Shown: in pieces, positions 1-64,000 of the stretch
Numbering within the stretch: the stretch's first letter is position 1
How the letters are laid out: each line of letters begins with the position of its first letter
Origin: Methylocaldum sp. 14B
GTDB lineage: Bacteria; Pseudomonadota; Gammaproteobacteria; Methylococcales; Methylococcaceae
Reading direction: 5' to 3'
Assembly: GCF_002005105.1 (NCBI RefSeq)
Contig: NZ_MSCV01000012.1
Location: forward strand, 62,001 to 126,000
Length of the DNA stretch: 64,000 nt
Notes under the pieces: generated by a model
Told to the model about the DNA's origin: nothing
The model's input: the letters and a program-made list of their open reading frames with translations, nothing else
The model's database searches: none
Made by a program: the position numbers and the translations under genes

Positions 1-202
1 CGACGTGCTCAAGCAGCAGCACCTTCTCGGATAGGGCGTCACGAATTCTGCTGGCTTGCAACGCAAACTGTTTCGGCCAATAGTGATCGTAGGGTGCCAG
101 ATAGACGGTGCTATTCAGAGGCTTGCGTTCGCCGACCGTTACCGCAAGAAGATATTCGTTGCTCGTGCCCGCCTGAGCTTTTGAATCGTCAGAAAGCGGC
201 AT
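1..202 (-). CDS. GrpB/UPF0157-like nucleotidyltransferase, partial
   Basis: This is the N-terminal 67 residues of a - strand gene that runs off the left edge. The reading frame starts at ATG 202 and contains the run LAPYDHYWPKQFA, then RIRDAL, and ends in LEHV at the window edge. GrpB-family proteins of the nucleotidyltransferase fold have the pattern L.pyd..W...F..Ea.rI..al followed by IEHVGST. It is the leftmost cassette seen in the integron array, so the array continues beyond base 1. Function in this family is poorly known. The family call is good but rests on a partial protein. Confidence 0.7.
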   Translation of the reverse strand, partial: MPLSDDSKAQAGTSNEYLLAVTVGERKPLNSTVYLAPYDHYWPKQFALQASRIRDALSEKVLLLEHV

Positions 203-224
203 TCTCGTTTTCTCCGTATGACGC

Positions 225-327
225 TAAGTACATTCAGGGAAGTCTTGCGGCATAGGCAACCTGCAGGACAACCCCGCCAATCAAGCCAAACAGTCGAGAT
301 TCCGCAAGTATTTGCGGAATGTACTTA
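225..327. repeat. Family C MITE-like element, copy 1
   Basis: A 103-bp element has TIRs AGTACATTC and GAATGTACT, each bounded by TA. It is almost identical to 56641-56743. In both places the right-hand TA is shared with the left end of a family A element. There is no coding capacity. Confidence 0.8.
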
Positions 328-700
328 GAGCATTTTCATACCTACTGTACGGGCATTCGCGCGTAGGTCGGGAATCCCTTCCCAATCGCAAACGGTCGCT
401 TTAGTCGCGACCCTTCCAATCGCAAACGGGCCTTTAATCGGCCCCTTCCAATCGCAAACGGTCATCCCAGCGCTCCTGGGATGACCGTTTGCGATTGGAA
501 CGCCGAAGCCGCCCTTCCCGACGGTGCAGTTGGGCCAACGGGTTCGTCGGCAAAGGATTGCCGACCTACAACCGTGCCGCCCTGTAGGTTGGGAATCCTT
601 TCCCGACGCCACCTGCCAACCGAGCGTCTTCGTCGGCAAAGGATTGCCGACCTACGAAAGCTTGAATCAATTTACCGTCGTCGAAGGCGCATCGCTTGTG
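326..700. mobile_element. Family A palindromic MITE, copy A1 (right end lost)
   Basis: The left end is TA-GAGCATTTTCATACC. The body consists of hairpin modules: GTAGGTCGG-type palindromes and CCAATCGCAAACG boxes separating hairpins at 394-412, 428-444 and 460-486. The usual right terminus (GAAAACGCTC-TA) is absent. The element instead merges near 690-718 into the remaining half of an attC site. Open reading frames here are palindrome artefacts. Confidence 0.8.
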
Positions 701-718
701 GCCGTCCGTGTTGACGGT

Positions 719-725
719 GTTGATA
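719..725 (-). other. attC remnant (R'' core only) of the 733-1167 cassette
   Basis: GTTGATA directly follows the gene's stop and is preceded by the arm GTCCGTGTTGACG found in other attC sites here. The distal half and the R' core have been replaced by the family A element. Confidence 0.5.
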
Positions 726-732
726 GGCAAGC

Positions 733-1167
733 TCACTCCTGTTCTTGAAACCATGCTTCCAGACCGCTCCAACGGTGGGTGCCCAGGTAACGGGTTCTAC
801 AAGTCGTTCGATAATAGTTGCCGCCATCTGCTCCGAGAGAACATCTGAGATCCAACGGTGCGGGCTTGGTGTAGTGGCGAGCGATCAAAACGACGATCTT
901 GTCGGCGCCGCAGCGCTCGATCCAAGCGTCTCCATGGACCTTATCATCCTGAGCCGAGCGGGTGAGCGAATAGGTGGATTTGCCGTAATCGACAATAAGC
1001 GATCCCGCATAGGCGGATCCCGTAAGAGGGTCCTTCCCGACGATTTCGTAGGAACCACCGAGACCGGCAGGAAACTCCGGATCGATTGTTGTATCGCGTT
1101 CACAAAAGTCCGCGGCGTAGAAGCTCGCCGGCGATCCGAGGAGACAGAGCACAAGCAATCTCTTCAT
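733..1167 (-). CDS. Hypothetical exported cassette protein
   Basis: A 144-residue protein starts with a clear signal peptide (MKRLLVLCLLGSPASFYA, likely cleaved after the Ala) and has four Cys in the mature part that could form disulfides. It is probably periplasmic. I do not recognise the family. It is a stand-alone integron cassette. Its attC on the left is damaged by a palindromic element, so this cassette is likely no longer excisable. Start choice is clear because the signal peptide begins at the first Met. Confidence 0.6.
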   Translation of the reverse strand: MKRLLVLCLLGSPASFYAADFCERDTTIDPEFPAGLGGSYEIVGKDPLTGSAYAGSLIVDYGKSTYSLTRSAQDDKVHGDAWIERCGADKIVVLIARHYTKPAPLDLRCSLGADGGNYYRTTCRTRYLGTHRWSGLEAWFQEQE

Positions 1168-1222
1168 GGCAGACTTAAAGAATTACTCATCCGACCACAA
1201 AAGCGGCCGCCCAAACAGTGAC

Positions 1223-1277
1223 TCGTAACACCGAAACCACGCGGCTTTTGCCGGGCAGCTGGGACCGGAAGTTGGAT
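1223..1277 (-). other. attC site of the 1277-2035 cassette
   Basis: R' core TCGTAAC at 1223 and R'' core GTTGGAT at 1271 enclose short complementary arms (CGGCTTTTGCCG). The cores are degenerate but correctly placed. Confidence 0.55.
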
Positions 1278-2035
1278 TACCTCGTCTGCGAAAATACAAA
1301 TTGTTTGGATTTCTGATTGAAGACGTAAAAAGCAAAATCACTCTCTTTTCTGTCACAACTAAGGGTTATTTGTTCTACCTTAGATTTATAGCTCCCGACA
1401 TTCATGTATATAGGCGTCATGATGAACCCGAATGAACAGTCATGCTCTTGCGGATTAAATTCCTGAGTTACGGTTCGGGTGCGCTTGTCTATCACTTTGA
1501 TCGTTTTGAAAATCACGCCGGACTCGGCACCTTCATAAACACCAATGAACGCGTGATTCTTGGTTTGCCCCCAAAATGGGATTTCTATATTGCCTTTCGT
1601 CAATCCCGCGCCGGTCTTGTCATCCAAAACAGCGCTTCGGTGCAGGCTCACATCGTAGCTCTTTCCGCCACTGACCCATGTTCCCTGAGCACCAGTCTCA
1701 TCTGCGCTCAGCTTGAATTGGCAAGATGATGTGTCAAATCCAGATCGGGAACCTTGAACAATAATGCGATCAAATTCAGTCTCGTCATGAATTTCGCAAA
1801 GCTCAATAGTGCCTGAGCTACCGCGTTTGCCGTAGATCGGAATCGGAATAATGTTCTTGTCATAGTAGTAGCTCCCGTGGAAGGCTAGGCCACTGCCAAA
1901 GTCGTATTCCTGAAGTGAAAAATGGATGGGGTACGTACCAATTTTGCCGATGTAATTAGTGACCTGATACCACCCCGCTACCGCATTCCTACCGAAAAGT
2001 AGCAGCAATATCCCAAAAAAGGCGACTTTCCTCAT
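1277..2035 (-). CDS. Hypothetical exported cassette protein
   Basis: The protein of about 252 residues begins MRKVAFFGILLLLFGRNAVAG, a good signal peptide with cleavage after AVA. Three or more Cys lie in the mature part. No family is recognised. The frame stays open upstream to 2116, but that extension (MNNQRV...) is encoded by a short repeated unit (2051-2157) and is also found in front of the beta-lactamase cassette, so I take 2035 as the true start. A+T content is higher than in the chromosome to the right, as expected for an acquired cassette. Confidence 0.6.
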   Translation of the reverse strand: MRKVAFFGILLLLFGRNAVAGWYQVTNYIGKIGTYPIHFSLQEYDFGSGLAFHGSYYYDKNIIPIPIYGKRGSSGTIELCEIHDETEFDRIIVQGSRSGFDTSSCQFKLSADETGAQGTWVSGGKSYDVSLHRSAVLDDKTGAGLTKGNIEIPFWGQTKNHAFIGVYEGAESGVIFKTIKVIDKRTRTVTQEFNPQEHDCSFGFIMTPIYMNVGSYKSKVEQITLSCDRKESDFAFYVFNQKSKQFVFSQTR

Positions 2036-2050
2036 ACACGATCTCGAAGT

Positions 2051-2157
2051 GTAACGAGGGTATAGAAAAACCCTATTTTCGAGCATTTTAGGGTCTATAA
2101 CTCGTTGATTATTCATGGACTGAATTTTCGAGTTGAGCGTTTTTCTACAGCATCAAC
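2051..2157 (-). repeat. ORF-less core-to-core unit, copy 1
   Basis: A unit of about 105 bp lies between two integron cores (GTAAC 2051, CATCAAC 2151). Its ends are inverted repeats TATAGAAAAACC and GTTTTTCTACA. Near-identical copies lie at 4862-4967 and 7485-7592, always between a cassette start codon and the next attC. Confidence 0.7.
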
Positions 2158-2230
2158 GTTCGCGTTAACCCGCGAGCAAAAGGGGCGGGAGGCGGCCCCT
2201 TTTGCGAGTCGGTGTCGAAACGGGTTGTCG
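2151..2230 (-). other. attC site of the SRPBCC cassette
   Basis: R' CATCAAC at 2151 and a degenerate R'' GTTGTCG at 2224 flank the inverted arms CAAAAGGGGC and GCCCCTTTTG. Confidence 0.6.
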
Positions 2231-2253
2231 GCGGCGATTGGCGCCGCGAGAAA

Positions 2254-2661
2254 CTACCTGCTTGCCTCAACATGGTGAGTGAAGTTGTTAAGAATGGCTT
2301 GCCACCCTTCGCGCTGTTGTTCGATAGAATGAGTTGGCTCGCTATCGAAGGTTACGCGTACTTTAATGCCTTTCGGACTATCAGCGAACTCTACCTGCGC
2401 TGCGCGATCGCCGAAGGAATACTCGATCAATTTGTGCTTCACGATATTCGTATAAGTGCCAGCGAAATCAAACCCCATGCTGCCGTCTTTTGCCTCCATT
2501 CGTGAGGAGAAGGTACCGCCAACGCGTAAATCGACCGTGGCAGCGGTTGTGTGCCAATCATCGGATGCAGCATTCCACTGTTTGATGTCCTCGGGTGTCG
2601 TATATGCACGCCAGACTTCCTCGATGGGTGCAGCTACGGTGGTTTCAACGGTAATTTTCAT
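2254..2661 (-). CDS. SRPBCC (AHSA1-like) domain protein
   Basis: The 135-residue protein is a single START/SRPBCC hot-dog-like fold. It opens with beta strand ITVETTVAAPIEEVWRAYT, the typical 'pa..vW.a.t' helix start. The conserved W near residue 29 (IKQWNAASDDWH), the central D/E-rich strands, and the terminal helix EGWQAILNNFTHHVE match Activator-of-Hsp90 homologue 1-like proteins. Members bind hydrophobic ligands or act as small hydrolases or cyclases; the ligand here is unknown. It is a single-gene integron cassette with a short 5' gap. The family call is secure, the role is not. Confidence 0.85.
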   Translation of the reverse strand: MKITVETTVAAPIEEVWRAYTTPEDIKQWNAASDDWHTTAATVDLRVGGTFSSRMEAKDGSMGFDFAGTYTNIVKHKLIEYSFGDRAAQVEFADSPKGIKVRVTFDSEPTHSIEQQREGWQAILNNFTHHVEASR

Positions 2662-2683
2662 GGCGTGTCTCCTTTTTGATTGC

Positions 2684-2721
2684 AGCTAACGCCCAAGTGC
2701 AGCCGACGGGCCTTGTTGGGC
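2684..2721 (-). other. attC site (very short) of the RibD-like cassette
   Basis: R' AGCTAAC (2684) and R'' GTTGGGC (2715) are only 38 bp apart. It may be a deleted attC; the internal arms are reduced to GCCCA and TGGGC. Confidence 0.55.
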
Positions 2722-2737
2722 GGCATTATCTCGATAC

Positions 2738-3385
2738 TCAGGTTTTTCTTAGGACAACGTGAGTTGCTTTGTCGGTAGCCACACGCTCCACGCATCGATA
2801 GCCGAGCGAGCGCATGTTGATGCCGGAGAACAAGTTCTCCCCTGAACCTAGCAGAACAGGCGCAAAAGCAAGATGGAGTTCGTCGACTAGACCCGCGCGC
2901 AAATACTGTTGAACCGTTGCCACTCCACCGCCAAGGCGCACATCCATACCACCTGCCGCCGCTCTGGCGCGCTCTAGGGCCGCGTGGATTCCTTCTGTGA
3001 CGAAATGAAATGTCGTGTCGCCTGCCATCGCGATGGGCGCGCGTGCATGATGCGTCAGCACAAAGACCGGTGTGTGAAACGGAGGGTTCTCACCCCACCA
3101 GCCTTTCCAGTGCTCGTCTGGCCAAGGGCCGCGAACCGGGCCAAACATATTGCGGCCCAAAATCCACGCTCCGATGTTTTGGATGCCGCGCGCCGCAAAA
3201 TCGTTGTCTATTCCGGTTGTGCCCGTTTCTTTGCCGTACAGCAGTTGCTGAAACGTTGCGGTCGGGAAAAACCACTCGTGTACATCCAGACCCCCGATAC
3301 CATTCGGATCTTCGAGGCTCTGTTCGGGCCCGGCGGCGAATCCATCAAGGGAAAGACTGAAACACAGCACGCGTACCTTACTCAT
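2738..3385 (-). CDS. Dihydrofolate reductase/RibD C-terminal domain family protein
   Basis: The 215-residue protein matches the RibD C-terminal (DHFR-like) fold of the 'dihydrofolate reductase family'. It begins VRVLCFSLSLDGFAAG, the family's nucleotide-binding first strand. It continues with WILGRNMFGP and the glycine-rich motif RLGGGVATVQQYLRAGLVDELHLAFAPVLLGSGENLF. Such proteins bind NADPH; most are not true folate reductases and no resistance should be assumed. It is a single integron cassette. Confidence 0.88.
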   Translation of the reverse strand: MSKVRVLCFSLSLDGFAAGPEQSLEDPNGIGGLDVHEWFFPTATFQQLLYGKETGTTGIDNDFAARGIQNIGAWILGRNMFGPVRGPWPDEHWKGWWGENPPFHTPVFVLTHHARAPIAMAGDTTFHFVTEGIHAALERARAAAGGMDVRLGGGVATVQQYLRAGLVDELHLAFAPVLLGSGENLFSGINMRSLGYRCVERVATDKATHVVLRKT

Positions 3386-3475
3386 CGTGATCTCCTAAGC
3401 GAGCGAAATGCTCTTTACGTAGTCGAACGGTGCTGTCCAATTTCGACACGGCCGTTTAATCATGGCTTCGATGAC

Positions 3476-3542
3476 GCCCAACGTTTGAGCCGAGGGGCCA
3501 AGTGCCATGCCGGTGGAGATCGGCTCTGGCGAAGGGTAAGGC
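3476..3542 (-). other. attC site of the 3603-3935 cassette
   Basis: R' GCCCAAC is at 3476; R'' is mutated to GGTAAGGC near 3535. The body closely resembles attC at 14067-14134. Confidence 0.6.
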
Positions 3543-3602
3543 CACGCGTTCGGGCGAAAGCAGCCTTGACGTGAGACGAGCAGTCCACCGCCGCGCGAGC
3601 GC

Positions 3603-3935
3603 CTAGCTTCTCTTGCCCTTGATGCCAATGCAGTTGCCCCAGGGGTCTCGGACTTGGCATATGACGAGACCATTCTCTATGTTCAGCGGCCCGCGGTAGA
3701 GCGTGGCTCCGAGATCCTGGAGTGCGGCCAACGCTGCGTTGAACTCTGGCACTTGCCAGTAGGCGACGGTACCCGCCGGACCAGAGGAGACCTTCTCGTC
3801 GGAGGGCACGAACTCCAACTGAACATCGCCGACACGAACCGCTTGGAGTCCTGAGATGGAGTGAACCTGATCCGCTTCGGGGAACGCCCGCTGATACCAG
3901 GTACGAGCCTCTGACGGTACAGGCACGTGAATCAT
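3603..3935 (-). CDS. VOC-family (glyoxalase/bleomycin resistance fold) protein
   Basis: The 110-residue single VOC domain has MIHVPVPSEARTWYQRAFPEADQV at its start, with the conserved aromatic and A..WY helix. The tail is IENGLVICQVRDPWGNCIGIKG, with the typical DPWGN turn next to the last strand. VOC proteins use a divalent metal or bind drugs; the substrate is not deducible. It is an integron cassette between attC sites 3476 and 3972. An alternative overlapping frame (3460-3999) is a shadow. Confidence 0.82.
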   Translation of the reverse strand: MIHVPVPSEARTWYQRAFPEADQVHSISGLQAVRVGDVQLEFVPSDEKVSSGPAGTVAYWQVPEFNAALAALQDLGATLYRGPLNIENGLVICQVRDPWGNCIGIKGKRS

Positions 3936-3971
3936 GAGTGCGACGAGTCAGTGCATAGTCCTGCTTGCGTG

Positions 3972-4052
3972 GCCTAATGCTGTGCATCACCGGCAGCAAA
4001 AGGCAGAGCGATGTGGCGCCTTTTGCTGTCCGAGTGCATGCGATTGTTAGGC
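3972..4052 (-). other. attC site of the class D beta-lactamase cassette
   Basis: R' GCCTAAT (3972), R'' GTTAGGC (4046). Arms AGCAAAAGG and CCTTTTGCT fold over each other. Confidence 0.8.
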
Positions 4053-4065
4053 ATCTGTTTTGTCG

Positions 4066-4848
4066 TCACAGTATCCCCAACGCTTTAAGGCTCGCTTTAC
4101 CCAGTTCTACACGTTTCTTGGCATCGGTTGCTTGCTGAATATCCATATTCAATGCAAACGCATATACACGATCGCCTTTTTGTACCCACCCGATCCACCA
4201 GCCAATACCTCGGTTAGGAGCGTTTTCCCAACCCGTTTTACCATATAGCGCCCAATTTTCTCCCCGCTCCATTAGAACGATTTCGCGAACGCTTTTCTGA
4301 ACCGACCGGGGGAACGGCAATGCCCCCTGAGCCAACTTGGCAAGAAAACGAGTTTGCTCCACTGCACTGATTTTGAGTGGGCCATTCAGCCAAAAGGTAT
4401 CGATGGACGTACCTATTTCTCCATTTCCGAAATCAAGCCGTGAAAGATTCTCGCTCATGCGCGTTAAGCCGATACGTCGGGCCAAACTCTGGTAGATCGG
4501 GACATTGGACAGGGTAATCGCATCGCGCAATCCCATATCCTTCTCCCAGGTTTTGAACGGCTGTGGGTGACCACCGTAAGGCAGGACTTCGTCAACACTC
4601 TCTACCGCGCCAACTGAGAGTCCGATCAGCGAGTGGGGAACCTTGAACGTTGAGGCTGGAACAAAACGTGTTTCAGCGCGAGCTTTGCCGTAGCCAATTA
4701 ATCGTTGCGCGGTGACATCATAGAGAACGAACGTGCCGTTCACGCCGGAGCCTTTAAATATGGCAGCTACTTTGTCGCTTTCTTCCCAACCAACGGCATA
4801 GGCTCGAAATGTAAACAGTACAAATACCACAGCGAGTAGCTGCTTCAT
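4066..4848 (-). CDS. Class D (OXA-type) beta-lactamase
   Basis: Serine beta-lactamase of 260 residues, exported to the periplasm by the signal peptide MKQLLAVVFVLFTFRAYA. All class D signatures are present: S66-T-F-K69 (nucleophile and carbamylated Lys), S114-N-V116, F140-G-N142 (the usual Y-G-N with Phe for Tyr, seen in some OXA relatives), W153-L-N-G156 and K204-T-G206. Length fits the family. It is a gene cassette with its own attC (3972-4052). The ORF could extend to 4926 through a repeated unit, giving MNNQRVTDPRM; the start at 4848 is preferred because the signal peptide begins there. Spectrum cannot be told from sequence alone. Confidence 0.93.
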   Translation of the reverse strand: MKQLLAVVFVLFTFRAYAVGWEESDKVAAIFKGSGVNGTFVLYDVTAQRLIGYGKARAETRFVPASTFKVPHSLIGLSVGAVESVDEVLPYGGHPQPFKTWEKDMGLRDAITLSNVPIYQSLARRIGLTRMSENLSRLDFGNGEIGTSIDTFWLNGPLKISAVEQTRFLAKLAQGALPFPRSVQKSVREIVLMERGENWALYGKTGWENAPNRGIGWWIGWVQKGDRVYAFALNMDIQQATDAKKRVELGKASLKALGIL

Positions 4849-4861
4849 AATTTCCTTCTGC

Positions 4862-4967
4862 CTATCGAGGCTGTGGAAAACCCTTTTTTCGCGCATTCTA
4901 GGGTCTGTAACTCGTTGATTGTTCATGGACTGAATTTTCGAGTTGAGCGTTTTTCTACACCCTCGAC
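4862..4967 (-). repeat. ORF-less core-to-core unit, copy 2
   Basis: It has the same structure as 2051-2157: left core degenerate (CTATC), ends TGTGGAAAACC and GTTTTTCTACA, right core CCTCGAC. It lies just upstream of the beta-lactamase start and supplies an in-frame upstream ATG. Confidence 0.68.
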
Positions 4968-5038
4968 GTTTGAGTTCACCCGCTCGCTACAGCGGGCGAA
5001 GCCCGCTGTAGCGAATCGGGTGCAACGAAGGGTCGGGC
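4961..5038 (-). other. attC site of the GFA cassette at 5060
   Basis: R' CCTCGAC (4961); R'' GTCGGGC (5032), both one base off consensus. The strong inner palindrome is CTACAGCGGGC / GCCCGCTGTAG. Confidence 0.7.
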
Positions 5039-5059
5039 GGCATGCGGGCGCCTTGGTTC

Positions 5060-5485
5060 TCAGTCGAACTCATTGTGCTGAGGGAGTCTGTCGGTGATGG
5101 TGAACCACGGCGCCTTCGAGCCGACGAAGATGTGCGCCGAGGGACGGATGGTAGGTTCATCGCAAAGCGTCCCGAGCGGTACGTGGACGAACTGACCTTC
5201 TCGAACCACGGAATAAAGGAGGGAACCGCACTTCGCGCACCGTGCGTCGTGGGCAAGTTCCTCTCCGAAGATGAGCAGGGATTCGGGCCCCTGGCTGAGG
5301 ATGAGCTTCTCACGCTCGATACCCGCGAACGGCTTGAAGGCAGCCCCAGTAGCGCGGCGGCAGTTCGAGCAATGGCAATTGAGTGCGTAGCAGAAGCTAT
5401 CTTCGACCGTGTACCGGACGGCACCGCATAGGCATTTGCCCGACAACGAGCGAATGCTCGACGATGGATCGCGCGGTGTGTTCAT
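5060..5485 (-). CDS. GFA-family (CENP-V/GFA) zinc-binding protein
   Basis: The 141-residue protein belongs to the glutathione-dependent formaldehyde-activating (GFA/CENP-V) family. Visible zinc ligands are GKCLCGAVRY (CxCGxVRY), NCHCSNCRR (CxCxxCR) and ARCAKCGSLLY (CxxCG). The family name is historical; true formaldehyde activation is doubtful for most members. It is an integron cassette with ATG at 5485, the upstream MGG being encoded by the core site. Two other GFA genes (8862 and 14147) sit in the same array but differ in sequence. Confidence 0.88.
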   Translation of the reverse strand: MNTPRDPSSSIRSLSGKCLCGAVRYTVEDSFCYALNCHCSNCRRATGAAFKPFAGIEREKLILSQGPESLLIFGEELAHDARCAKCGSLLYSVVREGQFVHVPLGTLCDEPTIRPSAHIFVGSKAPWFTITDRLPQHNEFD

Positions 5486-5488
5486 GCC

Positions 5489-5575
5489 GCCCAACGACCA
5501 AGCTGACGCGCGCCGATGACGATGCCTGATAAAGCTGCAAAGCTTAGCGGCGTCGCCTCGAGCGCCTTGTTGGGC
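5489..5575 (-). other. attC site of the 5582 cassette
   Basis: R' GCCCAAC (5489), R'' GTTGGGC (5569). Confidence 0.78.
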
Positions 5576-5581
5576 CCCACC

Positions 5582-5965
5582 TTACGAGCGCTTCTGCGCC
5601 AAATAGTCTGCATACTCATCTTGAATTACGAACTCGTTCACTAAGCGCTCTGTGCAGCAAAAGAACCGACGCTCTAGCTCAGCGGTAAGCTTGGAAAAGG
5701 AGTCGGCGCTGAACGTTTCTACCGGATCCTCAAACTCAAGTTCCGGGTCGAGCGGTCCGAATTCGTAAACGTCAGTAAACTCTGCGCTCCCGATATTCGC
5801 GCTCTCATAGACTGAGACAGTGAAGCCCTCTTTAGAGACACGCGCAGAAAGCCACCGAATGCCTGGCTTCCCGTCTCTGACACAACCGCCGAGGAAGCAC
5901 TCAATTGCTTTCCCTCTACTCAGGGCGGACTCTGCTTCGGACTGGGTGAGGTATCTTCGCGCCAT
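5582..5965 (-). CDS. Hypothetical cassette protein
   Basis: The 127-residue soluble, acidic protein starts MARRYLTQSEAESALSRGKAIECFLGG. No domain is recognised. The frame is open upstream to 5992 but that part is the attC core (SSNVRLK). The middle (FTVSVYESANIGSAEFTDVYEFGPLDPELEFEDPVETF) is very acidic, a feature common among small antitoxin, immunity or inhibitor proteins but not diagnostic. Single cassette. Confidence 0.6.
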   Translation of the reverse strand: MARRYLTQSEAESALSRGKAIECFLGGCVRDGKPGIRWLSARVSKEGFTVSVYESANIGSAEFTDVYEFGPLDPELEFEDPVETFSADSFSKLTAELERRFFCCTERLVNEFVIQDEYADYLAQKRS

Positions 5966-5973
5966 ATTCTTGA

Positions 5974-6051
5974 GCCTAACGTTTGAGCTCACGCGCGCGC
6001 GGAAGCGGGCAAAGCTCGCTGTAGCGCGTCGGTTCGAGCGATCGGTTGGAC
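5974..6051 (-). other. attC site of the SnoaL-like cassette
   Basis: R' GCCTAAC (5974), R'' GTTGGAC (6045). Confidence 0.78.
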
Positions 6052-6052
6052 G

Positions 6053-6457
6053 TCATGTGCTAGAACGCTGAACTGGTGACAAGAGGTTTGCGTCTCTGGC
6101 CAGGAGCCACTCGCCATGCTCACGCCGCAGGACCGTAAGCGTATACCCCACTCGCTCTATCGCCTGGCTCGCCCCTGGCGGTGTGACCGCGACAGAAAGT
6201 TTGGTCCATACGAACGCCATGTCACCAGAAACTTGAACCTCCTGAATCTCCGACGTGCCCTCGAACTTCGGACGAGGGCTGCCGGGCGGGACCTGTGACA
6301 GGGCCGCAAACTCCGCCTTTCGCATAGGCGGCCGGCCAGGAACGAGAAAGACAACATCGTCTGTCATGAGACCAAGCACGGTCTTTATATCGCCTGCCTT
6401 GGTGGCGGACTGCCACGTTTGAACAAGCGCGCGGATTTGGTCTTCATCGCTCAACAT
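6053..6457 (-). CDS. SgcJ/EcaC-like SnoaL-fold protein
   Basis: The 134-residue cone-shaped NTF2/SnoaL-like domain begins MLSDEDQIRALVQTWQSATKAGDIKTVL, the family's first two helices. It continues GLMTDDVVFLVPGRPPMRKAEF and ends with YTLTVLRREHGEWLLARDANLL, the usual closing strands. SgcJ/EcaC-family proteins are annotated as oxidoreductases but function is uncertain. This is its own cassette (attC 5974-6051 on its 3' side). The upstream AAC(6')-like gene reads into it without a stop (see next entry), so it may be made both alone and as a fusion. Confidence 0.82.
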   Translation of the reverse strand: MLSDEDQIRALVQTWQSATKAGDIKTVLGLMTDDVVFLVPGRPPMRKAEFAALSQVPPGSPRPKFEGTSEIQEVQVSGDMAFVWTKLSVAVTPPGASQAIERVGYTLTVLRREHGEWLLARDANLLSPVQRSST

Positions 6458-6985
6458 ACTGATCTTGTTGATGGGACGCCTAACGTTCGAGCTAACGCGA
6501 CCCTCCACGGCCGGCCGCGCGGGCAAGGCGGCATTCGTGGGTTTGAGCGTCTTGTTGAAGTACACCACTCGCTCCGTCACTGCGAAGCCCAGCTTGCGGT
6601 GGACGGCTTGACTCACCTCGTTCTCGATGGGCGTGTCGGAAGCCAACTCCACGCAACCTCTAGAAGTGGCCCACTGAGCCACCACCTCGACCAAAGCTCT
6701 TGCCACGCCTCGTTTTCGGGCGCCTGGGCTCACGTACAGACCTTCCAGGAATGCGACGGGCGCGGACTTAGTGCCGTTCACGTGGTCGGTCCGGATGGAG
6801 GCTTCGGCGAAACCAACTGCTCCTTGCTCTGCTGACCGGGCGATGAACTGAGCGTAGCGCTCCGGCTCTACCAAGAAGGCGGCCATCTCGTCCAGATGCT
6901 CGTCTGCGCGCCCATCAGGCCACAACTCGAGGCGCAAGCGCAGCCAGTCAGGATCCAGCGCAGTGGCCAACCGCTCGATCTTCAT
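6053..6985 (-). CDS. AAC(6')-like aminoglycoside acetyltransferase reading through attC into SnoaL protein
   Basis: Residues 1-147 are a GNAT acetyltransferase of the AAC(6') type. Visible marks are LWPDG near residue 22, VGFAEASIRTDHVNGT, the acetyl-CoA stretch VAFLEGLYVSPGARKRGVARALV, ELASDTPIENEVS..VHRKLGF, and the end ERVVYFNKTL. Known enzymes of about 145-150 residues stop there. Here no stop occurs: the frame continues through the attC (6478-6560) and joins the SnoaL-like protein in frame, giving 310 residues. The linker is about 30 residues encoded by attC DNA. It could be a real fusion, or translation may restart at 6457. Aminoglycoside substrate is inferred from family likeness only. 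Confidence 0.82.
   Translation of the reverse strand: MKIERLATALDPDWLRLRLELWPDGRADEHLDEMAAFLVEPERYAQFIARSAEQGAVGFAEASIRTDHVNGTKSAPVAFLEGLYVSPGARKRGVARALVEVVAQWATSRGCVELASDTPIENEVSQAVHRKLGFAVTERVVYFNKTLKPTNAALPARPAVEGRVSSNVRRPINKISMLSDEDQIRALVQTWQSATKAGDIKTVLGLMTDDVVFLVPGRPPMRKAEFAALSQVPPGSPRPKFEGTSEIQEVQVSGDMAFVWTKLSVAVTPPGASQAIERVGYTLTVLRREHGEWLLARDANLLSPVQRSST
6478..6560 (-). other. attC site of the AAC(6')-like cassette, translated in frame
   Basis: R' GCCTAAC (6478); R'' degenerate GTTGAAG (6554). It contains no stop codon in the frame of the upstream gene. Confidence 0.72.
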
Positions 6986-6988
6986 ACC

Positions 6989-7066
6989 GCCCAACGCCTG
7001 AACTCGGCCGACGTTTTGCCGCGGCGGAGCGGAGGCAAAACGGTCGGCTGGCGTGCCGTGTTAGGC
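6989..7066 (-). other. attC site of the PhnB-like cassette
   Basis: R' GCCCAAC (6989), R'' GTTAGGC (7060); arms CCGACGTTTTGCC and GGCAAAACGGTCGG. Confidence 0.85.
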
Positions 7067-7459
7067 AGCAAGGTTCAGCTGCCAAGATACGCCGAAGCGA
7101 TCATTTACCCAGCCGAACCGCTGGCTGAACCCGTAGTTGCCCAAAGGCATCAGGACTTGACCGCCCTCAGACAGCGTTTCAAATGCCTGCTCTAGCTCTG
7201 CTGCCGAACCAAATTCCACGAAAGTGGAACTCGAAGGCGTGAACGAAAAATCATGCTTTATCGGGCTATCCGAGCACATGAACTCGCGGCCGCAAATAGT
7301 GAATAAGGCGACCTTTATAGTGCCGGCAGGACCCGGCTCGCCTTGAGTCCAGTATTCGACTCGCACCATGCGGGAATCAGGGAAGGTGGCGAAATACAGG
7401 TCAAGCGCAGCCTGCGCGCTGCCGCCCTGAAACATGAGGAATGGTCTGGCTGTTGGCAT
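7061..7459 (-). CDS. VOC-family PhnB-like protein
   Basis: The 132-residue glyoxalase-fold protein is of the PhnB/3-demethylubiquinone methyltransferase-like subgroup. Marks are FLMFQGGSAQAALDLYFATFPDSRM at the start, the 'mfc.gre.mcsDsp..H.F.ftPs.S.fv.f' stretch in the middle, and GVSWQLNLA at the end. Metal-binding residues of true glyoxalases are not fully kept. No enzymatic role can be assigned. Integron cassette; a core-to-core repeat unit (7485-7592) lies directly upstream. Confidence 0.85.
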   Translation of the reverse strand: MPTARPFLMFQGGSAQAALDLYFATFPDSRMVRVEYWTQGEPGPAGTIKVALFTICGREFMCSDSPIKHDFSFTPSSSTFVEFGSAAELEQAFETLSEGGQVLMPLGNYGFSQRFGWVNDRFGVSWQLNLAA

Positions 7460-7484
7460 TAGATACCTCGACTGGTGTTGGACG

Positions 7485-7592
7485 CTTAACGAAGCTGTAG
7501 AAAGACCCTATTTTCGAGCATTTTAGGGCAAACAACCGATTGATTGTTCGTGGGCTCAATTTTCGAGTTGAGGGTGTTCTACGGCCTCAATG
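7485..7592 (-). repeat. ORF-less core-to-core unit, copy 3
   Basis: Left core GCTTAAC (7485), ends TGTAGAAAGACC and GGTGTTCTAC, right core CCTCAAT (7586). Same unit as at 2051 and 4862. Confidence 0.7.
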
Positions 7593-7644
7593 CTTGAGTT
7601 ATGCCGTGCCGTGAAGCGGCATCGGCTTGAATGAATTGTTAGGC
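7586..7644 (-). other. attC site of VOC cassette copy 1
   Basis: R' CCTCAAT (7586), R'' GTTAGGC (7638); arms match attC 16993-17052 of the duplicate cassette. Confidence 0.75.
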
Positions 7645-8064
7645 GCTGCCATTGCGAAGCCTGATGTGTGATTCCGTTGGCTGAAGAAGATCCCACCTGT
7701 TGCCGTAGAGATCGAGAAACACGGCAACCGTCCCGTACGACTCATGCTTTGGTTCACGGACGAACACGACGCCCTTTGATCGATAGGACTCATAGTCGCG
7801 CCAGAAGTCATCAGTGTAGAGGAAGAGGAACACCCGACCACCTGTTTGGCCGCCAATGCGGCTTTCCTGGTCTGGGCTTGAGGCGCGCGCGAGCAGGAGT
7901 TGGCATTCTGTTGCGCCAGGTGGCGAGACGACAACCCATCGCTTGGATTGCTCAGGTACGAACGTATCTTCAACGAGTCTGAAACCGAGAGTACCGACGA
8001 AGAAGTCGATAGCTTCATCGTAGTCATGAACAACGAGGGAAACGAGGCCGAGCGATTGCTTCAC
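7639..8064 (-). CDS. VOC-family protein, intact copy of duplicated cassette
   Basis: The 141-residue glyoxalase/extradiol-fold protein starts with GTG: MKQSLGLVSLVVHDYDEAIDFFVGTLGFRLVEDT, the standard VOC first strand and helix. It contains SPPGATECQLLLARA and ends HESYGTVAVFLDLYGNRWDLLQP with the metal-site GNRWDL strand. A nearly identical cassette lies at 17047-17472 but carries a nonsense codon, so this is the functional copy. Substrate unknown. Confidence 0.88.
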   Translation of the reverse strand: MKQSLGLVSLVVHDYDEAIDFFVGTLGFRLVEDTFVPEQSKRWVVVSPPGATECQLLLARASSPDQESRIGGQTGGRVFLFLYTDDFWRDYESYRSKGVVFVREPKHESYGTVAVFLDLYGNRWDLLQPTESHIRLRNGSA

Positions 8065-8092
8065 TAAGATCTCCGACTGTGGTGGGTAAAGC

Positions 8093-8179
8093 GCCTAATG
8101 TTCACCATAATCGGCGGTGGAAAGCGGTGCGACGAAGGAGCGCTGCTTTCCACCGTCCGTGTTGATGGCGTTGTTAGCC
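8093..8179 (-). other. attC site of the HxlR/GFA/TfoX/YCII cassette
   Basis: R' GCCTAAT (8093), R'' GTTAGCC (8173); arms GGTGGAAAGC and GCTTTCCACC. Confidence 0.85.
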
Positions 8180-8187
8180 AGTGATGC

Positions 8188-8469
8188 TTACCTCAACTCA
8201 TAGATTCGAATACTTGAAATAAACGGATTGCTTTGGGCTAGTTTTTCGGCGGCATCAAGGCTTTCTGCTTCGATGATGTTGTAACCCGTAATGGACTCCA
8301 TATTCCAGGGTAGATCCCTGGCGCCGTTCTTTGAAATTTCTCGACCACCGGCGAACCCACCCTGCTCGACTTGCTTGTCTGAAATGGACTCGAACCAAGC
8401 CTGCCAAGCCTTCATGATTTCCGGGGTGGGTTTTTCAAATCCATAATGCAGGAACATAAACTTTTTCAT
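8188..8469 (-). CDS. YCII/DGPF-domain protein
   Basis: The 93-residue protein has the YCII (ferredoxin-like dimeric) fold: MKKFMFLHYGFEKPTPEIMKAWQAWFESI at the start, GFAGGREISKNG in the middle and the ending GYNIIEAESLDAAEKLAQSNPF..IRIYEL. It is the last gene of a four-gene cassette; its ATG overlaps the end of the TfoX-like gene by 4 bp, so translation is probably coupled. YCII proteins often sit beside transcription factors, and here an HxlR regulator opens the cassette. Activity unknown. Confidence 0.88.
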   Translation of the reverse strand: MKKFMFLHYGFEKPTPEIMKAWQAWFESISDKQVEQGGFAGGREISKNGARDLPWNMESITGYNIIEAESLDAAEKLAQSNPFISSIRIYELR

Positions 8470-8858
8470 TGGTTTCTCCTGGTAAAGTGTTGAGGCTTGA
8501 TTTTGGATTTTTCTGTCTTTGGGGGTAGAGTGCCAACGTAAGTCAGTGCCATTTGCAGCCAGCTTTCGAGAGCATTGTCCTGGCTTATTCCAGCAGGTTC
8601 AATCGATATGAAACCAGGCATGGGATGACCGCCACCGTCGCAACGCTTTGCCATGGCATTGGCAAGTGCCTGCGGTTCGGCATCTTTGCCGACGCGAACC
8701 ATCAGGCCTTTCTTTGAAGCGCAGCACAGCATGTTGCCGTTTAACAGAAAGGTTACGCCGCCAAACATGCGCTTCTCTGAAACCGGCAAGCCGATGAGCG
8801 AGTTCCGGATTCTGTCTTCAAGACTTGCGGTGCCGGAATGTTGGTGCGTATTCATCAC
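8466..8858 (-). CDS. TfoX N-terminal domain protein
   Basis: 130 residues. The TfoX/Sxy N-terminal domain is seen in VSEKRMFGGVTFLLNGNMLCCASKKGLMVRVG (the R-MFGG-.-.fl.g.m... signature) and GGHPMPGFISIEPAG. It lacks the C-terminal TfoX helix-hairpin region, so it is not a full competence regulator; stand-alone N-domains are common and of unknown function. It lies 3 bp after the GFA gene and overlaps the YCII gene, forming one operon inside one cassette. Confidence 0.87.
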   Translation of the reverse strand: MMNTHQHSGTASLEDRIRNSLIGLPVSEKRMFGGVTFLLNGNMLCCASKKGLMVRVGKDAEPQALANAMAKRCDGGGHPMPGFISIEPAGISQDNALESWLQMALTYVGTLPPKTEKSKIKPQHFTRRNQ

Positions 8859-8861
8859 GGA

Positions 8862-9305
8862 TTACCCCTCTTGAGGCATGGGGGGCATTTCCTGGAAGGC
8901 AGGCAGTGCCGGGTCAAGGTGATCCCATGCCTGCAACCGCTTCGTGTAAATCGCCATTTGCGGCGATATGGCTGCAGGGGAGTCCAGGCTCGCCACCCTG
9001 AATGTCACCATGCCTGGCATGCCGGAACTCTTTCCGAACAAGGGACTGCCACAGGTTGGGCAGAAACTCGTGATAACGCTGTTCCCGCTATCCGCCTTCC
9101 ATTCAAATCCGCGGACGTTACCACTGATCCTCATTGCGGCTTCCGGTACCAGCGCGTGAAAGGCATGTCCTGAACCGCTGAGCTTGCGGCAACTTTCGCA
9201 GTAACAAAACCCCGTCATGGCCGGGGCTGCGGTGACTTCATATCGTACGGCGCCACACAGGCAGCCGCCTTTTATGTCGACTGAGGCATTTATCTCTGTG
9301 TTCAT
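8862..9305 (-). CDS. GFA-family zinc-binding protein
   Basis: 147 residues. GFA signatures are GGCLCGAVRY, CYCESCRKLSG and SFCPTCGSPLFG, giving the two zinc sites. It is the first gene of the GFA-TfoX-YCII operon and is divergent from the HxlR regulator at 9405. The 99-bp gap between them contains two CTTGCA palindromes, which suggests control by that regulator. Substrate unknown; HxlR links to thiol or aldehyde stress are known in other bacteria but this is inference. Confidence 0.9.
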   Translation of the reverse strand: MNTEINASVDIKGGCLCGAVRYEVTAAPAMTGFCYCESCRKLSGSGHAFHALVPEAAMRISGNVRGFEWKADSGNSVITSFCPTCGSPLFGKSSGMPGMVTFRVASLDSPAAISPQMAIYTKRLQAWDHLDPALPAFQEMPPMPQEG

Positions 9306-9331
9306 GTTCTTATCTCCGTATTAGATGGGTG

Positions 9332-9384
9332 CTTGCAAAGTGCAAGCGACAGAATCATGACATGTAGACTTGCATATTGCAAGT
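9332..9384. promoter_or_regulatory. Candidate HxlR operator pair
   Basis: Two palindromes, CTTGCAAAGTGCAAG (9332-9346) and ACTTGCATATTGCAAGT (9368-9384), lie with centres about 37 bp apart between the divergent GFA operon and the HxlR gene. HxlR dimers bind such inverted repeats. Binding is inferred. Confidence 0.65.
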
Positions 9385-9404
9385 GACTCATGTAGCGTAA
9401 CGAT

Positions 9405-9797
9405 ATGAGCAAAGAAGTTGACGTACCCGCATTCCGTTCTCAATGTCCCGTCGCTGCGTCGCTCGATTTGCTGGGTGACAAGTGGAGCCTAGTTATCGTT
9501 CGGGACTTGATGATCGGCAAAAGAAAATACAAGGATTTTCAGGATTCTCCAGAGGGCATTCCGACAAATATTCTCGCAAACCGCCTGCGTAAACTTGAAG
9601 GAGACGGAATCATCGAAAAACGTCCTTATCAAGAGAAGCCCGTAAGGTACGAATACGCTTTGACCCGCAAGGGGGCGGATTTGCTACCAGTACTACAACA
9701 GCTGGCGCTTTGGGGACACAAGCACATTCCAGGAAGTTGGTCTCCACCCGACTGGTTCTTGAACGCAAAGCCAGGCGACCTTCCGCAGGAAAAATAG
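9405..9797 (+). CDS. HxlR-family transcriptional regulator
   Basis: 130 residues with the HxlR winged helix: CPVAASLDLLGDKWSLVIVRDLMIGKRKYKDFQDSPEGIPTNILANRLRKLEGDGIIEKRPYQEKPVRYEYALTRKG, all family hallmarks in order. The Cys at the start (QCPVAAS) is the redox-sensing position in some members. It points against the cassette direction and away from the GFA operon, with paired palindromes in the shared promoter. Likely autoregulated and controlling the three downstream - strand genes. It shares their cassette. Confidence 0.93.
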   Translation: MSKEVDVPAFRSQCPVAASLDLLGDKWSLVIVRDLMIGKRKYKDFQDSPEGIPTNILANRLRKLEGDGIIEKRPYQEKPVRYEYALTRKGADLLPVLQQLALWGHKHIPGSWSPPDWFLNAKPGDLPQEK

Positions 9798-9818
9798 CGT
9801 TGTGATTCGCTAATTTAT

Positions 9819-9899
9819 GGCTAACGTTCCACTTGAGCCGCGCCTTGCCCTGGAGCGTAGCGGAAGGGTAAGGCGTCGGACTCGAAGCGTTTGTTAGCG
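9819..9899 (-). other. attC site of the DUF695/RraB cassette
   Basis: R' GGCTAAC (9819), R'' GTTAGCG (9893). Confidence 0.78.
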
Positions 9900-10637
9900 G
9901 ACAACCTCGGTCTCCCAGCCATCGTACTCTCCGCCATAATCTCGAGCTGCCCGGAACAACGGGATGGTAAGATCGTCTATGTTAGCGATTGATGGGACGC
10001 CGATGCAGGACAGCCTGATACCGTAACTGTTTTGATCGGATTCCGGTTCGATCAATGCTACTGTTGTGTAGCCGAGCGTTGCTGCGTGACTCGAGAACTT
10101 CTGACGCGAGTCTGAATCAGGAAAATATACCCAGTGCTCGATGGGTCTCTCCTTTTCGAGACGGTCGCCGTTTCTTTCGAGGGCCTCGCAGGTTCGACGA
10201 TTCTGAATGCGCTCTCGGTCTTCATCTGACGGATACAGAAACCTGAAGTAGGCGTTCCAATCAGGGTCGCTTCGCGTGCCATACTCGAACTCATAGGAAG
10301 GAAAAGCTTTCATGACATCTGCGACTCGTTCCGCCCAACCCTCGGCGGTGCGAGCATAGAAGTAAAGGTCGCGACACCCGTTAGAGGTGCTTCGGCCAAC
10401 ATAAAGCGCCGTTCCATCTCCCCGCAATGATTCCAGGGCGTCTTCTAGAGACTTGAGGGTTTCGAACTCGACTTGACTCGACAGACCATCATCTCGCGGC
10501 GCCTGCATATGAGTGCGGACATAGGCCATCACCGAATACTCGGCCATGGGTGCTTCTTTGGCTATACCAAGGTCCACGAAGATGGATGCCGGCTTGTTGT
10601 CTACACTGCAGAAATAGAAGTCCCAATCGTCGCTCAT
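9894..10637 (-). CDS. DUF695 and RraB-like two-domain protein
   Basis: 247 residues. The N-terminal part (about 1-130) matches DUF695: DWDFYFCSVDNKPASIFVDLGI, then PRDDGLSSQVEFETL and YVGRSTSNGCRDLYFYA. The C-terminal part (about 140-240) matches the RraB-type domain: NRRTCEALERNGDRLEKERPIEHWVYFPDSDSRQKF and the closing hydrophobic strands. RraB inhibits RNase E in enterobacteria; whether this protein touches RNA decay is unknown. Single-gene cassette; stop codon lies within the attC core. Confidence 0.82.
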   Translation of the reverse strand: MSDDWDFYFCSVDNKPASIFVDLGIAKEAPMAEYSVMAYVRTHMQAPRDDGLSSQVEFETLKSLEDALESLRGDGTALYVGRSTSNGCRDLYFYARTAEGWAERVADVMKAFPSYEFEYGTRSDPDWNAYFRFLYPSDEDRERIQNRRTCEALERNGDRLEKERPIEHWVYFPDSDSRQKFSSHAATLGYTTVALIEPESDQNSYGIRLSCIGVPSIANIDDLTIPLFRAARDYGGEYDGWETEVVR

Positions 10638-10650
10638 GATCTTTCTTATT

Positions 10651-10745
10651 CGCTAAGTTTGAGGTAACCGGCCGCCGGAGCCCGAAGGGCGGAGGGAACC
10701 CGCAAGCGCAGCTTGCGGGCGGTCCGGTTGACCGAGAGGTTAGGC
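10651..10745 (-). other. attC site of the TetR/AhpD-like/zinc-ribbon cassette
   Basis: R' is degenerate (CGCTAAG, 10651); R'' GTTAGGC (10739). Long inner arms CCCGCAAGC and GCTTGCGGG closely match attC 12401-12497. Confidence 0.75.
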
Positions 10746-11036
10746 GGATGCCCGCAGCTTGTGCGGATTTCTATTTGGGCATGTTTGGTCACTGCATCTC
10801 TCCGGGATGGTTTTTGTTCCCATGACCATTAGTGCACCACATTTCTTTCCGTCGCGCATGAACGAGCATCTTTTTCCCGTTGGACGCTCGGGTAGCCAGT
10901 AATCGCACCCCTTGGACGTGCACTTGTAAATAGGACCGAAACGGCCCCGAGCCACTTCCAAAGTACCTTGTTTACAGCTTGGACATGGTACCCCGGTCGG
11001 AGGAAGACCAGCATGTGCGCATTCTTTGTCAGCCAT
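10740..11036 (-). CDS. Zinc-ribbon (topoisomerase C4-type) protein
   Basis: 98 residues with two or three C4 zinc ribbons: CPSCKQGTLEVARGRFGPIYKCTSKGCDYW is the bacterial topoisomerase I C-terminal zinc-finger pattern, followed by CSFMRDGKKCGALMV and ERCSDQTCPNRNP. It probably binds single-stranded nucleic acid or serves as a metal ribbon module. It is the last gene of the three-gene TetR cassette, 77 bp downstream of the carboxymuconolactone decarboxylase-like gene with a hairpin between. Family fit good, function unknown. Confidence 0.82.
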   Translation of the reverse strand: MADKECAHAGLPPTGVPCPSCKQGTLEVARGRFGPIYKCTSKGCDYWLPERPTGKRCSFMRDGKKCGALMVMGTKTIPERCSDQTCPNRNPHKLRASA

Positions 11037-11068
11037 CGTCGGCGCTCCTGAGTTCGGTTAGGGAATAG

Positions 11069-11101
11069 CTGGCGCAAGCGGTATTCCGATTGCGCCAGCA
11101 A
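11069..11101. terminator. Inverted repeat between cassette genes
   Basis: A hairpin with arms CTGGCGCAA and TTGCGCCAG and a 12-nt loop lies between the zinc-ribbon and AhpD-like genes. It lacks a T-run, so it may be an attenuator or RNA stabiliser rather than a terminator. Confidence 0.4.
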
Positions 11102-11113
11102 ATACTTCGGGGA

Positions 11114-11665
11114 TTAGGCCGTGCCTTCCGCCATTGCTATGAACTCGGGATTAGGTACGGCACCGGCCAAGTGATTGCTATAGTTGGTGAGCGTTTTCAG
11201 GGCCACCCCCATCACCACCTCAAATACCTGAGCCTTGGTGTAGCCTGACACGAGGAATTTCTGCACATCTTCTTCTTTGACCCACCCCTTTTCTTCCACG
11301 ACCTTGCGAGTGAAGTCGCGCAGCGCATTGAGCTTCCGGTCGGGCAGTGGCTCAAGGGCAATAACCGCCTTCAAGACAGCGCCATCAACTTCGGCCCTAC
11401 GTCCCAACGCGGTGTGTACCGTCTTGCAATAGCTGCACCCGTTTAGCGTGCTGACGGTAAGCAAAACGACCTGTCTTTCCTGCGGCGTCAGCGAAACCTT
11501 GTCGAAAGCCCTGTCGAGGTTAAGTACGGCATCGAGTACCAGAGGCGATTCGGACACATAGGCCCCCAGATTCGGAATGAAGCCGTAGAGGTCCTTGACT
11601 TTCGCCAGAACTTCGGCGGCACCTGCCGGCGCGGTCATGTCTGAGTGTTGAGTGAAGATGCTCAT
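11114..11665 (-). CDS. Carboxymuconolactone decarboxylase/AhpD-like protein
   Basis: 183 residues. The AhpD-like motif is clear: LTVSTLNGCSYCKTVHTALGRR gives the CxxC...H redox site, in an all-helical CMD fold. The usual following region ALKTLTNYSNHLAGAVPNPEF matches 'peroxidase-related' AhpD-like enzymes. It could reduce peroxides via the CxxC pair. It is divergent from the TetR gene at 11807 and the intergenic DNA has repeated AGACCGGTC half-sites, so TetR likely represses it. Start at 11665 has upstream CCGGAG as ribosome site. Confidence 0.9.
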   Translation of the reverse strand: MSIFTQHSDMTAPAGAAEVLAKVKDLYGFIPNLGAYVSESPLVLDAVLNLDRAFDKVSLTPQERQVVLLTVSTLNGCSYCKTVHTALGRRAEVDGAVLKAVIALEPLPDRKLNALRDFTRKVVEEKGWVKEEDVQKFLVSGYTKAQVFEVVMGVALKTLTNYSNHLAGAVPNPEFIAMAEGTA

Positions 11666-11710
11666 GATTTCTCCGGAAAATGTAGTTGAGTATGCCGGCA
11701 AGCCCTCCGA

Positions 11711-11757
11711 CTAGACCGGTCGGTACAGACTAGCGCAGAGTAGACAGACCGGTCAAC
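11711..11757. promoter_or_regulatory. Candidate TetR operators
   Basis: AGACCGGTC occurs twice (in 11711-11733 and 11745-11755) between the divergent TetR and AhpD-like genes; each sits in a partly palindromic context (CTAGACCGGTC / GACAGACCGGTCAAC). AGACCGGTC-type operators are known for TetR regulators of this subgroup. Confidence 0.7.
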
Positions 11758-11806
11758 TGTTGGTAACGTTGCACCATGACTCAGCAAGAATTAGGGGTAA
11801 CCCAAA

Positions 11807-12406
11807 ATGAAACCCGCAGAATCACTCGATACGCGTGACCGTCTGCTCCAAACAGCCGCCGCCCTGATGTGGGAACGCAGCTTCCAAGCTACCGGGGTTG
11901 ATGAGTTGTGCCAGCGTGCGAACGCAAAGAAAGGCAGCTTCTATCACTTCTTTCCCTCAAAGTCCGATCTTGCGGTTGCGGCCATGGAAAGCTTTTGGGA
12001 ACACGCAAGAGCTGGGATTTTTGAGCCAGTCTTTTCAAGCTCGGAGAGCGGCCTGACTCAGCTTCGTGAGCTGATTGAAAGAATTCATGAATTGCAGGTC
12101 CAAGTCTCCGCTGAAAAGGGAGGAGTTCTAGGGTGCCCCTTCGGCAACTTGGGACAGGAGATGGCGCGCCAGGACGAGAAAATACGAGAGGCGTTGCAGA
12201 AGATTTTCGACTCTCACTGCCAGTTCATCGAAGCCGCGCTTATCCGTGCGGAACAGGCAGGTGAAATTCCGGCGGGTGATAACCGGCAACGAGCGAAGAA
12301 CATATTCGCCTTGCTGGAGGGGGCGCTCCTATTGGCAAAGGTCGCAAACGACCCGCAGATATTTCGCCGCGTGATATCGGCGGTGACAGTTGTTGCAGCC
12401 GCCTAA
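11807..12406 (+). CDS. TetR-family transcriptional regulator
   Basis: 199 residues. N-terminal helix-turn-helix: TRDRLLQTAAALMWERSFQATGVDELCQRANAKKGSFYHFFPSKSDLAVAAM is a canonical TetR DNA-binding domain. The C-terminal ligand domain contains GGVLGCPFGNLGQEMA, seen in regulators that control small oxidoreductases. It lies opposite to the cassette direction and ends exactly in the R' core of the next attC, so it shares a cassette with the AhpD-like and zinc-ribbon genes. Likely represses the divergent operon. Confidence 0.93.
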   Translation: MKPAESLDTRDRLLQTAAALMWERSFQATGVDELCQRANAKKGSFYHFFPSKSDLAVAAMESFWEHARAGIFEPVFSSSESGLTQLRELIERIHELQVQVSAEKGGVLGCPFGNLGQEMARQDEKIREALQKIFDSHCQFIEAALIRAEQAGEIPAGDNRQRAKNIFALLEGALLLAKVANDPQIFRRVISAVTVVAAA

Positions 12407-12497
12407 CGTTTGAGGTGAGGGGCCGCCGGAGCGGCGTAGCCGCGGAGGGAACCTGCAAGCGCAGCTTGCAGGTTCCCTCTCGACCGAATGGTTAGGG
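12401..12497 (-). other. attC site of the 12492 cassette
   Basis: R' GCCTAAC (12401), R'' GTTAGGG (12491); long inner arms GGAACCTGCAAGC / GCTTGCAGGTTCC. Confidence 0.85.
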
Positions 12498-13022
12498 GTG
12501 TGGCTTTTCGTCGGAAAGCCCTTGTTCGCTCTTCTGAAGAATCTGTGGGACGAGGCGTTCTGAGAAACCAGCAATAAATGCCCAGAAGAGAAGCTTTGCT
12601 ACATCCTGCCCTGATGCTGGATAGGTAGAGTTGATGAATCTGATCAGGTCGTCTGCTGTTGGTAGAGGCTCAGAAAATGGGGGAAATGCAAAATGAGGAA
12701 AGAGTGGTCCGTTCAAGATTTCACTCAAAAAGCCTACGTATAGAACGAGAGAGAATATCCCACCGTAGATTGGAATTAGCAGAATCTGAAACCATGACCG
12801 GGACAATAGTTCAAGTTCTTCATCGGCAAGCTTCTTCAGGCGTTGCTGGATGCTTACAAAACCACCAAGTAGTCCGCAACCAAAGCATAACCACGACACC
12901 ATGAGTCGCTGGTGAAAGAGGAATGACAGCCCGAATATCGAAACCACTATCACGAGAGCGCAGGCTGTCATGAGAATAAGCCGCTTAGTAATTGTGTGGA
13001 GCTTTTCAGTTCGGCTGGACAT
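12492..13022 (-). CDS. Hypothetical membrane protein
   Basis: 176 residues with two N-terminal membrane segments (about 15-37 and 40-57), a third near 80-100, and a fourth amphipathic stretch near 145-157. The region QQRLKKLADEELELLSRSWFQILLIPIYGG between segments and the ending FIAGFSERLVPQILQK look conserved in type. I do not know its function; small multi-pass proteins are common in integron cassettes. Single gene. Confidence 0.65.
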   Translation of the reverse strand: MSSRTEKLHTITKRLILMTACALVIVVSIFGLSFLFHQRLMVSWLCFGCGLLGGFVSIQQRLKKLADEELELLSRSWFQILLIPIYGGIFSLVLYVGFLSEILNGPLFPHFAFPPFSEPLPTADDLIRFINSTYPASGQDVAKLLFWAFIAGFSERLVPQILQKSEQGLSDEKPHP

Positions 13023-13043
13023 AAGGCTTCCTTCTGCGTGAGC

Positions 13044-13107
13044 CCCTAACGTTCAAATTGAGGGGCGCGCCGTTTTTGGCGCGTCCCTCTCGAATGCAGG
13101 GTTAGGA
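13044..13107 (-). other. attC site of the DUF4260 cassette
   Basis: R' CCCTAAC (13044), R'' GTTAGGA (13101); arms GGCGCGCC / GGCGCGTCC. Confidence 0.8.
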
Positions 13108-13508
13108 GCGGGCCTGGCAAACCGACCGATAATGCCGAGATGGGTAAAACCAAACCCCACTGAATACTTGAGCCCGTAACCTAGAGCACGGTCAAAGCCA
13201 ATGTGGGCGCACCATATGACGCCCGCACATGAAAGCACGGGGGCAGGGAGGAGGAACCCTACGAGAAGACAGGCAATCGCACCGATATACGAGTGTGCGG
13301 CATTGTAGGTTATGGCACCAACCCGTGCCCCAGCGAGATAACCTAGAAACGAAACGTCCGGGGTGAGAAAGAACAATGCAAACGTACCCCAGCTAAAGCC
13401 CAATTTCGAGTAAGCAAGCACCGCTGCGAGGAGAACACACAGCCCCTCAAGTCGAAGCATTAAACGTACAGCACCTGTAGTTTCACCGGACATTTGATCT
13501 CCTTGCAT
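13053..13508 (-). CDS. DUF4260 family membrane protein
   Basis: 151 residues with about four membrane helices. DUF4260 hallmarks are LEGLCVLLAAVLAYSKLGFSW, FLTPDVSFLGYLAGARVGAITYNAAHSYI, and WCAHIGFDRALGYGLKYS..FTHLGIIGR. Function of the family is unknown. The last 18 or so residues (APNPAFERDAPKTARPSI) are encoded by the attC, so the C-terminus depends on cassette order. Start could also be ATG 13493. Confidence 0.88.
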   Translation of the reverse strand: MQGDQMSGETTGAVRLMLRLEGLCVLLAAVLAYSKLGFSWGTFALFFLTPDVSFLGYLAGARVGAITYNAAHSYIGAIACLLVGFLLPAPVLSCAGVIWCAHIGFDRALGYGLKYSVGFGFTHLGIIGRFARPAPNPAFERDAPKTARPSI

Positions 13509-13511
13509 AGC

Positions 13512-13596
13512 GTCTAACGTTCACCATAACCGGCAGGCTTGGGCGACTCGCCGGACGCGTTGACCAAGACCGTCCGCGTTGATGGCGTTGTTAGGC
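13512..13596 (-). other. attC site of the HEPN-motif cassette
   Basis: R' GTCTAAC (13512), R'' GTTAGGC (13590). Confidence 0.83.
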
Positions 13597-13602
13597 CTTA
13601 GC

Positions 13603-14052
13603 TCAACCATTGCCCGCTAAGGCCCTTGGAATTTTCAAAATCATTGGACGGAGTACCTCTCCTTGGAAATCGGAAAAGTAGTTTGCCAACGCATAGAGCT
13701 CATCGGACGCGATTTCTTGATCGGGAATATTTGGCCTACCAGACTTCAAGGTGTCTGGCCTATCAAAGTTGCCGTAAATGCGCCCGTGAACAATTTTGTT
13801 GCGGTCCTCGAAGGCATTTTTTGCGTTGTCTAGAACCGCCATTAGGTCATCACGGCCCTCGAAATCGAGTTTGGCAGCGACCGACTTCGCCTTCTTAATT
13901 TTCCGACTTACCGGCCACCGCTGTTCTTCCTCAGTGAATTCCTCCACTGCGTTCAGCATGAACAGCAAACTATCGATTTGCTCCTCCAAGTATGCGGAGT
14001 ATAGCGCTACGAAGCCGAGCCCCCCAACAATGTCACCGTCGTCGTTTAGCAC
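13603..14052 (-). CDS. Hypothetical all-helical protein with HEPN-type RN-x3-H motif
   Basis: 149 residues, predicted mostly helical: ALYSAYLEEQIDSLLFMLNAVEEF, then a long basic helix, then NAKNAFEDRNKIVHGRIYGNF. R84-N85-x3-H89 fits the HEPN ribonuclease motif (R, polar residue, then His 4-6 positions later) at the start of a helix. HEPN proteins serve as toxins and abortive-infection effectors. No antitoxin partner is visible inside the cassette, so it could equally be an inactive relative. The motif is seen; the RNase role is inference. Confidence 0.62.
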   Translation of the reverse strand: MLNDDGDIVGGLGFVALYSAYLEEQIDSLLFMLNAVEEFTEEEQRWPVSRKIKKAKSVAAKLDFEGRDDLMAVLDNAKNAFEDRNKIVHGRIYGNFDRPDTLKSGRPNIPDQEIASDELYALANYFSDFQGEVLRPMILKIPRALAGNG

Positions 14053-14066
14053 GGTAGATTCCTAAG

Positions 14067-14134
14067 GCCTAACGTTTGAGCTGAGGGGCCAAGTGCCATG
14101 CCGGTGGAGGTCCCGCTCCAGCGAAGGGTTAGGC
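14067..14134 (-). other. attC site of the GFA cassette at 14147
   Basis: R' GCCTAAC (14067), R'' GTTAGGC (14128). Body very similar to attC 3476-3542. Confidence 0.85.
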
Positions 14135-14146
14135 GTCGCTGGCTTC

Positions 14147-14536
14147 TTACGCTATGTGGGTGACTGCGCCGGGTATTTGCACCCAGGAATGCATGCGCTC
14201 CTCGTACACGGATACGCTGGGCGCCGGGAAAGATGGGTCGGCAAATGCGCCGACGGGGATTGCGACAAAGCCCTCTGGAAGCTTGTAGTAGACCGTGGAG
14301 CCGCAGTGTGGGCAGAAGTTGAAGGTGATTCGTGTTCCTTCGTCTCCGACGCGAACGAACTCCTTGGATGTGCCAGAGATGGTGACGGCCTCTTGCGCGA
14401 AGCGCGCTTGTGCACCAAAGACACTTCCCGTGCGCTGCTGACAAGCCAGGCAGTGACAGACGGACATGCGGATTGGGTCGGCAGCAACCTTGGCCTGTAA
14501 TTGGCCGCAGCTACAAGAAGCGGTGCGCTGGGTCAT
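14147..14536 (-). CDS. GFA-family zinc-binding protein
   Basis: 129 residues. ASCSCGQLQAKV, SVCHCLACQQRTGSVFG and NFCPHCGSTVYYK supply the CxCG, CxCxxC and CxxCG zinc ligands of the GFA family. It ends PSVSVYEERMHSWVQIPG, also typical. The frame extends upstream to 14698 but the first 54 residues come from attC and the neighbour; the ATG at 14536 starts the family domain. Single cassette. Substrate unknown. Confidence 0.9.
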   Translation of the reverse strand: MTQRTASCSCGQLQAKVAADPIRMSVCHCLACQQRTGSVFGAQARFAQEAVTISGTSKEFVRVGDEGTRITFNFCPHCGSTVYYKLPEGFVAIPVGAFADPSFPAPSVSVYEERMHSWVQIPGAVTHIA

Positions 14537-14562
14537 TGGTGGATGCGGAGTGGGTGTGCGAC

Positions 14563-14646
14563 GCCTAACGCTATGCATAAGGGGCGCGCAGCGAAGCGGA
14601 GCGTCCCAGTGAGCAATAGCGAACGAACTTGATGCACTTGTTAGGC
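14563..14646 (-). other. attC site of the OGFr-domain cassette
   Basis: R' GCCTAAC (14563), R'' GTTAGGC (14640). Confidence 0.85.
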
Positions 14647-15150
14647 ATTTTTCACCGCCTCGGCCCAAAAACGCTGCGCCGCTTCCCCTATGCCACAATC
14701 TTTTTCAGTTTCTGCCAGCTCCACTAAAGCCTCGTGAAACTTAATTGCTTCTGTTTCCAGACCGAGACTGCGAAGGCTTTTCAAAATTCTCGTTATTCGC
14801 AAATTGTTATGCGTATCTTTAACAAACCAATTGGATTTTTTACGCTCCCAATTTTCCGATTTCTTTATTCCACTGCCAGTGTCGACAAGACCATAGAAAG
14901 CCAACATACGATTGAAGCTCGCCTTCAAATGCTGCTGTAATATTTCATCATTTAAGAATTCCTCCTGAATCTCTTTTGTGATGGTTGGCGCACCTGGGGT
15001 AACCCGGCTTTTTTCCTTGTTGGGAAATAACCATTGAATATAGTCGTGGGTTACTTCCAGCCAGTAGTCGTCTTGCTCAAGAATTTCTGCGAGCAGCCGA
15101 CCTCGACTATCTGGATGGCTCCCTATGTAGAACAAGATCAGATGGTTCAT
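14641..15150 (-). CDS. Opioid growth factor receptor (OGFr) N-domain-like protein
   Basis: 169 residues. FYIGSHPDSRGRLLAEILEQDDYWLEVTHDYIQWLFPNKEKSRVTPGAP matches the OGFr conserved region (D..GR.l.eIl..D..LE..HDYIQWLFP....S...p.AP), followed by ITKEIQEEFLNDEILQQHLKASFNRMLAFYGL. The domain is best known in vertebrate OGFr but occurs in bacteria, where its role is unknown. The C-terminal 70 residues form further helices. Single integron cassette. Family call is firm from the HDYIQWLFP signature. Confidence 0.87.
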   Translation of the reverse strand: MNHLILFYIGSHPDSRGRLLAEILEQDDYWLEVTHDYIQWLFPNKEKSRVTPGAPTITKEIQEEFLNDEILQQHLKASFNRMLAFYGLVDTGSGIKKSENWERKKSNWFVKDTHNNLRITRILKSLRSLGLETEAIKFHEALVELAETEKDCGIGEAAQRFWAEAVKNA

Positions 15151-15158
15151 GTTTACAT

Positions 15159-15230
15159 GCCTAACGTAAAGCTAAGGGGCAGGACAAATGCGCAGCATTT
15201 GGCCTGTCCCGCTTGAGCGCCATGTTATAC
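15159..15230 (-). other. attC site of the 15244 cassette
   Basis: R' GCCTAAC (15159), R'' GTTATAC (15224). Confidence 0.8.
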
Positions 15231-15243
15231 GAGGAGTTGGCAT

Positions 15244-15651
15244 TCAATTCTTGTTCAGCCAAAAGAAGGCGAGGATGCCTAGACCCAACAGCCAGCCACC
15301 AGCTTGGCCCCAAAGAACGTATGGGTTGTCCTCGTTGGAGCTGGAATCGCTTGAATTAGGGAAGTTGAAGAACCAATATATGCACCCAACGGGGACCAGA
15401 ACCGAAAACAGGTTCCCGAATATTTGGTTGAGCGTTAGAGCCCCAAGCGGGACATCGCCGAGCGGTTTTGGATCAAGCCAAAAGTAGCCGATGATCCCAA
15501 TCGCTGCGATGAAGATCGCCCTGAAGAGTACGCCCCACCAACGTAGGAGCGCCCAACCAATTGCGTCAATCTTCGACGCCACAGGGCCGGGGCGCCCCTG
15601 ATCTGGGTTAGGGGCGGCGTCCAAGTCGTTCTCAGGCTGATGTTCGGACAT
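15244..15651 (-). CDS. Hypothetical membrane protein
   Basis: 135 residues with three predicted membrane helices (about 41-57, 78-95, 115-131) after a hydrophilic Pro/Asp-rich N-terminus (MSEHQPENDLDAAPNPDQG). The last residues are FFWLNKN. No family recognised. Single-gene cassette. Confidence 0.62.
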   Translation of the reverse strand: MSEHQPENDLDAAPNPDQGRPGPVASKIDAIGWALLRWWGVLFRAIFIAAIGIIGYFWLDPKPLGDVPLGALTLNQIFGNLFSVLVPVGCIYWFFNFPNSSDSSSNEDNPYVLWGQAGGWLLGLGILAFFWLNKN

Positions 15652-15692
15652 TCGCGCTTACTCCTCTAGCTCTGATAGGCACCATTTTCCAC

Positions 15693-15767
15693 GTATAACG
15701 GCATGGCTGAGGGGCCGGGGAAAGCGCGCAGCGCTTTTCCCGGCCCCTCTCTAGCCAGTTGTTAGGC
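15693..15767 (-). other. attC site of the 15775 cassette
   Basis: R' GTATAAC (15693), R'' GTTAGGC (15761); strong arms GGGGCCGGG / CCCGGCCCC. Confidence 0.83.
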
Positions 15768-15774
15768 TCTCCGG

Positions 15775-16083
15775 CTAACCGAAAAGCCATTTTGCGAGCC
15801 CCGCGATTACGAGACCGATAAGTATCCCTGTGACGAGATTCCATGCCCTTATTCGGCTCTCGTAGGTTCTCTGTTCATTCTTAGCCTCGGCCTCTTCGAG
15901 CTCCCGTATTCGGTTGCGCATGGCAAGTCGAAAGCCAGCGCTCAGATCTCTGTCTCCGAGCATCTCATCCGCTTGCCTTAGCTCGGCGAGCTTTATAGAG
16001 GCGATCTCGTCTCTATTGTCGCGCTTAAAGGATCGCTGAAAAGCGGCGATAATCTCCTGCTTTCTTTGGTCAGATATGCGCAT
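15775..16083 (-). CDS. Hypothetical tail-anchored protein
   Basis: 102 residues. Charged helical N-terminus (about 1-75, rich in Arg, Glu and Asp, coiled-coil-like: RNRIRELEEAEAKNEQRTYESRIRAW) followed by one C-terminal membrane helix LVTGILIGLVIAGLAKWLFG. Probably anchored in the inner membrane with the helical part in the cytoplasm. Unknown family. The 16070-16459 cassette gene overlaps its start by 14 bp because that frame runs through attC. Confidence 0.65.
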   Translation of the reverse strand: MRISDQRKQEIIAAFQRSFKRDNRDEIASIKLAELRQADEMLGDRDLSAGFRLAMRNRIRELEEAEAKNEQRTYESRIRAWNLVTGILIGLVIAGLAKWLFG

Positions 16084-16459
16084 CGGCTCTCAATGCCAAC
16101 GTTCGCCATAACCGGCGCGCAAATGCGGAGCGCAGCGTAGCTTTTGCGCGTCCGAGTTGATGGCGTTGTTGGCCGTTATCTGACTCATCTTCAACGGCCC
16201 CGATGCCAAATACATCCGTTACAGGAAGCCCGGTTAAGAGCTTGGAAGCAGCTGCCACGTGGCTCGGAACGTGAACCAAGAACGAAAGCAGCATTTCTTC
16301 TATTTCTTCATCTTTCCATTTATCGGGTTCAGCGCAGAATTTTGCAAAACGCGCTAAATCATCAAGCCAATCCGTCATGTGGAACGCCACATCATCTGCG
16401 ACATTCTCGGGAAGCTCGGAGCACCACCTCCCTGATGCGGTCTTCAACGGCTTTTGCAT
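16070..16459 (-). CDS. Hypothetical cassette protein with attC-encoded tail
   Basis: 129 residues. The true core is about residues 1-95: MQKPLKTASGRWCSELPENVADDVAFHMTDWLDDLARFAKFCAEPDKWKDEEIEEMLLSFLVHVPSHVAAA, helical and acidic. From NGQQRHQ onward the frame reads through the attC and into the next cassette, adding about 35 basic residues. No family recognised. The basic tail would be lost if the neighbouring cassette changed. Confidence 0.55.
   Translation of the reverse strand: MQKPLKTASGRWCSELPENVADDVAFHMTDWLDDLARFAKFCAEPDKWKDEEIEEMLLSFLVHVPSHVAAASKLLTGLPVTDVFGIGAVEDESDNGQQRHQLGRAKATLRSAFARRLWRTLALRADAHI
16094..16174 (-). other. attC site of the 16070 cassette
   Basis: R' TGCCAAC (16094), R'' GTTGGCC (16168). 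Confidence 0.8.
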
Positions 16460-16487
16460 CCAATGGCACGGCGCGCTCTTTCGTGAC

Positions 16488-16559
16488 GGCTAACGACCAA
16501 TCTAACCCGACGGGGTGGAGCGCAGCGGAACCCCGGTCGGGTTGAGCGCTGTGTTAGGC
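16488..16559 (-). other. attC site of the GNAT cassette
   Basis: R' GGCTAAC (16488), R'' GTTAGGC (16553); arms CCCGACGGGGT / ACCCCGGTCGGG. Confidence 0.83.
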
Positions 16560-16978
16560 GCGACGAGCTTGGAGAAATGGTGGCTTGCCAATAGCATCCC
16601 CTCTCGTTCATAGAACCGGTGAGCGTCCTTTCTCTGAACTCCTGAATCGAGGTGTAGCTGCTCGCACCCCTGCTTCTCAGCAAATTCGGTGAGCCATGAT
16701 AGTAGGGCAGAGCCGAAGCCGCGAGAGCGGTGGCTTGATAGCGTAACGAGATCATCAACGTACAAGAAGCGCCCCCACGCTAGGCTTTCGCCCAGCCGGA
16801 ATCCAGCTGCGGCGACAGGCCCTTCGGGCTCTTGTAGATAGGCCAAGAGATACCCGGACTCCTCAAGGGCTCGCACCTTTGCGACAAAAGAGCCTTCGTC
16901 CAGTTGCGGCCGAAGCTCGGGCATTAACGGGAAACAGGCAAGTATTTCTTCATCCGATCTTGCTATTTGTACTTTCAT
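16502..16978 (-). CDS. GNAT-family N-acetyltransferase
   Basis: 158 residues. Single GNAT domain: YLLAYLQEPEGPVAAAGFRLGESLAWGRFLYVDDLVTLSSHRSRGFGSALLSWLTEFAEKQGCEQLHLDSGVQRKDAHRFYEREGMLLASHHFSK. The acetyl-CoA loop is S-H-R-S-R-G-F-G-S-A-L, and HRFYEREG is motif B. Residues after KLVAP (NTALNPTGVPLRSTPSG) come from the attC. Small-molecule or protein acetylation; substrate unknown. Start at 16978 gives the usual length; a longer frame to 17104 is attC and neighbour DNA. Confidence 0.9.
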   Translation of the reverse strand: MKVQIARSDEEILACFPLMPELRPQLDEGSFVAKVRALEESGYLLAYLQEPEGPVAAAGFRLGESLAWGRFLYVDDLVTLSSHRSRGFGSALLSWLTEFAEKQGCEQLHLDSGVQRKDAHRFYEREGMLLASHHFSKLVAPNTALNPTGVPLRSTPSG

Positions 16979-16992
16979 GCGGTGTTTCCTGC

Positions 16993-17052
16993 GCCCAACG
17001 CTTGAGTTAAGCCGTGCCGTGAAGTGGCATCGGCTTGAATGAATTGTTAGGC
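16993..17052 (-). other. attC site of VOC cassette copy 2
   Basis: R' GCCCAAC (16993), R'' GTTAGGC (17046); near-identical to attC 7586-7644. Confidence 0.83.
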
Positions 17053-17472
17053 GCTGCCATTGCGAAGTCTGATGTGCGATTCCGTTGGCTGAAGAAGATC
17101 CCACATGTTGCCGTAGAGATCGAGAAACACGGCAACCGTCCCGTACGACTCATGCTTTGGTTCACGGACGAACACGACGCCCTTTGATCGATAGGACTCA
17201 TAGTCGCGCCAGAAGTCATCAGTGTAGAGGAAGAGGAACACCCGACCACCTGTTTGGCCGCCAATGCGGCTTTCCTGGTCTGGGCTTGAGGCGCGCGCGA
17301 GCAGGAGTTAGCATTCTGTTGCGCCAGGTGGCGAGACGACAACCCATCGCCTGGATTGCTCAGGTACGAACGTATCTTCAACGAGTCTGAAACCGAGAGT
17401 ACCGACGAAGAAGTCGATAGCTTCATCGTAGTCATGAACAACGAGGGAAACGAGGCCGAGCGATTGCTTCAC
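17047..17472 (-). pseudogene. VOC-family protein, duplicated cassette with nonsense codon
   Basis: Nearly identical, gene and attC, to 7639-8064. One C-to-T change turns the Gln of ECQLLLARA into TAA (bases 17308-17310), truncating the protein to about 54 of 141 residues. A downstream GTG restart would yield only part of the VOC fold. Other changes are few (for example Arg to Met in GNRWDL), so the duplication is recent compared with the age of the array. Confidence 0.88.
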
Positions 17473-17500
17473 TAAGATCTCCGACTGTGGTGGGTAAAGC

Positions 17501-17563
17501 GCCTAACGTAAAGTTGAGTGGCGCGCCGCGTTTGGCGCGTCCCTCTCGAACGCCGTGTTGGGC
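17501..17563 (-). other. attC site of the LysE cassette
   Basis: R' GCCTAAC (17501), R'' GTTGGGC (17557). Confidence 0.83.
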
Positions 17564-18211
17564 CTATTTGGCACTGCGAGACCCCGCCAGCGCGGTGAAA
17601 ACGCCGAGGCCAATAAACGCCCCACCCCCAAGCCAACAACCGATACGACGGGCGCCACGAGCGCGCGTCAACGCGGGTGCGACTGCACCGGCCGCTAAGG
17701 CATAGGTGCTGTCCGTGACTGCGGCAATTGCAACGAAGATCGAACCGAGCGCCATAGTTTGAAACATCGGCGATGCCTCCGGGCTCAAGAACTGGGGCAG
17801 GAACGCAGCGAAGAAAACTGTGGTCTTTGGGTTAAACAGTGCTACAACGAAGCCATCGCGGAAGATGTGGCCAACTGGTGCTGCCTGAGGCACGGAGGTT
17901 GAAACCTCGGCTTGTGACTCACGCAACATTTGCACACCAAGATAAACAAGGTAGAAGGCCCCTGCGTACTTGACGACTGTGAAGGCGGCTGAGGAAACAG
18001 CAAACAAAGCTGCAAGACCGACAGATGCGGCAAATACATTGCCAAGGTTACCAAAAGCGACAGCAGCCACTGAAACCAGCCCCGAACGGCGGCCTTGGAC
18101 GAGGCTCCGAGTAACGATGTAGAACACGCCCGGGCCTGGCGTAACTGCGAGCACAACGCTCGCAAGCAAGAATGCGGAAAACAGTGACCAGGATGAAAAC
18201 AAAGTAGTCAT
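17564..18211 (-). CDS. LysE/RhtB-family amino-acid exporter
   Basis: 215 residues with about six membrane helices. LysE signatures are VVLAVTPGPGVFYIVTRSLVQGRRSGL near the start, YLVYLGVQMLRES, and DGFVVALFNPKTTVFFAAFLPQF. Exports amino acids or similar metabolites from the cytoplasm. Start at 18211 (MTTLFSSWSLFSAFLLA) gives the usual length. Integron cassette; no regulator in it, so expression may depend on a distant promoter. Confidence 0.92.
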   Translation of the reverse strand: MTTLFSSWSLFSAFLLASVVLAVTPGPGVFYIVTRSLVQGRRSGLVSVAAVAFGNLGNVFAASVGLAALFAVSSAAFTVVKYAGAFYLVYLGVQMLRESQAEVSTSVPQAAPVGHIFRDGFVVALFNPKTTVFFAAFLPQFLSPEASPMFQTMALGSIFVAIAAVTDSTYALAAGAVAPALTRARGARRIGCWLGGGAFIGLGVFTALAGSRSAK

Positions 18212-18229
18212 GGTCACTTTCCTTGACAG

Positions 18230-18319
18230 GCCCAACGGCGAAAGTAACCGGACGCCGCGCGAGGCGGCAGGCTAGAGCGACGACGGTTGCCGGCGGTCCG
18301 GTTGACTGTATAGTTAGGG
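18230..18319 (-). other. attC site of the FRP-like cassette
   Basis: R' GCCCAAC (18230), R'' GTTAGGG (18313). Confidence 0.78.
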
Positions 18320-18354
18320 CTGGCGGCCAAAACTGTCTGTATTTTCATAGCCGC

Positions 18355-18672
18355 TTACCTGGACAAGATGTACTGAATGGCCTGAAGCTTCTCTGCACTC
18401 AGACAGTGTAGGTCTTTTTCATCGATCCACTTCTCGCCCAGTAACCTTGCAAATACAAAGATCAGTTGCGAATAGCGGTAATCGTATTTTTCATCAATCG
18501 CTCTTCGTTGCTTGGTGAGGTAGTCGTGAACCGCCCAAAGGTCTTCGGGTTTTTCCACCTTCGCGGCCATATCTTTGAACTTGGCCATGATTGAAGCGCA
18601 TTCCTTCTCGAGCGCTTTATCAAAGGCTCGCCTTGCGACTTTTTTCTCCGAATCAGACCACTTGAAGTCCAT
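18355..18672 (-). CDS. Fluorescence recovery protein (FRP)-like protein
   Basis: 105 residues. Pattern WSDSEKKVARRAFDKALEKEC, PEDLWAVHDYLTKQRRAIDEKYDYRYSQLIFVFARLLGEKWIDEKDLHCLSAEKLQAI matches FRP and FRP-like proteins, including the invariant DYRYS segment (residues 64-68 here). In cyanobacteria FRP detaches the orange carotenoid protein; FRP-like proteins without OCP exist in proteobacteria, with unknown partners. No OCP or phycobilisome gene is in this window, so photoprotection is not implied. Integron cassette. Confidence 0.82.
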   Translation of the reverse strand: MDFKWSDSEKKVARRAFDKALEKECASIMAKFKDMAAKVEKPEDLWAVHDYLTKQRRAIDEKYDYRYSQLIFVFARLLGEKWIDEKDLHCLSAEKLQAIQYILSR

Positions 18673-18697
18673 GATGACGTAATCCTAAGTTTTTGTT

Positions 18698-18784
18698 GCC
18701 TAACGTTCGCCATAACCGGCGGCAAAAAGTGGCGTGACGAAGAAGCGACGCTTTTTGCCGTCCGAGTTGGTGGCGTTGTTATGC
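18698..18784 (-). other. attC site of the 18779 cassette
   Basis: R' GCCTAAC (18698), R'' GTTATGC (18778); arms CGGCAAAAAG / CTTTTTGCCG. Confidence 0.83.
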
Positions 18785-19207
18785 ACGCCTGAACCCCGCG
18801 CGCACCCACGCCACTGCTACACCCAGCAAGTATAGAGCTAAAGGCACGCCCAACGCCGCCAAGCCCCGCTGCAAGTTTGGCGTGAGGGTGCTCGCAGTTC
18901 CTGGGCTGTGCTTCGCGTCAATTTCCGAGAAGCCGTATCTGTATGCAGGATGTTTGTTCAAATATTTGTCATGCGTGGCCTCTACGAGCTGCCTATCCGA
19001 CATATCGGAGTAAGCGGCCCGCACCGATACTGTGGTGTGGCCACGTAGATCCGTGGACTGTGCGATTAGATACCGGATTAGCTCATTGAACAAGTCGTGA
19101 TATCTCTGTTCCTCAGAACACCGCGAAGTGATTGCCACGGACGAGGTAGCGGCGATCCAGACGACCGATAAGACGACCCACGCTCTTTGCCACCCGTTGA
19201 ATCTCAT
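18779..19207 (-). CDS. Hypothetical membrane protein
   Basis: 142 residues: N-terminal helix WQRAWVVLSVVWIAATSSVAI, a hydrophilic periplasmic-type middle of about 85 residues, and a C-terminal helix LGVPLALYLLGVAVAWVRAGF. Two-pass topology. The stop codon lies inside the attC core. Unknown family; single cassette. Confidence 0.63.
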   Translation of the reverse strand: MRFNGWQRAWVVLSVVWIAATSSVAITSRCSEEQRYHDLFNELIRYLIAQSTDLRGHTTVSVRAAYSDMSDRQLVEATHDKYLNKHPAYRYGFSEIDAKHSPGTASTLTPNLQRGLAALGVPLALYLLGVAVAWVRAGFRRA

Positions 19208-19219
19208 GTTCTTCTCAGT

Positions 19220-19266
19220 GCATAACGCTCCGCATTAGCCGCGTCGGCTGCATGCGGTTGTTATGC
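19220..19266 (-). other. attC site (compact) of the 19325 cassette
   Basis: R' GCATAAC (19220) and R'' GTTATGC (19260) are perfect inverse repeats only 47 bp overall. Confidence 0.8.
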
Positions 19267-19324
19267 GAGATTTCGCGCCCATTATCCCCATAGCTCGCAA
19301 TGGAATAGCCTGCGTCGCACAATT

Positions 19325-19618
19325 TCATGGAGTACCGACCTTCTTCACGAATCCCCCCTTGGAGTCGAACATGATGTATGTCTTTGAAGGAAGAACTCTC
19401 GCGATTCCGCCCTCGTCAATGGCGACAATTTTCAGAACTCCAACACTGTAACCTTGGTCCCGTTCCGAGATTTCGATCAGACAAGGTTCGGAACGGCTGC
19501 AACCGCAGATCTCGGCCGCTTGACGCTCTATTCCTTTTCTCAGTTCATCCGCGGCAGTCGCGCCAGCGACCAGTAGTAGCCCAGCACCCACTAAGTAGCG
19601 CAATCGAGAGTTACGCAT
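19325..19618 (-). CDS. Hypothetical exported protein
   Basis: 97 residues beginning MRNSRLRYLVGAGLLLVAGATAADE, a signal peptide cleaved near ATA-A. The mature part has ICGCSRSEPC (three Cys) and ends IMFDSKGGFVKKVG. No family recognised. Frame extends to 19633 within the attC; 19618 is preferred. Single cassette. Confidence 0.6.
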   Translation of the reverse strand: MRNSRLRYLVGAGLLLVAGATAADELRKGIERQAAEICGCSRSEPCLIEISERDQGYSVGVLKIVAIDEGGIARVLPSKTYIMFDSKGGFVKKVGTP

Positions 19619-19674
19619 AACGTCTGAATTCACCGGCCTGCGCGGCTCTTTGCGCAGGTCCGGTGGAATGATGG
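19615..19674 (-). other. attC site of the exonuclease cassette, 5' part (interrupted by intron)
   Basis: R' GCATAAC (19615), arms ACCGGCCTGCGC / GCGCAGGTCCGGT. The matching R'' core (TTAGGT) lies at 21609-21614 on the far side of the group II intron. Confidence 0.78.
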
Positions 19675-21608
19675 GTGTACGCCCGACATGGGCATGAACT
19701 GATGGGGTGAGAGTCCCCTGTAGGAGTACCTGTAATGCCCATTCTTTGGGCCAATGTAACTACTAGCCGACGGCAAGGGCAACTCCGCGAGGAGTGGTCT
19801 GAAGGAAGCCCGAGCGCAAAGGTGCGAGCCGACGAACAGAAACCGCATAGAAGGCTCAGTCTCCGGGTGAGTCAGCACATGATGACGAAACCCGCCGGGT
19901 ACGGGAGATAGGGTAAATGCGGCGGTTGTGCGCTGAAAGCTCATGTTCTTATTCGGGGAGATCTGTCCGGCGAGCGGCTGGGATAGGTTATGGGAGTCGG
20001 ACTGAGGTCCAGGGCGAAAGCCTTGGAATAGCCACCGGACCCTACGACCTGTCTTTGGCAGCGCGTCTTGCGGCAACGCAGGGTGTGACCGGGCAGAAGT
20101 CAGCAGAGGCCATACTAGCCGCATCGGCCTGGAAGACCGGACGGTGAAGGGCCGAACACAAGAAGACAAGGAGGAGCCGTGAGCGACTCGGTATCGACGA
20201 TGAACCCGACCGGGGGAGCCGATGTCCGGCGTGGCGTCACGCAGCCAGCCTTGCACGACGATCTGATGGAGCGGGTGTTGGACCGTGCGAACCTGCGACG
20301 GGCCTGGAAGCGGGTGAAGGCCAATCGGGGTGCGCCCGGCATGGACGGGATGCGCATCGAGGACTTCGCCGAGTTTGCGCGCTCGCATTGGGCCGAGATT
20401 CGCCAGCAACTGGCCGATGGCAGTTATCAACCCCAAGCGGTACGACGGGTGTCGATCCCGAAGCCGGGAGGGGGCGAACGACTGCTGGGTATCCCGACCG
20501 TCATGGACCGGGTGATCCAGCAGGCCATCGCGCAAGTATTGACGCCGATCTTCGACCCCGGCTTTTCGGAGTCGAGTTTTGGTTTCCGACCGGGACGCTC
20601 CGCCCATGGAGCGTTGAGGCAGGCACAAGGTCATCTTCAGGCCGGCTACCGCATCGCCTGTGACCTGGACTTGGCGAAATTTTTCGACAACGTCCGGCAC
20701 GATGTCTTGATGGCTCGTGTGGCCCGCAAGGTTGGCGACAAGCGGCTGTTGGCGCTGGTTGGCCGGTATTTGCGGGCGGGTGTTCTGGTCGGCGAGTCCA
20801 TCCAGGTAACGGCGTTGGGGACGCCGCAAGGCGGACCGCTGTCGCCGTTGCTCGCCAACATCCTGTTGGATGACTTGGACAAGGAACTGGAAGGGCGTGG
20901 CCACCGGTTCGTCCGCTATGCGGACGACCTGCTGATCTTGGTCAAAAGTCAGCGGGCCGGCGAGCGGGTGAAGGATAGCGTCACGCGCTTCCTGACCGGC
21001 ACGCTCAAACTGGTGGTCAACGAGCAGAAGAGCCGGGTGGTCAAAACCGACCAGGCCAAGTTTCTCGGATTCAATTTCCGGGGAACCAAGCTGCGTTGGG
21101 GCGACCGGGCATTCGAGGACTTCAAACACAACATCCGGACACTGACCGGGCGTAGCTGGGGTGTCTCGATGGCTCACCGGTTTTACAAGCTCGCCCAGTA
21201 TATCCGCGGTTGGATGGGCTACTTCGGCATTTCGGACTACTACCGCCCGATCCCCGAACTCGACCACTGGCTTCGACGCCGGGTACGCATGTGCTACTGG
21301 AAACAGTGGCGCTACGTGCGTACCAAGGTCAAGAACCTGTTGGGTTTGGGGACGAGCAAGCGCCAGGCAATCCTGACGGCGATCAGCAGCAAGAGCTACT
21401 GGCATCTGTCGCGGACGCTGGCGACGCAGACCGGGATGACCAACCAATGGCTGAAGACCCAGGGGCTGATCACTATCCGTGATCTTTGGATGAAGGCCCA
21501 TGGCTACACCTGACATCGTCGTGTGCTCCCTTTTCGTGAACCGCCCGGTGCGGACCCGCATGCCGTGGTGGTGTGGGGACTGGGGGTTAGAAACCCCTGG
21601 TTACCCGA
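19675..21608 (+). mobile_element. Group IIC-attC intron
   Basis: About 1.93 kb: 5' end GTGTACGCCC (near the GTGYG consensus), about 500 nt of structured RNA, an intron-encoded reverse transcriptase without endonuclease domain (20179-21513), and a 3' domain V/VI region. It sits in the loop side of an attC between R' and R'', in the orientation opposite to the cassettes, exactly as reported for the IIC-attC lineage. Boundaries are accurate to about 3 nt. Confidence 0.9.
20179..21513 (+). CDS. ltrA: Group II intron-encoded reverse transcriptase/maturase
   Basis: 444 residues, GTG start behind GAGGAG. RT blocks in order: NRGAPGMDG (RT1), RRVSIPKPGGGERLLGIPTVMDR (RT2), SSFGFRPGRSAH, DLDLAKFFDNV (RT3), GTPQGGPLSPLLANILLDDLD (RT4), RYADDLLIL (RT5; catalytic YADD at 247-250), then FLGFNF (RT6/7). 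Domain X follows (IRGWMGYFG, LDHWLRRRVR..WKQW). There is no HNH endonuclease, as usual in class C, so mobility uses single-stranded attC or terminator hairpins. Copies the intron into DNA and helps splicing. Intact. Confidence 0.95.
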   Translation: MSDSVSTMNPTGGADVRRGVTQPALHDDLMERVLDRANLRRAWKRVKANRGAPGMDGMRIEDFAEFARSHWAEIRQQLADGSYQPQAVRRVSIPKPGGGERLLGIPTVMDRVIQQAIAQVLTPIFDPGFSESSFGFRPGRSAHGALRQAQGHLQAGYRIACDLDLAKFFDNVRHDVLMARVARKVGDKRLLALVGRYLRAGVLVGESIQVTALGTPQGGPLSPLLANILLDDLDKELEGRGHRFVRYADDLLILVKSQRAGERVKDSVTRFLTGTLKLVVNEQKSRVVKTDQAKFLGFNFRGTKLRWGDRAFEDFKHNIRTLTGRSWGVSMAHRFYKLAQYIRGWMGYFGISDYYRPIPELDHWLRRRVRMCYWKQWRYVRTKVKNLLGLGTSKRQAILTAISSKSYWHLSRTLATQTGMTNQWLKTQGLITIRDLWMKAHGYT

Positions 21609-21631
21609 TTAGGTTCGACTTGTTTCATGGT

Positions 21632-22240
21632 TTAGCTGATGCGCCCTAGCTTTGTGGCTGCCGCAGCATAGACGGTCATCGTAAGTTCGCAGTCTTTGAG
21701 CGCCCGGTGATTTCCATTTGTATCTAGCCCGCCCATTCCGGCAAGACTTGCCAACTTGTAACTCTTTAGCCCTGGCCAGGCGCGGCGCGACATATCTAGG
21801 GCACAAGAAACCGGGTTTTCGATCTTTCTTCCGACGAGACTCGCAGCCTTTGTGAGAAAGGTATGGTCAAATGGCGCGTTGTAGTAAACCAAGCGATGAT
21901 CACCGATGAATTCCAGAAATCCATTCATAGCGGATTCTATGCCCTCACCATCTCGGTCTAACATTTCATCGGTGATGCCCGTTAATTCGGTTATTTTCTT
22001 TGAAACTTTCTTGCTCGGTTTGACGAGAGCAGAGAGGGTTGTATGAAAATTAGAGTCACGGTTGACTTTGACCGCACCTATTTCAATGATTTCGTGTTTT
22101 TCTGGATCTAAGCCAGTTGTTTCAATGTCTACAACAACAAAATGTTCGGGTAAGAGCGATATGTCGGCCTTTTGTGGTTTACGGCGCAAAAAGTAATACA
22201 CGAGAACAACCGCCGCGATTATTAGAACTATCCACAACAT
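21632..22240 (-). CDS. Membrane-anchored DEDDh 3'-5' exonuclease (DnaQ-like)
   Basis: 202 residues. N-terminal membrane helix MLWIVLIIAAVVLVYYFLRR, then an exonuclease domain with D38-I-E40 (VVVDIETTGLD), the ELTGIT segment, D125 (NAPFDHTFL), and H178...D183 (HRALKDCELT): the full DEDDh catalytic set of the DNA polymerase III epsilon family. A membrane anchor is unusual for this fold. Its attC is split by the group IIC intron. Single cassette; could act on invading single-stranded DNA or RNA, which is inference. Confidence 0.9.
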   Translation of the reverse strand: MLWIVLIIAAVVLVYYFLRRKPQKADISLLPEHFVVVDIETTGLDPEKHEIIEIGAVKVNRDSNFHTTLSALVKPSKKVSKKITELTGITDEMLDRDGEGIESAMNGFLEFIGDHRLVYYNAPFDHTFLTKAASLVGRKIENPVSCALDMSRRAWPGLKSYKLASLAGMGGLDTNGNHRALKDCELTMTVYAAAATKLGRIS

Positions 22241-22259
22241 ACGCGTTACCTCCCGGAGA

Positions 22260-22340
22260 ACCTAACGTTTGACATAACCGGCTGGCTTACAGCGGGCTTT
22301 GCCCGCTGTAAGCTAGTCCGAGTTGATGGAATTGTTAGGG
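22260..22340 (-). other. attC site of the 22347 cassette
   Basis: R' ACCTAAC (22260), R'' GTTAGGG (22334); arms CTTACAGCGGGC / GCCCGCTGTAAG. Confidence 0.83.
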
Positions 22341-22346
22341 GTATGG

Positions 22347-22709
22347 CTAAACAATGCCACGGTTGTCGTACTTGATTGGTTTTGTGAAGTTGTCATGTGG
22401 TTTCTTTTCTTCGGTTGCCAATGACTCGAAATGTTCTTTTTGTTTTTGTAACTCAAGAGCGTGTTGTTTTGTCTGTGCGTGGTAGGCATGAGCAACCAGC
22501 GCAAGGGTAAATAATGAACCAACTAGAGCTAACAGCAGTAGCAACACTAGCCGGAGCAGGAATACTTGCTCTTGCGACTGTGGTAGGTACGAAGCAGGCA
22601 GAAACGATGGGAGACTATATGCGGCTCCTGACGCTGCAATGGTCGCCAGTGCTAGCCTACGCGACCACTTTGTGGGTAGCAGATCATCTAGCCAAGTTTC
22701 TAGTGCCAT
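22347..22709 (-). CDS. Hypothetical membrane protein
   Basis: 120 residues with two membrane helices (about 18-38 and 49-71) and a charged, helical C-terminus (HAQTKQHALELQKQKEHFESLATEEKK). N-terminal MALETWLDDLLPTKWSRR suggests an amphipathic start. Unknown family. Second cassette after attI, so likely to be among the better expressed. Confidence 0.62.
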   Translation of the reverse strand: MALETWLDDLLPTKWSRRLALATIAASGAAYSLPSFLPASYLPQSQEQVFLLRLVLLLLLALVGSLFTLALVAHAYHAQTKQHALELQKQKEHFESLATEEKKPHDNFTKPIKYDNRGIV

Positions 22710-22718
22710 GAGTGATAC

Positions 22719-22808
22719 CCCTAACGATTTTCTTCACCCGCGCCCGCACGCGGCCGAAAAAGAGAGGGGCGAAACGCCCCGGGCGTCGGGTGGAAGAACT
22801 TGTTGGGC
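22719..22808 (-). other. attC site of the first cassette
   Basis: R' CCCTAAC (22719), R'' GTTGGGC (22802); inner arms GGGGCG / CGCCCC. Confidence 0.83.
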
Positions 22809-22811
22809 GCT

Positions 22812-23132
22812 TCACTTGCCATGACTTACTCTGAGAACCGTTGCATCTGCTTTTGAAATCTCCGCGACTGCCACGCCACCCAGCGTTCCAGGCAGGAGCG
22901 TGCCTTCCACTACCCACACGCCGTTCCTCAAAGAGGCTCGATAGGGTCTTTCTGCTTCAATTCTCTCGCGCCCATAAATGGGTTCCCAAATCGCCACGGC
23001 GATACGGATTGCCGTCTCTGCGTCGGGCACATAGCCAGATGCCGGCTTATAGGAATGCGCAGTTTCGCCCGCAAGAGCTGGCAATGCGTTCCCGATCATC
23101 AATGCAAAAAGAACTGGGACGTATCTCTTCAT
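22812..23132 (-). CDS. Exported NTF2-fold immunity-like protein (Imm-NTF2 / YbbC-YhhH-like)
   Basis: 106 residues. Signal peptide MKRYVPVLFALMIGNALPALA, then a domain with PDAETAIRIAVAIWEPIYGRERIEAERPYRASLRNGVWVVEGTLLPGTLGGVAVAEISKADATVLRVSHGK. The TAI.IA....PiYG, W.VeGtl and I.K.d..vl...HGK motifs fit the Imm-NTF2 immunity family. Members protect against polymorphic toxins; no toxin is in this cassette. First cassette after attI. A GTG start 24 bp upstream inside attI (MSNTKLGA) is possible. Confidence 0.8.
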   Translation of the reverse strand: MKRYVPVLFALMIGNALPALAGETAHSYKPASGYVPDAETAIRIAVAIWEPIYGRERIEAERPYRASLRNGVWVVEGTLLPGTLGGVAVAEISKADATVLRVSHGK

Positions 23133-23200
23133 GGCGCCCAACTTTGTATTAGACACCTACCTCAGGTGTATAACACCGATCCGTGAGGTGTATAACTCGG
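23133..23200 (-). promoter_or_regulatory. attI region with repeated AGGTGTATAAC boxes
   Basis: The crossover core GTTGGGC (- strand, complement near 23134-23141) abuts the first cassette. Two direct repeats AGGTGTATAAC (23164 and 23186) and an inverted partner ACACCT (23153) lie between it and intI. They could be integrase-binding sites of attI or a promoter/operator shared by the divergent units. The assignment is by position. Confidence 0.55.
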
Positions 23201-23256
23201 GATGTCCTATCCTAAGCTTCTGTATTCTATAAACTAGTTTCATGTAGACAGGACTC

Positions 23257-24523
23257 ATGGCTGAAGCAAATACACCGCCTGCCGCAGGTGGTCCGAAGTT
23301 GCTGGACCAGGTGCGTGCCCGCATCAGGGCGATACGATATTAGTAGGGAAACACAATATGTCCAGTGGATCAGGCGCTTTATCCTATTTAGCGGCAAACG
23401 CCATCCCCGCAACATGGGCATCGTCGAGGTGGAAGCGTTTCTTACTCATCTGGCGGTGGAAGGCAATGTTTCCGCCTCGACGCAAAATCAAGCCTTGGCG
23501 GCTCTCTTGTTTCTCTATCGAGAGGTATTGCGCCTCGACTTGCCGGGACTGAAGGACGTAGTTCGGGCTAGAGCATTTTCATATCTACTGTACGGGCACT
23601 CGCGAGTAGGTCGGGAATCCCTTCCCGACGCCACGTCCCGGCCGAGCGTCTTCGTCGGAAGGGTCGCGACTAAAGCGACCGTTTGCGATTGGAGCGCCGA
23701 AGCCCCCCTTCCCGACGCCACGTCCCGGCCGAGCGTCTTCGTCTGCAAAGGATTGCCGACCTACGAATGCTTGAATCAATTCACTCGAGCCGAAGGCGCC
23801 AACGACGTCCACCAAGCCGGTTTTGCCGTACGAGCGCGATGAAAACGCGCTAAGCGGCCGACGCGGTTGCCGACGGTGTTGACCCGTTCCGAGGTTCAAT
23901 CAGTGCTCGCCCGCATGGATGGCGTTTACGGGCTGATGGCGCGCTTGCTTTACGGAACCGGCATGCGATTGATGGAGTGCGTGCGCTTGCGGGTGAAGGA
24001 TGTGGACTTCGAGCGACGGGAAATTCTCATTCGCGATGGCAAGGGAGCCAAGGATCGGGTGACCGTGTTGCCGGAGAGTTTAAGAGTGGCGTTGCAGGCT
24101 CACCTTGCGGAGCGCCGCAAGCTGTATGAGCAGGATTCGGCCGAGGGGAAATCCGAGGTGTATCTTCCCGATGCCCTGGCGCGCAAGTATCCTCAAAGGC
24201 CGAAAGAGTGGGGCTGGCAGTATGTGTTTCCCTCCGGGAGCTGTTCGATCTATCCGCGCAGCGGTCGCGAGCGGCGGCATCATGTGGATGAAAAATTATT
24301 GCAGCGGGCCATGAAAAAAGTCGTCCAGGCTGCCGGAATAGCCAAGCCGGCGACGCCGCACACGTTGCGGCATAGTTTTGCCACGCACCTGATCGAAGGA
24401 GGCTACGACATCAGAACCGTCCAGGAACTGCTCGGACATAAGGACGTGAGCACGACCATGATTTATACCCATGTGCTGAATCGCGGCGGACGAGGCGTGG
24501 TTAGTCCGCTCGATCGGATGTGA
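23257..24523 (+). pseudogene. intI: Integron integrase, inactivated
   Basis: Tyrosine recombinase of the integron type: RAIRY..., YVQWIRRFILFSGKRHP, the Arg box [21 protein letters not shown], the integron-specific insert ([21 protein letters not shown]), and [11 protein letters not shown]...[19 protein letters not shown] with the H-R-H-Y residues. Two lesions are visible: a frameshift at about 23340 just after RAIRY (stop codons TAG TAG), and a 280-bp family A element at 23571-23850. Removing the element and one TA restores ...[17 protein letters not shown] exactly. The enzyme cannot be made as one chain. Confidence 0.94.
23569..23852. mobile_element. Family A palindromic MITE, copy A2, inside intI
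   Basis: 280-bp element with ends GAGCATTTTCATATC and GATGAAAACGCGC, bounded by TA on each side (one TA is the target duplication). It is the best-defined copy because the interrupted gene reveals the exact empty site. Confidence 0.92.
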
Positions 24524-24543
24524 TCGCCATGATCGGCTGCGGC

Positions 24544-26067
24544 TCACAACAGCCACTCGATGGGCAAGGCCGACAGGAGCCGGATGCCGGCGCGCAGCCA
24601 GAAGCTCGTGCCGGGTTCCGTGTCGTGCCGCACCCACTCCCCGGATCGGTGCTCGGTCCAGTACAACTGCCCATTGTTTGACAGGCGCACCTGGTATGAG
24701 TTGGCGGGAATGCGGCTGTCGAACGCCGTGGAGATATTCCTCGCCAGGGCCGGAATGTCGATGACGAAGCCCATTTCGGTGTTCAGCTTGGCCGAGCGCG
24801 GATCGAAATTGAACGAGCCGATGAAAACGCGCGAACCGTCCACCGAGAAGGCTTTCGCGTGCAGGCTCGATGCGGAGCTGCCGGAGCTGCCGGAGCTGCC
24901 GGAGCTGCCGGAGCTGCCGGAGCTGCCGGAACTGCCCGGCAGTCCCGCGCGTCGGTTCGTTCGCGGCGACAAGCGCCGCAATTCATAGAGCGTAATGCCC
25001 GCTTCGAGCAGCGGTTTGCGCCGCTTCGCATACCCGGCATGCACCGCTGCCACGTCGGTGGCTTCCAGCGAATTGGTCAGTATCGTGACGTTCACGCCGC
25101 GTTCCGCCATGCCGACGAATGATTCGACACCCGCGGCGGTGGGCACGAAATAAGCCGATACGAGTTCGACATCCGTGGCCGGTTCGCCGATGATCTCATT
25201 CATCTGATGGGGCAAAAGCTCGTCCGACTCGGCCCGGCCGAGCGCCTTGGCGGGGTCGTCGCTGACCATGCGGGCGGGAGCCCACTCCAGTGCCAGGCGG
25301 CCTTCCGTCAGTTCGCGCACGAACGGCAATTGGCGTATCGCAGCCATGTAAGCCGCCGCGGCGGGGTCGCGCTCGACCAACGACGCCTGAGATGCGAGCT
25401 GCTCCAGCCGCGCGGGGTCGGCCGGCGGCAGCAACAGGCCGACGGGGTAGGACGAACCGCTCGCCCAGTAACGGTCGAAATCGTTCGACACGTCCTCGAC
25501 GATAGGCCCCACCGCCATCACATCGAGATCCACGAACACCGTACCCTCGGCGGCGTCGAAGTACTCGTCCCCGACATTGCGGCCGCCGATGATCGTGGCT
25601 TGATTGTCCGCCGTGAACGACTTGTTGTGCATGCGCCGGTTCAGCCGGGAGAAGTCGGTCAGATACCCGATCAGGCGCGGTTTCCGGATCACGAACGGGT
25701 TGAACAGCCGGACTTCGATGTTCGGATGAGCGTCCAGCGCGGCGAGCGTAGGATCGAGCCCGGCGGTGTTGTTGTCGTCGAGCAAGAGGCGCACGCGGAC
25801 GCCGCGCTCGGCCGCGGCGTGCAGCGCCTCGAACAGCAAGGTGCCCGACCGGTCCTTGCGCCAGATGTAGTACTGGACGTCGAGCGAGCGCTCCGCGGCC
25901 CGCGCGAGCAGCATCCGCGCGGCGAACGCGTCGCGCGAATCCGGCAGCGGATAGAGGCCGGATTGTCCCGGATGCGCGGCGACCGCCGAGGAGATCGCCC
26001 GCCCGAGCCGGGTGGTGTCGGTGTCGACCAGGGCGGTCGAAACGCTGCGGTTTTCCAGTGACGGCAA
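24544..26067 (-). CDS. Phospholipase D-like protein with Gly-Ser-Ser repeat
   Basis: About 507 residues. Two PLD catalytic modules: MHNKSFTADNQATIIGGRN (first HxK, N-terminal half) and LHAKAFSVDGSRVFIGSFNFDPRS (second HxK), as in cardiolipin-synthase-like enzymes. An insertion of seven Gly-Ser-Ser units from 9-bp tandem repeats (24874-24934) precedes the second HxK. Start is unclear: the frame continues upstream as a hydrophobic run (RIGFFILAFGLVIGLFEG) without ATG, while the only nearby ATG (26197) is in another frame, so an indel near 26120 is likely. Likely membrane or envelope lipid metabolism. Confidence 0.88.
   Translation of the reverse strand: MPSLENRSVSTALVDTDTTRLGRAISSAVAAHPGQSGLYPLPDSRDAFAARMLLARAAERSLDVQYYIWRKDRSGTLLFEALHAAAERGVRVRLLLDDNNTAGLDPTLAALDAHPNIEVRLFNPFVIRKPRLIGYLTDFSRLNRRMHNKSFTADNQATIIGGRNVGDEYFDAAEGTVFVDLDVMAVGPIVEDVSNDFDRYWASGSSYPVGLLLPPADPARLEQLASQASLVERDPAAAAYMAAIRQLPFVRELTEGRLALEWAPARMVSDDPAKALGRAESDELLPHQMNEIIGEPATDVELVSAYFVPTAAGVESFVGMAERGVNVTILTNSLEATDVAAVHAGYAKRRKPLLEAGITLYELRRLSPRTNRRAGLPGSSGSSGSSGSSGSSGSSGSSASSLHAKAFSVDGSRVFIGSFNFDPRSAKLNTEMGFVIDIPALARNISTAFDSRIPANSYQVRLSNNGQLYWTEHRSGEWVRHDTEPGTSFWLRAGIRLLSALPIEWLL
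24874..24934. repeat. 9-bp tandem repeat inside the PLD-like gene
   Basis: GGAGCTGCC repeated about seven times, coding for Gly-Ser-Ser on the - strand. A potential variable-number repeat. Confidence 0.9.
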
Positions 26068-26131
26068 AGTGCTGTATCCCTCAAAAAGGCCTATGACCAG
26101 GCCAAACGCCAGAATGAAAAAACCGATGCGC

Positions 26132-26350
26132 CTACTCGCGCACGTTTTGCCCAGTTGCTATCCATGCCGCATCGCCCATTCGATGTGTCGCGTGCGCAAT
26201 CAGCTTGCTCGACTCGCGAAGCCACAGCACCGAGCTCGCCACCGCGATGCAGCGCAGCCGGTCGCCCGCTCTCAAGGCCACGGTCGAAAACGCCTGCTGC
26301 AGAAGCCGATAGGGCACAGTCTCGGGTATCCGAACCGGCGCGGCGCTCAT
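26132..26350 (-). CDS. Small hypothetical protein after FtsH-like gene
   Basis: 72 residues ([30 protein letters not shown]...). Its ATG overlaps the stop of the FtsH-like gene (ATGA), which argues for translational coupling and a real gene. No domain known. It may associate with the protease, by position only. Confidence 0.5.
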
Positions 26351-28372
26351 TTTTCTCGCCCGGCCATCGCCAGGGGACGGGTCTCCAGCGGAGGCGCGGG
26401 CGGCAGTCCGGTGACCTCGAGGATTTCCTCCTCGCCCAGCGTCTCGCGCGCGAGCAAGGCGTCGACCAGGGCATCGAGCTCCTTGCGATGCGCCTTCAGG
26501 AGACTCTTCGCCTGTTCGTGGCTCTCGTTGATGATTCTTTGCACCTCGGCGTCGATGATGCGGGCGGTCTCCTCGCCGAAGGGCTTGGCGCCGACATAGC
26601 CTCCGCCGGCGCCGCTCAGGTAGGGATTCTCGCGGGGCGCGAGCTGCACCATCCCGAGCTTGTCGCTCATGCCCCAGCGGGTGACCATGTTGCGGGCGAG
26701 CTGGGTGGCCTGCTCGATGTCGTTCTCGGCGCCGGTGGTCCGGGTGCCGTACACGATCTCCTCGGCCGCGCGGCCGCCCAGCATGCCGACGATCTTGGCG
26801 CGGAGATACGCTTCCGGATAGTTGTAACGGTCGGTCTGGGGCCGCTGATAGGTCACACCGAGCGCTTGTCCGCGCGGCACGATGGTGACCCGGTGCACCG
26901 GGTCGGCGCCGGGCATCACCAGGCCGAGAATGGCGTGTCCGCTCTCGTGATAGGCGATGCGCTCCCGGTCCTCGCGGGTCAGGAGGAGCGGACGCTCGGG
27001 GCCGAGCACGATTTTCTCCAGCGCGTCCAGAAAGTCCTTCTGGCGGACCGCGCTCTCTTCGCGCCGGGCCGCCAGCAGCGCCGCCTCGTTGACGAGGTTT
27101 TTGAGGTCCGCTCCCGAGAGTCCGGGCGTCGTGGCGGCCAGCTCGTCCAGGCGGACGTCGTCCGCGAGCGGAACCTCGCGGGTGTGAACCTTGAGGATCG
27201 CTTCGCGGCCGACCTTGTCCGGGAGGTTCACCACCACGCGCCGGTCGAAGCGTCCGGGCCGGAGCAGCGCCCGGTCGAGCACGTCGGGCTGGTTGGTCGC
27301 GGCCAGCACGATGACGCCTTCGCGGCCCGTGAAACCGTCCATCTCGGTGAGGATCTGCTGCAGTGTCTGCTCGTGTTCGCTGGCGGCCCCGATCGCCACC
27401 TGGCCGCGCGCGGCCTATCGCGTCGATCTCGTCGATGAAGATGATGGCCGGAGCGTGCTCGCGCGCCTGCTTGAACAGATCCCGCACGCGCGCCGCCCCC
27501 ACGCCGACGATCATCTCCACGAACTCGGCCGCGCTCATCGAGAAGAACGGAACCTCGGCCTCCCCGGCGACCGCCTTCGCCAGCAAGGTCTTTCCGGTCC
27601 CCGGCGCGCCGACCAGCAGCACGCCCTTCGGCGCGGTTCCGCCCAGGCGGGTGTATTTCTCGGGAGACTTCAGGAAATCCACGATCTCGACCAGTTCGTT
27701 CTCCGCCTCGTCGATGCCGGCCACATCGTCGAAGGTGACCCTGGCGCTCGCCTCCTGGTCGTAGCGGCGGGCCTTGCTCCGGCCGATGTTCATGAGTCCG
27801 CCCATGCCGCCGCCCTGCTGCACGGCTCGCCGGTAAATCCAGACATAGAAAAGAATGATGAGGATCGCGGGGCCGAAGCCGAACAGAAGCGTGATCCAGG
27901 GACTGCCTTCCCGAATCGGCACCGCGCTGATCCCGACCTTGTTTTCGATCAGGAACGCCTCCAGTCCGGGGTCCACGAACGCGGGCAGTTCGGTGGTGAA
28001 GGTGTCCGCCGTTTTGGGCTCGGGTTCGGTCAGGCGCCGCTCGTCGGGCGCCGCGTCTTCTCTATCTTTCGGCGGCCAGGTGACGGGCGACGCAAACCGG
28101 CCCTCGACGCTCGCCCCCTGGCTGTAAATGGCCTCGACGTTGCCCCTCGCGACCTCTTCCTTGAAGGCGGTATAAGGGATGGTGACCGGCTCGCCGGGTT
28201 CCGGAAAGAGAGACCGCATCAGCAGGTAGTTGATGAGGAGGAGGATCAGGAACGTCAGCCAAATTCTGCGCGGTGCGCCTTGCGGCTGTTCCGGGCGGCG
28301 CTCCGCCGGCTGGAAGCGCGGGTCGGGTGCCGAGTCTCGGTTGCGCGGCGCCTTTGGTGTCGGCCAATTCAT
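26347..28372 (-). pseudogene. FtsH-like ATP-dependent zinc metalloprotease, frameshifted
   Basis: Membrane helix near residue 30, FtsH extracellular-type domain, second membrane helix ([19 protein letters not shown]), AAA+ ATPase with Walker A ([13 protein letters not shown]), Walker B ([12 protein letters not shown]), SRH (RPGRFDRR), and the zinc site HESGH in the C-terminal half. A one-base deletion in a CG run near 27405-27412 splits it: the 5' frame reads past IGRARPGG into nonsense, and the rest (from [23 protein letters not shown]) is in the -1 neighbour frame. Real inactivation or sequence error cannot be told apart. An accessory FtsH paralogue rather than the essential one is likely. 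Confidence 0.88.
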
Positions 28373-28540
28373 GGTGCCTCCGAGGACGTGTTCATCGTTG
28401 TGCCCCTAGGGACGCTGCCGCACCAATGGTTCGATCCCGTGCTACGGCGTGCGATCGTTCGGACGGACGGGTGGACAATGTGCTCGTCCCTGCGCTAGAG
28501 GCGGCGACGTAATCTGGAATCGCCCTCCGATTGCGGTCAC

Positions 28541-29806
28541 TCATCGGAACTCGAAGTACTCATACCGAAGGTTCGTGTCCGGGATTCCGTTTTCGCGCAT
28601 CCGTGCTCGAACGTGATCCAGCAGCCCCCTGGGTCCGCAAAAGTTGACGTCGACTCCCGCGGGACCCGCGCTGCGGGCGATTTCGTCGAAGCGCCTGATG
28701 AATTCAGGGGTCGACGGGCCGGTCGAAACTGGGATGAATTCCGCGCCGCGCTGCCGGGCGAGATCGTCCAGCACCTCGACGCTCGGGAATTCGCGCCCCG
28801 GCGTGAAGAAGTGAAACAGGGTGACCCTGTCGAAGTTTCCCGCGGATGGGTCCGTCAGCCAGGCGATGAAGGGCGAAATGCCGACGCCGCCGCCGATCCA
28901 GACTTCCCTTTGCGACTCCGTGGAACGCCTGAAGCGGCCGTACGGCGCATAGATGTCGGCGTACATCCCCACCGAAGCCTCGTTCACCAGTTTGCGGGTG
29001 TAGTCGCCCAGCGCCCGGATCACGAAATGCACATGCCCCTCCGGTTTGCTGCGGGCTGCGATGGTAAAGGGATGCGGCTCTCGCAGGCCCTCCGCCTTCA
29101 TCCGGATGAAGCCGAACTGGCCCGGCTCGAACGAAATGCCCCGATCGACCGGCGCGAGTTCCAGGTGCAGCGCGTCGGCGCCCGGATTGGCGGCGACCAC
29201 GCGGTACTCGGCGTGATTCGCCAGAAACGGATAGATCAGCAGCTTGTAGCCCGCGGCCACGACGCCCAGCGCCGATAGCGAGGCCAGCCAGATCCCGGCG
29301 GGGCTCTCGATCGCGAGGGGCGATCGGAAACTCAGCCAGTGCAGGATGACGATCAGGAACAATGGCCCGGATAACTTGTGCCACCGGCGCCAGACGCCAT
29401 AGGGAATATTCCGGTTCAAGGCCAGCAGGACGATCAGCATCAGCCCGATGAAACTGAGCTGCCGTACCAGGCGCGTGTAGTATGGGGAAAGTGAAAGGAT
29501 CGGGGCGCTGTCCCACGTCGGGAGACCGGCCCTGAACACGAAATGAAAGGACGCAAACCCCAGCGCCCAGATGCCCAGCCATTTGTGCGTCAGATAAACG
29601 CGATCGAGCCCGCCGAACAGCGATTCGACGATCGTCCAGCGGCTGCCCAATATGGCCGCGGCCCCCATCATTGCCACCGCCGCGACGCCGAGCGCCAGGC
29701 TGAGCGCGGCCGAGGTGAGCCAGGTATCGCGGGGGATTTCCGCGATCACCACGGCGCCGCTCGTTACGGTGAGGAAAAGGACGGCGTGCCAAGTCTTGAT
29801 GTACAT
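28541..29806 (-). CDS. Ferric reductase-like transmembrane flavoprotein (NOX/FRE type)
   Basis: 421 residues. Six or so membrane helices with paired His on two of them (HKWLGIWALGFASFHF and WHKLSGPLFLIVILHW) for haem, then a FAD domain (EPHPFTIAA) and NAD(P) domain (GGVGISPFIAWL, NFCGPRGL near the end). Transfers electrons from NAD(P)H across the membrane, to iron or oxygen. It follows the GH65 gene by 5 bp, in one operon with it and the cupin; a metabolic link between them is not evident. Confidence 0.92.
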   Translation of the reverse strand: MYIKTWHAVLFLTVTSGAVVIAEIPRDTWLTSAALSLALGVAAVAMMGAAAILGSRWTIVESLFGGLDRVYLTHKWLGIWALGFASFHFVFRAGLPTWDSAPILSLSPYYTRLVRQLSFIGLMLIVLLALNRNIPYGVWRRWHKLSGPLFLIVILHWLSFRSPLAIESPAGIWLASLSALGVVAAGYKLLIYPFLANHAEYRVVAANPGADALHLELAPVDRGISFEPGQFGFIRMKAEGLREPHPFTIAARSKPEGHVHFVIRALGDYTRKLVNEASVGMYADIYAPYGRFRRSTESQREVWIGGGVGISPFIAWLTDPSAGNFDRVTLFHFFTPGREFPSVEVLDDLARQRGAEFIPVSTGPSTPEFIRRFDEIARSAGPAGVDVNFCGPRGLLDHVRARMRENGIPDTNLRYEYFEFR

Positions 29807-29811
29807 GACAC

Positions 29812-32742
29812 TTACCTTCCGGCGCCGCCGAGATCGAAAACCCGCGTGCTGCCGCCGGGGAAGTCGTGTACTTCATCCTTGAATGCCAGGCGGATCGGCG
29901 CGATGCCGGGTTCGCGCCCGTGTACGGTAAGGGCGTCGCGGGTGAGATGCAAATCGAGCGTGTGCCCGCGATAGCGAATGCGCAGGTCGAGGCGCTCCAA
30001 TTCCGCCGGCAATTGCGGATTGAGCCTGAGGACATCGCTCGTGACCTCGACGCCGGTCGTTACGCGCTGCATCAGATCGACCGTCCCCGCCATGGCGCCG
30101 AGGTGCACGCCTTCGGCCGTGGTGCCTTGCTGAATGTCGCTCAAGTCGCTCTGCAACGCCTCCGCGAAGTAGGTCATCGCGCGCGGCCGGTTCGATCGCG
30201 CCAAGACCCACGCGTGCACGACCCGCGACAATGTGGAGCCGTGCGACGAACGGCGGTCGTAATACGTGACGTTGCGCGGAATGGTTTCATACTCGAACGG
30301 ATAGCCGAGATGCGTGAACAGATCGCTCAGCTCCTCGGCCGAAAACAGATAGAACAGCATCAGCACGTCGGCCTGCTTCGACAGCTTATAGCGGTTCGCC
30401 GTGTCGTTCTCCGCTTCGAGAATGAGATCCAGGCGCTGGATGTTGCCGTACCGCCTCCGGTAGTCCTCCCAATCCAGCTCGATGAGCTTTTCGTAGCCCT
30501 CGAACTGGCTGATGACCCCGTCCCCGTGAAACGGCACGAACATTCGCCGGCTGATGTCCTCCCAACGCGCGGTTTCTTCCGCGGACAAGGGAAGCTCGCG
30601 CATGAGCTCCAACCGCCGGAGATCGGGGAGCAGCCTGAGCACGTCCAGTGCCCGGCGCAGTACCCACACGGCCATGATGTTGGTATAGGCGTTGTTGTCG
30701 AGGCCGGGCGTCGGCGCATCGGGATAGCCTTCGTGGAACTCGTCCGGGCCCATCACCCCGCGGATCTCGTAGCGGCCCTTTTCTTCACCGAAGCTCGCGA
30801 TGCTGGCCCAGAAGCGGGCGATCTCGAGCATCAGCTCGGCACCGGCGAACTGCAGAAACTCGATGTCACGGGTAACCTGAAAGTACTGCCAGACGTTGTA
30901 GGCAATGGCGCTGCCGACGTGGCGCTGCAGATAAGAGTTGTCGGGCACCCATCGCTGCGAGCGCGGATTCAGGTTGAGCTCCTGGGTTTCCTCCTGCCCA
31001 TCGCTTCCGCTTTGCCATGGGAACATGGCGCCCTGGAATCCGGCGCTTTTCGCCGCGGCTCGCGCTTCGTCTAGGCGCCGATAGCGGTACATGAGCAGCG
31101 AGCGGGTGATCTCGGGCATTCGAAAATTGAGGAACGGGAAGATGAACAGCTCGTCCCAAAAAATGTGGCCCTGATACGCTTCGCCGGTCCAGCCGCGTGC
31201 CGGCACGCCGATATCGAGATCGATGGAGTTGGGGGACACGGCCTGCAGCAGATGAAACATGTTCAGCCGAAGCATCATCGGCGCGTTCAGCCCGAAATCG
31301 CGTCCGGCGGGTTCCATGTGGATGTCGAACCTTCGCCACAGGTGCATCCAGGCCAGGACGTGGTCCGACAGCACGGCCTCGAAGCGTCCGGCTCGCGCCA
31401 TCGCCTTGCGCGCCGCCAGGGCGCACTGGGAGATGGCGCGATCGCGCGAGGTATGGAGCATGGCGAGTTTCTCCAGCACCAGCGTCTCCCCCGGCTTGAG
31501 CCGCATGCCGAACGCCTGCCCGATATACCCGGGTTCGCAAACCGTTCGGCGCGGCGTCTTGACAAGCTTGCCGCCTTTGAACGCCTGCGTTCGCGCCGCC
31601 TGCGCGACATGCAGCTTCGACTGAGATGTACGCACTTCGAGACACATCCCGTCCTCGCCGACGATTTCACCCGTCAGCGGCTCCAGGTGCTGATTGTTGA
31701 ATTTCCGATAAAGCTTCGCGCCCGCGTTGACAACACGCCCGTCGATGGCCGTGCGGACCGTGATGCGGGCAGACCAGTTCTCGGCGGTCAGGGTGAGCTC
31801 GATCGCACCCAGATGCATGTCGACCATCGACACCAGGCGCCGCTCCGTAAGCGTGCTCCGCCGCCCTTTGCCGTCCTCGAAGCGTATGGCCCTCGACAGC
31901 AGGCCGCTGCGGAGGTCCAGTTCTTGACGATGTGACAGGATTCTGACCTTTCGCTCATCGAACCAATCCTCGTCGGCGATGCGAAACTCGAGCGCGAGCC
32001 AATTGGGGAAGTTGACGAGGTCCTCGTTTTCGACCACCCGTCCGGCGATATCGGTCCGCAGCCGGTTGTAGCCGCCTGCCAGGTAGGTGCCGGGATAACG
32101 GATATCGTCCGCCCGCGCCCAGGGCGCTGCTCCGCGCGTCTCGAAATAGCCGTTTCCGAGGGCGCACAAGGATTCCCGGATGCCCTCGCGTGCCGGGTCG
32201 AAGTCCTCGTACGCCAACACCCAGGCAGAGGGCGGTTCGAGCGACACGCGGATGTTCGCCAAGCCGGTCACGACGGCATCGGCGCCGGCCTCCCGCAAGG
32301 CCTGCGACCGACCGCTGCGGTCGATGCCGATAACCAGGCCGAACCGGCCCATGTGTCCCGCCTCGACCTCGCCGACCGTATCCGCCACGACGACCGTTCG
32401 CAGCGGTTCCACTCCGAGCCGCCGCGCCGCCTCCAGAAGCGCATCGAGCGGCGGCTTGCCCTCGAGCTCCGGACGGATGATCTCCGACCGGTCCACATAA
32501 ATATCGAACAGCGGCGCGATACCGGCGGCTTCCTGCATCGCTGCAAAGTCGTTGCCGGCAGCTACCACGGCCGTTCGAATCGCCTGCGCCCGGAGCGACC
32601 GCACCAGATCGATCGCGGCTTGATCGACTTCGATGGCCCCATGCTGCTCCGAATATTGCGCAAAATATCCGCCGTCGAGGTCGAACAAGACGGCATCGTA
32701 ATCGCGCGGCAAGAGAGCGACGATGGGGCCGGCAGTGCTCAT
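29812..32742 (-). CDS. HAD phosphatase/phosphoglucomutase-GH65 fusion (disaccharide phosphorylase-like)
   Basis: 976 residues. N-terminal 240 residues are a HAD domain (YDAVLFDLDGGYFAQ; later VVVADTVGEVEAGHMGRFGLVIGI), like beta-phosphoglucomutase. The rest is a glycoside hydrolase family 65 phosphorylase: FWDELFIFPFLNFRMPEITRSLLMYRYRRLDEA, the acid-residue region RGVMGPDEFHEGYPDAPTPGLDNNAYTN, and the C-terminal HLGAMAGTVDLMQRV. Together they could phosphorolyse a glucose disaccharide to beta-glucose 1-phosphate and convert it to glucose 6-phosphate. Which disaccharide (trehalose, kojibiose, maltose) is not decidable here. Confidence 0.92.
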   Translation of the reverse strand: MSTAGPIVALLPRDYDAVLFDLDGGYFAQYSEQHGAIEVDQAAIDLVRSLRAQAIRTAVVAAGNDFAAMQEAAGIAPLFDIYVDRSEIIRPELEGKPPLDALLEAARRLGVEPLRTVVVADTVGEVEAGHMGRFGLVIGIDRSGRSQALREAGADAVVTGLANIRVSLEPPSAWVLAYEDFDPAREGIRESLCALGNGYFETRGAAPWARADDIRYPGTYLAGGYNRLRTDIAGRVVENEDLVNFPNWLALEFRIADEDWFDERKVRILSHRQELDLRSGLLSRAIRFEDGKGRRSTLTERRLVSMVDMHLGAIELTLTAENWSARITVRTAIDGRVVNAGAKLYRKFNNQHLEPLTGEIVGEDGMCLEVRTSQSKLHVAQAARTQAFKGGKLVKTPRRTVCEPGYIGQAFGMRLKPGETLVLEKLAMLHTSRDRAISQCALAARKAMARAGRFEAVLSDHVLAWMHLWRRFDIHMEPAGRDFGLNAPMMLRLNMFHLLQAVSPNSIDLDIGVPARGWTGEAYQGHIFWDELFIFPFLNFRMPEITRSLLMYRYRRLDEARAAAKSAGFQGAMFPWQSGSDGQEETQELNLNPRSQRWVPDNSYLQRHVGSAIAYNVWQYFQVTRDIEFLQFAGAELMLEIARFWASIASFGEEKGRYEIRGVMGPDEFHEGYPDAPTPGLDNNAYTNIMAVWVLRRALDVLRLLPDLRRLELMRELPLSAEETARWEDISRRMFVPFHGDGVISQFEGYEKLIELDWEDYRRRYGNIQRLDLILEAENDTANRYKLSKQADVLMLFYLFSAEELSDLFTHLGYPFEYETIPRNVTYYDRRSSHGSTLSRVVHAWVLARSNRPRAMTYFAEALQSDLSDIQQGTTAEGVHLGAMAGTVDLMQRVTTGVEVTSDVLRLNPQLPAELERLDLRIRYRGHTLDLHLTRDALTVHGREPGIAPIRLAFKDEVHDFPGGSTRVFDLGGAGR

Positions 32743-32763
32743 CTCGGCACTCGAATGCCGATC

Positions 32764-33135
32764 TCAGTGTTCCGCAGGCTCGTCGGCCTTCGTTCGGTGC
32801 ACGGTGCCGTCGGGATGCTCGGGCGGGCTGTAGAGCGTGTACAGCCTGAGCGGCTGGTCGGATGAAGTGTTGATCACATTGTGTTCGACGCCCGCCGGAA
32901 TTACCACCGCCACGCCATCGCTCAACGGGTGCTCTTCGCCGTTTAGCACGGCCACGCCGGTTCCGGCTTCGATGCGGATGAACTGATCGTGCTCCTCATG
33001 GGTTTCGACTCCGATTTCCTCGCGCGGCTGGAGCGTCATCAGCACCAGCTGGGTATTCCGGCCGGTATAGAGCACGCGGCGATAGTCCTGGTTTGCCAGC
33101 GTATCGCGTTCGATGTCTGTTGTGTATCCGATCAT
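32764..33135 (-). CDS. Cupin-domain protein (mannose-6-phosphate isomerase-like)
   Basis: 123 residues: TLQPREEIGVETHEEHDQFIRIEAGTGVAVLNGEEHPLSDGVAVVIPAGVEHNVINTSSDQPLRLYTLYSPPEHPDGTVH. The cupin motif 1 (G..tH...dQfi.i..G) and motif 2 (iPaGveHnV.N) with metal-binding His/Glu residues are intact. First gene of the operon with GH65 (21-bp gap). Possibly a sugar or metal-binding regulator of that pathway; inferred from position. Confidence 0.9.
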   Translation of the reverse strand: MIGYTTDIERDTLANQDYRRVLYTGRNTQLVLMTLQPREEIGVETHEEHDQFIRIEAGTGVAVLNGEEHPLSDGVAVVIPAGVEHNVINTSSDQPLRLYTLYSPPEHPDGTVHRTKADEPAEH

Positions 33136-33215
33136 AAGTCACCTCCAAAAACGATTGCGGCAAGACGAAAATTCAATGAGCGGTCAGTCCGCCGGCTTCG
33201 AAGCGCCTCTCGCGC

Positions 33216-33540
33216 CTATCGTCCCGGTACGATTTTCCAAAGCTCACCGTTGGTCTCGTCGGTGACGACGTACAATCCACGGCTGCTCGAGTCCCGTTGC
33301 GAGCACGACGACGTCGAAGGCGACATCGGATTGGACGGCGCACGCGCGGGTCTGACCGGGAAACGCCGGGCGCTGGTCCGGCGCGTTCGGCGCGCGTGTC
33401 TCGAACGGCGGACACGCGCCTGTCCCGCCGGACGTCTGCGCCCCGCCGCTGCCCGCACAGACCATCAGGACGAATATTGAGATACAGGCTACGCGGCAAG
33501 TCTGTATGGGGCGGCCCTCCTTGGCGGATGATTCCATTCT
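33216..33540 (-). pseudogene. PQQ-dependent sugar dehydrogenase remnant (ends only)
   Basis: The N-terminal signal and first mature residues (CPPFETRAPNAPDQRPAFPGQTRA...FDVVVLATGLEQPW) are joined within one short stretch, in a shifted frame, to the C-terminal end of such enzymes (RGLYVVTDETNGELWKIVPG). The whole catalytic beta-propeller, several hundred residues, is gone. The junction is near 33283. Product would be nonfunctional. Seen directly as two homologous ends; family named from memory. Confidence 0.78.
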
Positions 33541-33840
33541 TGAGACCAGCGAGACAATAAGAAGTGCGCCGCTCGCAGGCGAAGGCCGGGCGACCGGTCC
33601 CCAGGAGGGGGCCACAAAAAACAGACGGGGCATTCCGGAGGATTATCGAGCCGCGTAAACCGGACTCCGCTTATTCGGTCTTTCGTATCCCTCTTGTTGG
33701 ACGGGCCGAGGGAAAGGCTTGGGGGAAAACGAAAACAAACGCGGTCCGGTATCTTTTTGACCCATCCGAAGATGACTCTCGCCCCCATGCCCCGTCCCAC
33801 GACCCAAATGGCGTTTTCGTGCCGTTTACTCGTGGCAGGA
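33541..33840. other. Intergenic region, no gene seen
   Basis: Nothing recognisable beyond short degenerate ORFs; separates the dehydrogenase remnant and hdeD. Confidence 0.5.
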
Positions 33841-34443
33841 CTAGGCCTTATTCGGCGATCCTTCCCAGGCTTCGGATTCCTTTGCGGTCAGTGCGATCGC
33901 GATACAGCTCCAACCGTTCATGATCAGTTCGATTGCGACGAAAAGGCCGATGACCCAAAGTCCTGAAACCGGCCATTTCGCCACGATCATGACGCCCAGC
34001 AGTATTTCGAGGATGGCGCTTGCAAGCGGCCAAACCCAGCTTTTGAGCCCGCGGAGTTGAAGGGCCATAACCATCCGCGCGATACCGATGCCGATCAGCG
34101 CTCCGCCAAGGACCAAGGTAAGAAGGGTTGATGCGGCCACAGGGTTGTTAATGATGGTTATACCCGCAAGCAAATAGAGGATGCCGATGAGTACGGACAG
34201 AATGATGCTTTTCCATCCCGTGGCCTTGACGGCATGAAATATCTGGAAGCCTCCGCCAATGAGCAACAGGACTCCGAAATAAACCATGCTGGCCACGGTC
34301 AAGAAAAACGTCATGCCCAGCCCGATCGTACCGAGAATGATCAATACGATTCCCAGGGCCAGGAGCCAACCCCAATTCTGTCTGAGTTCGCCGAAGAAAA
34401 CGTCCGGGCCGCCCGCGCCGGTCAATCGTTCCGTATATGACAT
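33841..34443 (-). CDS. hdeD: HdeD-family membrane protein
   Basis: 200 residues with six predicted membrane helices in HdeD arrangement: NWGWLLALGIVLIILGTIGLGMTFFLTVASMVYFGVLLLIGGGFQIFHA, then WKSIILSVLIGILYLLAGITIINNP and LEILLGVMIVAKWPVSGLWVIGLFVAIELIMNGWSCIAIAL. The W-P and IxGIxE motifs are typical. HdeD is linked to acid or stress resistance in E. coli. ATG at 34443 preferred over the 10-residue longer frame. Confidence 0.9.
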   Translation of the reverse strand: MSYTERLTGAGGPDVFFGELRQNWGWLLALGIVLIILGTIGLGMTFFLTVASMVYFGVLLLIGGGFQIFHAVKATGWKSIILSVLIGILYLLAGITIINNPVAASTLLTLVLGGALIGIGIARMVMALQLRGLKSWVWPLASAILEILLGVMIVAKWPVSGLWVIGLFVAIELIMNGWSCIAIALTAKESEAWEGSPNKA

Positions 34444-34535
34444 GACGAAGTCCTCCTTGTCAGATGCAGACAAGGTTTGACCGCAGCGTCGGGCGCTTCG
34501 TTCGCTTTCTCGGCAGGCATGTCAGGATCGGGCGA

Positions 34536-34943
34536 TTACTTCAGTTCTTCGATCGCCAGCCGGTGGTAACGGTGCGCGAAATCGAACGGTACGCGGCGAA
34601 CGACGTTCATCGCGCGTGCCGCGTCGGTGTCGCCGGGTGCATAGATCAGCAAAAATGCGGAGCCTTGCCTGGCCGCATCCAGATGGGCTTGCACCGCATC
34701 GTCGCTCCAGCCCAATCGCGCGAGAAAGCCCGTGTTTTCCGCAAGATTACGCTGCGCGGCGGCAGCCACTTCTTCGCACGTATAAAGCTGGCAATCCGCC
34801 TGCTCATAACCGCCGGTTAGGAGATCTTGCTGTACCCGCTGTGCGTCCTCCCGTTTCGGGAACGCGACGACCAGGTAGCCGACAGGATAAAAAATGCCGA
34901 AGTCCGTGGTCTTAGGGGGCGTGCGCGGTTCTTGATTGCTCAT
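34536..34943 (-). CDS. Hypothetical stress-type protein
   Basis: 135 residues: FGIFYPVGYLVVAFPKREDAQRVQQDLLTGGYEQADCQLYTCEEVAAAAQRNLAENTGFLARLGWSDDAVQAHLDAARQGSAFLLIYAPGDTDAARAMNVVRRVPFDFAHRYHRLAIEEL. A ferredoxin-like alpha-beta protein of a kind common beside general-stress genes; I do not know a name. It lies 92 bp before hdeD in the same direction, suggesting a shared stress transcript. Function unknown. Confidence 0.68.
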   Translation of the reverse strand: MSNQEPRTPPKTTDFGIFYPVGYLVVAFPKREDAQRVQQDLLTGGYEQADCQLYTCEEVAAAAQRNLAENTGFLARLGWSDDAVQAHLDAARQGSAFLLIYAPGDTDAARAMNVVRRVPFDFAHRYHRLAIEELK

Positions 34944-35423
34944 GATTCATGCTCCTTTGACGTGACATCGTTAGTCCTTTAGACAGCTGGATTAGGCAAT
35001 TTGACTGCGAATACTAAAGCCGCGTTTGTTCCCGCCGTTGGCGCCGCCAGGGTGGGTTAGGGCTTCGCGGCCTAACTCACCTACAAAATCAATCCCTCAT
35101 TGACAGCGATCCGGAATATCAAGGTCCGCGGTTCTTTCTGGATCTCATCCGGAACCTTGCGTACCACGCGTCGGATTCCGCTCCTCGATGAAACGTTTCG
35201 TTACCCGATCGCGGGACATGTTTCTCCGATATCCCACGAGGCGTACCCGAAACGCCCACAACCAAGGCATGGATGTGAAAAGGGAGCACCGACGATAGCC
35301 AGTCCGTCACCGAATCGTTACGAAATCCTAATAGACCTGTAATGCGCCGCCGATTAAATGGCCGCGCTTCTGAACAAATGTCGGGCCTCGACCACCTGGT
35401 AACCGTCGAGTTCGCCGATTGGA
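34944..35423. other. Intergenic region with repeat, no gene seen
   Basis: About 480 bp between the unknown gene and the phosphoesterase. It contains the family D palindrome and no convincing ORF. Confidence 0.5.
35049..35116. repeat. Family D repeat (GGTGGGTTAG type), copy 1
   Basis: GGTGGGTTAGGGC...GCCTAACTCACC palindrome followed by TACAAAATCAATCCCTCATTG; closely matched at 43379-43516 and in part at 54073-54235. Confidence 0.65.
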
Positions 35424-35447
35424 AAGGGGCCGCTTGCGGCCCTTTTA
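35424..35447 (+). terminator. Rho-independent terminator-like hairpin
   Basis: AAGGGGCCGC / GCGGCCCTTTT with a T-run, just upstream of the phosphoesterase gene; it would insulate the gene or serve as leader attenuator. Confidence 0.65.
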
Positions 35448-35478
35448 TTTTCTTTCCAACCCGGAGCTCATTGTGAAC

Positions 35479-36495
35479 ATGACACCAGTCAAATCCCTGC
35501 TTTTCGCCGCCGCTTGCGCCGTCGCACTCGGCCAAACCGCCAGTGCCGCACCGGAGCACAATAACGCCCACGGTTACGGCAAGTTCGAGTTCGCCCTGAT
35601 CGGCGACGTGCCGTATGCCCCGGCCGATTTTTGGAAGCTCGATAACGTGATCGCGGAAATCAATGCGAACCATAAATTGAAATGGGTTCTGCATGCCGGC
35701 GACATCAAGAACGGTTCCACCCTGTGCTCGGACGAAGTGTTCGAGGATCGGCTGCAACGCTTCCGGCGTTTCGAGATTCCCTTCGTTTTGACCCCCGGTG
35801 ACAATGAATGGACGGATTGCCATCGCGCCAACAATGGCTCCTATCAGCCTTTGGAACGGCTGGCCAAGCTGCGAGAAATGTTCTATCCGGTGCCCGGTCA
35901 GACGCTGGGCGAGAAAACCATGACGGTGGAAACCCAGGCCGCCGATCCGAGCTATCCGGAATTCGTCGAGAACACGCGCTGGATGGAACAGCACGTCATG
36001 TTCGCGACAGTGCACATCGTCGGCAGCAATAACGGCCTGGCGCCGTTCGCCGCCCGCACCCCGGCCGACGACGAGGAAGTCGCTCGCCGCATCGAGGCGG
36101 CCCGCGCCTGGATCAGCGAGACCTTCGCGAAAGCCGAGGCGGAAGACGCACGCGGCGTGCTGCTTCTGTTTCAAGCCAATCCCGGTTTCGAGCTGGCCAA
36201 GGGCAGCGCGGGGCGGCGCGGTTTCGAGGAAATTCTCGCCGACATGGAAGCGGAAGCGATCAAGTTCAAGAAGCCGGTCGTTTTCGCTCACGGCGACTCG
36301 CATTATTACCGTGTGGACAAGCCCATGATGGGCAGTAACAGCAAGCGGCGCATCGAGAACGCGACGCGCGTGGAAACCTTCGGTGCCGACGACGTGCACT
36401 GGCTGCGGGTCGTCGTCGATCCGAATTCGGCGGACGTCTTCTCGGTTCATCAGGAAATCGTCGAAAAGAACCTGGAACAGCATCCGTTGCCCTAG
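35479..36495 (+). CDS. Exported metallophosphoesterase
   Basis: 338 residues. Signal peptide MTPVKSLLFAAACAVALGQTASA. Calcineurin-like metal motifs in order: FALIGDVPYA (GDxxY), HAGDIKNG (GDxxx), PGDNEW (GDNE), and a final AHGDSHYYRVDKP (GHxH variant GDSH). It probably cleaves phosphate esters in the periplasm. The stop TAG is supplied by the terminus of a family A element; the empty site would have read TAA. GTG at 35473 is an alternative start. Confidence 0.88.
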   Translation: MTPVKSLLFAAACAVALGQTASAAPEHNNAHGYGKFEFALIGDVPYAPADFWKLDNVIAEINANHKLKWVLHAGDIKNGSTLCSDEVFEDRLQRFRRFEIPFVLTPGDNEWTDCHRANNGSYQPLERLAKLREMFYPVPGQTLGEKTMTVETQAADPSYPEFVENTRWMEQHVMFATVHIVGSNNGLAPFAARTPADDEEVARRIEAARAWISETFAKAEAEDARGVLLLFQANPGFELAKGSAGRRGFEEILADMEAEAIKFKKPVVFAHGDSHYYRVDKPMMGSNSKRRIENATRVETFGADDVHWLRVVVDPNSADVFSVHQEIVEKNLEQHPLP

Positions 36496-36634
36496 AGCAT
36501 TTTCCGATTCGGTGCCAGAGAGCCCGATATGTAGGTCGGCAATCCCTTGCCGAACCGATAAGTCGGCAAAGGATTGCCGACCTACGTTCTTCCCGCCCGA
36601 CACGAAGCCGTACACCGGGATGAAAAACGTTCTA
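36493..36634. mobile_element. Family A MITE (subtype II), copy A3, in a stop codon
   Basis: TA-GAGCATTTTCCGATTC...GATGAAAAACGTTC-TA, 142 bp with TAs; centre has GTAGGTCGGCAATCC palindromes. It sits exactly at the phosphoesterase stop codon. Confidence 0.85.
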
Positions 36635-36686
36635 ATCGGCCGACGAAACACCCTGCGAGAAGTTCCGGGGTACGTTTTAGCCGGTG

Positions 36687-36715
36687 AAAGGACCGCTTTC
36701 GCGGTCCTTTCTTTT
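36687..36715 (+). terminator. Rho-independent terminator
   Basis: AAAGGACCGC-TTTC-GCGGTCCTTT then CTTTT. It is probably the original terminator of the phosphoesterase gene, now moved about 190 bp downstream of its stop codon by the family A insertion. Confidence 0.8.
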
Positions 36716-36778
36716 GCTCGCTTGCACGGGCGAAATTGCAGACATTCCGGCAGTATCCCAAGAGCTCAACTCTTTCCC

Positions 36779-36985
36779 GCATTCGTAGGTCGGCAATCCT
36801 TTGCCGACGCACCCGTTGGCCCAACTGTGCCGTCGGGAAGGGCGACTTCGGCGTTTGTGATTGGAAGGGTCGCGACTAAAGCGACCGTTTGCGATTGGAA
36901 GGGGCGTCCTGGCGCTCCCAGGACGGCCGTTTGCGATTGGGAAGGATTCCCGACCTACTCGCGAGTTCCCCTACAGTCGTCGGGG
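36779..36985. mobile_element. Family A MITE (subtype I), inverted partial copy A9
   Basis: Contains the GTAGGTCGGCAATCC module, hairpins at 36868-36886 and 36904-36928, and the sub-terminal CCTACTCGCGAGTTCCC; outer termini are eroded. Confidence 0.7.
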
Positions 36986-37162
36986 TCGCCAAACTGTAAC
37001 CAGATCTACTCACACCCGTCATTTTTGAATTCGAGAATTAGCCACACGGATGCCCCGCAACGAAATCCGCACCATCGATTCCGATGGGGATGGACGGTCG
37101 TGGCGGGAGAACGCTTGGAACACGCTTCTCGACTAATGGCAACGCAAAATAACGGAGATCAC

Positions 37163-38668
37163 ATGACAACTCGTGACGACCATATCGACTTGATCCGCGA
37201 CCTCGCGGCCGCCGATGCCAGGAAAGAACTCGACCCCAACTGGACGCTCAGCCGCCGCGGTTTCATCAAGAGCGGTATCGCCGCTGCCGCCGCTGTCGCC
37301 ATGCCTTACAGCGTTCTCGGTTCGGGGCAGGCCCGCGCCGAAAACATTCCCTTCAGTCCCGATTACGGCCCGCTCTCGCCGGTATTTGACGAAGCTACCG
37401 GCTTGCCGCTGCTGAATCTGCCGGAAGGCTTCAAGTATTGGTCGTACGGCTGGACCGGCGACATCATGGATGACGGCATTCCCACCCCGAGCAATCACGA
37501 CGGCATGGCCGTGGTTGCCGCCAATCACGGCCGCTACGTGCTGGTACGCAACCACGAGAAAGGCGGTGTGACCGGCTCCTTCGCGGCTCCCGAACTGACT
37601 TACGACCCTGCTTGCGACGGCGGCACGACCAATCTCATCTTCGCCCCGAATTCGCGTGGTAACAAATGGGCGTCGAGTCGGGCCTCGATTTCCGGCACCA
37701 TCCGCAACTGCGCCGGCGGCCCCACGCCCTGGAATTCGTGGATCAGCTGCGAGGAAACCACCAACGGCCTGCACACCAACCCCGCCTACACCAAGCAGCA
37801 CGGTTACTGCTTCGACGTTCCCGCCGTGGGCGAAGCCAAACCCATCGCGCTGGTCGACATGGGCTGCTTCAGCCACGAAGCCGTTGCGGTCGATCCGGCC
37901 ACCGGCATCATCTACGAGACCGAGGACAGCACGCCGTCCGGTTTCTACCGCTTCATTCCCAACGTGCCGGGCAAGCCGGCCATGGGTGGCAAGCTGCAGA
38001 TGATGAAACTCGTTGTTGCTCCCAATGCCACCCGCACCATCAATGGCGTTTCTTACCCCTACTATGACACCGGCGTCGCCCAGCCTGCGGGTGCAACATG
38101 GGATGTCGAGTGGGTGGATATCGAGGAGCCGAACAAGCCCTTCATCACCGGCACCACGTACGGCGGCGTGGTTTCCCAGGGCATCATGCAGGGCGCCGCG
38201 AGCCTGCGCCGCGGCGAAGGCGTGTGGTACGGCAACGGCATCATCTACGTCTGCTCGACCAGCGGCGGTGTCGCGGGCCGCGGCCAGATCTTCGCCCACG
38301 ACCCGGTCAACGAAACCTTCAGCCTGGTTTACGAATCGGCCGATCGCAACGTGTTGGACAACCCGGACAACATTGCCTGGAGTCCGCGCGGCAGCCTGAT
38401 CCTCTGCGAAGACGGCAGCAACGCCGTCTCGCGCATGCACGGCCTGACCATCGACGGAAAGATCTTCCCGTTCTGCGAAAACAACATGGATTTCAGAGCC
38501 GAGGGCATGGGCTCGATTTCGCGTAACGGTGTCACCTACGACAGAAACCAGCGCGGTGCGGAGTTCGCGGGCGCGACCTTCCAGGACGAGTGGCTGTTTG
38601 TCAATATCCAGGCCAATCCGGGCATTACCTTTGCCATCACCGGGCCGTGGAGCAACGGCGCGCTGTAA
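37163..38668 (+). CDS. PhoX-family (DUF839) Tat-exported phosphatase-like protein
   Basis: 501 residues. Twin-arginine signal LSRRGFIKSGIAAAAAVAMPYSVLG (RR near residue 32). Beta-propeller of the PhoX/DUF839 family: LVRNHEKGGVTGSF, GPTPWNSWISCEETTNG, MGCFSHEAVAVDPATGIIYETEDSTPSGFYRFIP, and DNIAWSPRGSLILCEDG. PhoX enzymes are Ca/Fe-dependent alkaline phosphatases in the periplasm. Start 37163 follows a GGAGA ribosome site. It lies next to tatABC, which exports it. No strong Pho box found upstream. Confidence 0.9.
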   Translation: MTTRDDHIDLIRDLAAADARKELDPNWTLSRRGFIKSGIAAAAAVAMPYSVLGSGQARAENIPFSPDYGPLSPVFDEATGLPLLNLPEGFKYWSYGWTGDIMDDGIPTPSNHDGMAVVAANHGRYVLVRNHEKGGVTGSFAAPELTYDPACDGGTTNLIFAPNSRGNKWASSRASISGTIRNCAGGPTPWNSWISCEETTNGLHTNPAYTKQHGYCFDVPAVGEAKPIALVDMGCFSHEAVAVDPATGIIYETEDSTPSGFYRFIPNVPGKPAMGGKLQMMKLVVAPNATRTINGVSYPYYDTGVAQPAGATWDVEWVDIEEPNKPFITGTTYGGVVSQGIMQGAASLRRGEGVWYGNGIIYVCSTSGGVAGRGQIFAHDPVNETFSLVYESADRNVLDNPDNIAWSPRGSLILCEDGSNAVSRMHGLTIDGKIFPFCENNMDFRAEGMGSISRNGVTYDRNQRGAEFAGATFQDEWLFVNIQANPGITFAITGPWSNGAL

Positions 38669-38915
38669 AACAGCGCGGCGACGATTTGTGGATTGCCCTC
38701 ACAGGGCGATGTCAAGCAGGGAAGACGGCGAGGGATACGCCGGCTCCAACGGTTGGAGCTACGTCATTTCCCCGGGCGTTCGCGAAGAACGTCTTGGGGA
38801 CGACAGGGACCGATCACGTCAATGTGCTTCTGACACGGGCGGCACAACCCTGAACGGCGTTTGGTCATTCTCTCGTAACGCGCGCCTGCTAGCGTGCGCG
38901 GACTTCGTTCGAGAT
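38669..38915. other. Intergenic region before repeat B1, no gene seen
   Basis: Short ORFs here look incidental; contains imperfect palindromes (GGCTCCAACGGTTGGAGCT at about 38740). Confidence 0.5.
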
Positions 38916-39066
38916 TTATTAACCCGACCTATAAATATAGGTCGGGTTAATCCGGGGCGGGGATGCCCCGGCGCGGCGACAAGCCGCGTGAGCCCAGGCC
39001 GGGCGTGTACCGGGCCTGGGCGGCGGCCCGAAATACCAGGAGGGTATTTACGGGCCTGATTAATAA
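38916..39066. repeat. Family B multi-hairpin element, copy 1
   Basis: 151 bp, ends TTATTAA and TTAATAA. Inside are four or five strong hairpins: ACCCGACCTAT..ATAGGTCGGGT, CCGGGGC..GCCCCGG, GCGGC..GCCGC, GCCCAGGCC..GGCCTGGGC, and AATACC..GGTATT. Nearly identical copy at 56274-56426. Looks like a structured RNA or a small single-strand transposable element. Confidence 0.8.
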
Positions 39067-39082
39067 TTTTTTTGAGGTACAC

Positions 39083-39298
39083 ATGGGCATAGGCGTTTGG
39101 GAATTGTTGCTGGTTTTTATGATCGTCCTTCTGATTTTCGGCACCAAGAAGCTGCGGACCATAGGCGGCGATCTCGGCGGGGCGATTCGGAGTTTCAGAA
39201 AATCCATGAACGAAGCCGAGGACGACAAGTCTCCCGTTGGCGAACGCGATGCGGAATTCGGGACTTCGCCGTCCGACGTCGCAAGCCCGAAGGCCTAA
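39083..39298 (+). CDS. tatA: Twin-arginine translocase subunit TatA
   Basis: 71 residues: MGIGVWELLLVFMIVLLIFGTKKLRTIGGDLGGAIRSFRKSM. Short N-terminal membrane helix, FGTKKL hinge and amphipathic helix are the TatA signature. First gene of tatABC; it starts 17 bp after the end of repeat B1, so the promoter lies inside or upstream of that element. Forms the protein-conducting ring for folded cargo such as the flanking PhoX proteins. Confidence 0.95.
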   Translation: MGIGVWELLLVFMIVLLIFGTKKLRTIGGDLGGAIRSFRKSMNEAEDDKSPVGERDAEFGTSPSDVASPKA

Positions 39299-39321
39299 TC
39301 TCTCTTCTACTGCCCGTCGTT

Positions 39322-39645
39322 ATGTTCGAGATCGGCTTTTGGGAAATGGTGCTCGTGGGCGCTGTCAGCCTGCTGGTCCTGGGGCCCGAGCGGTTGCCAC
39401 GCGTGGCCCGCAAGACGGCACTGTGGGTTCGGAAGGCAAAGTCCGCCATAGGGTCGGTCAAGGCGGATATCGATCGCGAACTGGAACTCGAAGAGATCAG
39501 GCAGTCATTGAACGTGAAAGCCGGCAGGCGTATCTCTCTCTTGGAAGAGACGCCGTCATCCCGCGCGAAGCGGACGGGCTCCGAGCCGGAAACGGACGCC
39601 TCCACAACCGGTAACGGTGGTAGAAATGCGCAACCGGAAGCCTGA
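39322..39645 (+). CDS. tatB: Twin-arginine translocase subunit TatB
   Basis: 107 residues: MFEIGFWEMVLVGAVSLLVLGPERLPRVARKTALWVRKAKS. Membrane helix followed by GPERLP, the TatB form of the hinge, and a long amphipathic helix with an acidic tail. 23 bp after tatA, 1 bp before the tatC ATG chosen. Works with TatC as the signal receptor. Confidence 0.95.
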   Translation: MFEIGFWEMVLVGAVSLLVLGPERLPRVARKTALWVRKAKSAIGSVKADIDRELELEEIRQSLNVKAGRRISLLEETPSSRAKRTGSEPETDASTTGNGGRNAQPEA

Positions 39646-39646
39646 C

Positions 39647-40414
39647 ATGGAGTCCGAGAGTCTTGGCGAAATGGGCTGGATGAGCCATCTGGTCGAGCTG
39701 AGGAATCGATTGCTCAGATCCGTCCTCGCCGTGCTGCTGCTTTTCCTTGGATTGGTTTATTTCTCCAACCCCATCTATTCCTGTCTGGCCGAACCGCTGA
39801 TGCGGCATTTGCCGGCGGGCTCGCAGATGATCGCCATCGAGGTGGCCTCGCCGTTTCTGACGCCTTTCAAGCTGACCTTGGCGGTGGCGGTGTTCCTCGC
39901 CGTGCCGTTCATCCTCTACGAAGCCTGGGCCTTCGTCGCGCCCGGCCTTTATCGTCATGAAAGACGCGTGTTCATCCCGCTCTTGCTGGCCAGTACGATC
40001 TTGTTCTACGTCGGTATCGCATTCGCCTATTTCGCGGTCTTTCCGGTGATATTCGGCTTCATGGCCGCTGCCGCCCCGCAGGGAGTCGCCGTCATGACCG
40101 ATATTTCCCATTATCTGGATTTCGTGCTGTCTCTCTTGCTGGCCTTCGGCGCCGTGTTCGAGGTTCCGATATTGACCTTGCTCCTGGTCAAGAGCGGTGC
40201 AGTCGATTACCGCGACCTGAAAGAAAAACGCCCGTACGCCATCGTAGCGGCGTTCGTCGTCGGCGCTGTTCTGACGCCGCCCGACGTCATCTCGCAAACT
40301 CTCATGGCCGTGCCGATTTGGCTGTTGTTCGAGGTCGGCGTGGTCCTCGCGTACTTTTCCACCGCGAAATCCTCGCAAGACGCGGAAACGCCGGCCACTC
40401 AGGATATCGGCTAG
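39647..40414 (+). CDS. tatC: Twin-arginine translocase subunit TatC
   Basis: 255 residues with six membrane helices: MSHLVELRNRLLRSVLAV (HL.ELR.R signature), EVASPFLTPFKL, VPFILYEAWAFVAPGLYRHERR, FEVPILTLLLVKSG, RPYAIVAAFVVGAVLTPPDVISQTLMAVPIWLLFE. Start ATG 39647 chosen; ATG 39626 would overlap tatB. Recognises twin-arginine signals. Its stop TAG is created by the end of a family A element (TA-GAGC). Confidence 0.95.
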   Translation: MESESLGEMGWMSHLVELRNRLLRSVLAVLLLFLGLVYFSNPIYSCLAEPLMRHLPAGSQMIAIEVASPFLTPFKLTLAVAVFLAVPFILYEAWAFVAPGLYRHERRVFIPLLLASTILFYVGIAFAYFAVFPVIFGFMAAAAPQGVAVMTDISHYLDFVLSLLLAFGAVFEVPILTLLLVKSGAVDYRDLKEKRPYAIVAAFVVGAVLTPPDVISQTLMAVPIWLLFEVGVVLAYFSTAKSSQDAETPATQDIG

Positions 40415-40700
40415 AGCATTTTCATATCTACTGTACGGGCACTCGCGCGTAGGTCGGGAATCCCTTCCCAATCGCAAACGATCGGTTCGGGAGCACCGAA
40501 CCGATCCTTCCAGGAGCGCCGAAGCCGCCCTTCCCGACGGTGCAGTTGAGCCAACGGGTGCGTCGGCAAAGGATTGCCGACCTACGAATGCTCCACGGCG
40601 ATTCCTCAGAAGTTTGCCATTTTGCGACTCAAGGTGTCGTAGGTCGGCAATCCTTTGCCGACGCCGGGCCGGGAAGGGATTCCCGATCTACGACGCCTTG
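40412..40700. mobile_element. Family A MITE (subtype I), copy A4, in tatC stop codon
   Basis: Left end TA-GAGCATTTTCATATCTACTG; hairpin GATCGGTTCGG/CCGAACCGATC at 40480-40506 between CGCAAACG and CTTCC boxes; palindromes GTAGGTCGGCAATCC later. Right terminus not clean. Confidence 0.78.
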
Positions 40701-40803
40701 GCCGAACGATCATGTGCATATCCCAACATAACGATCGCCGATCCTGTCACTCGCTCGGCCTTCCCCCTGACCGCACCTCGGAAATCCCGCGTCCGACATC
40801 CAC

Positions 40804-40821
40804 ATGTCATCAAACATTCAT
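40804..40821 (+). promoter_or_regulatory. Pho-box-like site
   Basis: ATGTCAT-CAAA-CATTCAT: two 7-mers with 4-bp spacing close to the CTGTCAT-N4-CTGTCAT PhoB box, about 140 bp upstream of the second phoX start. Confidence 0.55.
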
Positions 40822-40946
40822 TAGCCGGTCATGATGGTCGGCTAAGTTACGCCCGACCCGCAGTGAATGTGCCGGCAACCGCATCGGAATATCCGCGGCT
40901 TATTCCTGCGTGGTGACCAATTCCAACAAGAACTCTGGAGTATTCG

Positions 40947-43283
40947 ATGAAAGGTGAGCGACATCCGAAAAACGACGTGACCATGAATCCGTCGGGCAAC
41001 GAATCCATTCGCGACGTGATCGAGCGTACCGACTTGGGGCGTCGGCATTTCATGCAAACGACGATCAGCGCGTCTGTTCTGGCTGCCATCGGCGGCGTCA
41101 ACATGAAGAGCATCATTGGCGCTGTGGAAGCCGCGCCGCTGCCCGCCGGCAACGGCTTCGCCGGGATCGGTTTCGAGAGCGTACCGCCCAGCCTGGCGCC
41201 GGTCGCCGATAAAGTAACGGTCCCGGCAGGATATACGGTGGAAGTACTGGCGTCCTGGGGAGATCCAATCATGAAGCGCGCGCCGGCTTGGGACGAAGAC
41301 GCCAGCCAGGATGCCGCCGCTCAGGAAAAGCAGTTCGGCATGCATAACGACGGCATGCACTACTTTCCAATTTCCTCGCACGGCATCGGTCATGGAAGGA
41401 ATCCGGTGCGCGGCTTGTTGTGCGTCAATCACGAATACACTCACGAAGAAATTCTGCACGGCGCGGAAGGTTTGGCCGGCGGCGCCGGCGTCACCATCGC
41501 GAAGGTACGCAAATCCCAGGCCGGCCATGGCATATCGGTGGTCGAAGTGCGCAAGAACCGCGGAAAATGGCAGGTCATCGGTACCTCACCCTTCGGCCGC
41601 CGCATCACCGGCAACACCCGGATGAAAATATCCGGCCCGGCGGCCGGGCATGCCTTGATGCAGTCGAAGAAGTTCGACATCCAGCCGACGGGCTCGGTCG
41701 AGGTCGGCATCAACGACGGCTACCATTGCCACGGAACGCTCAACAACTGCGCGAACGGTTACACCCCCTGGGGCACCTATTTGACCTGCGAAGAAAACTG
41801 GAACGGCTACTTCGGGTGGAACAGCGGCGAAAGCGTCGATGTGGCCGATCCGAACCGCGCAGCAATTCTCAACGATCAAGCCCGTTACGGCATCGTGGCC
41901 GGGGGTTTCGGCTATCGCTGGCATGAAGCCGACCCGCGGTTCAATGCAGCCACCAACCCGCTGGAGCCCTATTTGTTCGGCTGGGTGGTGGAAATCGATC
42001 CTTTCGATCCCGAGAGCAAGCCGGTCAAGCGCACCGCCATGGGCCGATTCAAGCACGAGAGCGCTCAGGTAGCCGTGGATGGCAACAGCCGGGTCGCCTT
42101 TTACATGGGCGACGACGAACGCAACGAATACATCTACAAATTCGTTGCCGCCAAACGGTTCAATCGCCACAAACGCGCCGACAATCGCAACCTGCTGGAC
42201 AAAGGCACGCTCTACGTCGCCAGGTTCACCGACATGCCTGGCGCCGGAGCGGAAACCTATCGCGGCGAATGGATCGCGCTGGAGCCGGATACGACGTCCG
42301 TGATTCCCAATGGCGCGGGCGGATACTACAAGCTGCGCGAGTTGCCGCAGTTTGCCGGCGCGGACGACGCGGAAGTGCAGGCCCTGATCCTGATCAAGAC
42401 CCGTCAGGCCGCCGATGCGGTCGGCGCCACCATGATGGACCGCCCGGAATGGACCGCGCTGCGCACTTATTACGATCCCGAGTTTTCGTTCAAAGGTTAC
42501 TCGGTCTACAACGACCAGCGTCCGCTGGAAATCTATTGCACCTTGACCAACAACAACCGCCGCGGCGGTGGCGGCAGTACGCCGGCGACCTCGTCCAACA
42601 AGGCCGACGGCACGACGACGGCCGCCAGCGCACGTCCGCCGGTGGATATGGCCAACCCGCGCCCGGACAACGACTACGGTCACATCATCCGCTGGCGCGA
42701 GGACGGCAATGTCGTCACCGCGACCGGCTTCGAGTGGGACATCTTCATGCTCTGCGGCGATTCGATCACCGCCAAGACTCTGGGGGCGAATTATCAGTCC
42801 GGCAATCTGGTGAACGGCGCCGCCGGCACCGGTCCGTACTATGAGGGCGACATTGTCGACGCACCGGCGGGCTCCGCCGATTTCGGAGCGCCGGACGGCT
42901 TGTGGTTCGACCAGTTCGGACGGCTGTGGATACAGACCGACCAGGCCGGCGATGCGAGCGGCGATTGGGTCAACATCGGTGCCAACATCATGGCCTGCGC
43001 GGACCCCAACACCAAGGAAGTGCGCCGTTTCCTGACCGGCCCCCGAAATTGCGAAGTCACCGGCGTCACCAGCACGCCCGACGGCAAGACCCTATTCGTC
43101 GGCGTCCAGCATCCCGGCGAGGATTCGCCCGCGTCTAACCCGACGCAGTACAGCAACTGGCCGCAAAGCCAGTTCACCGTCAACAGCGCCGGCCAGCCCT
43201 TGCCCAACACGCCGGGCCTGAGCCGTCCGCGTTCCTCCGTCCTGGTCATCACCAAGGACGATGGCGGTATCATCGGTTCGTAG
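40947..43283 (+). CDS. phoX: PhoX-family (DUF839) Tat-exported alkaline phosphatase
   Basis: 778 residues, long PhoX form. Twin-arginine signal RTDLGRRHFMQTTISASVLAAIGG near residue 30. PhoX marks: RGLLCVNHEYTHEEILHG, DGYHCHGTLNNCANGYTPWGTYLTCEENWNGYFGW, HESAQVAVDGNSRVAFYMGDDERNEYIYKFVAAKRF, GFEWDIFMLCGDS, and FGAPDGLWFDQFGRLWIQTDQAGD. Hydrolyses phosphate monoesters in the periplasm using Ca and Fe ions. A Pho-box-like site lies upstream and tatABC is adjacent. Confidence 0.95.
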   Translation: MKGERHPKNDVTMNPSGNESIRDVIERTDLGRRHFMQTTISASVLAAIGGVNMKSIIGAVEAAPLPAGNGFAGIGFESVPPSLAPVADKVTVPAGYTVEVLASWGDPIMKRAPAWDEDASQDAAAQEKQFGMHNDGMHYFPISSHGIGHGRNPVRGLLCVNHEYTHEEILHGAEGLAGGAGVTIAKVRKSQAGHGISVVEVRKNRGKWQVIGTSPFGRRITGNTRMKISGPAAGHALMQSKKFDIQPTGSVEVGINDGYHCHGTLNNCANGYTPWGTYLTCEENWNGYFGWNSGESVDVADPNRAAILNDQARYGIVAGGFGYRWHEADPRFNAATNPLEPYLFGWVVEIDPFDPESKPVKRTAMGRFKHESAQVAVDGNSRVAFYMGDDERNEYIYKFVAAKRFNRHKRADNRNLLDKGTLYVARFTDMPGAGAETYRGEWIALEPDTTSVIPNGAGGYYKLRELPQFAGADDAEVQALILIKTRQAADAVGATMMDRPEWTALRTYYDPEFSFKGYSVYNDQRPLEIYCTLTNNNRRGGGGSTPATSSNKADGTTTAASARPPVDMANPRPDNDYGHIIRWREDGNVVTATGFEWDIFMLCGDSITAKTLGANYQSGNLVNGAAGTGPYYEGDIVDAPAGSADFGAPDGLWFDQFGRLWIQTDQAGDASGDWVNIGANIMACADPNTKEVRRFLTGPRNCEVTGVTSTPDGKTLFVGVQHPGEDSPASNPTQYSNWPQSQFTVNSAGQPLPNTPGLSRPRSSVLVITKDDGGIIGS

Positions 43284-43583
43284 GATCCGTGCGTTCAGCG
43301 GCGGGGCGGGCATGCCCCGCCGCGACACATAGTCATGCCGGATTCTTATTGCATTCGGCATTCGAATGAACATGAATCGTAGGGTGGGTTAGCGAAGCGT
43401 AACCCACCGACCCTTCGACTTGGCTCAGGACAGGTCCGAGGTCGCTCAGTGGGTTACGGCCTCGCCGCCTAACCCACTCTTACAAAAATTGATTCCTGAT
43501 TGAAAGCGATTTGGAATTAGTAACGGCTGAAAACAAGGTTTCGTTCATGTTTCCGGTGCAGCGTGGGTTAGATGCGCGGAGAG
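43284..43583. other. Intergenic region with family D repeat, no gene seen
   Basis: 43379-43516 holds GTGGGTTAGCG...CGTAACCCACC and GTGGGTTACGG...CCTAACCCAC palindromes plus a CTTCGACTTGGCTCAGGAC fragment of family E. No ORF. Confidence 0.6.
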
Positions 43584-44348
43584 TCACGCAGCCGCAGTAT
43601 TCTTCCGCACCAGCAGTTTGCGGAAATTGGTCAGCGAGGCCAGATGCAGGAAAACCCAGCCGAGTTCGCCCGCCGTGTGAAGCTCGTGCAGTTTCTCGAT
43701 CGTCAACCGATTCAATGCCGTTTCATCGACGATCCAAAAGCCCGACAGCCCGAAGCTCTGCCCGGCCGACGTGGTGGCCGCCGCCTGCGTCTCGATCAGC
43801 AGATTCCAGTCGGCAAGTTTTTGACCGAACCGCGCGGTTCGCTTGGCCTGTTGATGGTAGTCCTGGAGGAAATCCATGGTTTCTCGCAGATAAGCAGAAG
43901 GCTTTCCGCCGACGAATAGCGGTTCCCCTTCCGCTTCAACACTCAACCACCCGCAGGTTTCGTCCACGCAGACCACGTGCTGCGGTTCGGGATCGACGTC
44001 GCTTTCCGCCAGAATGAAAGGGTATCGGCGAACGAAGGCCGGCACGTAATCCGCCGTCCAGTGTCCGTGTCCGTCGATGAAAAGATTTTCCTCCCGTTCG
44101 AATCCAAGCACGGCCACTGGAACCCAACCGTCATTGCCCGCCTTGGCGAAACCGATCGGGTAGTCCTTGCAGGCTTCGGCGAATTCCGCCGCGAGGAGCG
44201 GAACCCAATGGCTCTTTGCCGCGAAACGATGGTCGTTGGCGGCGCCGATTCTTAACGACTGATGCCTTTCGGCATTCAAAGCGACGATGTTTCGATAAAA
44301 GAGCAGTCCGGTCGGTTCTGAGCGTGATTTGCTTGTTTCCGCAGTCAT
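43584..44348 (-). CDS. SapC-family protein
   Basis: 254 residues: FYRNIVALNAERHQSLRIGAANDHRFAAKSHWVPLLAAEFAEACKDYPIGFAKAGNDGWVPVAVLGFEREENLFIDGHGHWTADYVPAFVRRYPFI is the full SapC signature. The family is named after a Campylobacter S-layer gene cluster member and its function is unknown; proteins are often near TonB receptors or hydroxylases, none of which is here. Single gene. Confidence 0.88.
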   Translation of the reverse strand: MTAETSKSRSEPTGLLFYRNIVALNAERHQSLRIGAANDHRFAAKSHWVPLLAAEFAEACKDYPIGFAKAGNDGWVPVAVLGFEREENLFIDGHGHWTADYVPAFVRRYPFILAESDVDPEPQHVVCVDETCGWLSVEAEGEPLFVGGKPSAYLRETMDFLQDYHQQAKRTARFGQKLADWNLLIETQAAATTSAGQSFGLSGFWIVDETALNRLTIEKLHELHTAGELGWVFLHLASLTNFRKLLVRKNTAAA

Positions 44349-44790
44349 TTCGGGTTTTGAAAAAACAATCGTTGCCGAGTATGTAAAAGTCTATCGGGCG
44401 TCGCCGATCGCAAGGCTTTTCCTGAATGCGCCCCTTGCCGTCAACCGTGTCAGGCCGCAGCTTAAAAAACCACAAGGCGGTCGGCCGTAGAGCGGCGCCG
44501 GACGATGTTTCGTTGACACCGACATCCGCGCCCTTGAGTCCGTTGATGGACCCGTGTCGGAGAAACGGTAGCGGTGTTTTGTGACGACCGTTTGAAGATC
44601 ATGTGACAGTTTCCGAAACACAAGCGCGTTCGGATGCGGCATGCCGAGTCCCGCTCTCCAAAGCTGACACCGAGATCTTGTTCCAGAACGGACGAATGCG
44701 ATCTGGGGTTGCCATGCAACAAATCTGAAACATTCGATTGTTACAGTTTGGAGCACGTTGACGCCCGAGGAGTCCTTCACGAAGAAACCT
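44349..44790. other. Intergenic region, no gene seen
   Basis: No convincing ORF or repeat; a possible upstream part of the decayed TRAP permease is not recognisable. Confidence 0.4.
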
Positions 44791-44791
44791 C

Positions 44792-44906
44792 GGCACCTTT
44801 GGGGATCATCATTCTGGCCGATATGAAACTCGGATTTCTCATGCCACCGGTGGACATGAAGTTGCTCTTCGCGTCCTACCGGTTTGGCGAGCCCTTGCCG
44901 TAATGT
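44792..44906 (+). pseudogene. TRAP transporter large permease (DctM) C-terminal remnant
   Basis: The last 35 or so codons read HLGIIILADMKLGFLMPPVDMKLLFASYRFGEPL and end at a stop. Intact DctM proteins have HxGiiFlaNmqLGfltPPVGmnLFiaSYRF..p at this place. No upstream DctM domains are present, so this is a decayed relic just before the aminotransferase gene. Confidence 0.7.
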
Positions 44907-44925
44907 CCCATCGCCGAGGAATGAA

Positions 44926-46614
44926 ATGGATACAAGCGTAGCCCTTTACTGGCTGGGCGCGGCTGTCGCTGCGGCGGCGCTGCCGAAATTGAAACTGAGA
45001 CTGGATCTGTCGAGGGCCAAGCACCCCTCCCTGGCAGGGCATTCCAATCTATCCCGCCGCATCGCCAAACTGGTGCCATTCTACGAATACGACGAGGAAC
45101 ATTTTTTTCGCTGCGATGGCGCTCCGGAAGAAATCGCCGCACAACGGCGCGCCGGATTCATGCGGCTTGCGGAGTTCTTGCGCAAGCGGTCTCCGCGTAC
45201 GCTCGAGCTCAACGAGTCGGCGGCGGACGGCATCTCGGATTTGCAGTTCACCTCCGCCTATCGCGTACCCTTCCAGTTCAGGCGCTTGGTCCGCGAATAC
45301 CTCAAAACCGGCGCTTTCGTTCAATCGTCTTCGGGAGTCACCCTCACCGACCCGGACGGCAACGTCTCCTACGATCTCGCGGGGTCTTACGGCGTCAACG
45401 TGTTCGGTTACGACTTTTACAAGGAGTGCCTGCAACGGGCCGGCGAGCGCGTTCACGAGCTGGGACCTGTACTGGGCCTTTATCATCCGGTGATCGTCAG
45501 CAACGTGGAGCGGCTGAAACTCATCTCGGGACTCGACGAAGTGTCGTTCCACATGTCCGGCACCGAAGCGGTGATGCAGGCGGTGCGGCTGGCGCGGTAC
45601 CACGCCGGGCGAGCTTATGTGGTGCGCTTCTGCGGTGCCTATCACGGCTGGTGGGGCGACGTGCAGCCCGGGGTCGGCAACCCGGTGCCGGCGCACGAAA
45701 CCTACACGCTGAAAGACATGGACGACGATACGCTGCGCGTGCTTCGCAAGCGCCGGGACATCGCCTGCGTACTGGTGAATCCTTTGCAGGCGCTGCATCC
45801 GAATGCGAGCGCTCCGGGCGATGGAGCCCTGATCGACAGCAGCCGATCCGCCGGTTTCGATCGGGCGGCTTACACGGACTGGTTGAAGCGGCTACGCACG
45901 GTGTGCAGTGAAAGGGGCATCGTCCTGATCTTCGACGAGGTGTTTACCGGCTTCCGCCTGGCGCCGGGCGGCGCTCAGGAATATTTCGGCGTTCAGGCCG
46001 ACATGGTCACCTACGGCAAGACTTTGGGCGGCGGCCTGCCCGTCGGCGTCGTATGCGGCCGCAAGGACTTGATGAAGCGCTTTCGCGACGACCGACCTAC
46101 GGATATCTGCTTTGCCAGGGGCACATTCAATTCCCATCCTTACGTGATGGCGGCGATGAATGAATTCCTGAATTGTCTCGACAAACCCGAGATCCGGAAT
46201 CTCTATCGGGACCTGGATTCCGTGTGGAATGCCAGGGCCGAGCAGTTGAATCAAAGGCTTCGCGACCAGGACCTGCCGGTACGGGTGGCCAATCTGGCGT
46301 CCATCTGGACTGTTTTCTATACCCGGCCCTCCCGCTACAACTGGATGTTTCAATATTACCTGCGTGCGCAGGATCTGACCCTGAGCTGGGTAGGAACCGG
46401 CCGGCTCATCTTCAGCCTCAATTACACCGAATCCGATTTCAAAACCGTGGCGGAGCGCTTCGTGACCGCGGCCGAGAAGATGAGGCAGGACGGATGGTGG
46501 TGGTACGAGGGGGGATTGTCCAACAAGGCCATAAGACGACAGGTGCTTCGCGAGATGCTTGCCAAGCGTTTCCGGTTAGTAGGTTCCGAGTACCGTCAAA
46601 ACCGAGAAGGCTAG
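44926..46614 (+). CDS. Class III PLP aminotransferase, glutamate-1-semialdehyde aminomutase-like
   Basis: 562 residues. N-terminal membrane-type helix (VALYWLGAAVAAAALPKLKLRL), about 130 extra residues, then the PLP fold: SGTEAVMQAVRLARYHAGRAYVVRFCGAYHGWW, GIVLIFDEVFTGFRL (the Asp binding PLP nitrogen), and VTYGKTLGGGLPVGVVCGRKD with the Schiff-base Lys. Closest overall to HemL-like enzymes but longer, so not housekeeping HemL. Substrate unknown. Neighbours include a membrane protein, phosphatidylserine decarboxylase and a lipid methyltransferase; a lipid amine role is speculation. Confidence 0.88.
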   Translation: MDTSVALYWLGAAVAAAALPKLKLRLDLSRAKHPSLAGHSNLSRRIAKLVPFYEYDEEHFFRCDGAPEEIAAQRRAGFMRLAEFLRKRSPRTLELNESAADGISDLQFTSAYRVPFQFRRLVREYLKTGAFVQSSSGVTLTDPDGNVSYDLAGSYGVNVFGYDFYKECLQRAGERVHELGPVLGLYHPVIVSNVERLKLISGLDEVSFHMSGTEAVMQAVRLARYHAGRAYVVRFCGAYHGWWGDVQPGVGNPVPAHETYTLKDMDDDTLRVLRKRRDIACVLVNPLQALHPNASAPGDGALIDSSRSAGFDRAAYTDWLKRLRTVCSERGIVLIFDEVFTGFRLAPGGAQEYFGVQADMVTYGKTLGGGLPVGVVCGRKDLMKRFRDDRPTDICFARGTFNSHPYVMAAMNEFLNCLDKPEIRNLYRDLDSVWNARAEQLNQRLRDQDLPVRVANLASIWTVFYTRPSRYNWMFQYYLRAQDLTLSWVGTGRLIFSLNYTESDFKTVAERFVTAAEKMRQDGWWWYEGGLSNKAIRRQVLREMLAKRFRLVGSEYRQNREG

Positions 46615-46784
46615 GATTAAGCGCGAGCTTCCGTTTCCTCGCTGGTTCTACACGCATCTGTGGGTGACAAATGCTGAACGAGTCCGGATACGTATGCTCA
46701 GAGTTTGTTGATTGTATCGGTTTGAAAGGGCTGGCCGCTTTCCGTCGCGGCCTTCATAAAATGAATTTGGAACCCTGGCGGAGC

Positions 46785-47408
46785 TCAAGCGTGCTGTTCC
46801 GATTCCTCTTTTTCAGATGTCATGGGATCGATGAGCTGTCCTCGGAGCAGGCAAATAGGGGATTTGTAGTACAGCTTGATGTCGTGAAACGGATCGGTAA
46901 GGATTTTGGCCAACCAAACCAGCCCGGTTTGGACGTCTCTCAGGAAGAACAGTTGCACGGTTCGGAACAGCAGGCCGCCGATTCCGATCGCGAGCCATAA
47001 CAAGCCCAGGTGGTGCATGAAGCTACTGTCGGTGGAGTTGGAGTCGAAAAGCCCGAACAGCGTTGGATCCAGGTAAAGAGCGATCGGAGAGAGTGCCCAG
47101 ATAGCCATGAGGACCACCTTCCGCCTTAGGTTATAGCCGACCTTCACCTGTTCCTTGTACTCGTGGGTCGCCTGATTGACGACGTCATATCCTTTCGGCT
47201 CGAAGAAGAAGTGACCGGTTTGACGGGTGAGCATTGCGAACAGCCACCCGATCAGCGCCGCGGCGACCGGATCGGTGAACACCAAGGCGTAAGCCAATAC
47301 GAAACTCAGCGCGCTGACGAAATGCAGCGACTGGTTTATCCGGCTGTGATGATAGTAACGGTGATCGTCCCAACGTTGTATTTCCAGAGCTTTAAGAAAA
47401 CCGTGCAT
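46785..47408 (-). CDS. Hypothetical polytopic membrane protein
   Basis: 207 residues, about five membrane helices; conserved-looking motifs HSRINQSLHFVSALSFVLAY, TGHFFFEPKGYDVVNQATHEYKEQVKVGYNLRRKV and the His-rich RYYHHSRIN near the start. Such His clusters between helices recall membrane di-iron or dioxygenase proteins, but I cannot name the family. ATG at 47408 follows GGAGGATCT. It is convergent with the aminotransferase gene. Confidence 0.7.
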   Translation of the reverse strand: MHGFLKALEIQRWDDHRYYHHSRINQSLHFVSALSFVLAYALVFTDPVAAALIGWLFAMLTRQTGHFFFEPKGYDVVNQATHEYKEQVKVGYNLRRKVVLMAIWALSPIALYLDPTLFGLFDSNSTDSSFMHHLGLLWLAIGIGGLLFRTVQLFFLRDVQTGLVWLAKILTDPFHDIKLYYKSPICLLRGQLIDPMTSEKEESEQHA

Positions 47409-47441
47409 AGATCCTCCGATGAATAGCGCAAAAAAAAGCAC

Positions 47442-47850
47442 GGTGTGTCCGTGCGTGAAGCGTACGAACAGCGCCGTGCGGACAGGAGAGAAAGAGACAA
47501 AGCAAAAAGTCCGAAACCCAAAGAATCAACGAGCATCCCTGCTGCCACAGCACTTCAAGGCGGCTGACCATTCGATGCCAATCCATCCATTAAGGATAAG
47601 ATTCGAGTGTTACAGAGTTAATGCAATTTCCTGACTGAACGATGACAGCCGGATGACTCGCATGATTCCGTAGTTATTGCTTTGGCACAAAGAAGCGATC
47701 TTCGACAAATGCAGTCCGTAGGATGTGCCGACCATCGGGAAGCGCCCTTCGACCGGGCTCAGGACAGGCATCGCTCGCGACTGCCGGAACAATAATGCGT
47801 GTCCTGTGGCTTTTGGAGATGAGCACCGATAGTACAAAGCCCTACAAACA
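47442..47850. other. Intergenic region, no gene seen
   Basis: About 400 bp; contains a CTTCGACCGGGCTCAGGACAG piece of the family E repeat near 47747 and no clear ORF. Confidence 0.5.
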
Positions 47851-48729
47851 ATGACCTTACGCTCCCTAATCGCGCAAATTACCCAACAGGACGATGTCAA
47901 TTTTTTGCTGACCAATCGCATTCCGCGCCAATTTCTCACGCGGTTCGTGGGTTGGTTCAGCCAAATCGAGCATCCTCTGGTCTGTCGTCTATCCATTGCC
48001 TTGTGGCGGCTGTTTGCCCAAGTCGACCTGAGCGACGCCAAGAAAACGAAGTTCCGCAGCATGCACGAATGCTTCACCCGCGAACTTAAGGAAGGCGCCC
48101 GTCCCGTCGACGATGATCCCGGCGTTCTGGTCAGTCCGTGCGACGCCATCATAGGGGCACATGGCGATATTGAAGGCACGACGCTGTTTCAGGCCAAAGG
48201 CATCCCGTACGCCCTGAACGAACTGGTTTGTGATGGGGAATTGGCAAGCCATTACCGTAATGGCTATTACGTGACCTTACGGCTCACTTCCGGCATGTAC
48301 CACCGGTTCCACGCGCCGTATGACTGCGAGATCGATCAGGTTACCTACATTTCGGGAGACACCTGGAATGTCAATCCGGTTGCCCTCAGGCGAATACCGG
48401 GTCTTTTTTGCAAGAACGAGCGCGCCGTACTGCGGACGCGGTTGAGCCCCGGCAACCACCTAATCGCTTTGGTGCCCGTTGCCGCCGTGCTCGTGGCCAG
48501 CATACGGCTTCATTTCCTGGATGTTCTGCTGCACCTCAGGTACCGCGGCCCTAACGTGATTCCATGCAAAGCGCCATTTCGTAAAGGTGACGAACTAGGG
48601 TGGTTTCAGCATGGTTCGACGATCATCGTTTTGGCGCCCAACGGGTTCAAGCTCTGCCCTCAGCTGGAACAGGGCGCCGTCATCCGCATGGGGCGACGAC
48701 TGCTGATGCTCCCGTTATGGAAACTCTGA
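47851..48729 (+). CDS. psd: Phosphatidylserine decarboxylase proenzyme
   Basis: 292 residues. Psd motifs: RSMHECFTRELKEGARPVD, SPCDAIIGAHGDIE (catalytic Asp), TSGMYHRFHAPYDCEIDQVTYISGDTWNVNP (catalytic His), and the autocleavage triad in GWFQHGSTIIVL (G-S-T). Self-cleaves at the Ser to form the pyruvoyl group and converts phosphatidylserine to phosphatidylethanolamine at the inner membrane. With pssA at 60302 and the methyltransferase at 49114 it could form a PE-to-methylated-lipid route. Confidence 0.94.
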   Translation: MTLRSLIAQITQQDDVNFLLTNRIPRQFLTRFVGWFSQIEHPLVCRLSIALWRLFAQVDLSDAKKTKFRSMHECFTRELKEGARPVDDDPGVLVSPCDAIIGAHGDIEGTTLFQAKGIPYALNELVCDGELASHYRNGYYVTLRLTSGMYHRFHAPYDCEIDQVTYISGDTWNVNPVALRRIPGLFCKNERAVLRTRLSPGNHLIALVPVAAVLVASIRLHFLDVLLHLRYRGPNVIPCKAPFRKGDELGWFQHGSTIIVLAPNGFKLCPQLEQGAVIRMGRRLLMLPLWKL

Positions 48730-49113
48730 ATAAGTCGATTCCGCTCATGGTTCGACAGGCTCACCATGAACGGAATCAATCCGTTTCCGTTCGTCCTGAG
48801 CCTGTCGAAGGACTTACTAAGTGATAAGAAAGAAAAGTTATACCGTCACCCTGGCGGGGAATGCCGGGGTCCAGGTTACATGGATGTATCAGCCTTGCCA
48901 TCCCTGGTTTCTGGATTCCGGCAATCCATGCCGGAATGACGAGCAAAGTGACATTCATTCGTTTACGTTTAGTATCGCTTCGGCAGTTAAAGCGCGATTT
49001 TCGGCAAATTGCGATTAACCCAAGTCATTGATTGGACAAGGTAAGATCGGAGATGCATTCGAAAGATGATTCTGATTTAACTGCCGAAGCAATAATCAGA
49101 GCTTCCTTATCGA
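48720..49113. repeat. Intergenic repeat cluster with family E ends
   Basis: Left AAACTCTGAATAAG, GGTTCGACAGGCTCACC...CCTGAGCCTGTCGAAGG, a CATGCCGGAATGACGAG segment, and right ATCAGAGCTTCCTTA. A nested set of short palindromic repeats; no ORF. Confidence 0.55.
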
Positions 49114-49650
49114 TCAACGCTCATAGTACGCGCCGACGCCGTAATATAAAGTCTCCACAAGAGGTAACAGAATCCAGTCGTCATGAGGGAATCTCATGAC
49201 CAGAAAAAAGCCCCAAATCGACAATAATGTACCGACGTATTGCGGGTGGCTAAGCACTGAAAATGGGAAGGCGTTGCACCACTGGATTTCATAACCGAAC
49301 TTGTTGCCGTAGAACACTCCGGACCGCCCTAGGCGATAAAAGACGCCGAAATTAAATACTTGGCCGATAACAATCAACCCAATCCCCAATGACATTGGAA
49401 CCAGACTGCTGGTGGGGAGTGGAATCAGGGTATTCCCTAGCAGCATGCACCAGGCAAGGAATATCCCTATTTGCAATATCTTGAATATATAAAATAACTT
49501 CTCCAGGACGGAAATCGGCTCGCCAAAACGAACGATTGCGGGATATTTGCAGACGGCCTTAAAGGTATCAGGATGATGCCAAATCCACAGGTAGGTTATC
49601 CGTTCTATGCTTAACAATAGAGCTGCGGTCAGAAAAAACCAAAGCAGCAT
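49114..49650 (-). CDS. PEMT/ICMT-like membrane methyltransferase
   Basis: 178 residues with four or five membrane helices and the C-terminal signature LGRSGVFYGNKFGYEIQWCNAFPFSVLSHPQYVGTLLSIWGFFLVMRFP...WILLPLVETLYYGVGAYYER. HPQYVGT..SIWG and the E near the end match phospholipid N-methyltransferase/isoprenylcysteine methyltransferase families. It may methylate phosphatidylethanolamine using SAM, which would fit nearby psd. Substrate not proven. Confidence 0.8.
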   Translation of the reverse strand: MLLWFFLTAALLLSIERITYLWIWHHPDTFKAVCKYPAIVRFGEPISVLEKLFYIFKILQIGIFLAWCMLLGNTLIPLPTSSLVPMSLGIGLIVIGQVFNFGVFYRLGRSGVFYGNKFGYEIQWCNAFPFSVLSHPQYVGTLLSIWGFFLVMRFPHDDWILLPLVETLYYGVGAYYER

Positions 49651-49942
49651 AATCTTATTCCTTGAAAATCCAGTTAATCGAATTAAACAGAATCAGAGAA
49701 CGGATCGCAACCTCGAAACGGAAAATATCAAACCTGCCGATAAAAATACGGTAATACCTATGCGTTCGGCGCGTCGAAGAATTCGGGAAAAGAGAATCCT
49801 TCACCTGGATACTCGGTGATTTTATTGTGAACGTCGGACAGCCGACGGCACATGTTCAGCGAACCGTTTGAGGCGGTAGGCCGGGGGTGGAGATCGCTTC
49901 TCGGCTGCTGAAAGTATCGACCATCCTGCCGTGCAGTTCGAT
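49651..49942. other. Intergenic region, no gene seen
   Basis: No recognisable feature before the family A element. Confidence 0.4.
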
Positions 49943-50254
49943 TAGAGCATTTTTATACCTACTGTACGGGCATTCGCGAGTAGGTCGGGAATCCCTTCCC
50001 AATCGCAAACGGTCGCTTTAGTCGCGACCCTTCCCGACGCCGCCGTTGGGCCAAAGGGTTCGTCGGCAAGGGATTGCCGACCTACAACCATGCACCCTGT
50101 AGGTCGGGAATCCCTTCCCGACGCCACGTCCCGGCCACGCGTCTTCGTCGGCAAAGGATTGCCGACCTACGAATTGAAGCAATTCACCCGAGCCGAAGGC
50201 GCCACGACTTCCGCCAAGCCTGTTTTGCCGTACGAGCGAGATGAAAACGCTCTA
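49943..50254. mobile_element. Family A MITE (subtype I), copy A5
   Basis: TA-GAGCATTTTTATACC...GATGAAAACGCTC-TA, complete, 312 bp with TAs; contains the GGTCGC hairpin and several GTAGGTCGG palindromes. Confidence 0.88.
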
Positions 50255-50335
50255 ATGCGGCATCGAGAACCCTTTTACGAAAAAGGTCAGGGGCATACGG
50301 TCGTCGCGTCAAGCGCCCGGTATCGGAATTCGGAA

Positions 50336-50596
50336 TCAGCCGATGCGGCCGGTGATATAGCTTTTGGTCAAGGGATGACGCGGATGGGTAAGGACCTCGG
50401 CCGTTTCCCCCACTTCAATCAATCGTCCCAGATGGAAAAATCCGATGCGCTCCGAAACCCGCGCGGCCTGCTGTAGCGAATGGGTCACGATTACAAGGGT
50501 GAATTGACGCTTCAATTCCGCGGCCAGGTGCTCGATTTTGGCCGTCGCAATGGGATCGAACGCCGAACATGGTTCATCCGTCAGGATGATTTCGGG
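50336..50596 (-). pseudogene. pstB: Phosphate ABC transporter ATPase PstB, C-terminal remnant
   Basis: An open - strand frame of 86 codons reads [18 protein letters not shown], then [53 protein letters not shown] and ends GRIG-stop. Walker B ([12 protein letters not shown]) and the switch His (VIVTHS) are typical of PstB. Walker A, Q-loop and signature motif are absent; homology ends abruptly near 50600. Remnant of a phosphate transport gene. Confidence 0.85.
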
Positions 50597-50732
50597 ACGG
50601 CAGCGATGATTCGAAATCCGAGTCGATTGTCGGCGGGTTCGGAAGGCCGGACCGAGATCGCGATTCGCCGCGTGGGATGCGTTTGGAAGATCATGGAGGA
50701 AGCGGACGGCTGCCGCCGAAGGGGCTCAGTCG

Positions 50733-50933
50733 TCAGTTCGCGCGATGAATTTCATAGCGCCCCTCCCTCAAGCCGTTCAAGAACTCCACCCAAGGCAGGT
50801 GCCGAGTCTGGTCCATTCCTCGTATCCAGTCATTCTCGACGTATTGGATCACGACGCTCTCGGTGGCGGGGTCGATGTCGACGATGTGGAAATAAGCGCG
50901 GCACGATCGGTCGTCGCCAAGATGGTTATTCAT
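50733..50933 (-). CDS. Small hypothetical protein
   Basis: 66 residues: MNNHLGDDRSCRAYFHIVDIDPATESVVIQYVENDWIRGMDQTRHLPWVEFLNGLREGRYEIHRAN. Good ribosome site (GAGGAG 8 bp upstream of ATG) and balanced composition make it a likely gene. No family known. Confidence 0.55.
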   Translation of the reverse strand: MNNHLGDDRSCRAYFHIVDIDPATESVVIQYVENDWIRGMDQTRHLPWVEFLNGLREGRYEIHRAN

Positions 50934-50939
50934 AAGGAC

Positions 50940-51425
50940 AACTCCTCGTTAGTTGGAAAGCTTGAACTCGGCCCCCCCGAAGCTTCGCCCGGCTATCGGG
51001 ACGGTCGGGGTGAGGCGGGAGGTGCGTGGTTGGCGCAGGCGAGACGTCCCGGGGGATCATCCGCTCCGTCTGCGGGCTACCCGGCGGGTCTGCGTCAACA
51101 TCTAAGGCATGATAGCCAGCGCCGCAGTCGGCATCCAGATTGAGACTTGATCTCCGTCAAACCGGCTGCTTATTTTGCAAGCACGCAAGTGGCCCGGTGG
51201 CATCGGTCTTTCATCCGAAGTGAGGCGGATGCTCTACCGCGCACCGCTAATGCCGAGGATCAGGCTGCGGCAAGGAGCACCTCCAGCCATTGGCGCGGAG
51301 TGAGTGGCGCTCGTACGGTCCCGGTGTTTCGGTTCGCGTTTATCGGCCACCATTTACACGCAACCTCGTTCTTCATCCGGCAACGAGCGATAGGCTTCGC
51401 GTCTTTCTCCTTCAAGACTCCCTTT
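50940..51425. other. Intergenic region, no gene seen
   Basis: About 485 bp with no convincing ORF or repeat. Confidence 0.4.
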
Positions 51426-52145
51426 TTACACGAGGCGTGGTTTGGAGTGCCGGGAGGCGAAAGCGAAACCGGTGACAGCGGAGCCGAACAGCCAAAAAGC
51501 TGCGGGAACGGGAACAGGTTCGGGCGCGGTACCCGGTTGACCGTTCGAGCCTGCAAACCACGCGCCGCCCGTTCCGCCGGTCAGGGCTTCGTTGAAACCG
51601 GCGACGTGGGCGGCGAAGTAATAATTGCCCTGGCCGGCGTTTTTACCGGAAAGAGCGAAATAGTGGCTTGCGTTATCGCCGTTGATCCCGGTGATGGCGA
51701 ACCAGACCGGATCGTAGCGGTCTTGGCCGCCGCCGCCTGTCTTGAGTTCAAAATCGCCGAAACCATCGGCATTGCCGGACCCGAGGCTCCATCCGCTGGG
51801 CAACTTGAAGTTATTAGCGGTGAAACCGCCAGGGTTTAATGTGGTGTTGAATGCAAAAGTATCGATACCGTAGTTGGTACCCGCTTTCGAGTCCAGCACG
51901 GAAAGCGCGTCGACGCTGAACACGACGTCATCACTCGTCGTCGTATAGCCGTTCAGCAAAAGTCCGGCGGCATCGCTGCCGTCCCGGATGAACACGGTCA
52001 GGTAATCCGCATTGTCCGGAAACACGGATTCGGCATTGGATTGATTCAATGTCGCTTTCCAGATGGCGGCATGCCCTGCCGGGCTCAACCCAAGACCGAG
52101 CGCCAATGCAAAAACGACAGGCGGTTTTCTGACATGAGCAAGCAT
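51426..52145 (-). CDS. VPLPA/PEP-CTERM secreted protein
   Basis: 239 residues. Signal peptide MLAHVRKPPVVFALALGLGLSPAGHAA, a Gly/Asn-rich body, and the C-terminal sorting module EPVPVPAAFWLFGSAVTGFAFASRHSKPR: motif, hydrophobic helix, basic tail. Such proteins are cut by exosortase and go to the cell surface. No exosortase is in the window. Body homology unknown. Confidence 0.85.
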   Translation of the reverse strand: MLAHVRKPPVVFALALGLGLSPAGHAAIWKATLNQSNAESVFPDNADYLTVFIRDGSDAAGLLLNGYTTTSDDVVFSVDALSVLDSKAGTNYGIDTFAFNTTLNPGGFTANNFKLPSGWSLGSGNADGFGDFELKTGGGGQDRYDPVWFAITGINGDNASHYFALSGKNAGQGNYYFAAHVAGFNEALTGGTGGAWFAGSNGQPGTAPEPVPVPAAFWLFGSAVTGFAFASRHSKPRLV

Positions 52146-52420
52146 GATCGGTCTCCTCGACTTCTCGTTTGTAAGACTGGCGACACTGTATCTTCGCTTT
52201 CTTTCAAATGGGTTAAGTTTGTGTTACGGGTGTTCGTTTTTTCCGCTTGAAGCGACCTTCCGCGTTAGGCGTAGGTCCGGCTTAGCCGATACTCCGGAGC
52301 AGGCTTGTCACACCGCCTTAACGTGACTCCAGTAGCGTCCCGACTTTCGGATAGTCCAGCCATTGGAAGGATTGTTTTGAACCGCGTTCTTTTCACCTGC
52401 GCTAACTCGGAGTCACAAGA
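52146..52420. other. Divergent promoter region, no gene seen
   Basis: 275 bp between the CTERM gene and the choice-of-anchor I gene, A+T-richer; presumably holds both promoters. No operator recognised. Confidence 0.5.
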
Positions 52421-54031
52421 ATGAAAACCAAACTGTTCCGTTTGAAATTTGAGGGGGCCTTGGCGAGCGGCATTCGCGCGCTCGATGCGGCGCGGACGAC
52501 CTCGGTCGGTGCTGCCGCCCTGTTTGCGGGAATCCTGCCCGGCCCGGTCGCCGCAGCAGGCCCCGCGTTCGAGCCGGTCGGCAGCTATGCCACCGGTCTG
52601 ACCGGCCAGACCTCGGCCGAGGTCGTGGCCGTCAAGGGCGACAAGATGTACGTTTCGAATGCCGCGAACGCTTCGGTCGACATCGTAGACATCTCCGATC
52701 CGAAACAACCGGTGCGTCTCAAGCGGCTCGACCTGTCCGCGTACGGTTCCGAAGTCACCAGCGTCGCCGTCGGGAACGGGCTCGTGGCGGCGGCAGTGGA
52801 GTCGGGCACCGAACCGGGCAAAGTGGTTTTCTTTTCGCCGGGCGGTTCCAATCTGCGAGCGGTCGAGGTCGGCGCCGGCCCCGATATGGTGACCTTCACG
52901 CCGGACGGCAAGAGGGTTTTGGTCGCCAACGAGGGCGAGCCTTCGGGATATGGAGAAGGCCATGTCGATCCTGAGGGCTCGGTAAGCGTGATCGACGTAC
53001 TGCCCCGCCGCAAGTTTTCGGTGAAGACGATCGGTTTCCAAGCCTTCGACCCGGATCAGCCGCGCGCCGGCGATCTGCCGCCGGGCGTGCGCATCTTTGG
53101 GTCCACGCGGCCGTCGCTCGATCTCGAGCCAGAATACATCGCGGTCGATGAAAACGGCCGGAAGGCCTGGGTGTCGCTGCAGGAGAACAACGCCATTGCG
53201 ATACTCGACCTCGAAACCCTCGCAGTGGAAAAAATCGTCGACCTCGGCTTCAAGGACCACTCGCAGGCCGGCAATGGCCTCGATGCCAGCGATCGCGACA
53301 ATGCCGTCAACATCAGCACCTGGCCTCAGGGGCGGGTCTACGGCATGTACCAGCCGGATGGGCTCGCCGCTTTCCGGATCGGCGGCAAGGACTATGTGCT
53401 CTCCGCCAACGAGGGCGACGCCCGCGAATATCCCGGTCTGGTCGAAGAAGCCCGTGTGCGCAGCGTTACGACCAATGACTCCTTCACGGCGGCGCTGCGC
53501 GACAATGCCGCGCTGGGACGTCTCACCGTAACCACGAAGATGCCCGCCGCCGGGTCGGATGCGGAATCGACGGTCTACGCTTTCGGCGCCCGATCGTTTT
53601 CGGTGTGGGACGGCGAAACCGGCGGTCTGGTCTATGACAGCGGAGATCAGCTCGAACAGATCATCGCCGCGGAGCTGCCCGCCAACTTCAATTCCAACAA
53701 CGAGGCCAACACCTTCGACGACCGCAGCGACAACAAGGGCCCCGAGCCCGAAGCCGCCGCCACCGGTGTGGTCGACGGCCGGACCTACGGGTTCATCGGC
53801 CTCGAGCGCGTGGGCGGGGTGGTCGTGGTCGATTTGGGCGATCCAACTTCGCCGGCCATCGTCCAATATCTGCAAAACCGCGATTTTGCAGCCACGCCGG
53901 TGGGGCCGGACAGCGGCCCGGAAGTGATCGACTTCGTGCCGGCCCATAACAGTCCGACCGGCAAGCCTCTAATCGCCGTTTCGAACGAGGTGTCCGGCAC
54001 CGTAAGTTTATGGGGACCGAAGGGCGAGTGA
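52421..54031 (+). CDS. Choice-of-anchor I family / alkaline phosphatase-like beta-propeller protein
   Basis: 536 residues, exported (signal-like N-terminus to about residue 46). Propeller repeats: VKGDKMYVSNAANASVDIVDISDPKQP, DMVTFTPDGKRVLVANEGEPSGYGEGHVDPEGSVSVIDV, LEPEYIAVDENGRKAWVSLQENNAIAILDLET, YVLSANEGDAREYPGLVEE, RSFSVWDGETGGLVYDSGDQLEQI, and DNKGPEPEAAATGVVDGRTYGFIGLERVGGVVVVDLGDP. These are the choice-of-anchor I hallmarks, related to esterase-like phytase/phosphatases. No C-terminal anchor is present here. Probably periplasmic or surface phosphatase-related. Confidence 0.9.
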   Translation: MKTKLFRLKFEGALASGIRALDAARTTSVGAAALFAGILPGPVAAAGPAFEPVGSYATGLTGQTSAEVVAVKGDKMYVSNAANASVDIVDISDPKQPVRLKRLDLSAYGSEVTSVAVGNGLVAAAVESGTEPGKVVFFSPGGSNLRAVEVGAGPDMVTFTPDGKRVLVANEGEPSGYGEGHVDPEGSVSVIDVLPRRKFSVKTIGFQAFDPDQPRAGDLPPGVRIFGSTRPSLDLEPEYIAVDENGRKAWVSLQENNAIAILDLETLAVEKIVDLGFKDHSQAGNGLDASDRDNAVNISTWPQGRVYGMYQPDGLAAFRIGGKDYVLSANEGDAREYPGLVEEARVRSVTTNDSFTAALRDNAALGRLTVTTKMPAAGSDAESTVYAFGARSFSVWDGETGGLVYDSGDQLEQIIAAELPANFNSNNEANTFDDRSDNKGPEPEAAATGVVDGRTYGFIGLERVGGVVVVDLGDPTSPAIVQYLQNRDFAATPVGPDSGPEVIDFVPAHNSPTGKPLIAVSNEVSGTVSLWGPKGE

Positions 54032-54361
54032 CGGCAGGTTATTCGAAATCGCGTTCAATTAGGCATTGTTTCGTAGGGGGGGTAGGCGCACATCAGCACT
54101 GACCGATCGCCGATCACTGTGCTTCGCGTGCGCCGTAACCCACCGAACGACCTTCAATCGGTGGGTTACGCGGAACCGAGGGGCTAACCCGCCATCGATG
54201 GGTTTCGCTTCGCTCTACCCATCCTACGATGAATGTTTACTCCAATGCCGAGTTGAATAAATACAACCTGAAAACGGAGTTTCCGGGATTCGAAAATTTG
54301 CGTAGAGCTCTATGTTTCAGAGACGGTGCGGCGGAGGCCGGAGCTCTCCGCCGCCGGTTTT
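54032..54361. other. Intergenic region with family D repeat
   Basis: 54073-54235: CGTAACCCACCGA...TCGGTGGGTTACG palindrome and GGGCTAACCCGCC; no gene. Confidence 0.6.
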
Positions 54362-56161
54362 TCAGGGAATCCGCACGATACGGTCTTGCGGACCGGGCGC
54401 GATTTGTACGCCCGGCGCGGCCGGATCGGAATCGGCTTCCGGATGGTTGAACCAGGCTTCGAGGGCGTCGAGGTCCTGGGCGCCGCCGAGCCGATCGGTG
54501 CCGAGCTTCAGGACGTAGAACTTGTCCCCGCCGTCGGCGAGGAAGCTGTTCACGGTGACGCGATAGTTCGCGGCCGGGTCGACGGTCGCGCCGTTTAGGC
54601 GGATGCTGGCCGGGTCGACCTTGTCGCAAGGCGAACCGCTGGCCGACCACTGATAGGTGAAGCCCTTCGAGACCTGCAGGATGCGGTCGAACGCCTGGCC
54701 GGAGTCTCCGGCCGGATAGTTAAAGGCGGCCGGCGCATTGTCCGCGCCGCAGCCGGTGAATTGCTGTTCCAGCAGAATTTCGATCTGGGCTCCGGTCAGG
54801 GTCATGGTCACCACGCTGTTGCCGAAGGGCTGCACGGTAAAGGCTTCGCCGTAGGTTACGTTGCCGTCGCCTTCGCCGGTCGCGCTTGACGCGTAGCTTA
54901 GGTCGGCACGGATTCCGCCCGGATTCATGAACGCGGCTACCGCGTCGCCGAAGCCCGGAGCTTCGGTGGCTTTCAGTTGCGCGTCGGCGATGACGTCGCC
55001 CAGGGCGGACTCGCCGGCCGCATTGGCTGTGCGGGTGATATCGGCGGTGATGGAACCGATTACCCGGTTGGCGATGGGCTGGGCCAGTGACTTGTAGCCG
55101 TCGACGACGGCTTTGATGCCGGCGTCCGGGGTGACCGTCGCGTCGGTCTGGTCCACCAGAATATTGGTGGCGCTGACTGCCGTCACGTCACGGGTTTTCC
55201 GGTCGATCGTCAGGTCAATGTCGGTCAGGATGCGTCCGATGGAATTGGCGCTGGTCACCGGGATTTCACGCCCCTCCCGGTTCGCGATCCTGCAGTTGTA
55301 GGCCTGATGGGTGTGGCCGGAAATCACCATGTCCACGGCATCGTCCAGTTGATTGACGATGGGTTTGATGGGGGTTCCGTCCAGGTTGCCGGCGCACTGG
55401 TTCATGGTCGTGGCGTTCTGGGCGACGGGCTGGGTGCCGCCCTGATGGATCAGCACGACTATGGCTTCGACCCGCTGCCGCCGCAATTTGGGGATCAACG
55501 CGTTGACGGTATCGGCCTCGTCCTTGAATTCCAGTCCGGAGACGCCGGACGGCGTGACGATGGTGGGAGTTTCCTTGAGGGTCATGCCGATGAAGGCCAC
55601 GCGGACGCCGCCGTAGTTCTTGATGACATAAGGCGGGAAAACGGGCTTGCCGGTAGCCGTGTCGACCACGTTGGCGGCCAGGAACTTGAAGTCCGCGCCG
55701 GCAAAGGAACCATCATCGGCGGTAGGCGCGCCGACCGAGGCGCCCTGGCAGGAGTTCGGATCGGTAGGATGGCAGCCGCCTTTCTGCATGCGCTTCAGCT
55801 CGTCCTTGCCTTCGTCGAACTCGTGGTTCCCGACGGCGTTGATTTCCAGCCCGGCCATGTTCATGGTCTCGATGGTGGGCTCGTCGTGGAACAGGGCGGA
55901 AACGAGGGGCGTTGCGCCGATCAGGTCGCCCGCGGAGACCACGGTGGTGTAGCGGTTCTCGCTTTTCAGCTTGGACACGTACCCGGCGATCCAGTCCACG
56001 CCGCCCGCCGGCTTGCCGCCGAAGGAGCCCGGCGATTCGAGCTGGCCGTGGAAATCGTTGAAAGCGACGATCTTGACCGTCGTGGCCGGCCCGGCGCCGG
56101 CGCAGGCGGTGCCGCCGACCAAGATCAGCGTTACGGCACAGGCGAGTTTGTTGAGTTTCAT
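54362..56161 (-). CDS. Periplasmic bifunctional metallophosphatase/5'-nucleotidase
   Basis: 599 residues. Signal peptide MKLNKLACAVTLILVGGTACAG (possible lipoprotein Cys). N-terminal metallophosphatase: VKIVAFNDFHGQLE, VVSAGDLIGAT, NAVGNHEFDEG, LIHQGG, ISGHTHQAYNC: all metal ligands. C-terminal 5'-nucleotidase domain: AAFMNPGGIRADL, TYGEAFTVQPFGNSVVTMTLTGAQI, and VNSFLADGGDKFYV. Frees phosphate from nucleotides outside the cytoplasm. Fits the phosphate-scavenging theme. Confidence 0.95.
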   Translation of the reverse strand: MKLNKLACAVTLILVGGTACAGAGPATTVKIVAFNDFHGQLESPGSFGGKPAGGVDWIAGYVSKLKSENRYTTVVSAGDLIGATPLVSALFHDEPTIETMNMAGLEINAVGNHEFDEGKDELKRMQKGGCHPTDPNSCQGASVGAPTADDGSFAGADFKFLAANVVDTATGKPVFPPYVIKNYGGVRVAFIGMTLKETPTIVTPSGVSGLEFKDEADTVNALIPKLRRQRVEAIVVLIHQGGTQPVAQNATTMNQCAGNLDGTPIKPIVNQLDDAVDMVISGHTHQAYNCRIANREGREIPVTSANSIGRILTDIDLTIDRKTRDVTAVSATNILVDQTDATVTPDAGIKAVVDGYKSLAQPIANRVIGSITADITRTANAAGESALGDVIADAQLKATEAPGFGDAVAAFMNPGGIRADLSYASSATGEGDGNVTYGEAFTVQPFGNSVVTMTLTGAQIEILLEQQFTGCGADNAPAAFNYPAGDSGQAFDRILQVSKGFTYQWSASGSPCDKVDPASIRLNGATVDPAANYRVTVNSFLADGGDKFYVLKLGTDRLGGAQDLDALEAWFNHPEADSDPAAPGVQIAPGPQDRIVRIP

Positions 56162-56273
56162 GGTGTCATATTCCTCGGTTTGTTCCTGAGAAAGGCCGGG
56201 CGAGTCCCGGCGGACCGCCGTGTATCAAACAGCATCCGTGTTAAGGCGACCTGACAGTTGTATTACCGGGAGG

Positions 56274-56426
56274 TTATTAACCCGGCCTATAAATATAGGC
56301 CGGGTTAATCCGGGGCAGGGATGCCCCGGCGCGGCGACAAGCCGCGTGAGCCCAGGCCGGGCGTGTACCGGCCTGGGCGGCGGCCCGAAATACCAGGAGG
56401 GTATTTACGGGCCTGATTAATAATAA
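56274..56426. repeat. Family B multi-hairpin element, copy 2
   Basis: Same sequence as 38916-39066 with few changes (one G missing in the GTACCGGG stem; ATAGGCCGGGT for ATAGGTCGGGT compensates CGGCC for CGACC). Ends TTATTAA and TTAATAATAA. Confidence 0.8.
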
Positions 56427-56640
56427 GTTCGGTCGTCGAAAGTGTAAGCAGCGAAGACCGGAGCTTGGATATCTCCGCGCGATGCCGCCCGGTGTGTCGG
56501 TCTCGGGTGAAAACTTCACAGGGCTGTAATGGTTTCGGGTGTTTAATACGGTAAACCGAACGACGCATGCGGGTTGCCGGCGGATGCCTGGACAATGAAC
56601 CGCAAAAGCTGCGATCTCGTGTTCGAGTGGGATGAGGGGC
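56427..56640. other. Intergenic region, no gene seen
   Basis: No ORF or repeat recognised between family B and family C elements. Confidence 0.4.
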
Positions 56641-56743
56641 TAAGTACATTCAGGGAAGTCTTGCGGCATAGACAACCTGCAGGACAACCCCGCCAACCAA
56701 GCCAATCTGTCGAGATTCCGCAAATATTTGAGGAATGTACTTA
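56641..56743. repeat. Family C MITE-like element, copy 2
   Basis: TA-AGTACATTC...GAATGTACT-TA, 103 bp, almost identical to 225-327 and again directly followed by a family A element. Confidence 0.85.
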
Positions 56744-56899
56744 GAGCGTTTTTCATCCCGGTGTACGGCTTCGTGTCGGGCGGGAAAAACGTAGGTCGGC
56801 AATCCCTTGCCGACAAAATCCTTTGCCGAGCCGGTACGTCGGCAAGGGATTGCCGACCTACATATCGGGCTCTCTGACACCGAATTGGAAAATGCTCTA
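56742..56899. mobile_element. Family A MITE (subtype II), copy A6
   Basis: TA-GAGCGTTTTTCATCCCGG...GAAAATGCTC-TA, 158 bp with TAs; shares its left TA with the family C copy. Confidence 0.85.
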
Positions 56900-56992
56900 G
56901 GAGCCGCGGGCGCCGGTTATCGGAGTCGTTCGTCAAAAGCCTTGAGATAACGGTATCGGCCGCTTGACGGCCGGGCACATAATAGGGGGCAT

Positions 56993-58756
56993 ATGGAAAA
57001 GGTCGCCATCCGTGCATATCCGGCACCGGGAATGATCTTGCTCGCCTTCGATTGGGACGAGGGGAGCCGGCGTAAGGATTTCCTGGGTTTCGCCGCCAGG
57101 CGCACACCCGGATTTCGCGATCCCGCGACGCGCCGGTACGCCCCTTCCAGCTGGCTTCTGAACCGCATCGACTTCAACGGTCCGGCCGACCCGGAACAGC
57201 CCGATTTTCCCAGCAACGAAGCGCCGATCCAGAAGTTTCTCTGGTGGGACGCACGAATCGGCGATGAAGACCGGGCGGCCGCGAGCGCCGGACGCAATCC
57301 GGTTTTTCGATACGAGGTTTTCCCGGTGATCGGCACGCCGGGGAATCTCCAGCCGCTTGCGGAAGCAGCGGGAACGCTCGATGTCACGCTGCCGGCAGAA
57401 GTCGAACACGGCATCGGCACCTGGTTCAACCGTGCGGTGCTGAGCTCCCAGGGTTTCATGCGGAAGCTGCGCGGCATGGGGCTGGAGCTCGACGACAAAC
57501 CCAGCGCGGAGCAGGCGCGCGAATTGCGCCGATGGCTGGCCAACGGTCTGGACGGCGTGGTCCCGGCATTTCTCAGGCAGGCGAGAGAGGCGGTCGGGGC
57601 GATCTACCATCTGACCGACGAGCTGTTCATCGTTCCTGCGCTGGATACTTTCAGCCGGAATCATTCCCTGGCCCTGGTCTACGACGCAAAGAAAACGGAA
57701 TCGGCGGACGGTGACAGGGTTTCGCCCAATCAACCGGCGGTGGACCGGCTGAAGGACCGGGTGGCGTTTTTCCCCCGCGACAAGGCCGCCATCATGCACA
57801 ACAAATACCTGGTGTCGGGCCGCGGGTTGGCCGGCCGTCGCCCCGCGGCAGCGCGGGTCGTGTGCGGTTCCGCCAACTACACCACGGGGGCTTTGTCGAC
57901 CCAGGCGAATTTGATGCACACCTTCGATTCGTCCGCCCTGGCCGGGCTATATTTCGACCGCTTCAAGCGGCTCAAAGACAATCCGCCTTTGTCATCCCTG
58001 GCGCGGAATGCCCGCTGGTCGAGTCCGATTACGGTGGGCGATGCCGGGGTGCGGGTTTTCTTTTCGCCGGAAGCGAGTTCCCAGCGCGAATCCATCGACA
58101 CCATCGTCGAAGCCATCCATCGGGCCAGGAGTTCGGTGCTTTTCTGCCTGTTCACGCCGACCGACGCCGAGCTTCGCGACGCCTGTTTCATGGCGGGGGA
58201 CAACGGCAAGATGATGTTCGGACTGGTCAACCGGATCGCCAGGCCGAAAACGGACGAGGCCGTCCGCGCGGACCAGATCGCCGCGCTCGAACTCTACCAC
58301 CGCTCCCGCCAGGGTCGCGACGTGATCGGCGCGGAGCGTTTCCGCCGGTCGGATACCCCGGAGGGCTTCGATACCGAACTCATGCTGTTTCCGGGGGAAG
58401 CGCCGCCGCCGTTCCCGCCGGTCATCATCCATCACAAGTTCATCGTGATCGACGGGGAAACCGCTCAGCCGGTGATCTACTCCGGTTCGGCCAACATGAG
58501 CAACAACTCGCTGCACCGGAACGACGAAAACCTGCTGGAAATCCGGGGCTCCCGCCGCATCGCGGCGATCTATCTCGCGGAGTTCTTCCGCCTGTACGAA
58601 CACTACCGGGCCCGCGCCGCGTATTACCGCGACCGGGAAATGCCATCTTCCGGCCGCCGCACCTTCAAGCTGCGGTCCGATGCCGGTTGGGCCCGCAAGC
58701 ATTACTCGCCGGGTACGCCGGAATACAAATCGCGCCGGGCGATGGCGCACGAATGA
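56993..58756 (+). CDS. Phospholipase D-like domain protein
   Basis: 587 residues. Two HxK motifs: IMHNKYLVSGRG...VVCGSANYTTGAL (about residues 266-300) and IHHKFIVIDGETAQPVIYSGSANMSNNSLHRNDENLLEI (about 483-520). No signal peptide, so probably cytoplasmic; PLD-fold nucleases and lipases share these motifs. N-terminal 200 residues are unassigned. The next gene (DUF2278-LTD) starts 30 bp downstream in the same direction, forming a pair. Might be a nuclease-type effector; not proven. Confidence 0.88.
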   Translation: MEKVAIRAYPAPGMILLAFDWDEGSRRKDFLGFAARRTPGFRDPATRRYAPSSWLLNRIDFNGPADPEQPDFPSNEAPIQKFLWWDARIGDEDRAAASAGRNPVFRYEVFPVIGTPGNLQPLAEAAGTLDVTLPAEVEHGIGTWFNRAVLSSQGFMRKLRGMGLELDDKPSAEQARELRRWLANGLDGVVPAFLRQAREAVGAIYHLTDELFIVPALDTFSRNHSLALVYDAKKTESADGDRVSPNQPAVDRLKDRVAFFPRDKAAIMHNKYLVSGRGLAGRRPAAARVVCGSANYTTGALSTQANLMHTFDSSALAGLYFDRFKRLKDNPPLSSLARNARWSSPITVGDAGVRVFFSPEASSQRESIDTIVEAIHRARSSVLFCLFTPTDAELRDACFMAGDNGKMMFGLVNRIARPKTDEAVRADQIAALELYHRSRQGRDVIGAERFRRSDTPEGFDTELMLFPGEAPPPFPPVIIHHKFIVIDGETAQPVIYSGSANMSNNSLHRNDENLLEIRGSRRIAAIYLAEFFRLYEHYRARAAYYRDREMPSSGRRTFKLRSDAGWARKHYSPGTPEYKSRRAMAHE

Positions 58757-58786
58757 CCTCGATCACTCAACACGGAGAAAGCCACC

Positions 58787-59836
58787 ATGCCCCTGAAAAA
58801 TTATGGCGTCTTGAGAGCGACGCCGGTCGATCGGCATCTCGGGACCGGCGACAACCCCCATTATCAGATTCTGGCGGTGGACGATCAGGATCGGTACCGC
58901 CTGGCGGTGAACGTCAAGTCCAAGCTGTGGCCGTCGGAATTGTCCTACCTGATCGTGCCGCACTTCCGGCATCCCATAACCGAGTCGCTGGAACAACTGG
59001 AGCCGGGCTGGCACAAGCTGCCCTCGAAGCCCGGCGGAGTCGCGCTGGATTACATCCGCGGCAATCTGTTCGGCTCGTTCGCCGAAATGACGCCTCTCCC
59101 GTTTTCCGTGCCCGGCCCGGACAACGACCTCAACGAGAAGATCGACCGCTACGTGCAGCGCGCCATGGCCAGCGAGAACGCCTGGGTGTATGCGTTCGGC
59201 GAGCCCTGGGGGCCGGAGAACAAGCGCGACAAGATCTTCGGTTTCGCGCCCGGCCGCGGCGTTCACGACATCCACATGAATCAGGGCAATGCCGACGATT
59301 TCGTCAAGGACGACGGCGTCTGGCAGGACGGCGGGCTGCTGTTCTGGTACGCGGACCAGCAGGAATGGGTGGCCCTCTTCCTGAAATTTCAGTCGCAGGC
59401 GATTCATACCGATGATCGTACCGGGCATATGTTGCCCGAAGAGCCGGGCGGTCCTCCCGCCGAACACGGCCTTCCGCCCCGGCCGACGCCGGTATGGCCT
59501 CCCACCCATGCGGTACCGGACGGCCTGGTGCGTATCGTGGCGGCAAAGGTCAATACGATCGAATCGCCGGAAGACGAAACCGTGATCCTGCTCAATACCT
59601 CGCCACGGCCTATCGATCTCGACGGCTGGGCACTGCTGGACCGCGCCAAGCACCGAAAGCCGCTGACGGGCACCCTGAATCCGGGCGAACCGATGATCAT
59701 CCACGTTCGGCCCGACATCGAATTGTCCAACCAGGGCGGAATCATCTCGCTTCTCAATGCCGAAGGGCTGAAGGTGCACGGCGTGAGCTACACGCGCGAT
59801 CAGGCACGCGAGCCGGGATGGACGCTCGTGTTTTAG
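58787..59836 (+). CDS. DUF2278 (YukJ-like) protein with C-terminal lamin-tail domain
   Basis: 349 residues. Residues 1-210 match DUF2278: MPLKNYGVLRATPVDR, HYQILAVDDQDRYRLAVNVKSK, LSYLIVPHFRHPI, LDYIRGNLF, and VYAFGEPWGPENKRDKIFGFAPGRGVHDIHMNQGN. Residues 245-349 form a lamin-tail domain: VRIVAAKVNTIESPEDETVILLNTSPRPIDLDGWALLDRA...GTLNPGEPMIIHV...LLNAEGLKVHGVSYT. Paired with the PLD-like gene. Its stop TAG comes from a family A element; the empty site would read TAA. Confidence 0.88.
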   Translation: MPLKNYGVLRATPVDRHLGTGDNPHYQILAVDDQDRYRLAVNVKSKLWPSELSYLIVPHFRHPITESLEQLEPGWHKLPSKPGGVALDYIRGNLFGSFAEMTPLPFSVPGPDNDLNEKIDRYVQRAMASENAWVYAFGEPWGPENKRDKIFGFAPGRGVHDIHMNQGNADDFVKDDGVWQDGGLLFWYADQQEWVALFLKFQSQAIHTDDRTGHMLPEEPGGPPAEHGLPPRPTPVWPPTHAVPDGLVRIVAAKVNTIESPEDETVILLNTSPRPIDLDGWALLDRAKHRKPLTGTLNPGEPMIIHVRPDIELSNQGGIISLLNAEGLKVHGVSYTRDQAREPGWTLVF

Positions 59837-60101
59837 AGCGTTTTCCATCCCGGTGTACGGATTCGTTCCAGGAGGGGAGAACGTAGGTCGGCAATCCCTT
59901 GCCGACGTATCGGCTCGGCGAAGGGCTTTGTCGGAAGGGTCGCGACTAAAGCGACCGTTTGCGATTGGAAGGGGGACTTTGGTGCTCCCAAAGTTCCCGT
60001 TTGCGATTGGAAGGGTCGCGACTAAAGCGACCGTTTGCGATTGGCAAGGGATTGCCGACCTACATATCCGAATCCCTTACACCGATTCGGAAAACGCTCT
60101 A
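59834..60101. mobile_element. Family A MITE (subtype II/I mosaic), copy A7, in a stop codon
   Basis: TA-GAGCGTTTTCCATCCCGG...GAAAACGCTC-TA, 268 bp. Contains two GGTCGC-GACTAAA-GCGACC hairpins and one GGGACTTTGG/CCCAAAGTTCCC hairpin (59973-59998). Confidence 0.85.
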
Positions 60102-60235
60102 AAGCGTTTTCATCGCGCTCGTATGGCAAAACAGGCTTGGCGGAAGTCGTTGGCGCCTTCAGTTCGGGTGAATGGATTCAAGCATTCGTAGGCCGGCAAT
60201 CCTTTGCTGGCGAACCCGTTGCCTGCCAAGCTTGC
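60100..60235. mobile_element. Family A MITE (subtype I right end, inverted), partial copy A8
   Basis: TA-AAGCGTTTTCATCGCGCTCGTATGGC then GTAGGCCGGCAATCC; starts directly at the right TA of A7, so the two are in tandem. Confidence 0.7.
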
Positions 60236-60301
60236 ATGTCTCGATGTGCCTAGCCTTGATCGGGCGAGCCGGTGCTCCCGTTACAGCGGAGACAAAGGGA
60301 C

Positions 60302-60814
60302 TCAGAAAAGCCGCCGCACTCTAAGGCTGGAAACCATCAGGAAACTTTGCACCAGGAATATCATCGGCCAGGCATTGACACTTTCCGGTACGAACGCGGC
60401 GACCAGGAACAGGGTCGGGAACAGGACACCGTTGACCGTGATCGGAACCCCTTCAAAGGCATTGCCCTGCGAAATGTTGTAGCGCGCCAAACGCAGCATT
60501 CCGCAGGTGACGAACATGATCAGGATCAGTGTCTTGATCCAGTGATGGGTGTCGATCGAGAAATAGAGAAACGCCGGAGCCACGCCGAATGACACCAGGT
60601 CGGCAAGCGAATCCAGTTGTTTGCCGAACAGGTTCTGTTGGTGAAGTAGGGCCGCGATCTTGCCATCCAGGCTGTCGAAGAGCACGGCCAGCACCAGGAA
60701 ACCGGAGGCCCAGTCCGGATGGCCTTCGGTGGCCAAGAAAATCGACATCAGCCCGGAGGCCAGATTGCTGATGGTAAACAGATCGGCAACTTTTATTAGT
60801 TCCAGCATTTTCAT
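60302..60814 (-). CDS. pssA: CDP-diacylglycerol-serine O-phosphatidyltransferase
   Basis: 170 residues, four to five membrane helices: ITLF-like start ADLFTISNLASGLMSIFLA, then FDSLDGKIAALLHQQNLFGKQLDSLADLVSFGVAPAFLYF. The CDP-alcohol phosphotransferase motif DG..A(R)....G...D...D is there except that the usual Arg after Ala is Ala here (DGKIAA). Makes phosphatidylserine from CDP-diacylglycerol and serine, the substrate for Psd. Start 60814 follows GAAGGAA. Shorter than most PssA. Confidence 0.85.
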   Translation of the reverse strand: MKMLELIKVADLFTISNLASGLMSIFLATEGHPDWASGFLVLAVLFDSLDGKIAALLHQQNLFGKQLDSLADLVSFGVAPAFLYFSIDTHHWIKTLILIMFVTCGMLRLARYNISQGNAFEGVPITVNGVLFPTLFLVAAFVPESVNAWPMIFLVQSFLMVSSLRVRRLF

Positions 60815-60980
60815 GGGATAGATTCCTTCTCGTGATGGTCGTGCTTGCTCAATGTCTCCCGGCCGTTGGTTCTCGGAATAAGACGACATTACTTTTGCGA
60901 ATCGAAGTTCGTCGTAGCGGCGTAGACGATGTCCTTCGACCTCGTCGCTCACGTCTCTTTTCCGGCGAGCTCATCGGATC

Positions 60981-62342
60981 ATGCCCAGACGTTATGACGC
61001 AGCCATGACAGCGCAAGTTTTCCAGACCTTTCGCCACGCGCCATCCGATCGGCCGAAACAAAAGGGCGCTATCAATGTCGTATCAGCCGAAAGGATTCGC
61101 CAGTGGTACACGCCTACTACGGAACTGGAGTCAAGATCAGTGATGCCTTGTCAAATGAACGGCTTCTCCGGCAACCGCTATGCGGACTTCTATGAGTTCG
61201 CGCCCGTGGGTTACGTAGGTTTGGATGCGTGCGGCATCATTCGTGCCCTGAACGCGACCGGCGCGCGCCTGCTCGGTGGTCAACGGGATCATTTCCTCGG
61301 TTCTCTCTTTCTTTACCTCATCGCCGAACAAGACCGCCATCAGTTCCTGCAACATCTCCGGGACTGCCGGATATGCGGCACCGGCCTGACCGAGCTCACC
61401 TTGCTAACCGTCGAGGGACGAGGATTGCCGGTCGTGCTGGACAGTCGAATGGGCGCGCCAGACGATTCCGGGACGGATGTTCATTACTGGGTCTCGATAA
61501 TCGATGTCAGCGAGCGGAAGAAGGCCGAAGCGGCCGTACGAAAGGCGCAAATCGAACTGGCTGAGCGGGCTCTCCAGCTCGAGGCCGCCAATCGCGCCCT
61601 GCACGAATCCGAGCGTCGCAAGGACGAGTTTCTTGCCATGCTGGGGCACGAACTCCGGAATCCCCTGGCGCCCATACGCAACGCCATGGCGATCATGCGG
61701 AAACTCGATGCGCCGGACTCCCAGCTTCGATGGGTACGGGACGTGGTCGACCGGCAGGTCACTCAGTTGGCGAGGCTCGTGGACGATCTTTTGGATGTCT
61801 CGCGGATCGTTCAAGGCAAGCTGACTCTGCGCAGAGTGCCTATGGATTTGACGGTGGTGATCGATCAGGCGGTTGAGACCTGTAAGCCGCTCATGGACCA
61901 GCGCCACCACCGTTTTACGGTTTCGTTGCCTGCTGATCCGATTCGGCTCGAGATTGATCCTGCGCGTCTGGTACAAGCAATCTCGAACCTCTTATCGAAT
62001 GCCGCCAAGTACACCCCGGAAGGCGGCTTCATTTGGCTTACCGCATTCGTTGAAGATAGGAATGCGGTTATTTGCGTTCGCGATACCGGAGAGGGAATTC
62101 CCAGCGCGTTATTGCCCCGCCTGTTCGACGCCTTCACTCAAGCCGACCGCACTCTGGACCGCTCTCAGGGAGGATTGGGGTTGGGGCTGACCATCGTGCA
62201 AAAAATCGTCGCTTTGCATGGCGGACAGGTCGAGGCCCGCAGCGAAGGGCAGGGAAAAGGCAGTGAATTCGTGGTGCGGTTGCCGCTCGATTCGCCTACG
62301 TCCTTGCCGCAAGAGGCAAGCACCGATTCCGTGGCGGATTGA
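60981..62342 (+). CDS. PAS-domain sensor histidine kinase
   Basis: 453 residues, no membrane helix, so cytoplasmic. PAS domain (about 68-185: FYEFAPVGYVGLDACGIIRALNATGARLLG...YWVSIIDVSERKKAE), HisKA with FLAMLGHELRNPLAPIRNAM (phospho-His), and HATPase_c with QAISNLLSNAAKYTPEGG (N box), DTGEGIP (G1) and GGLGLGLTIVQKI (G2). No response regulator is next to it: an orphan. Start could be ATG 60981 or 61005. Confidence 0.93.
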   Translation: MPRRYDAAMTAQVFQTFRHAPSDRPKQKGAINVVSAERIRQWYTPTTELESRSVMPCQMNGFSGNRYADFYEFAPVGYVGLDACGIIRALNATGARLLGGQRDHFLGSLFLYLIAEQDRHQFLQHLRDCRICGTGLTELTLLTVEGRGLPVVLDSRMGAPDDSGTDVHYWVSIIDVSERKKAEAAVRKAQIELAERALQLEAANRALHESERRKDEFLAMLGHELRNPLAPIRNAMAIMRKLDAPDSQLRWVRDVVDRQVTQLARLVDDLLDVSRIVQGKLTLRRVPMDLTVVIDQAVETCKPLMDQRHHRFTVSLPADPIRLEIDPARLVQAISNLLSNAAKYTPEGGFIWLTAFVEDRNAVICVRDTGEGIPSALLPRLFDAFTQADRTLDRSQGGLGLGLTIVQKIVALHGGQVEARSEGQGKGSEFVVRLPLDSPTSLPQEASTDSVAD

Positions 62343-62347
62343 TGCTT

Positions 62348-62437
62348 TTAAGGAAGCTCTGAACAAGTGGAATCCGTTCATGCCCTTCGACAGGCTCAGG
62401 ACAGGCCCGTCGAAGGACTTAATCAGAGCTTCCTTAA
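62348..62437. repeat. Family E palindromic repeat
   Basis: TTAAGGAAGCTCTGA...TCAGAGCTTCCTTAA inverted ends enclosing CCCTTCGACAGGCTCAGGAC; parts recur at 43410, 47747 and 48720-49112. Overall 90 bp. Confidence 0.75.
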
Positions 62438-62566
62438 GTGGCATCTTACGATTCCAGTTCGGCAGCCGTCGCAGGTCGGCAATCCTTTGCCGACAAACGC
62501 GATCGACGTGCAAAGCGGCGGCTCGGAGATCAGCCTGATCCAAGATGGCGAGATCTGCGCCTTGAT

Positions 62567-63250
62567 TCAGCAGCGTGCCTGATTTTTCTTGGCCGCCATC
62601 ACGCTGGTCAAACCGGCGAGTCCGGAGGCCAAGAGCCACACGGCCGCGGGCAAAGGCACCGGGGCCGGTTCGCCGCCGGACAGAACCGCGCCGATGGTCA
62701 CGCGGATCGCGTTCAGATCGATCCAGGCCTCACCCTGACTGCCCACCGGAACGGCCCCCAGCATCGTCGTCAAGAGGACGTCCAGTTCTTCGCTCCGGGC
62801 GATCGACTGCTCGAACAGCGTGGTCCAGCTGCCCGCCTTTTCGCCGCCGCTGCCGCCGAGGCGGAAGGATTTTTCACCCGAGTCGCGGAACAACTCGTCG
62901 TTGGTAAAGTCGTCGAGCCGGAGCCGACTGCTGGCCGAAACGCCGCTGTTCTTTCCGGCGAGTGCGTAGTCGCCGCCCTCCGCCAGGTGAAACTGATTGA
63001 TCAGAAATCCGTCCTTGGCGATGACCTGAAATTCCATGGTTTCCCTTAGGCGCTGGGAAGCCGAGGCGGCAGAACGATCGGAAAAGGCGAAGCTCAGGGT
63101 ATCGCCGTCGATGGACGGTGTCCCGAAGTAATCCAGGTCCTCGTCCGCAAATTGGAAATAAACCGATTGGCCTTCCAGCAGGGCGGCCTGCGCGGCAGCC
63201 CCGCTGAAAAAGATAAAAATGCCTGTGATTGCACCGATAAATGTCTTCAT
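62567..63250 (-). CDS. VPLPA-CTERM sorted secreted protein
   Basis: 227 residues. Signal peptide MKTFIGAITGIFIFFSGAAAQAA; body with alternating strands (VYFQFADEDLDYFGTPSIDGDTLSFAF); C-terminal VPLPAAVWLLASGLAGLTSVMAAKKNQARC is a perfect VPLPA-CTERM signal for exosortase processing. Function of the body unknown. No exosortase nearby. Confidence 0.85.
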   Translation of the reverse strand: MKTFIGAITGIFIFFSGAAAQAALLEGQSVYFQFADEDLDYFGTPSIDGDTLSFAFSDRSAASASQRLRETMEFQVIAKDGFLINQFHLAEGGDYALAGKNSGVSASSRLRLDDFTNDELFRDSGEKSFRLGGSGGEKAGSWTTLFEQSIARSEELDVLLTTMLGAVPVGSQGEAWIDLNAIRVTIGAVLSGGEPAPVPLPAAVWLLASGLAGLTSVMAAKKNQARC

Positions 63251-64000
63251 GAGCAGTGACTCCTTACAGTCAGTTTAAAACGCAACGAAAAACCCGAATT
63301 CCAAACATTCCCTCGTATCTCTCGTCCTACAAAAGCGGCGACCCTATACGTCTGCGAAAGGCGCGTAGAGGTATGACGGGCGACGATGCCCGGATTTCCA
63401 CACTCCAATTCCACCCATCCCTGCCTGGTTTATCGATTCGGCGAGATAACCAAGATAAGGCTGTTTCCGAACGACCTTTGATACCCCCCAAAATGCTCTG
63501 ACAAGCCTCGATATACCGTTCTTATCCCAAACGGCCTCTCCGCTGGCGCCCAAGCTTCGGCTTGGGCGCCCCGCCCGAGAAGCTCCCGCTTCTCAACGTC
63601 GGTTCCCAAACGGGAGTTTGGGAACCAGCACACACCCAGCGCAGGTCGCTTCAGTCGTACACCCTCAACCGACAGCACGCTTTCTATGCCTTTGGGTTCC
63701 AGGGCGTCGCTCGATGATTTCCGGCGCTTTCATGCCGAAAAGGTCAACGACAAAAAAATCTTTCAGTTTTTGTTTATTAAATCGAAGTTCTGTGAAGATT
63801 TTGTTAAGGGTCTGTGACATTTTGAGAAATTTCGATGGCGGCCTATTGGTGGTTCGGAATGTGGTCGCTCTTGGCCCCGGCGGACGGCTCCGGGACCGAT
63901 GGCGAACCAGAACATGCGAGAGGGCGTATACGGCGTTTTCGTAACAGGCGGCGTGAGCTGCTTGCTGAATAGCTATCCGACGCCGATCCGCGTTTAGGTG
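63251..64000. other. Intergenic region with hairpin cluster, no gene seen
   Basis: About 750 bp with no credible ORF. 63545-63626 contains three consecutive perfect hairpins. The rest is A+T-richer at 63760-63830 and looks like a promoter region for a gene beyond the window. Confidence 0.5.
63545..63626. repeat. Cluster of three perfect hairpins
   Basis: GGCGCCCAAGC-TTCG-GCTTGGGCGCC (63545-63570), GAGAAGC-TCCC-GCTTCTC (63577-63594), GGTTCCCAAAC-GGGA-GTTTGGGAACC (63601-63626). Arms differ, loops are all four bases. Confidence 0.8.

Follow-up and report, generated by a model that had tools for sequence, protein, structure and literature searches.

What are the short conserved boxes that separate one hairpin from the next in a 64,000-nt stretch of Methylocaldum sp. 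14B DNA (contig NZ_MSCV01000012.1, positions 62,001 to 126,000; the whole stretch is called the window here)? A preliminary description of this DNA took them for the interior of a MITE, in which every hairpin arm is self-complementary yet unrelated to the others. The hairpins it named are all present (461-485, 36904-36928, 59973-59998 and 40480-40506, with loop GYGCTCC), and so is its second class, which has the loop GACTAAA and arms GTCGC/GCGAC and GGCC/GGCC. Allowing two mismatches, 13 boxes are found in the window, compared with 3.0 expected from shuffled sequences (0 of 100 shuffles reach 13), and REP palindromes number 17, with 0.02 expected. The covariation reported for the flanking GTAG-type REP palindrome was also borne out, its arm position reading C..G or G..C in 96 of 100 counts, both strands counted. 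The features of the window are as follows.

363..381, plus strand: half of a GTAG-tagged REP (GTAGGTCGGGAATCCCTTC), host of the array insertion
382..415, minus strand: 34-nt unit (S17; arms GTCGC/GCGAC, loop GACTAAA)
416..447, minus strand: 32-nt unit (S15; arms GGCC/GGCC, loop GATTAAA)
448..498, no strand assigned: long hairpin GTCATCCCAG-CGCTC-CTGGGATGAC with a box on each side, matching the nested array of locus L051 (4722-5001) minus its middle
546..565, plus strand: empty GTAG-REP palindrome GTCGGCAAAGGATTGCCGAC
23659..23692, plus strand: 34-nt unit
36852..36864, plus strand: degenerate box CGTTTGTGATTGG, remnant of a unit
36865..36898, plus strand: 34-nt unit
36899..36940, plus strand: 42-nt unit, arms GGCGTCCTGG/CCAGGACGGC
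40468..40509, minus strand: 42-nt unit, arms ATCGGTTCGG/CCGAACCGAT, loop TGCTC
49999..50032, minus strand: 34-nt unit inside a GTAG-REP
59935..59968, plus strand: 34-nt unit that opens a tandem of three; the insertion follows GTCGG in a GTAG-REP
59969..60010, plus strand: 42-nt unit, arms GGGACTTTGG/CCAAAGTTCC
60011..60044, plus strand: 34-nt unit, whose right junction GATTGG|CAAGGGATTGCCGAC restores an unmodified REP arm

The box CGTTTGCGATTGG closes a short unit, AAGG-[hairpin]-CGTTTGCGATTGG, on its 3' side, where it forms a tail of 13 nt. Three sizes were identified: the longest, of 42 nt, has 10-bp arms and the loop CGCTC or TGCTC; GACTAAA is the loop of both the 34-nt form, with 5-bp arms, and the 32-nt form, with 4-bp arms. 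The loop of the long form, described earlier as the 7-nt GYGCTCC, is better read as 5 nt, CGCTC or TGCTC, closed by a G-C pair. As single-stranded DNA, the 42-mer folds far better than its shuffles (z about -4.8), and on the unit strand of this fold AA/TT extend the stem past a G.G mismatch. Our unit catalogue takes in about a third of the genome's boxes; in it, 183 of the 231 boxes from the host genome and six relatives close an intact unit, and many of the remaining 48 belong to units split by another unit. The units occur singly, in head-to-tail arrays joined as TTGG|AAGG, and nested inside GTAG-REPs, CGTC-REPs and the loops of other units, the last of these in reverse orientation (as in GTCTTCGGG|unit|AGCGCCGAAG). 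Nested pairs are found repeatedly, as composites, at several loci; identical hairpins recur at many.

The host genome (G000; 5.62 Mb, 84 contigs) holds 349 copies of CGTTTGCGATTGG with at most one mismatch, as against 2 for the reversed control. At the same threshold, 110 and 43 boxes were counted in two congeners (G003 and G001, respectively), and a longer pattern found 12 in the third (G002), so that each of the four genomes of the genus has units. They occur in certain other genera of the family as well, with several in G005 and G017 and one intact unit each in G016 and G007, and the 368 other genomes drawn across the class gave a single, chance-like match. A plasmid similarity search returned no match; one viral contig has the 18-mer with no hairpin unit there; and a text search of the literature for the box found no description. 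Weak Rfam matches over the arrays (SRP and a Wolbachia sRNA) fall below their gathering scores and were rejected. Along the complete genome of G003 there is no obvious strand bias of the units by inspection, the origin being unmapped. Many unit copies are identical, which indicates recent spread. The host is probably a methanotroph, judging from the pMMO/AMO genes found in G000, G001, G003, G017, and G012.

For the study of the arms, long units were selected by their lead, loop, and box only, which gave 87 distinct units, and these copies were examined with shuffled 3' arms and with MI-APC. Pairing was found in 89.9% of the arm cells, compared with 68.1% (sd 1.2%) when the 3' arms were dealt anew, and true stem pairs make up eight of the nine top-ranked MI-APC column pairs. 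The stems are therefore kept by compensatory change, as in GTAG-REPs and REPINs, and the proposal that base-pairing is selected or mechanically maintained is supported. Self-complementarity is not complete in every arm, however: mismatches occupy 10% of the arm cells, and just 31 of the 87 distinct long units are free of them. Nor are the arms unrelated, since 72 of the 75 distinct arm pairs join one single-linkage network at four or fewer changes in 20. Given the strong covariation and this single network, the stems drift under a pairing constraint. It has also been suggested that arm complementarity is kept mainly by template switching, with one arm copied from the other, a reading that bears on the arms alone and leaves room for mobility. 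Strong covariation would follow from it, and ten arm pairs do differ by one clean double change; in 42, however, the difference is confined to one partner of a single base pair, and whole subfamilies retain G.A or G.G mismatches at fixed positions, which efficient switching would erase. Because one-sided changes outnumber clean double changes, template switching is not called for; ordinary mutation with selection fits the one-sided pattern at least as well, and we regard switching as the main cause as quite improbable.

The insertion sites were studied by in-silico un-nesting, in which a script removes intact units step by step. This procedure removed 198 intact units at 115 sites and left intact host repeats: GTAG-REPs (GTCGGG|AAGGGATTCCCGAC), CGTC-REPs (CCCCGGCAGGG|AATGCCGGGG), a CCCTTCTCCCTCTGGG|AGAAGGG hairpin, and others. 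The target reads GG|(G)A, with G at -2 in 79, G at -1 in 77, and A or G at 0 in 81 of the 82 external sites. As in IS200/IS605-like elements, insertion lies 3' of a short fixed sequence, the ends are not inverted, and the hairpin is subterminal. The junctions carry GG on both sides; this GG may be a 2-bp target duplication, or part of the unit and part of the target, and because of the first reading a double-strand mechanism is also conceivable. We do not advance loop targeting as a general rule, given that GTAG-REP sites lie in the stem and that the overall median was 4.55 vs 3.9; in the same test, all the CGTC-REP sites (n=9) lay above the null's 95% point, which sites outside known repeats reached in 21% of cases, with 5% expected. 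In the window (59933-60060) and at L046, L051, and L065, filled REPs whose right arm is TTGCC mostly have G directly after the unit (GATTGG|GAAGGGATTGCCGAC) where the empty REP has C, and filled REPs are thus often mispaired.

Units were also found inside coding genes. In a dnaE2-type gene of G000, with PHP and polymerase domains, GAATTCCGATTGG is followed by nested and tandem units that total 126 nt (42 codons) and keep the frame; no REP surrounds them. The corresponding site is empty in the congeners, where G002 reads GAATTCCGATTGGAAAATGG and retains a GATTGG target, and G001 and G003 read GAATTCCGGCTAGAAGACGG; these three genomes have 88-90% identical DnaE2 proteins that lack the insertion. 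In-frame units also occur in G005, in genes for a sulfite reductase, a Cas_NE0113 protein, a CusB/HlyD-type fusion protein, and others, and G000 and G002 share a 33-nt unit that keeps the frame close to the N terminus of an outer-membrane efflux protein. Insertions in frame within conserved protein genes, of the kind known from Rickettsia, are thus found in the dnaE2 of G000 and several genes of G005, and the unit supplies conserved genes with in-frame insertions of 14 codons.

These insertions bear on the idea of a MITE interior. It could be argued that the units are parts of one larger MITE or BIME whose arrays differ by unequal recombination and internal deletion rather than by transposition of units. 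Many units do belong to REP composites found repeatedly as blocks; whole composites have been gained or lost, such as the ~570 bp of L051 in G000 that are absent from G001; and some arrays have the appearance of deletion products or chimeras (448-498 in the window; L047/L048). At 448-498, a nested array seems to have lost its middle and left the long palindrome; L051 shows the array without the deletion. However, units that stand alone in genes, or within unrelated hairpins of other genera, have the same exact ends and the same target, and the dnaE2 units stand outside any REP, so that we give the larger-element explanation very little credence. Moreover, the unit ends (AAGGG.. and ..CGATTGG) are not mutual inverted repeats, as the terminal repeats of a classical MITE would be. 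Un-nesting to intact repeats, together with the in-frame units in genes, indicates that the 32-42-nt units, which recur as such, are separate mobile mini-elements inserting at GG|(G)A in many hosts, and not the interior of one MITE.

The same evidence weighs on the view of the region as an array with self-complementary spacers. A regulatory or structural RNA array (a small RNA, or one of CRISPR type) selected for a host function might account for the regular tandem spacing and the RNA-like loops. Nevertheless, identical hairpins turn up at many loci, unlike the unique spacers between constant repeats of a CRISPR-like array; units are inserted inside unrelated coding genes; and no Rfam family at gathering score covers them. 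An array of this kind therefore seems highly improbable to us.

The window contains further repeats and mobile-element features. A 130-nt element, with copies at 223-352 and 56639-56768 that are 89% identical, stands at the edge of REP/unit composites; its ends resemble AAGTACATTC repeats, and it may be a true MITE. A near-identical repeat of ~150 nt with several palindromes is present at 38916-39067 and 56274-56424. Between 2000 and 24500, repeats that end in GTTAGGC/GTTGTTAGGC and start with AACGTT or GCCTAACGTT are spaced over ~20 kb and look like attC sites of a chromosomal integron; within this stretch lie group II intron domains RF02001 and RF01998 (19781-20152), and a tyrosine recombinase domain is located at 23876-24478 (G000:C12:85876-86478). 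Elsewhere, at L035 (196-283), a c-di-GMP-I riboswitch (RF01051) lies near a unit array.

With respect to the mechanism, we consider it probable that the units constitute a family of very small non-autonomous mobile elements, most likely moved by single-strand (Y1/HUH-type) transposition, a conclusion drawn from comparisons of sequences. According to this model, the unit would move as a folded single strand, recognized by the shape of its stem and by its fixed loop and tail. Insertion takes place after the GG of a GG|(G)A target. Since the junction of unit end and unit start reads ..TTGG|AAGG.., a unit is itself a target, and head-to-tail tandems result; the complement of the long loop reads GGGAGCG and offers a target in reverse orientation, from which nests result. 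A Y1 (HUH) transposase of the IS200/IS605-RAYT superfamily would mobilize the unit in trans, and selection for a foldable substrate would keep the arms complementary while their sequence drifts. Selection would tolerate insertion in intergenic hairpin repeats and, in genes, the in-frame 42-nt (14-codon) form; no benefit to the host would be required. It has been reported that TnpA-REP tolerates stem swaps as long as pairing is kept (PMC8266576), and compensatory stem changes have been described in REPINs (PMC3116915); an enzyme of the Y1 type that reads shape would therefore produce the pattern seen in the units.

Seven Y1 genes were found in G000, and Y1 genes are present in five of the six unit-bearing relatives searched, the exception being G016, which has one unit and no Y1_Tnp match. 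This exception and the lack of an obvious strand bias in G003 count against the model. We looked for a REPtron, and no Y1 gene flanked by units appeared among the loci read in G000 and its relatives (for G003, part of its Y1 loci), which is why the enzyme is inferred. Three RAYTs of G000 sit between GTAG-REPs, and a CGTC-REP encloses the only unit array close to a RAYT (L070). At L210 in G003 a unit does stand near a broken Y1 gene, but beside a different, GTAG-REP-like hairpin, and this candidate was rejected. The RAYT gene at L073 (G000:C21:80217-80537), located between many GTAGGTCGGCAA/GTAGGTCGGGAA REPs, is likely the REPtron for the REPs of the window.

The main rival to Y1 transposition holds that the same mobile unit spread by RNA- or retro-type copying, in which a transcribed hairpin is reverse-transcribed, or was copied through recombination. 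A close analogy is provided by yeast mitochondrial GC42; RNA- or recombination-mediated copying has been proposed for the GC clusters of those mitochondria (PMC4478555). Two further observations point the same way: on the unit strand, G.T pairs exceed A.C mismatches (37 to 22), in keeping with a folded RNA or with one strand of DNA, and the window has group II intron motifs. Against this route, both orientations of the unit are inserted in one cluster, and the units have sharp ends with no signs of priming or poly-A. We hold these copying routes to be unlikely, and single-strand transposition to be the better account.

The origin and spread of REP-like palindromes, and the existence of a transposase for CGTC-type repeats, have been considered open questions (PMC3733652). 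In the units one has a smaller element that looks active: its ends are exact, its target rule is simple, its nested layers preserve the succession of insertions, and congeners differ in its presence or absence. It invites the question of how small a piece of DNA a transposase can move. Tentatively, and with slightly more doubt than confidence, we propose that they could be a third class of tagged mobile palindromes beside GTAG- and CGTC-REPs: a one-hairpin substrate of 32-42 nt that jumps into its own loop and tail, its enzyme encoded elsewhere, its stem free in sequence and fixed in shape.

Among known systems, the very small mobile repeats of cyanobacteria, which Elhai and others reportedly described in 2008 as a few tens of nucleotides long, are likened to the units by description only, and differ in sequence and host. 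Rickettsia palindromic elements (RPE) are also palindromic repeats in frame in conserved genes, insertions of the RPE-1 type being longer than 42 nt; the units are shorter (42 nt), tandem, and self-nested. RPE-4 and RPE-6 have been classed as REPs (PMC3733652). With GTAG-REPs and REPINs, which RAYT (TnpA-REP) transposases mobilize (PMC3733652, PMC3116915, PMC8266576), the units share a short palindrome with a fixed tag, hundreds of copies, compensatory stem changes, a stem read largely by shape (in the units, putatively), and presence inside genes, including those of DnaE2 polymerases. In contrast, the flanks of the unit are AAGG and CGTTTGCGATTGG rather than a GTAG tetranucleotide; there is one hairpin instead of an inverted doublet, as seen in the single units in genes (L104, L134) and the head-to-tail tandems and nests; the target is GG|(G)A; and no cognate REPtron was found among the loci read. 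CGTC-REPs are likewise tagged palindromes without a dedicated transposase (PMC3733652), and in G000 they host units, which differ from them in having no CGTC tag at the palindrome end, other stems and loops, and a 13-nt tail. Yeast mitochondrial GC42 clusters are 42-nt palindromes flanked by a 2-nt AG repeat (PMC4478555); the likeness lies in the hairpin of ~42 nt, the 2-nt junction motif, the merging and shuffling of clusters, and the lack of a known transposase, and the difference in the host, a bacterium rather than an organelle, with no evidence of common origin. The units thus share features of REPs and REPINs, of in-frame palindromic elements, and of GC clusters, and they lack the GTAG and CGTC tags, inverted doublets, and, among the loci read, a REPtron.
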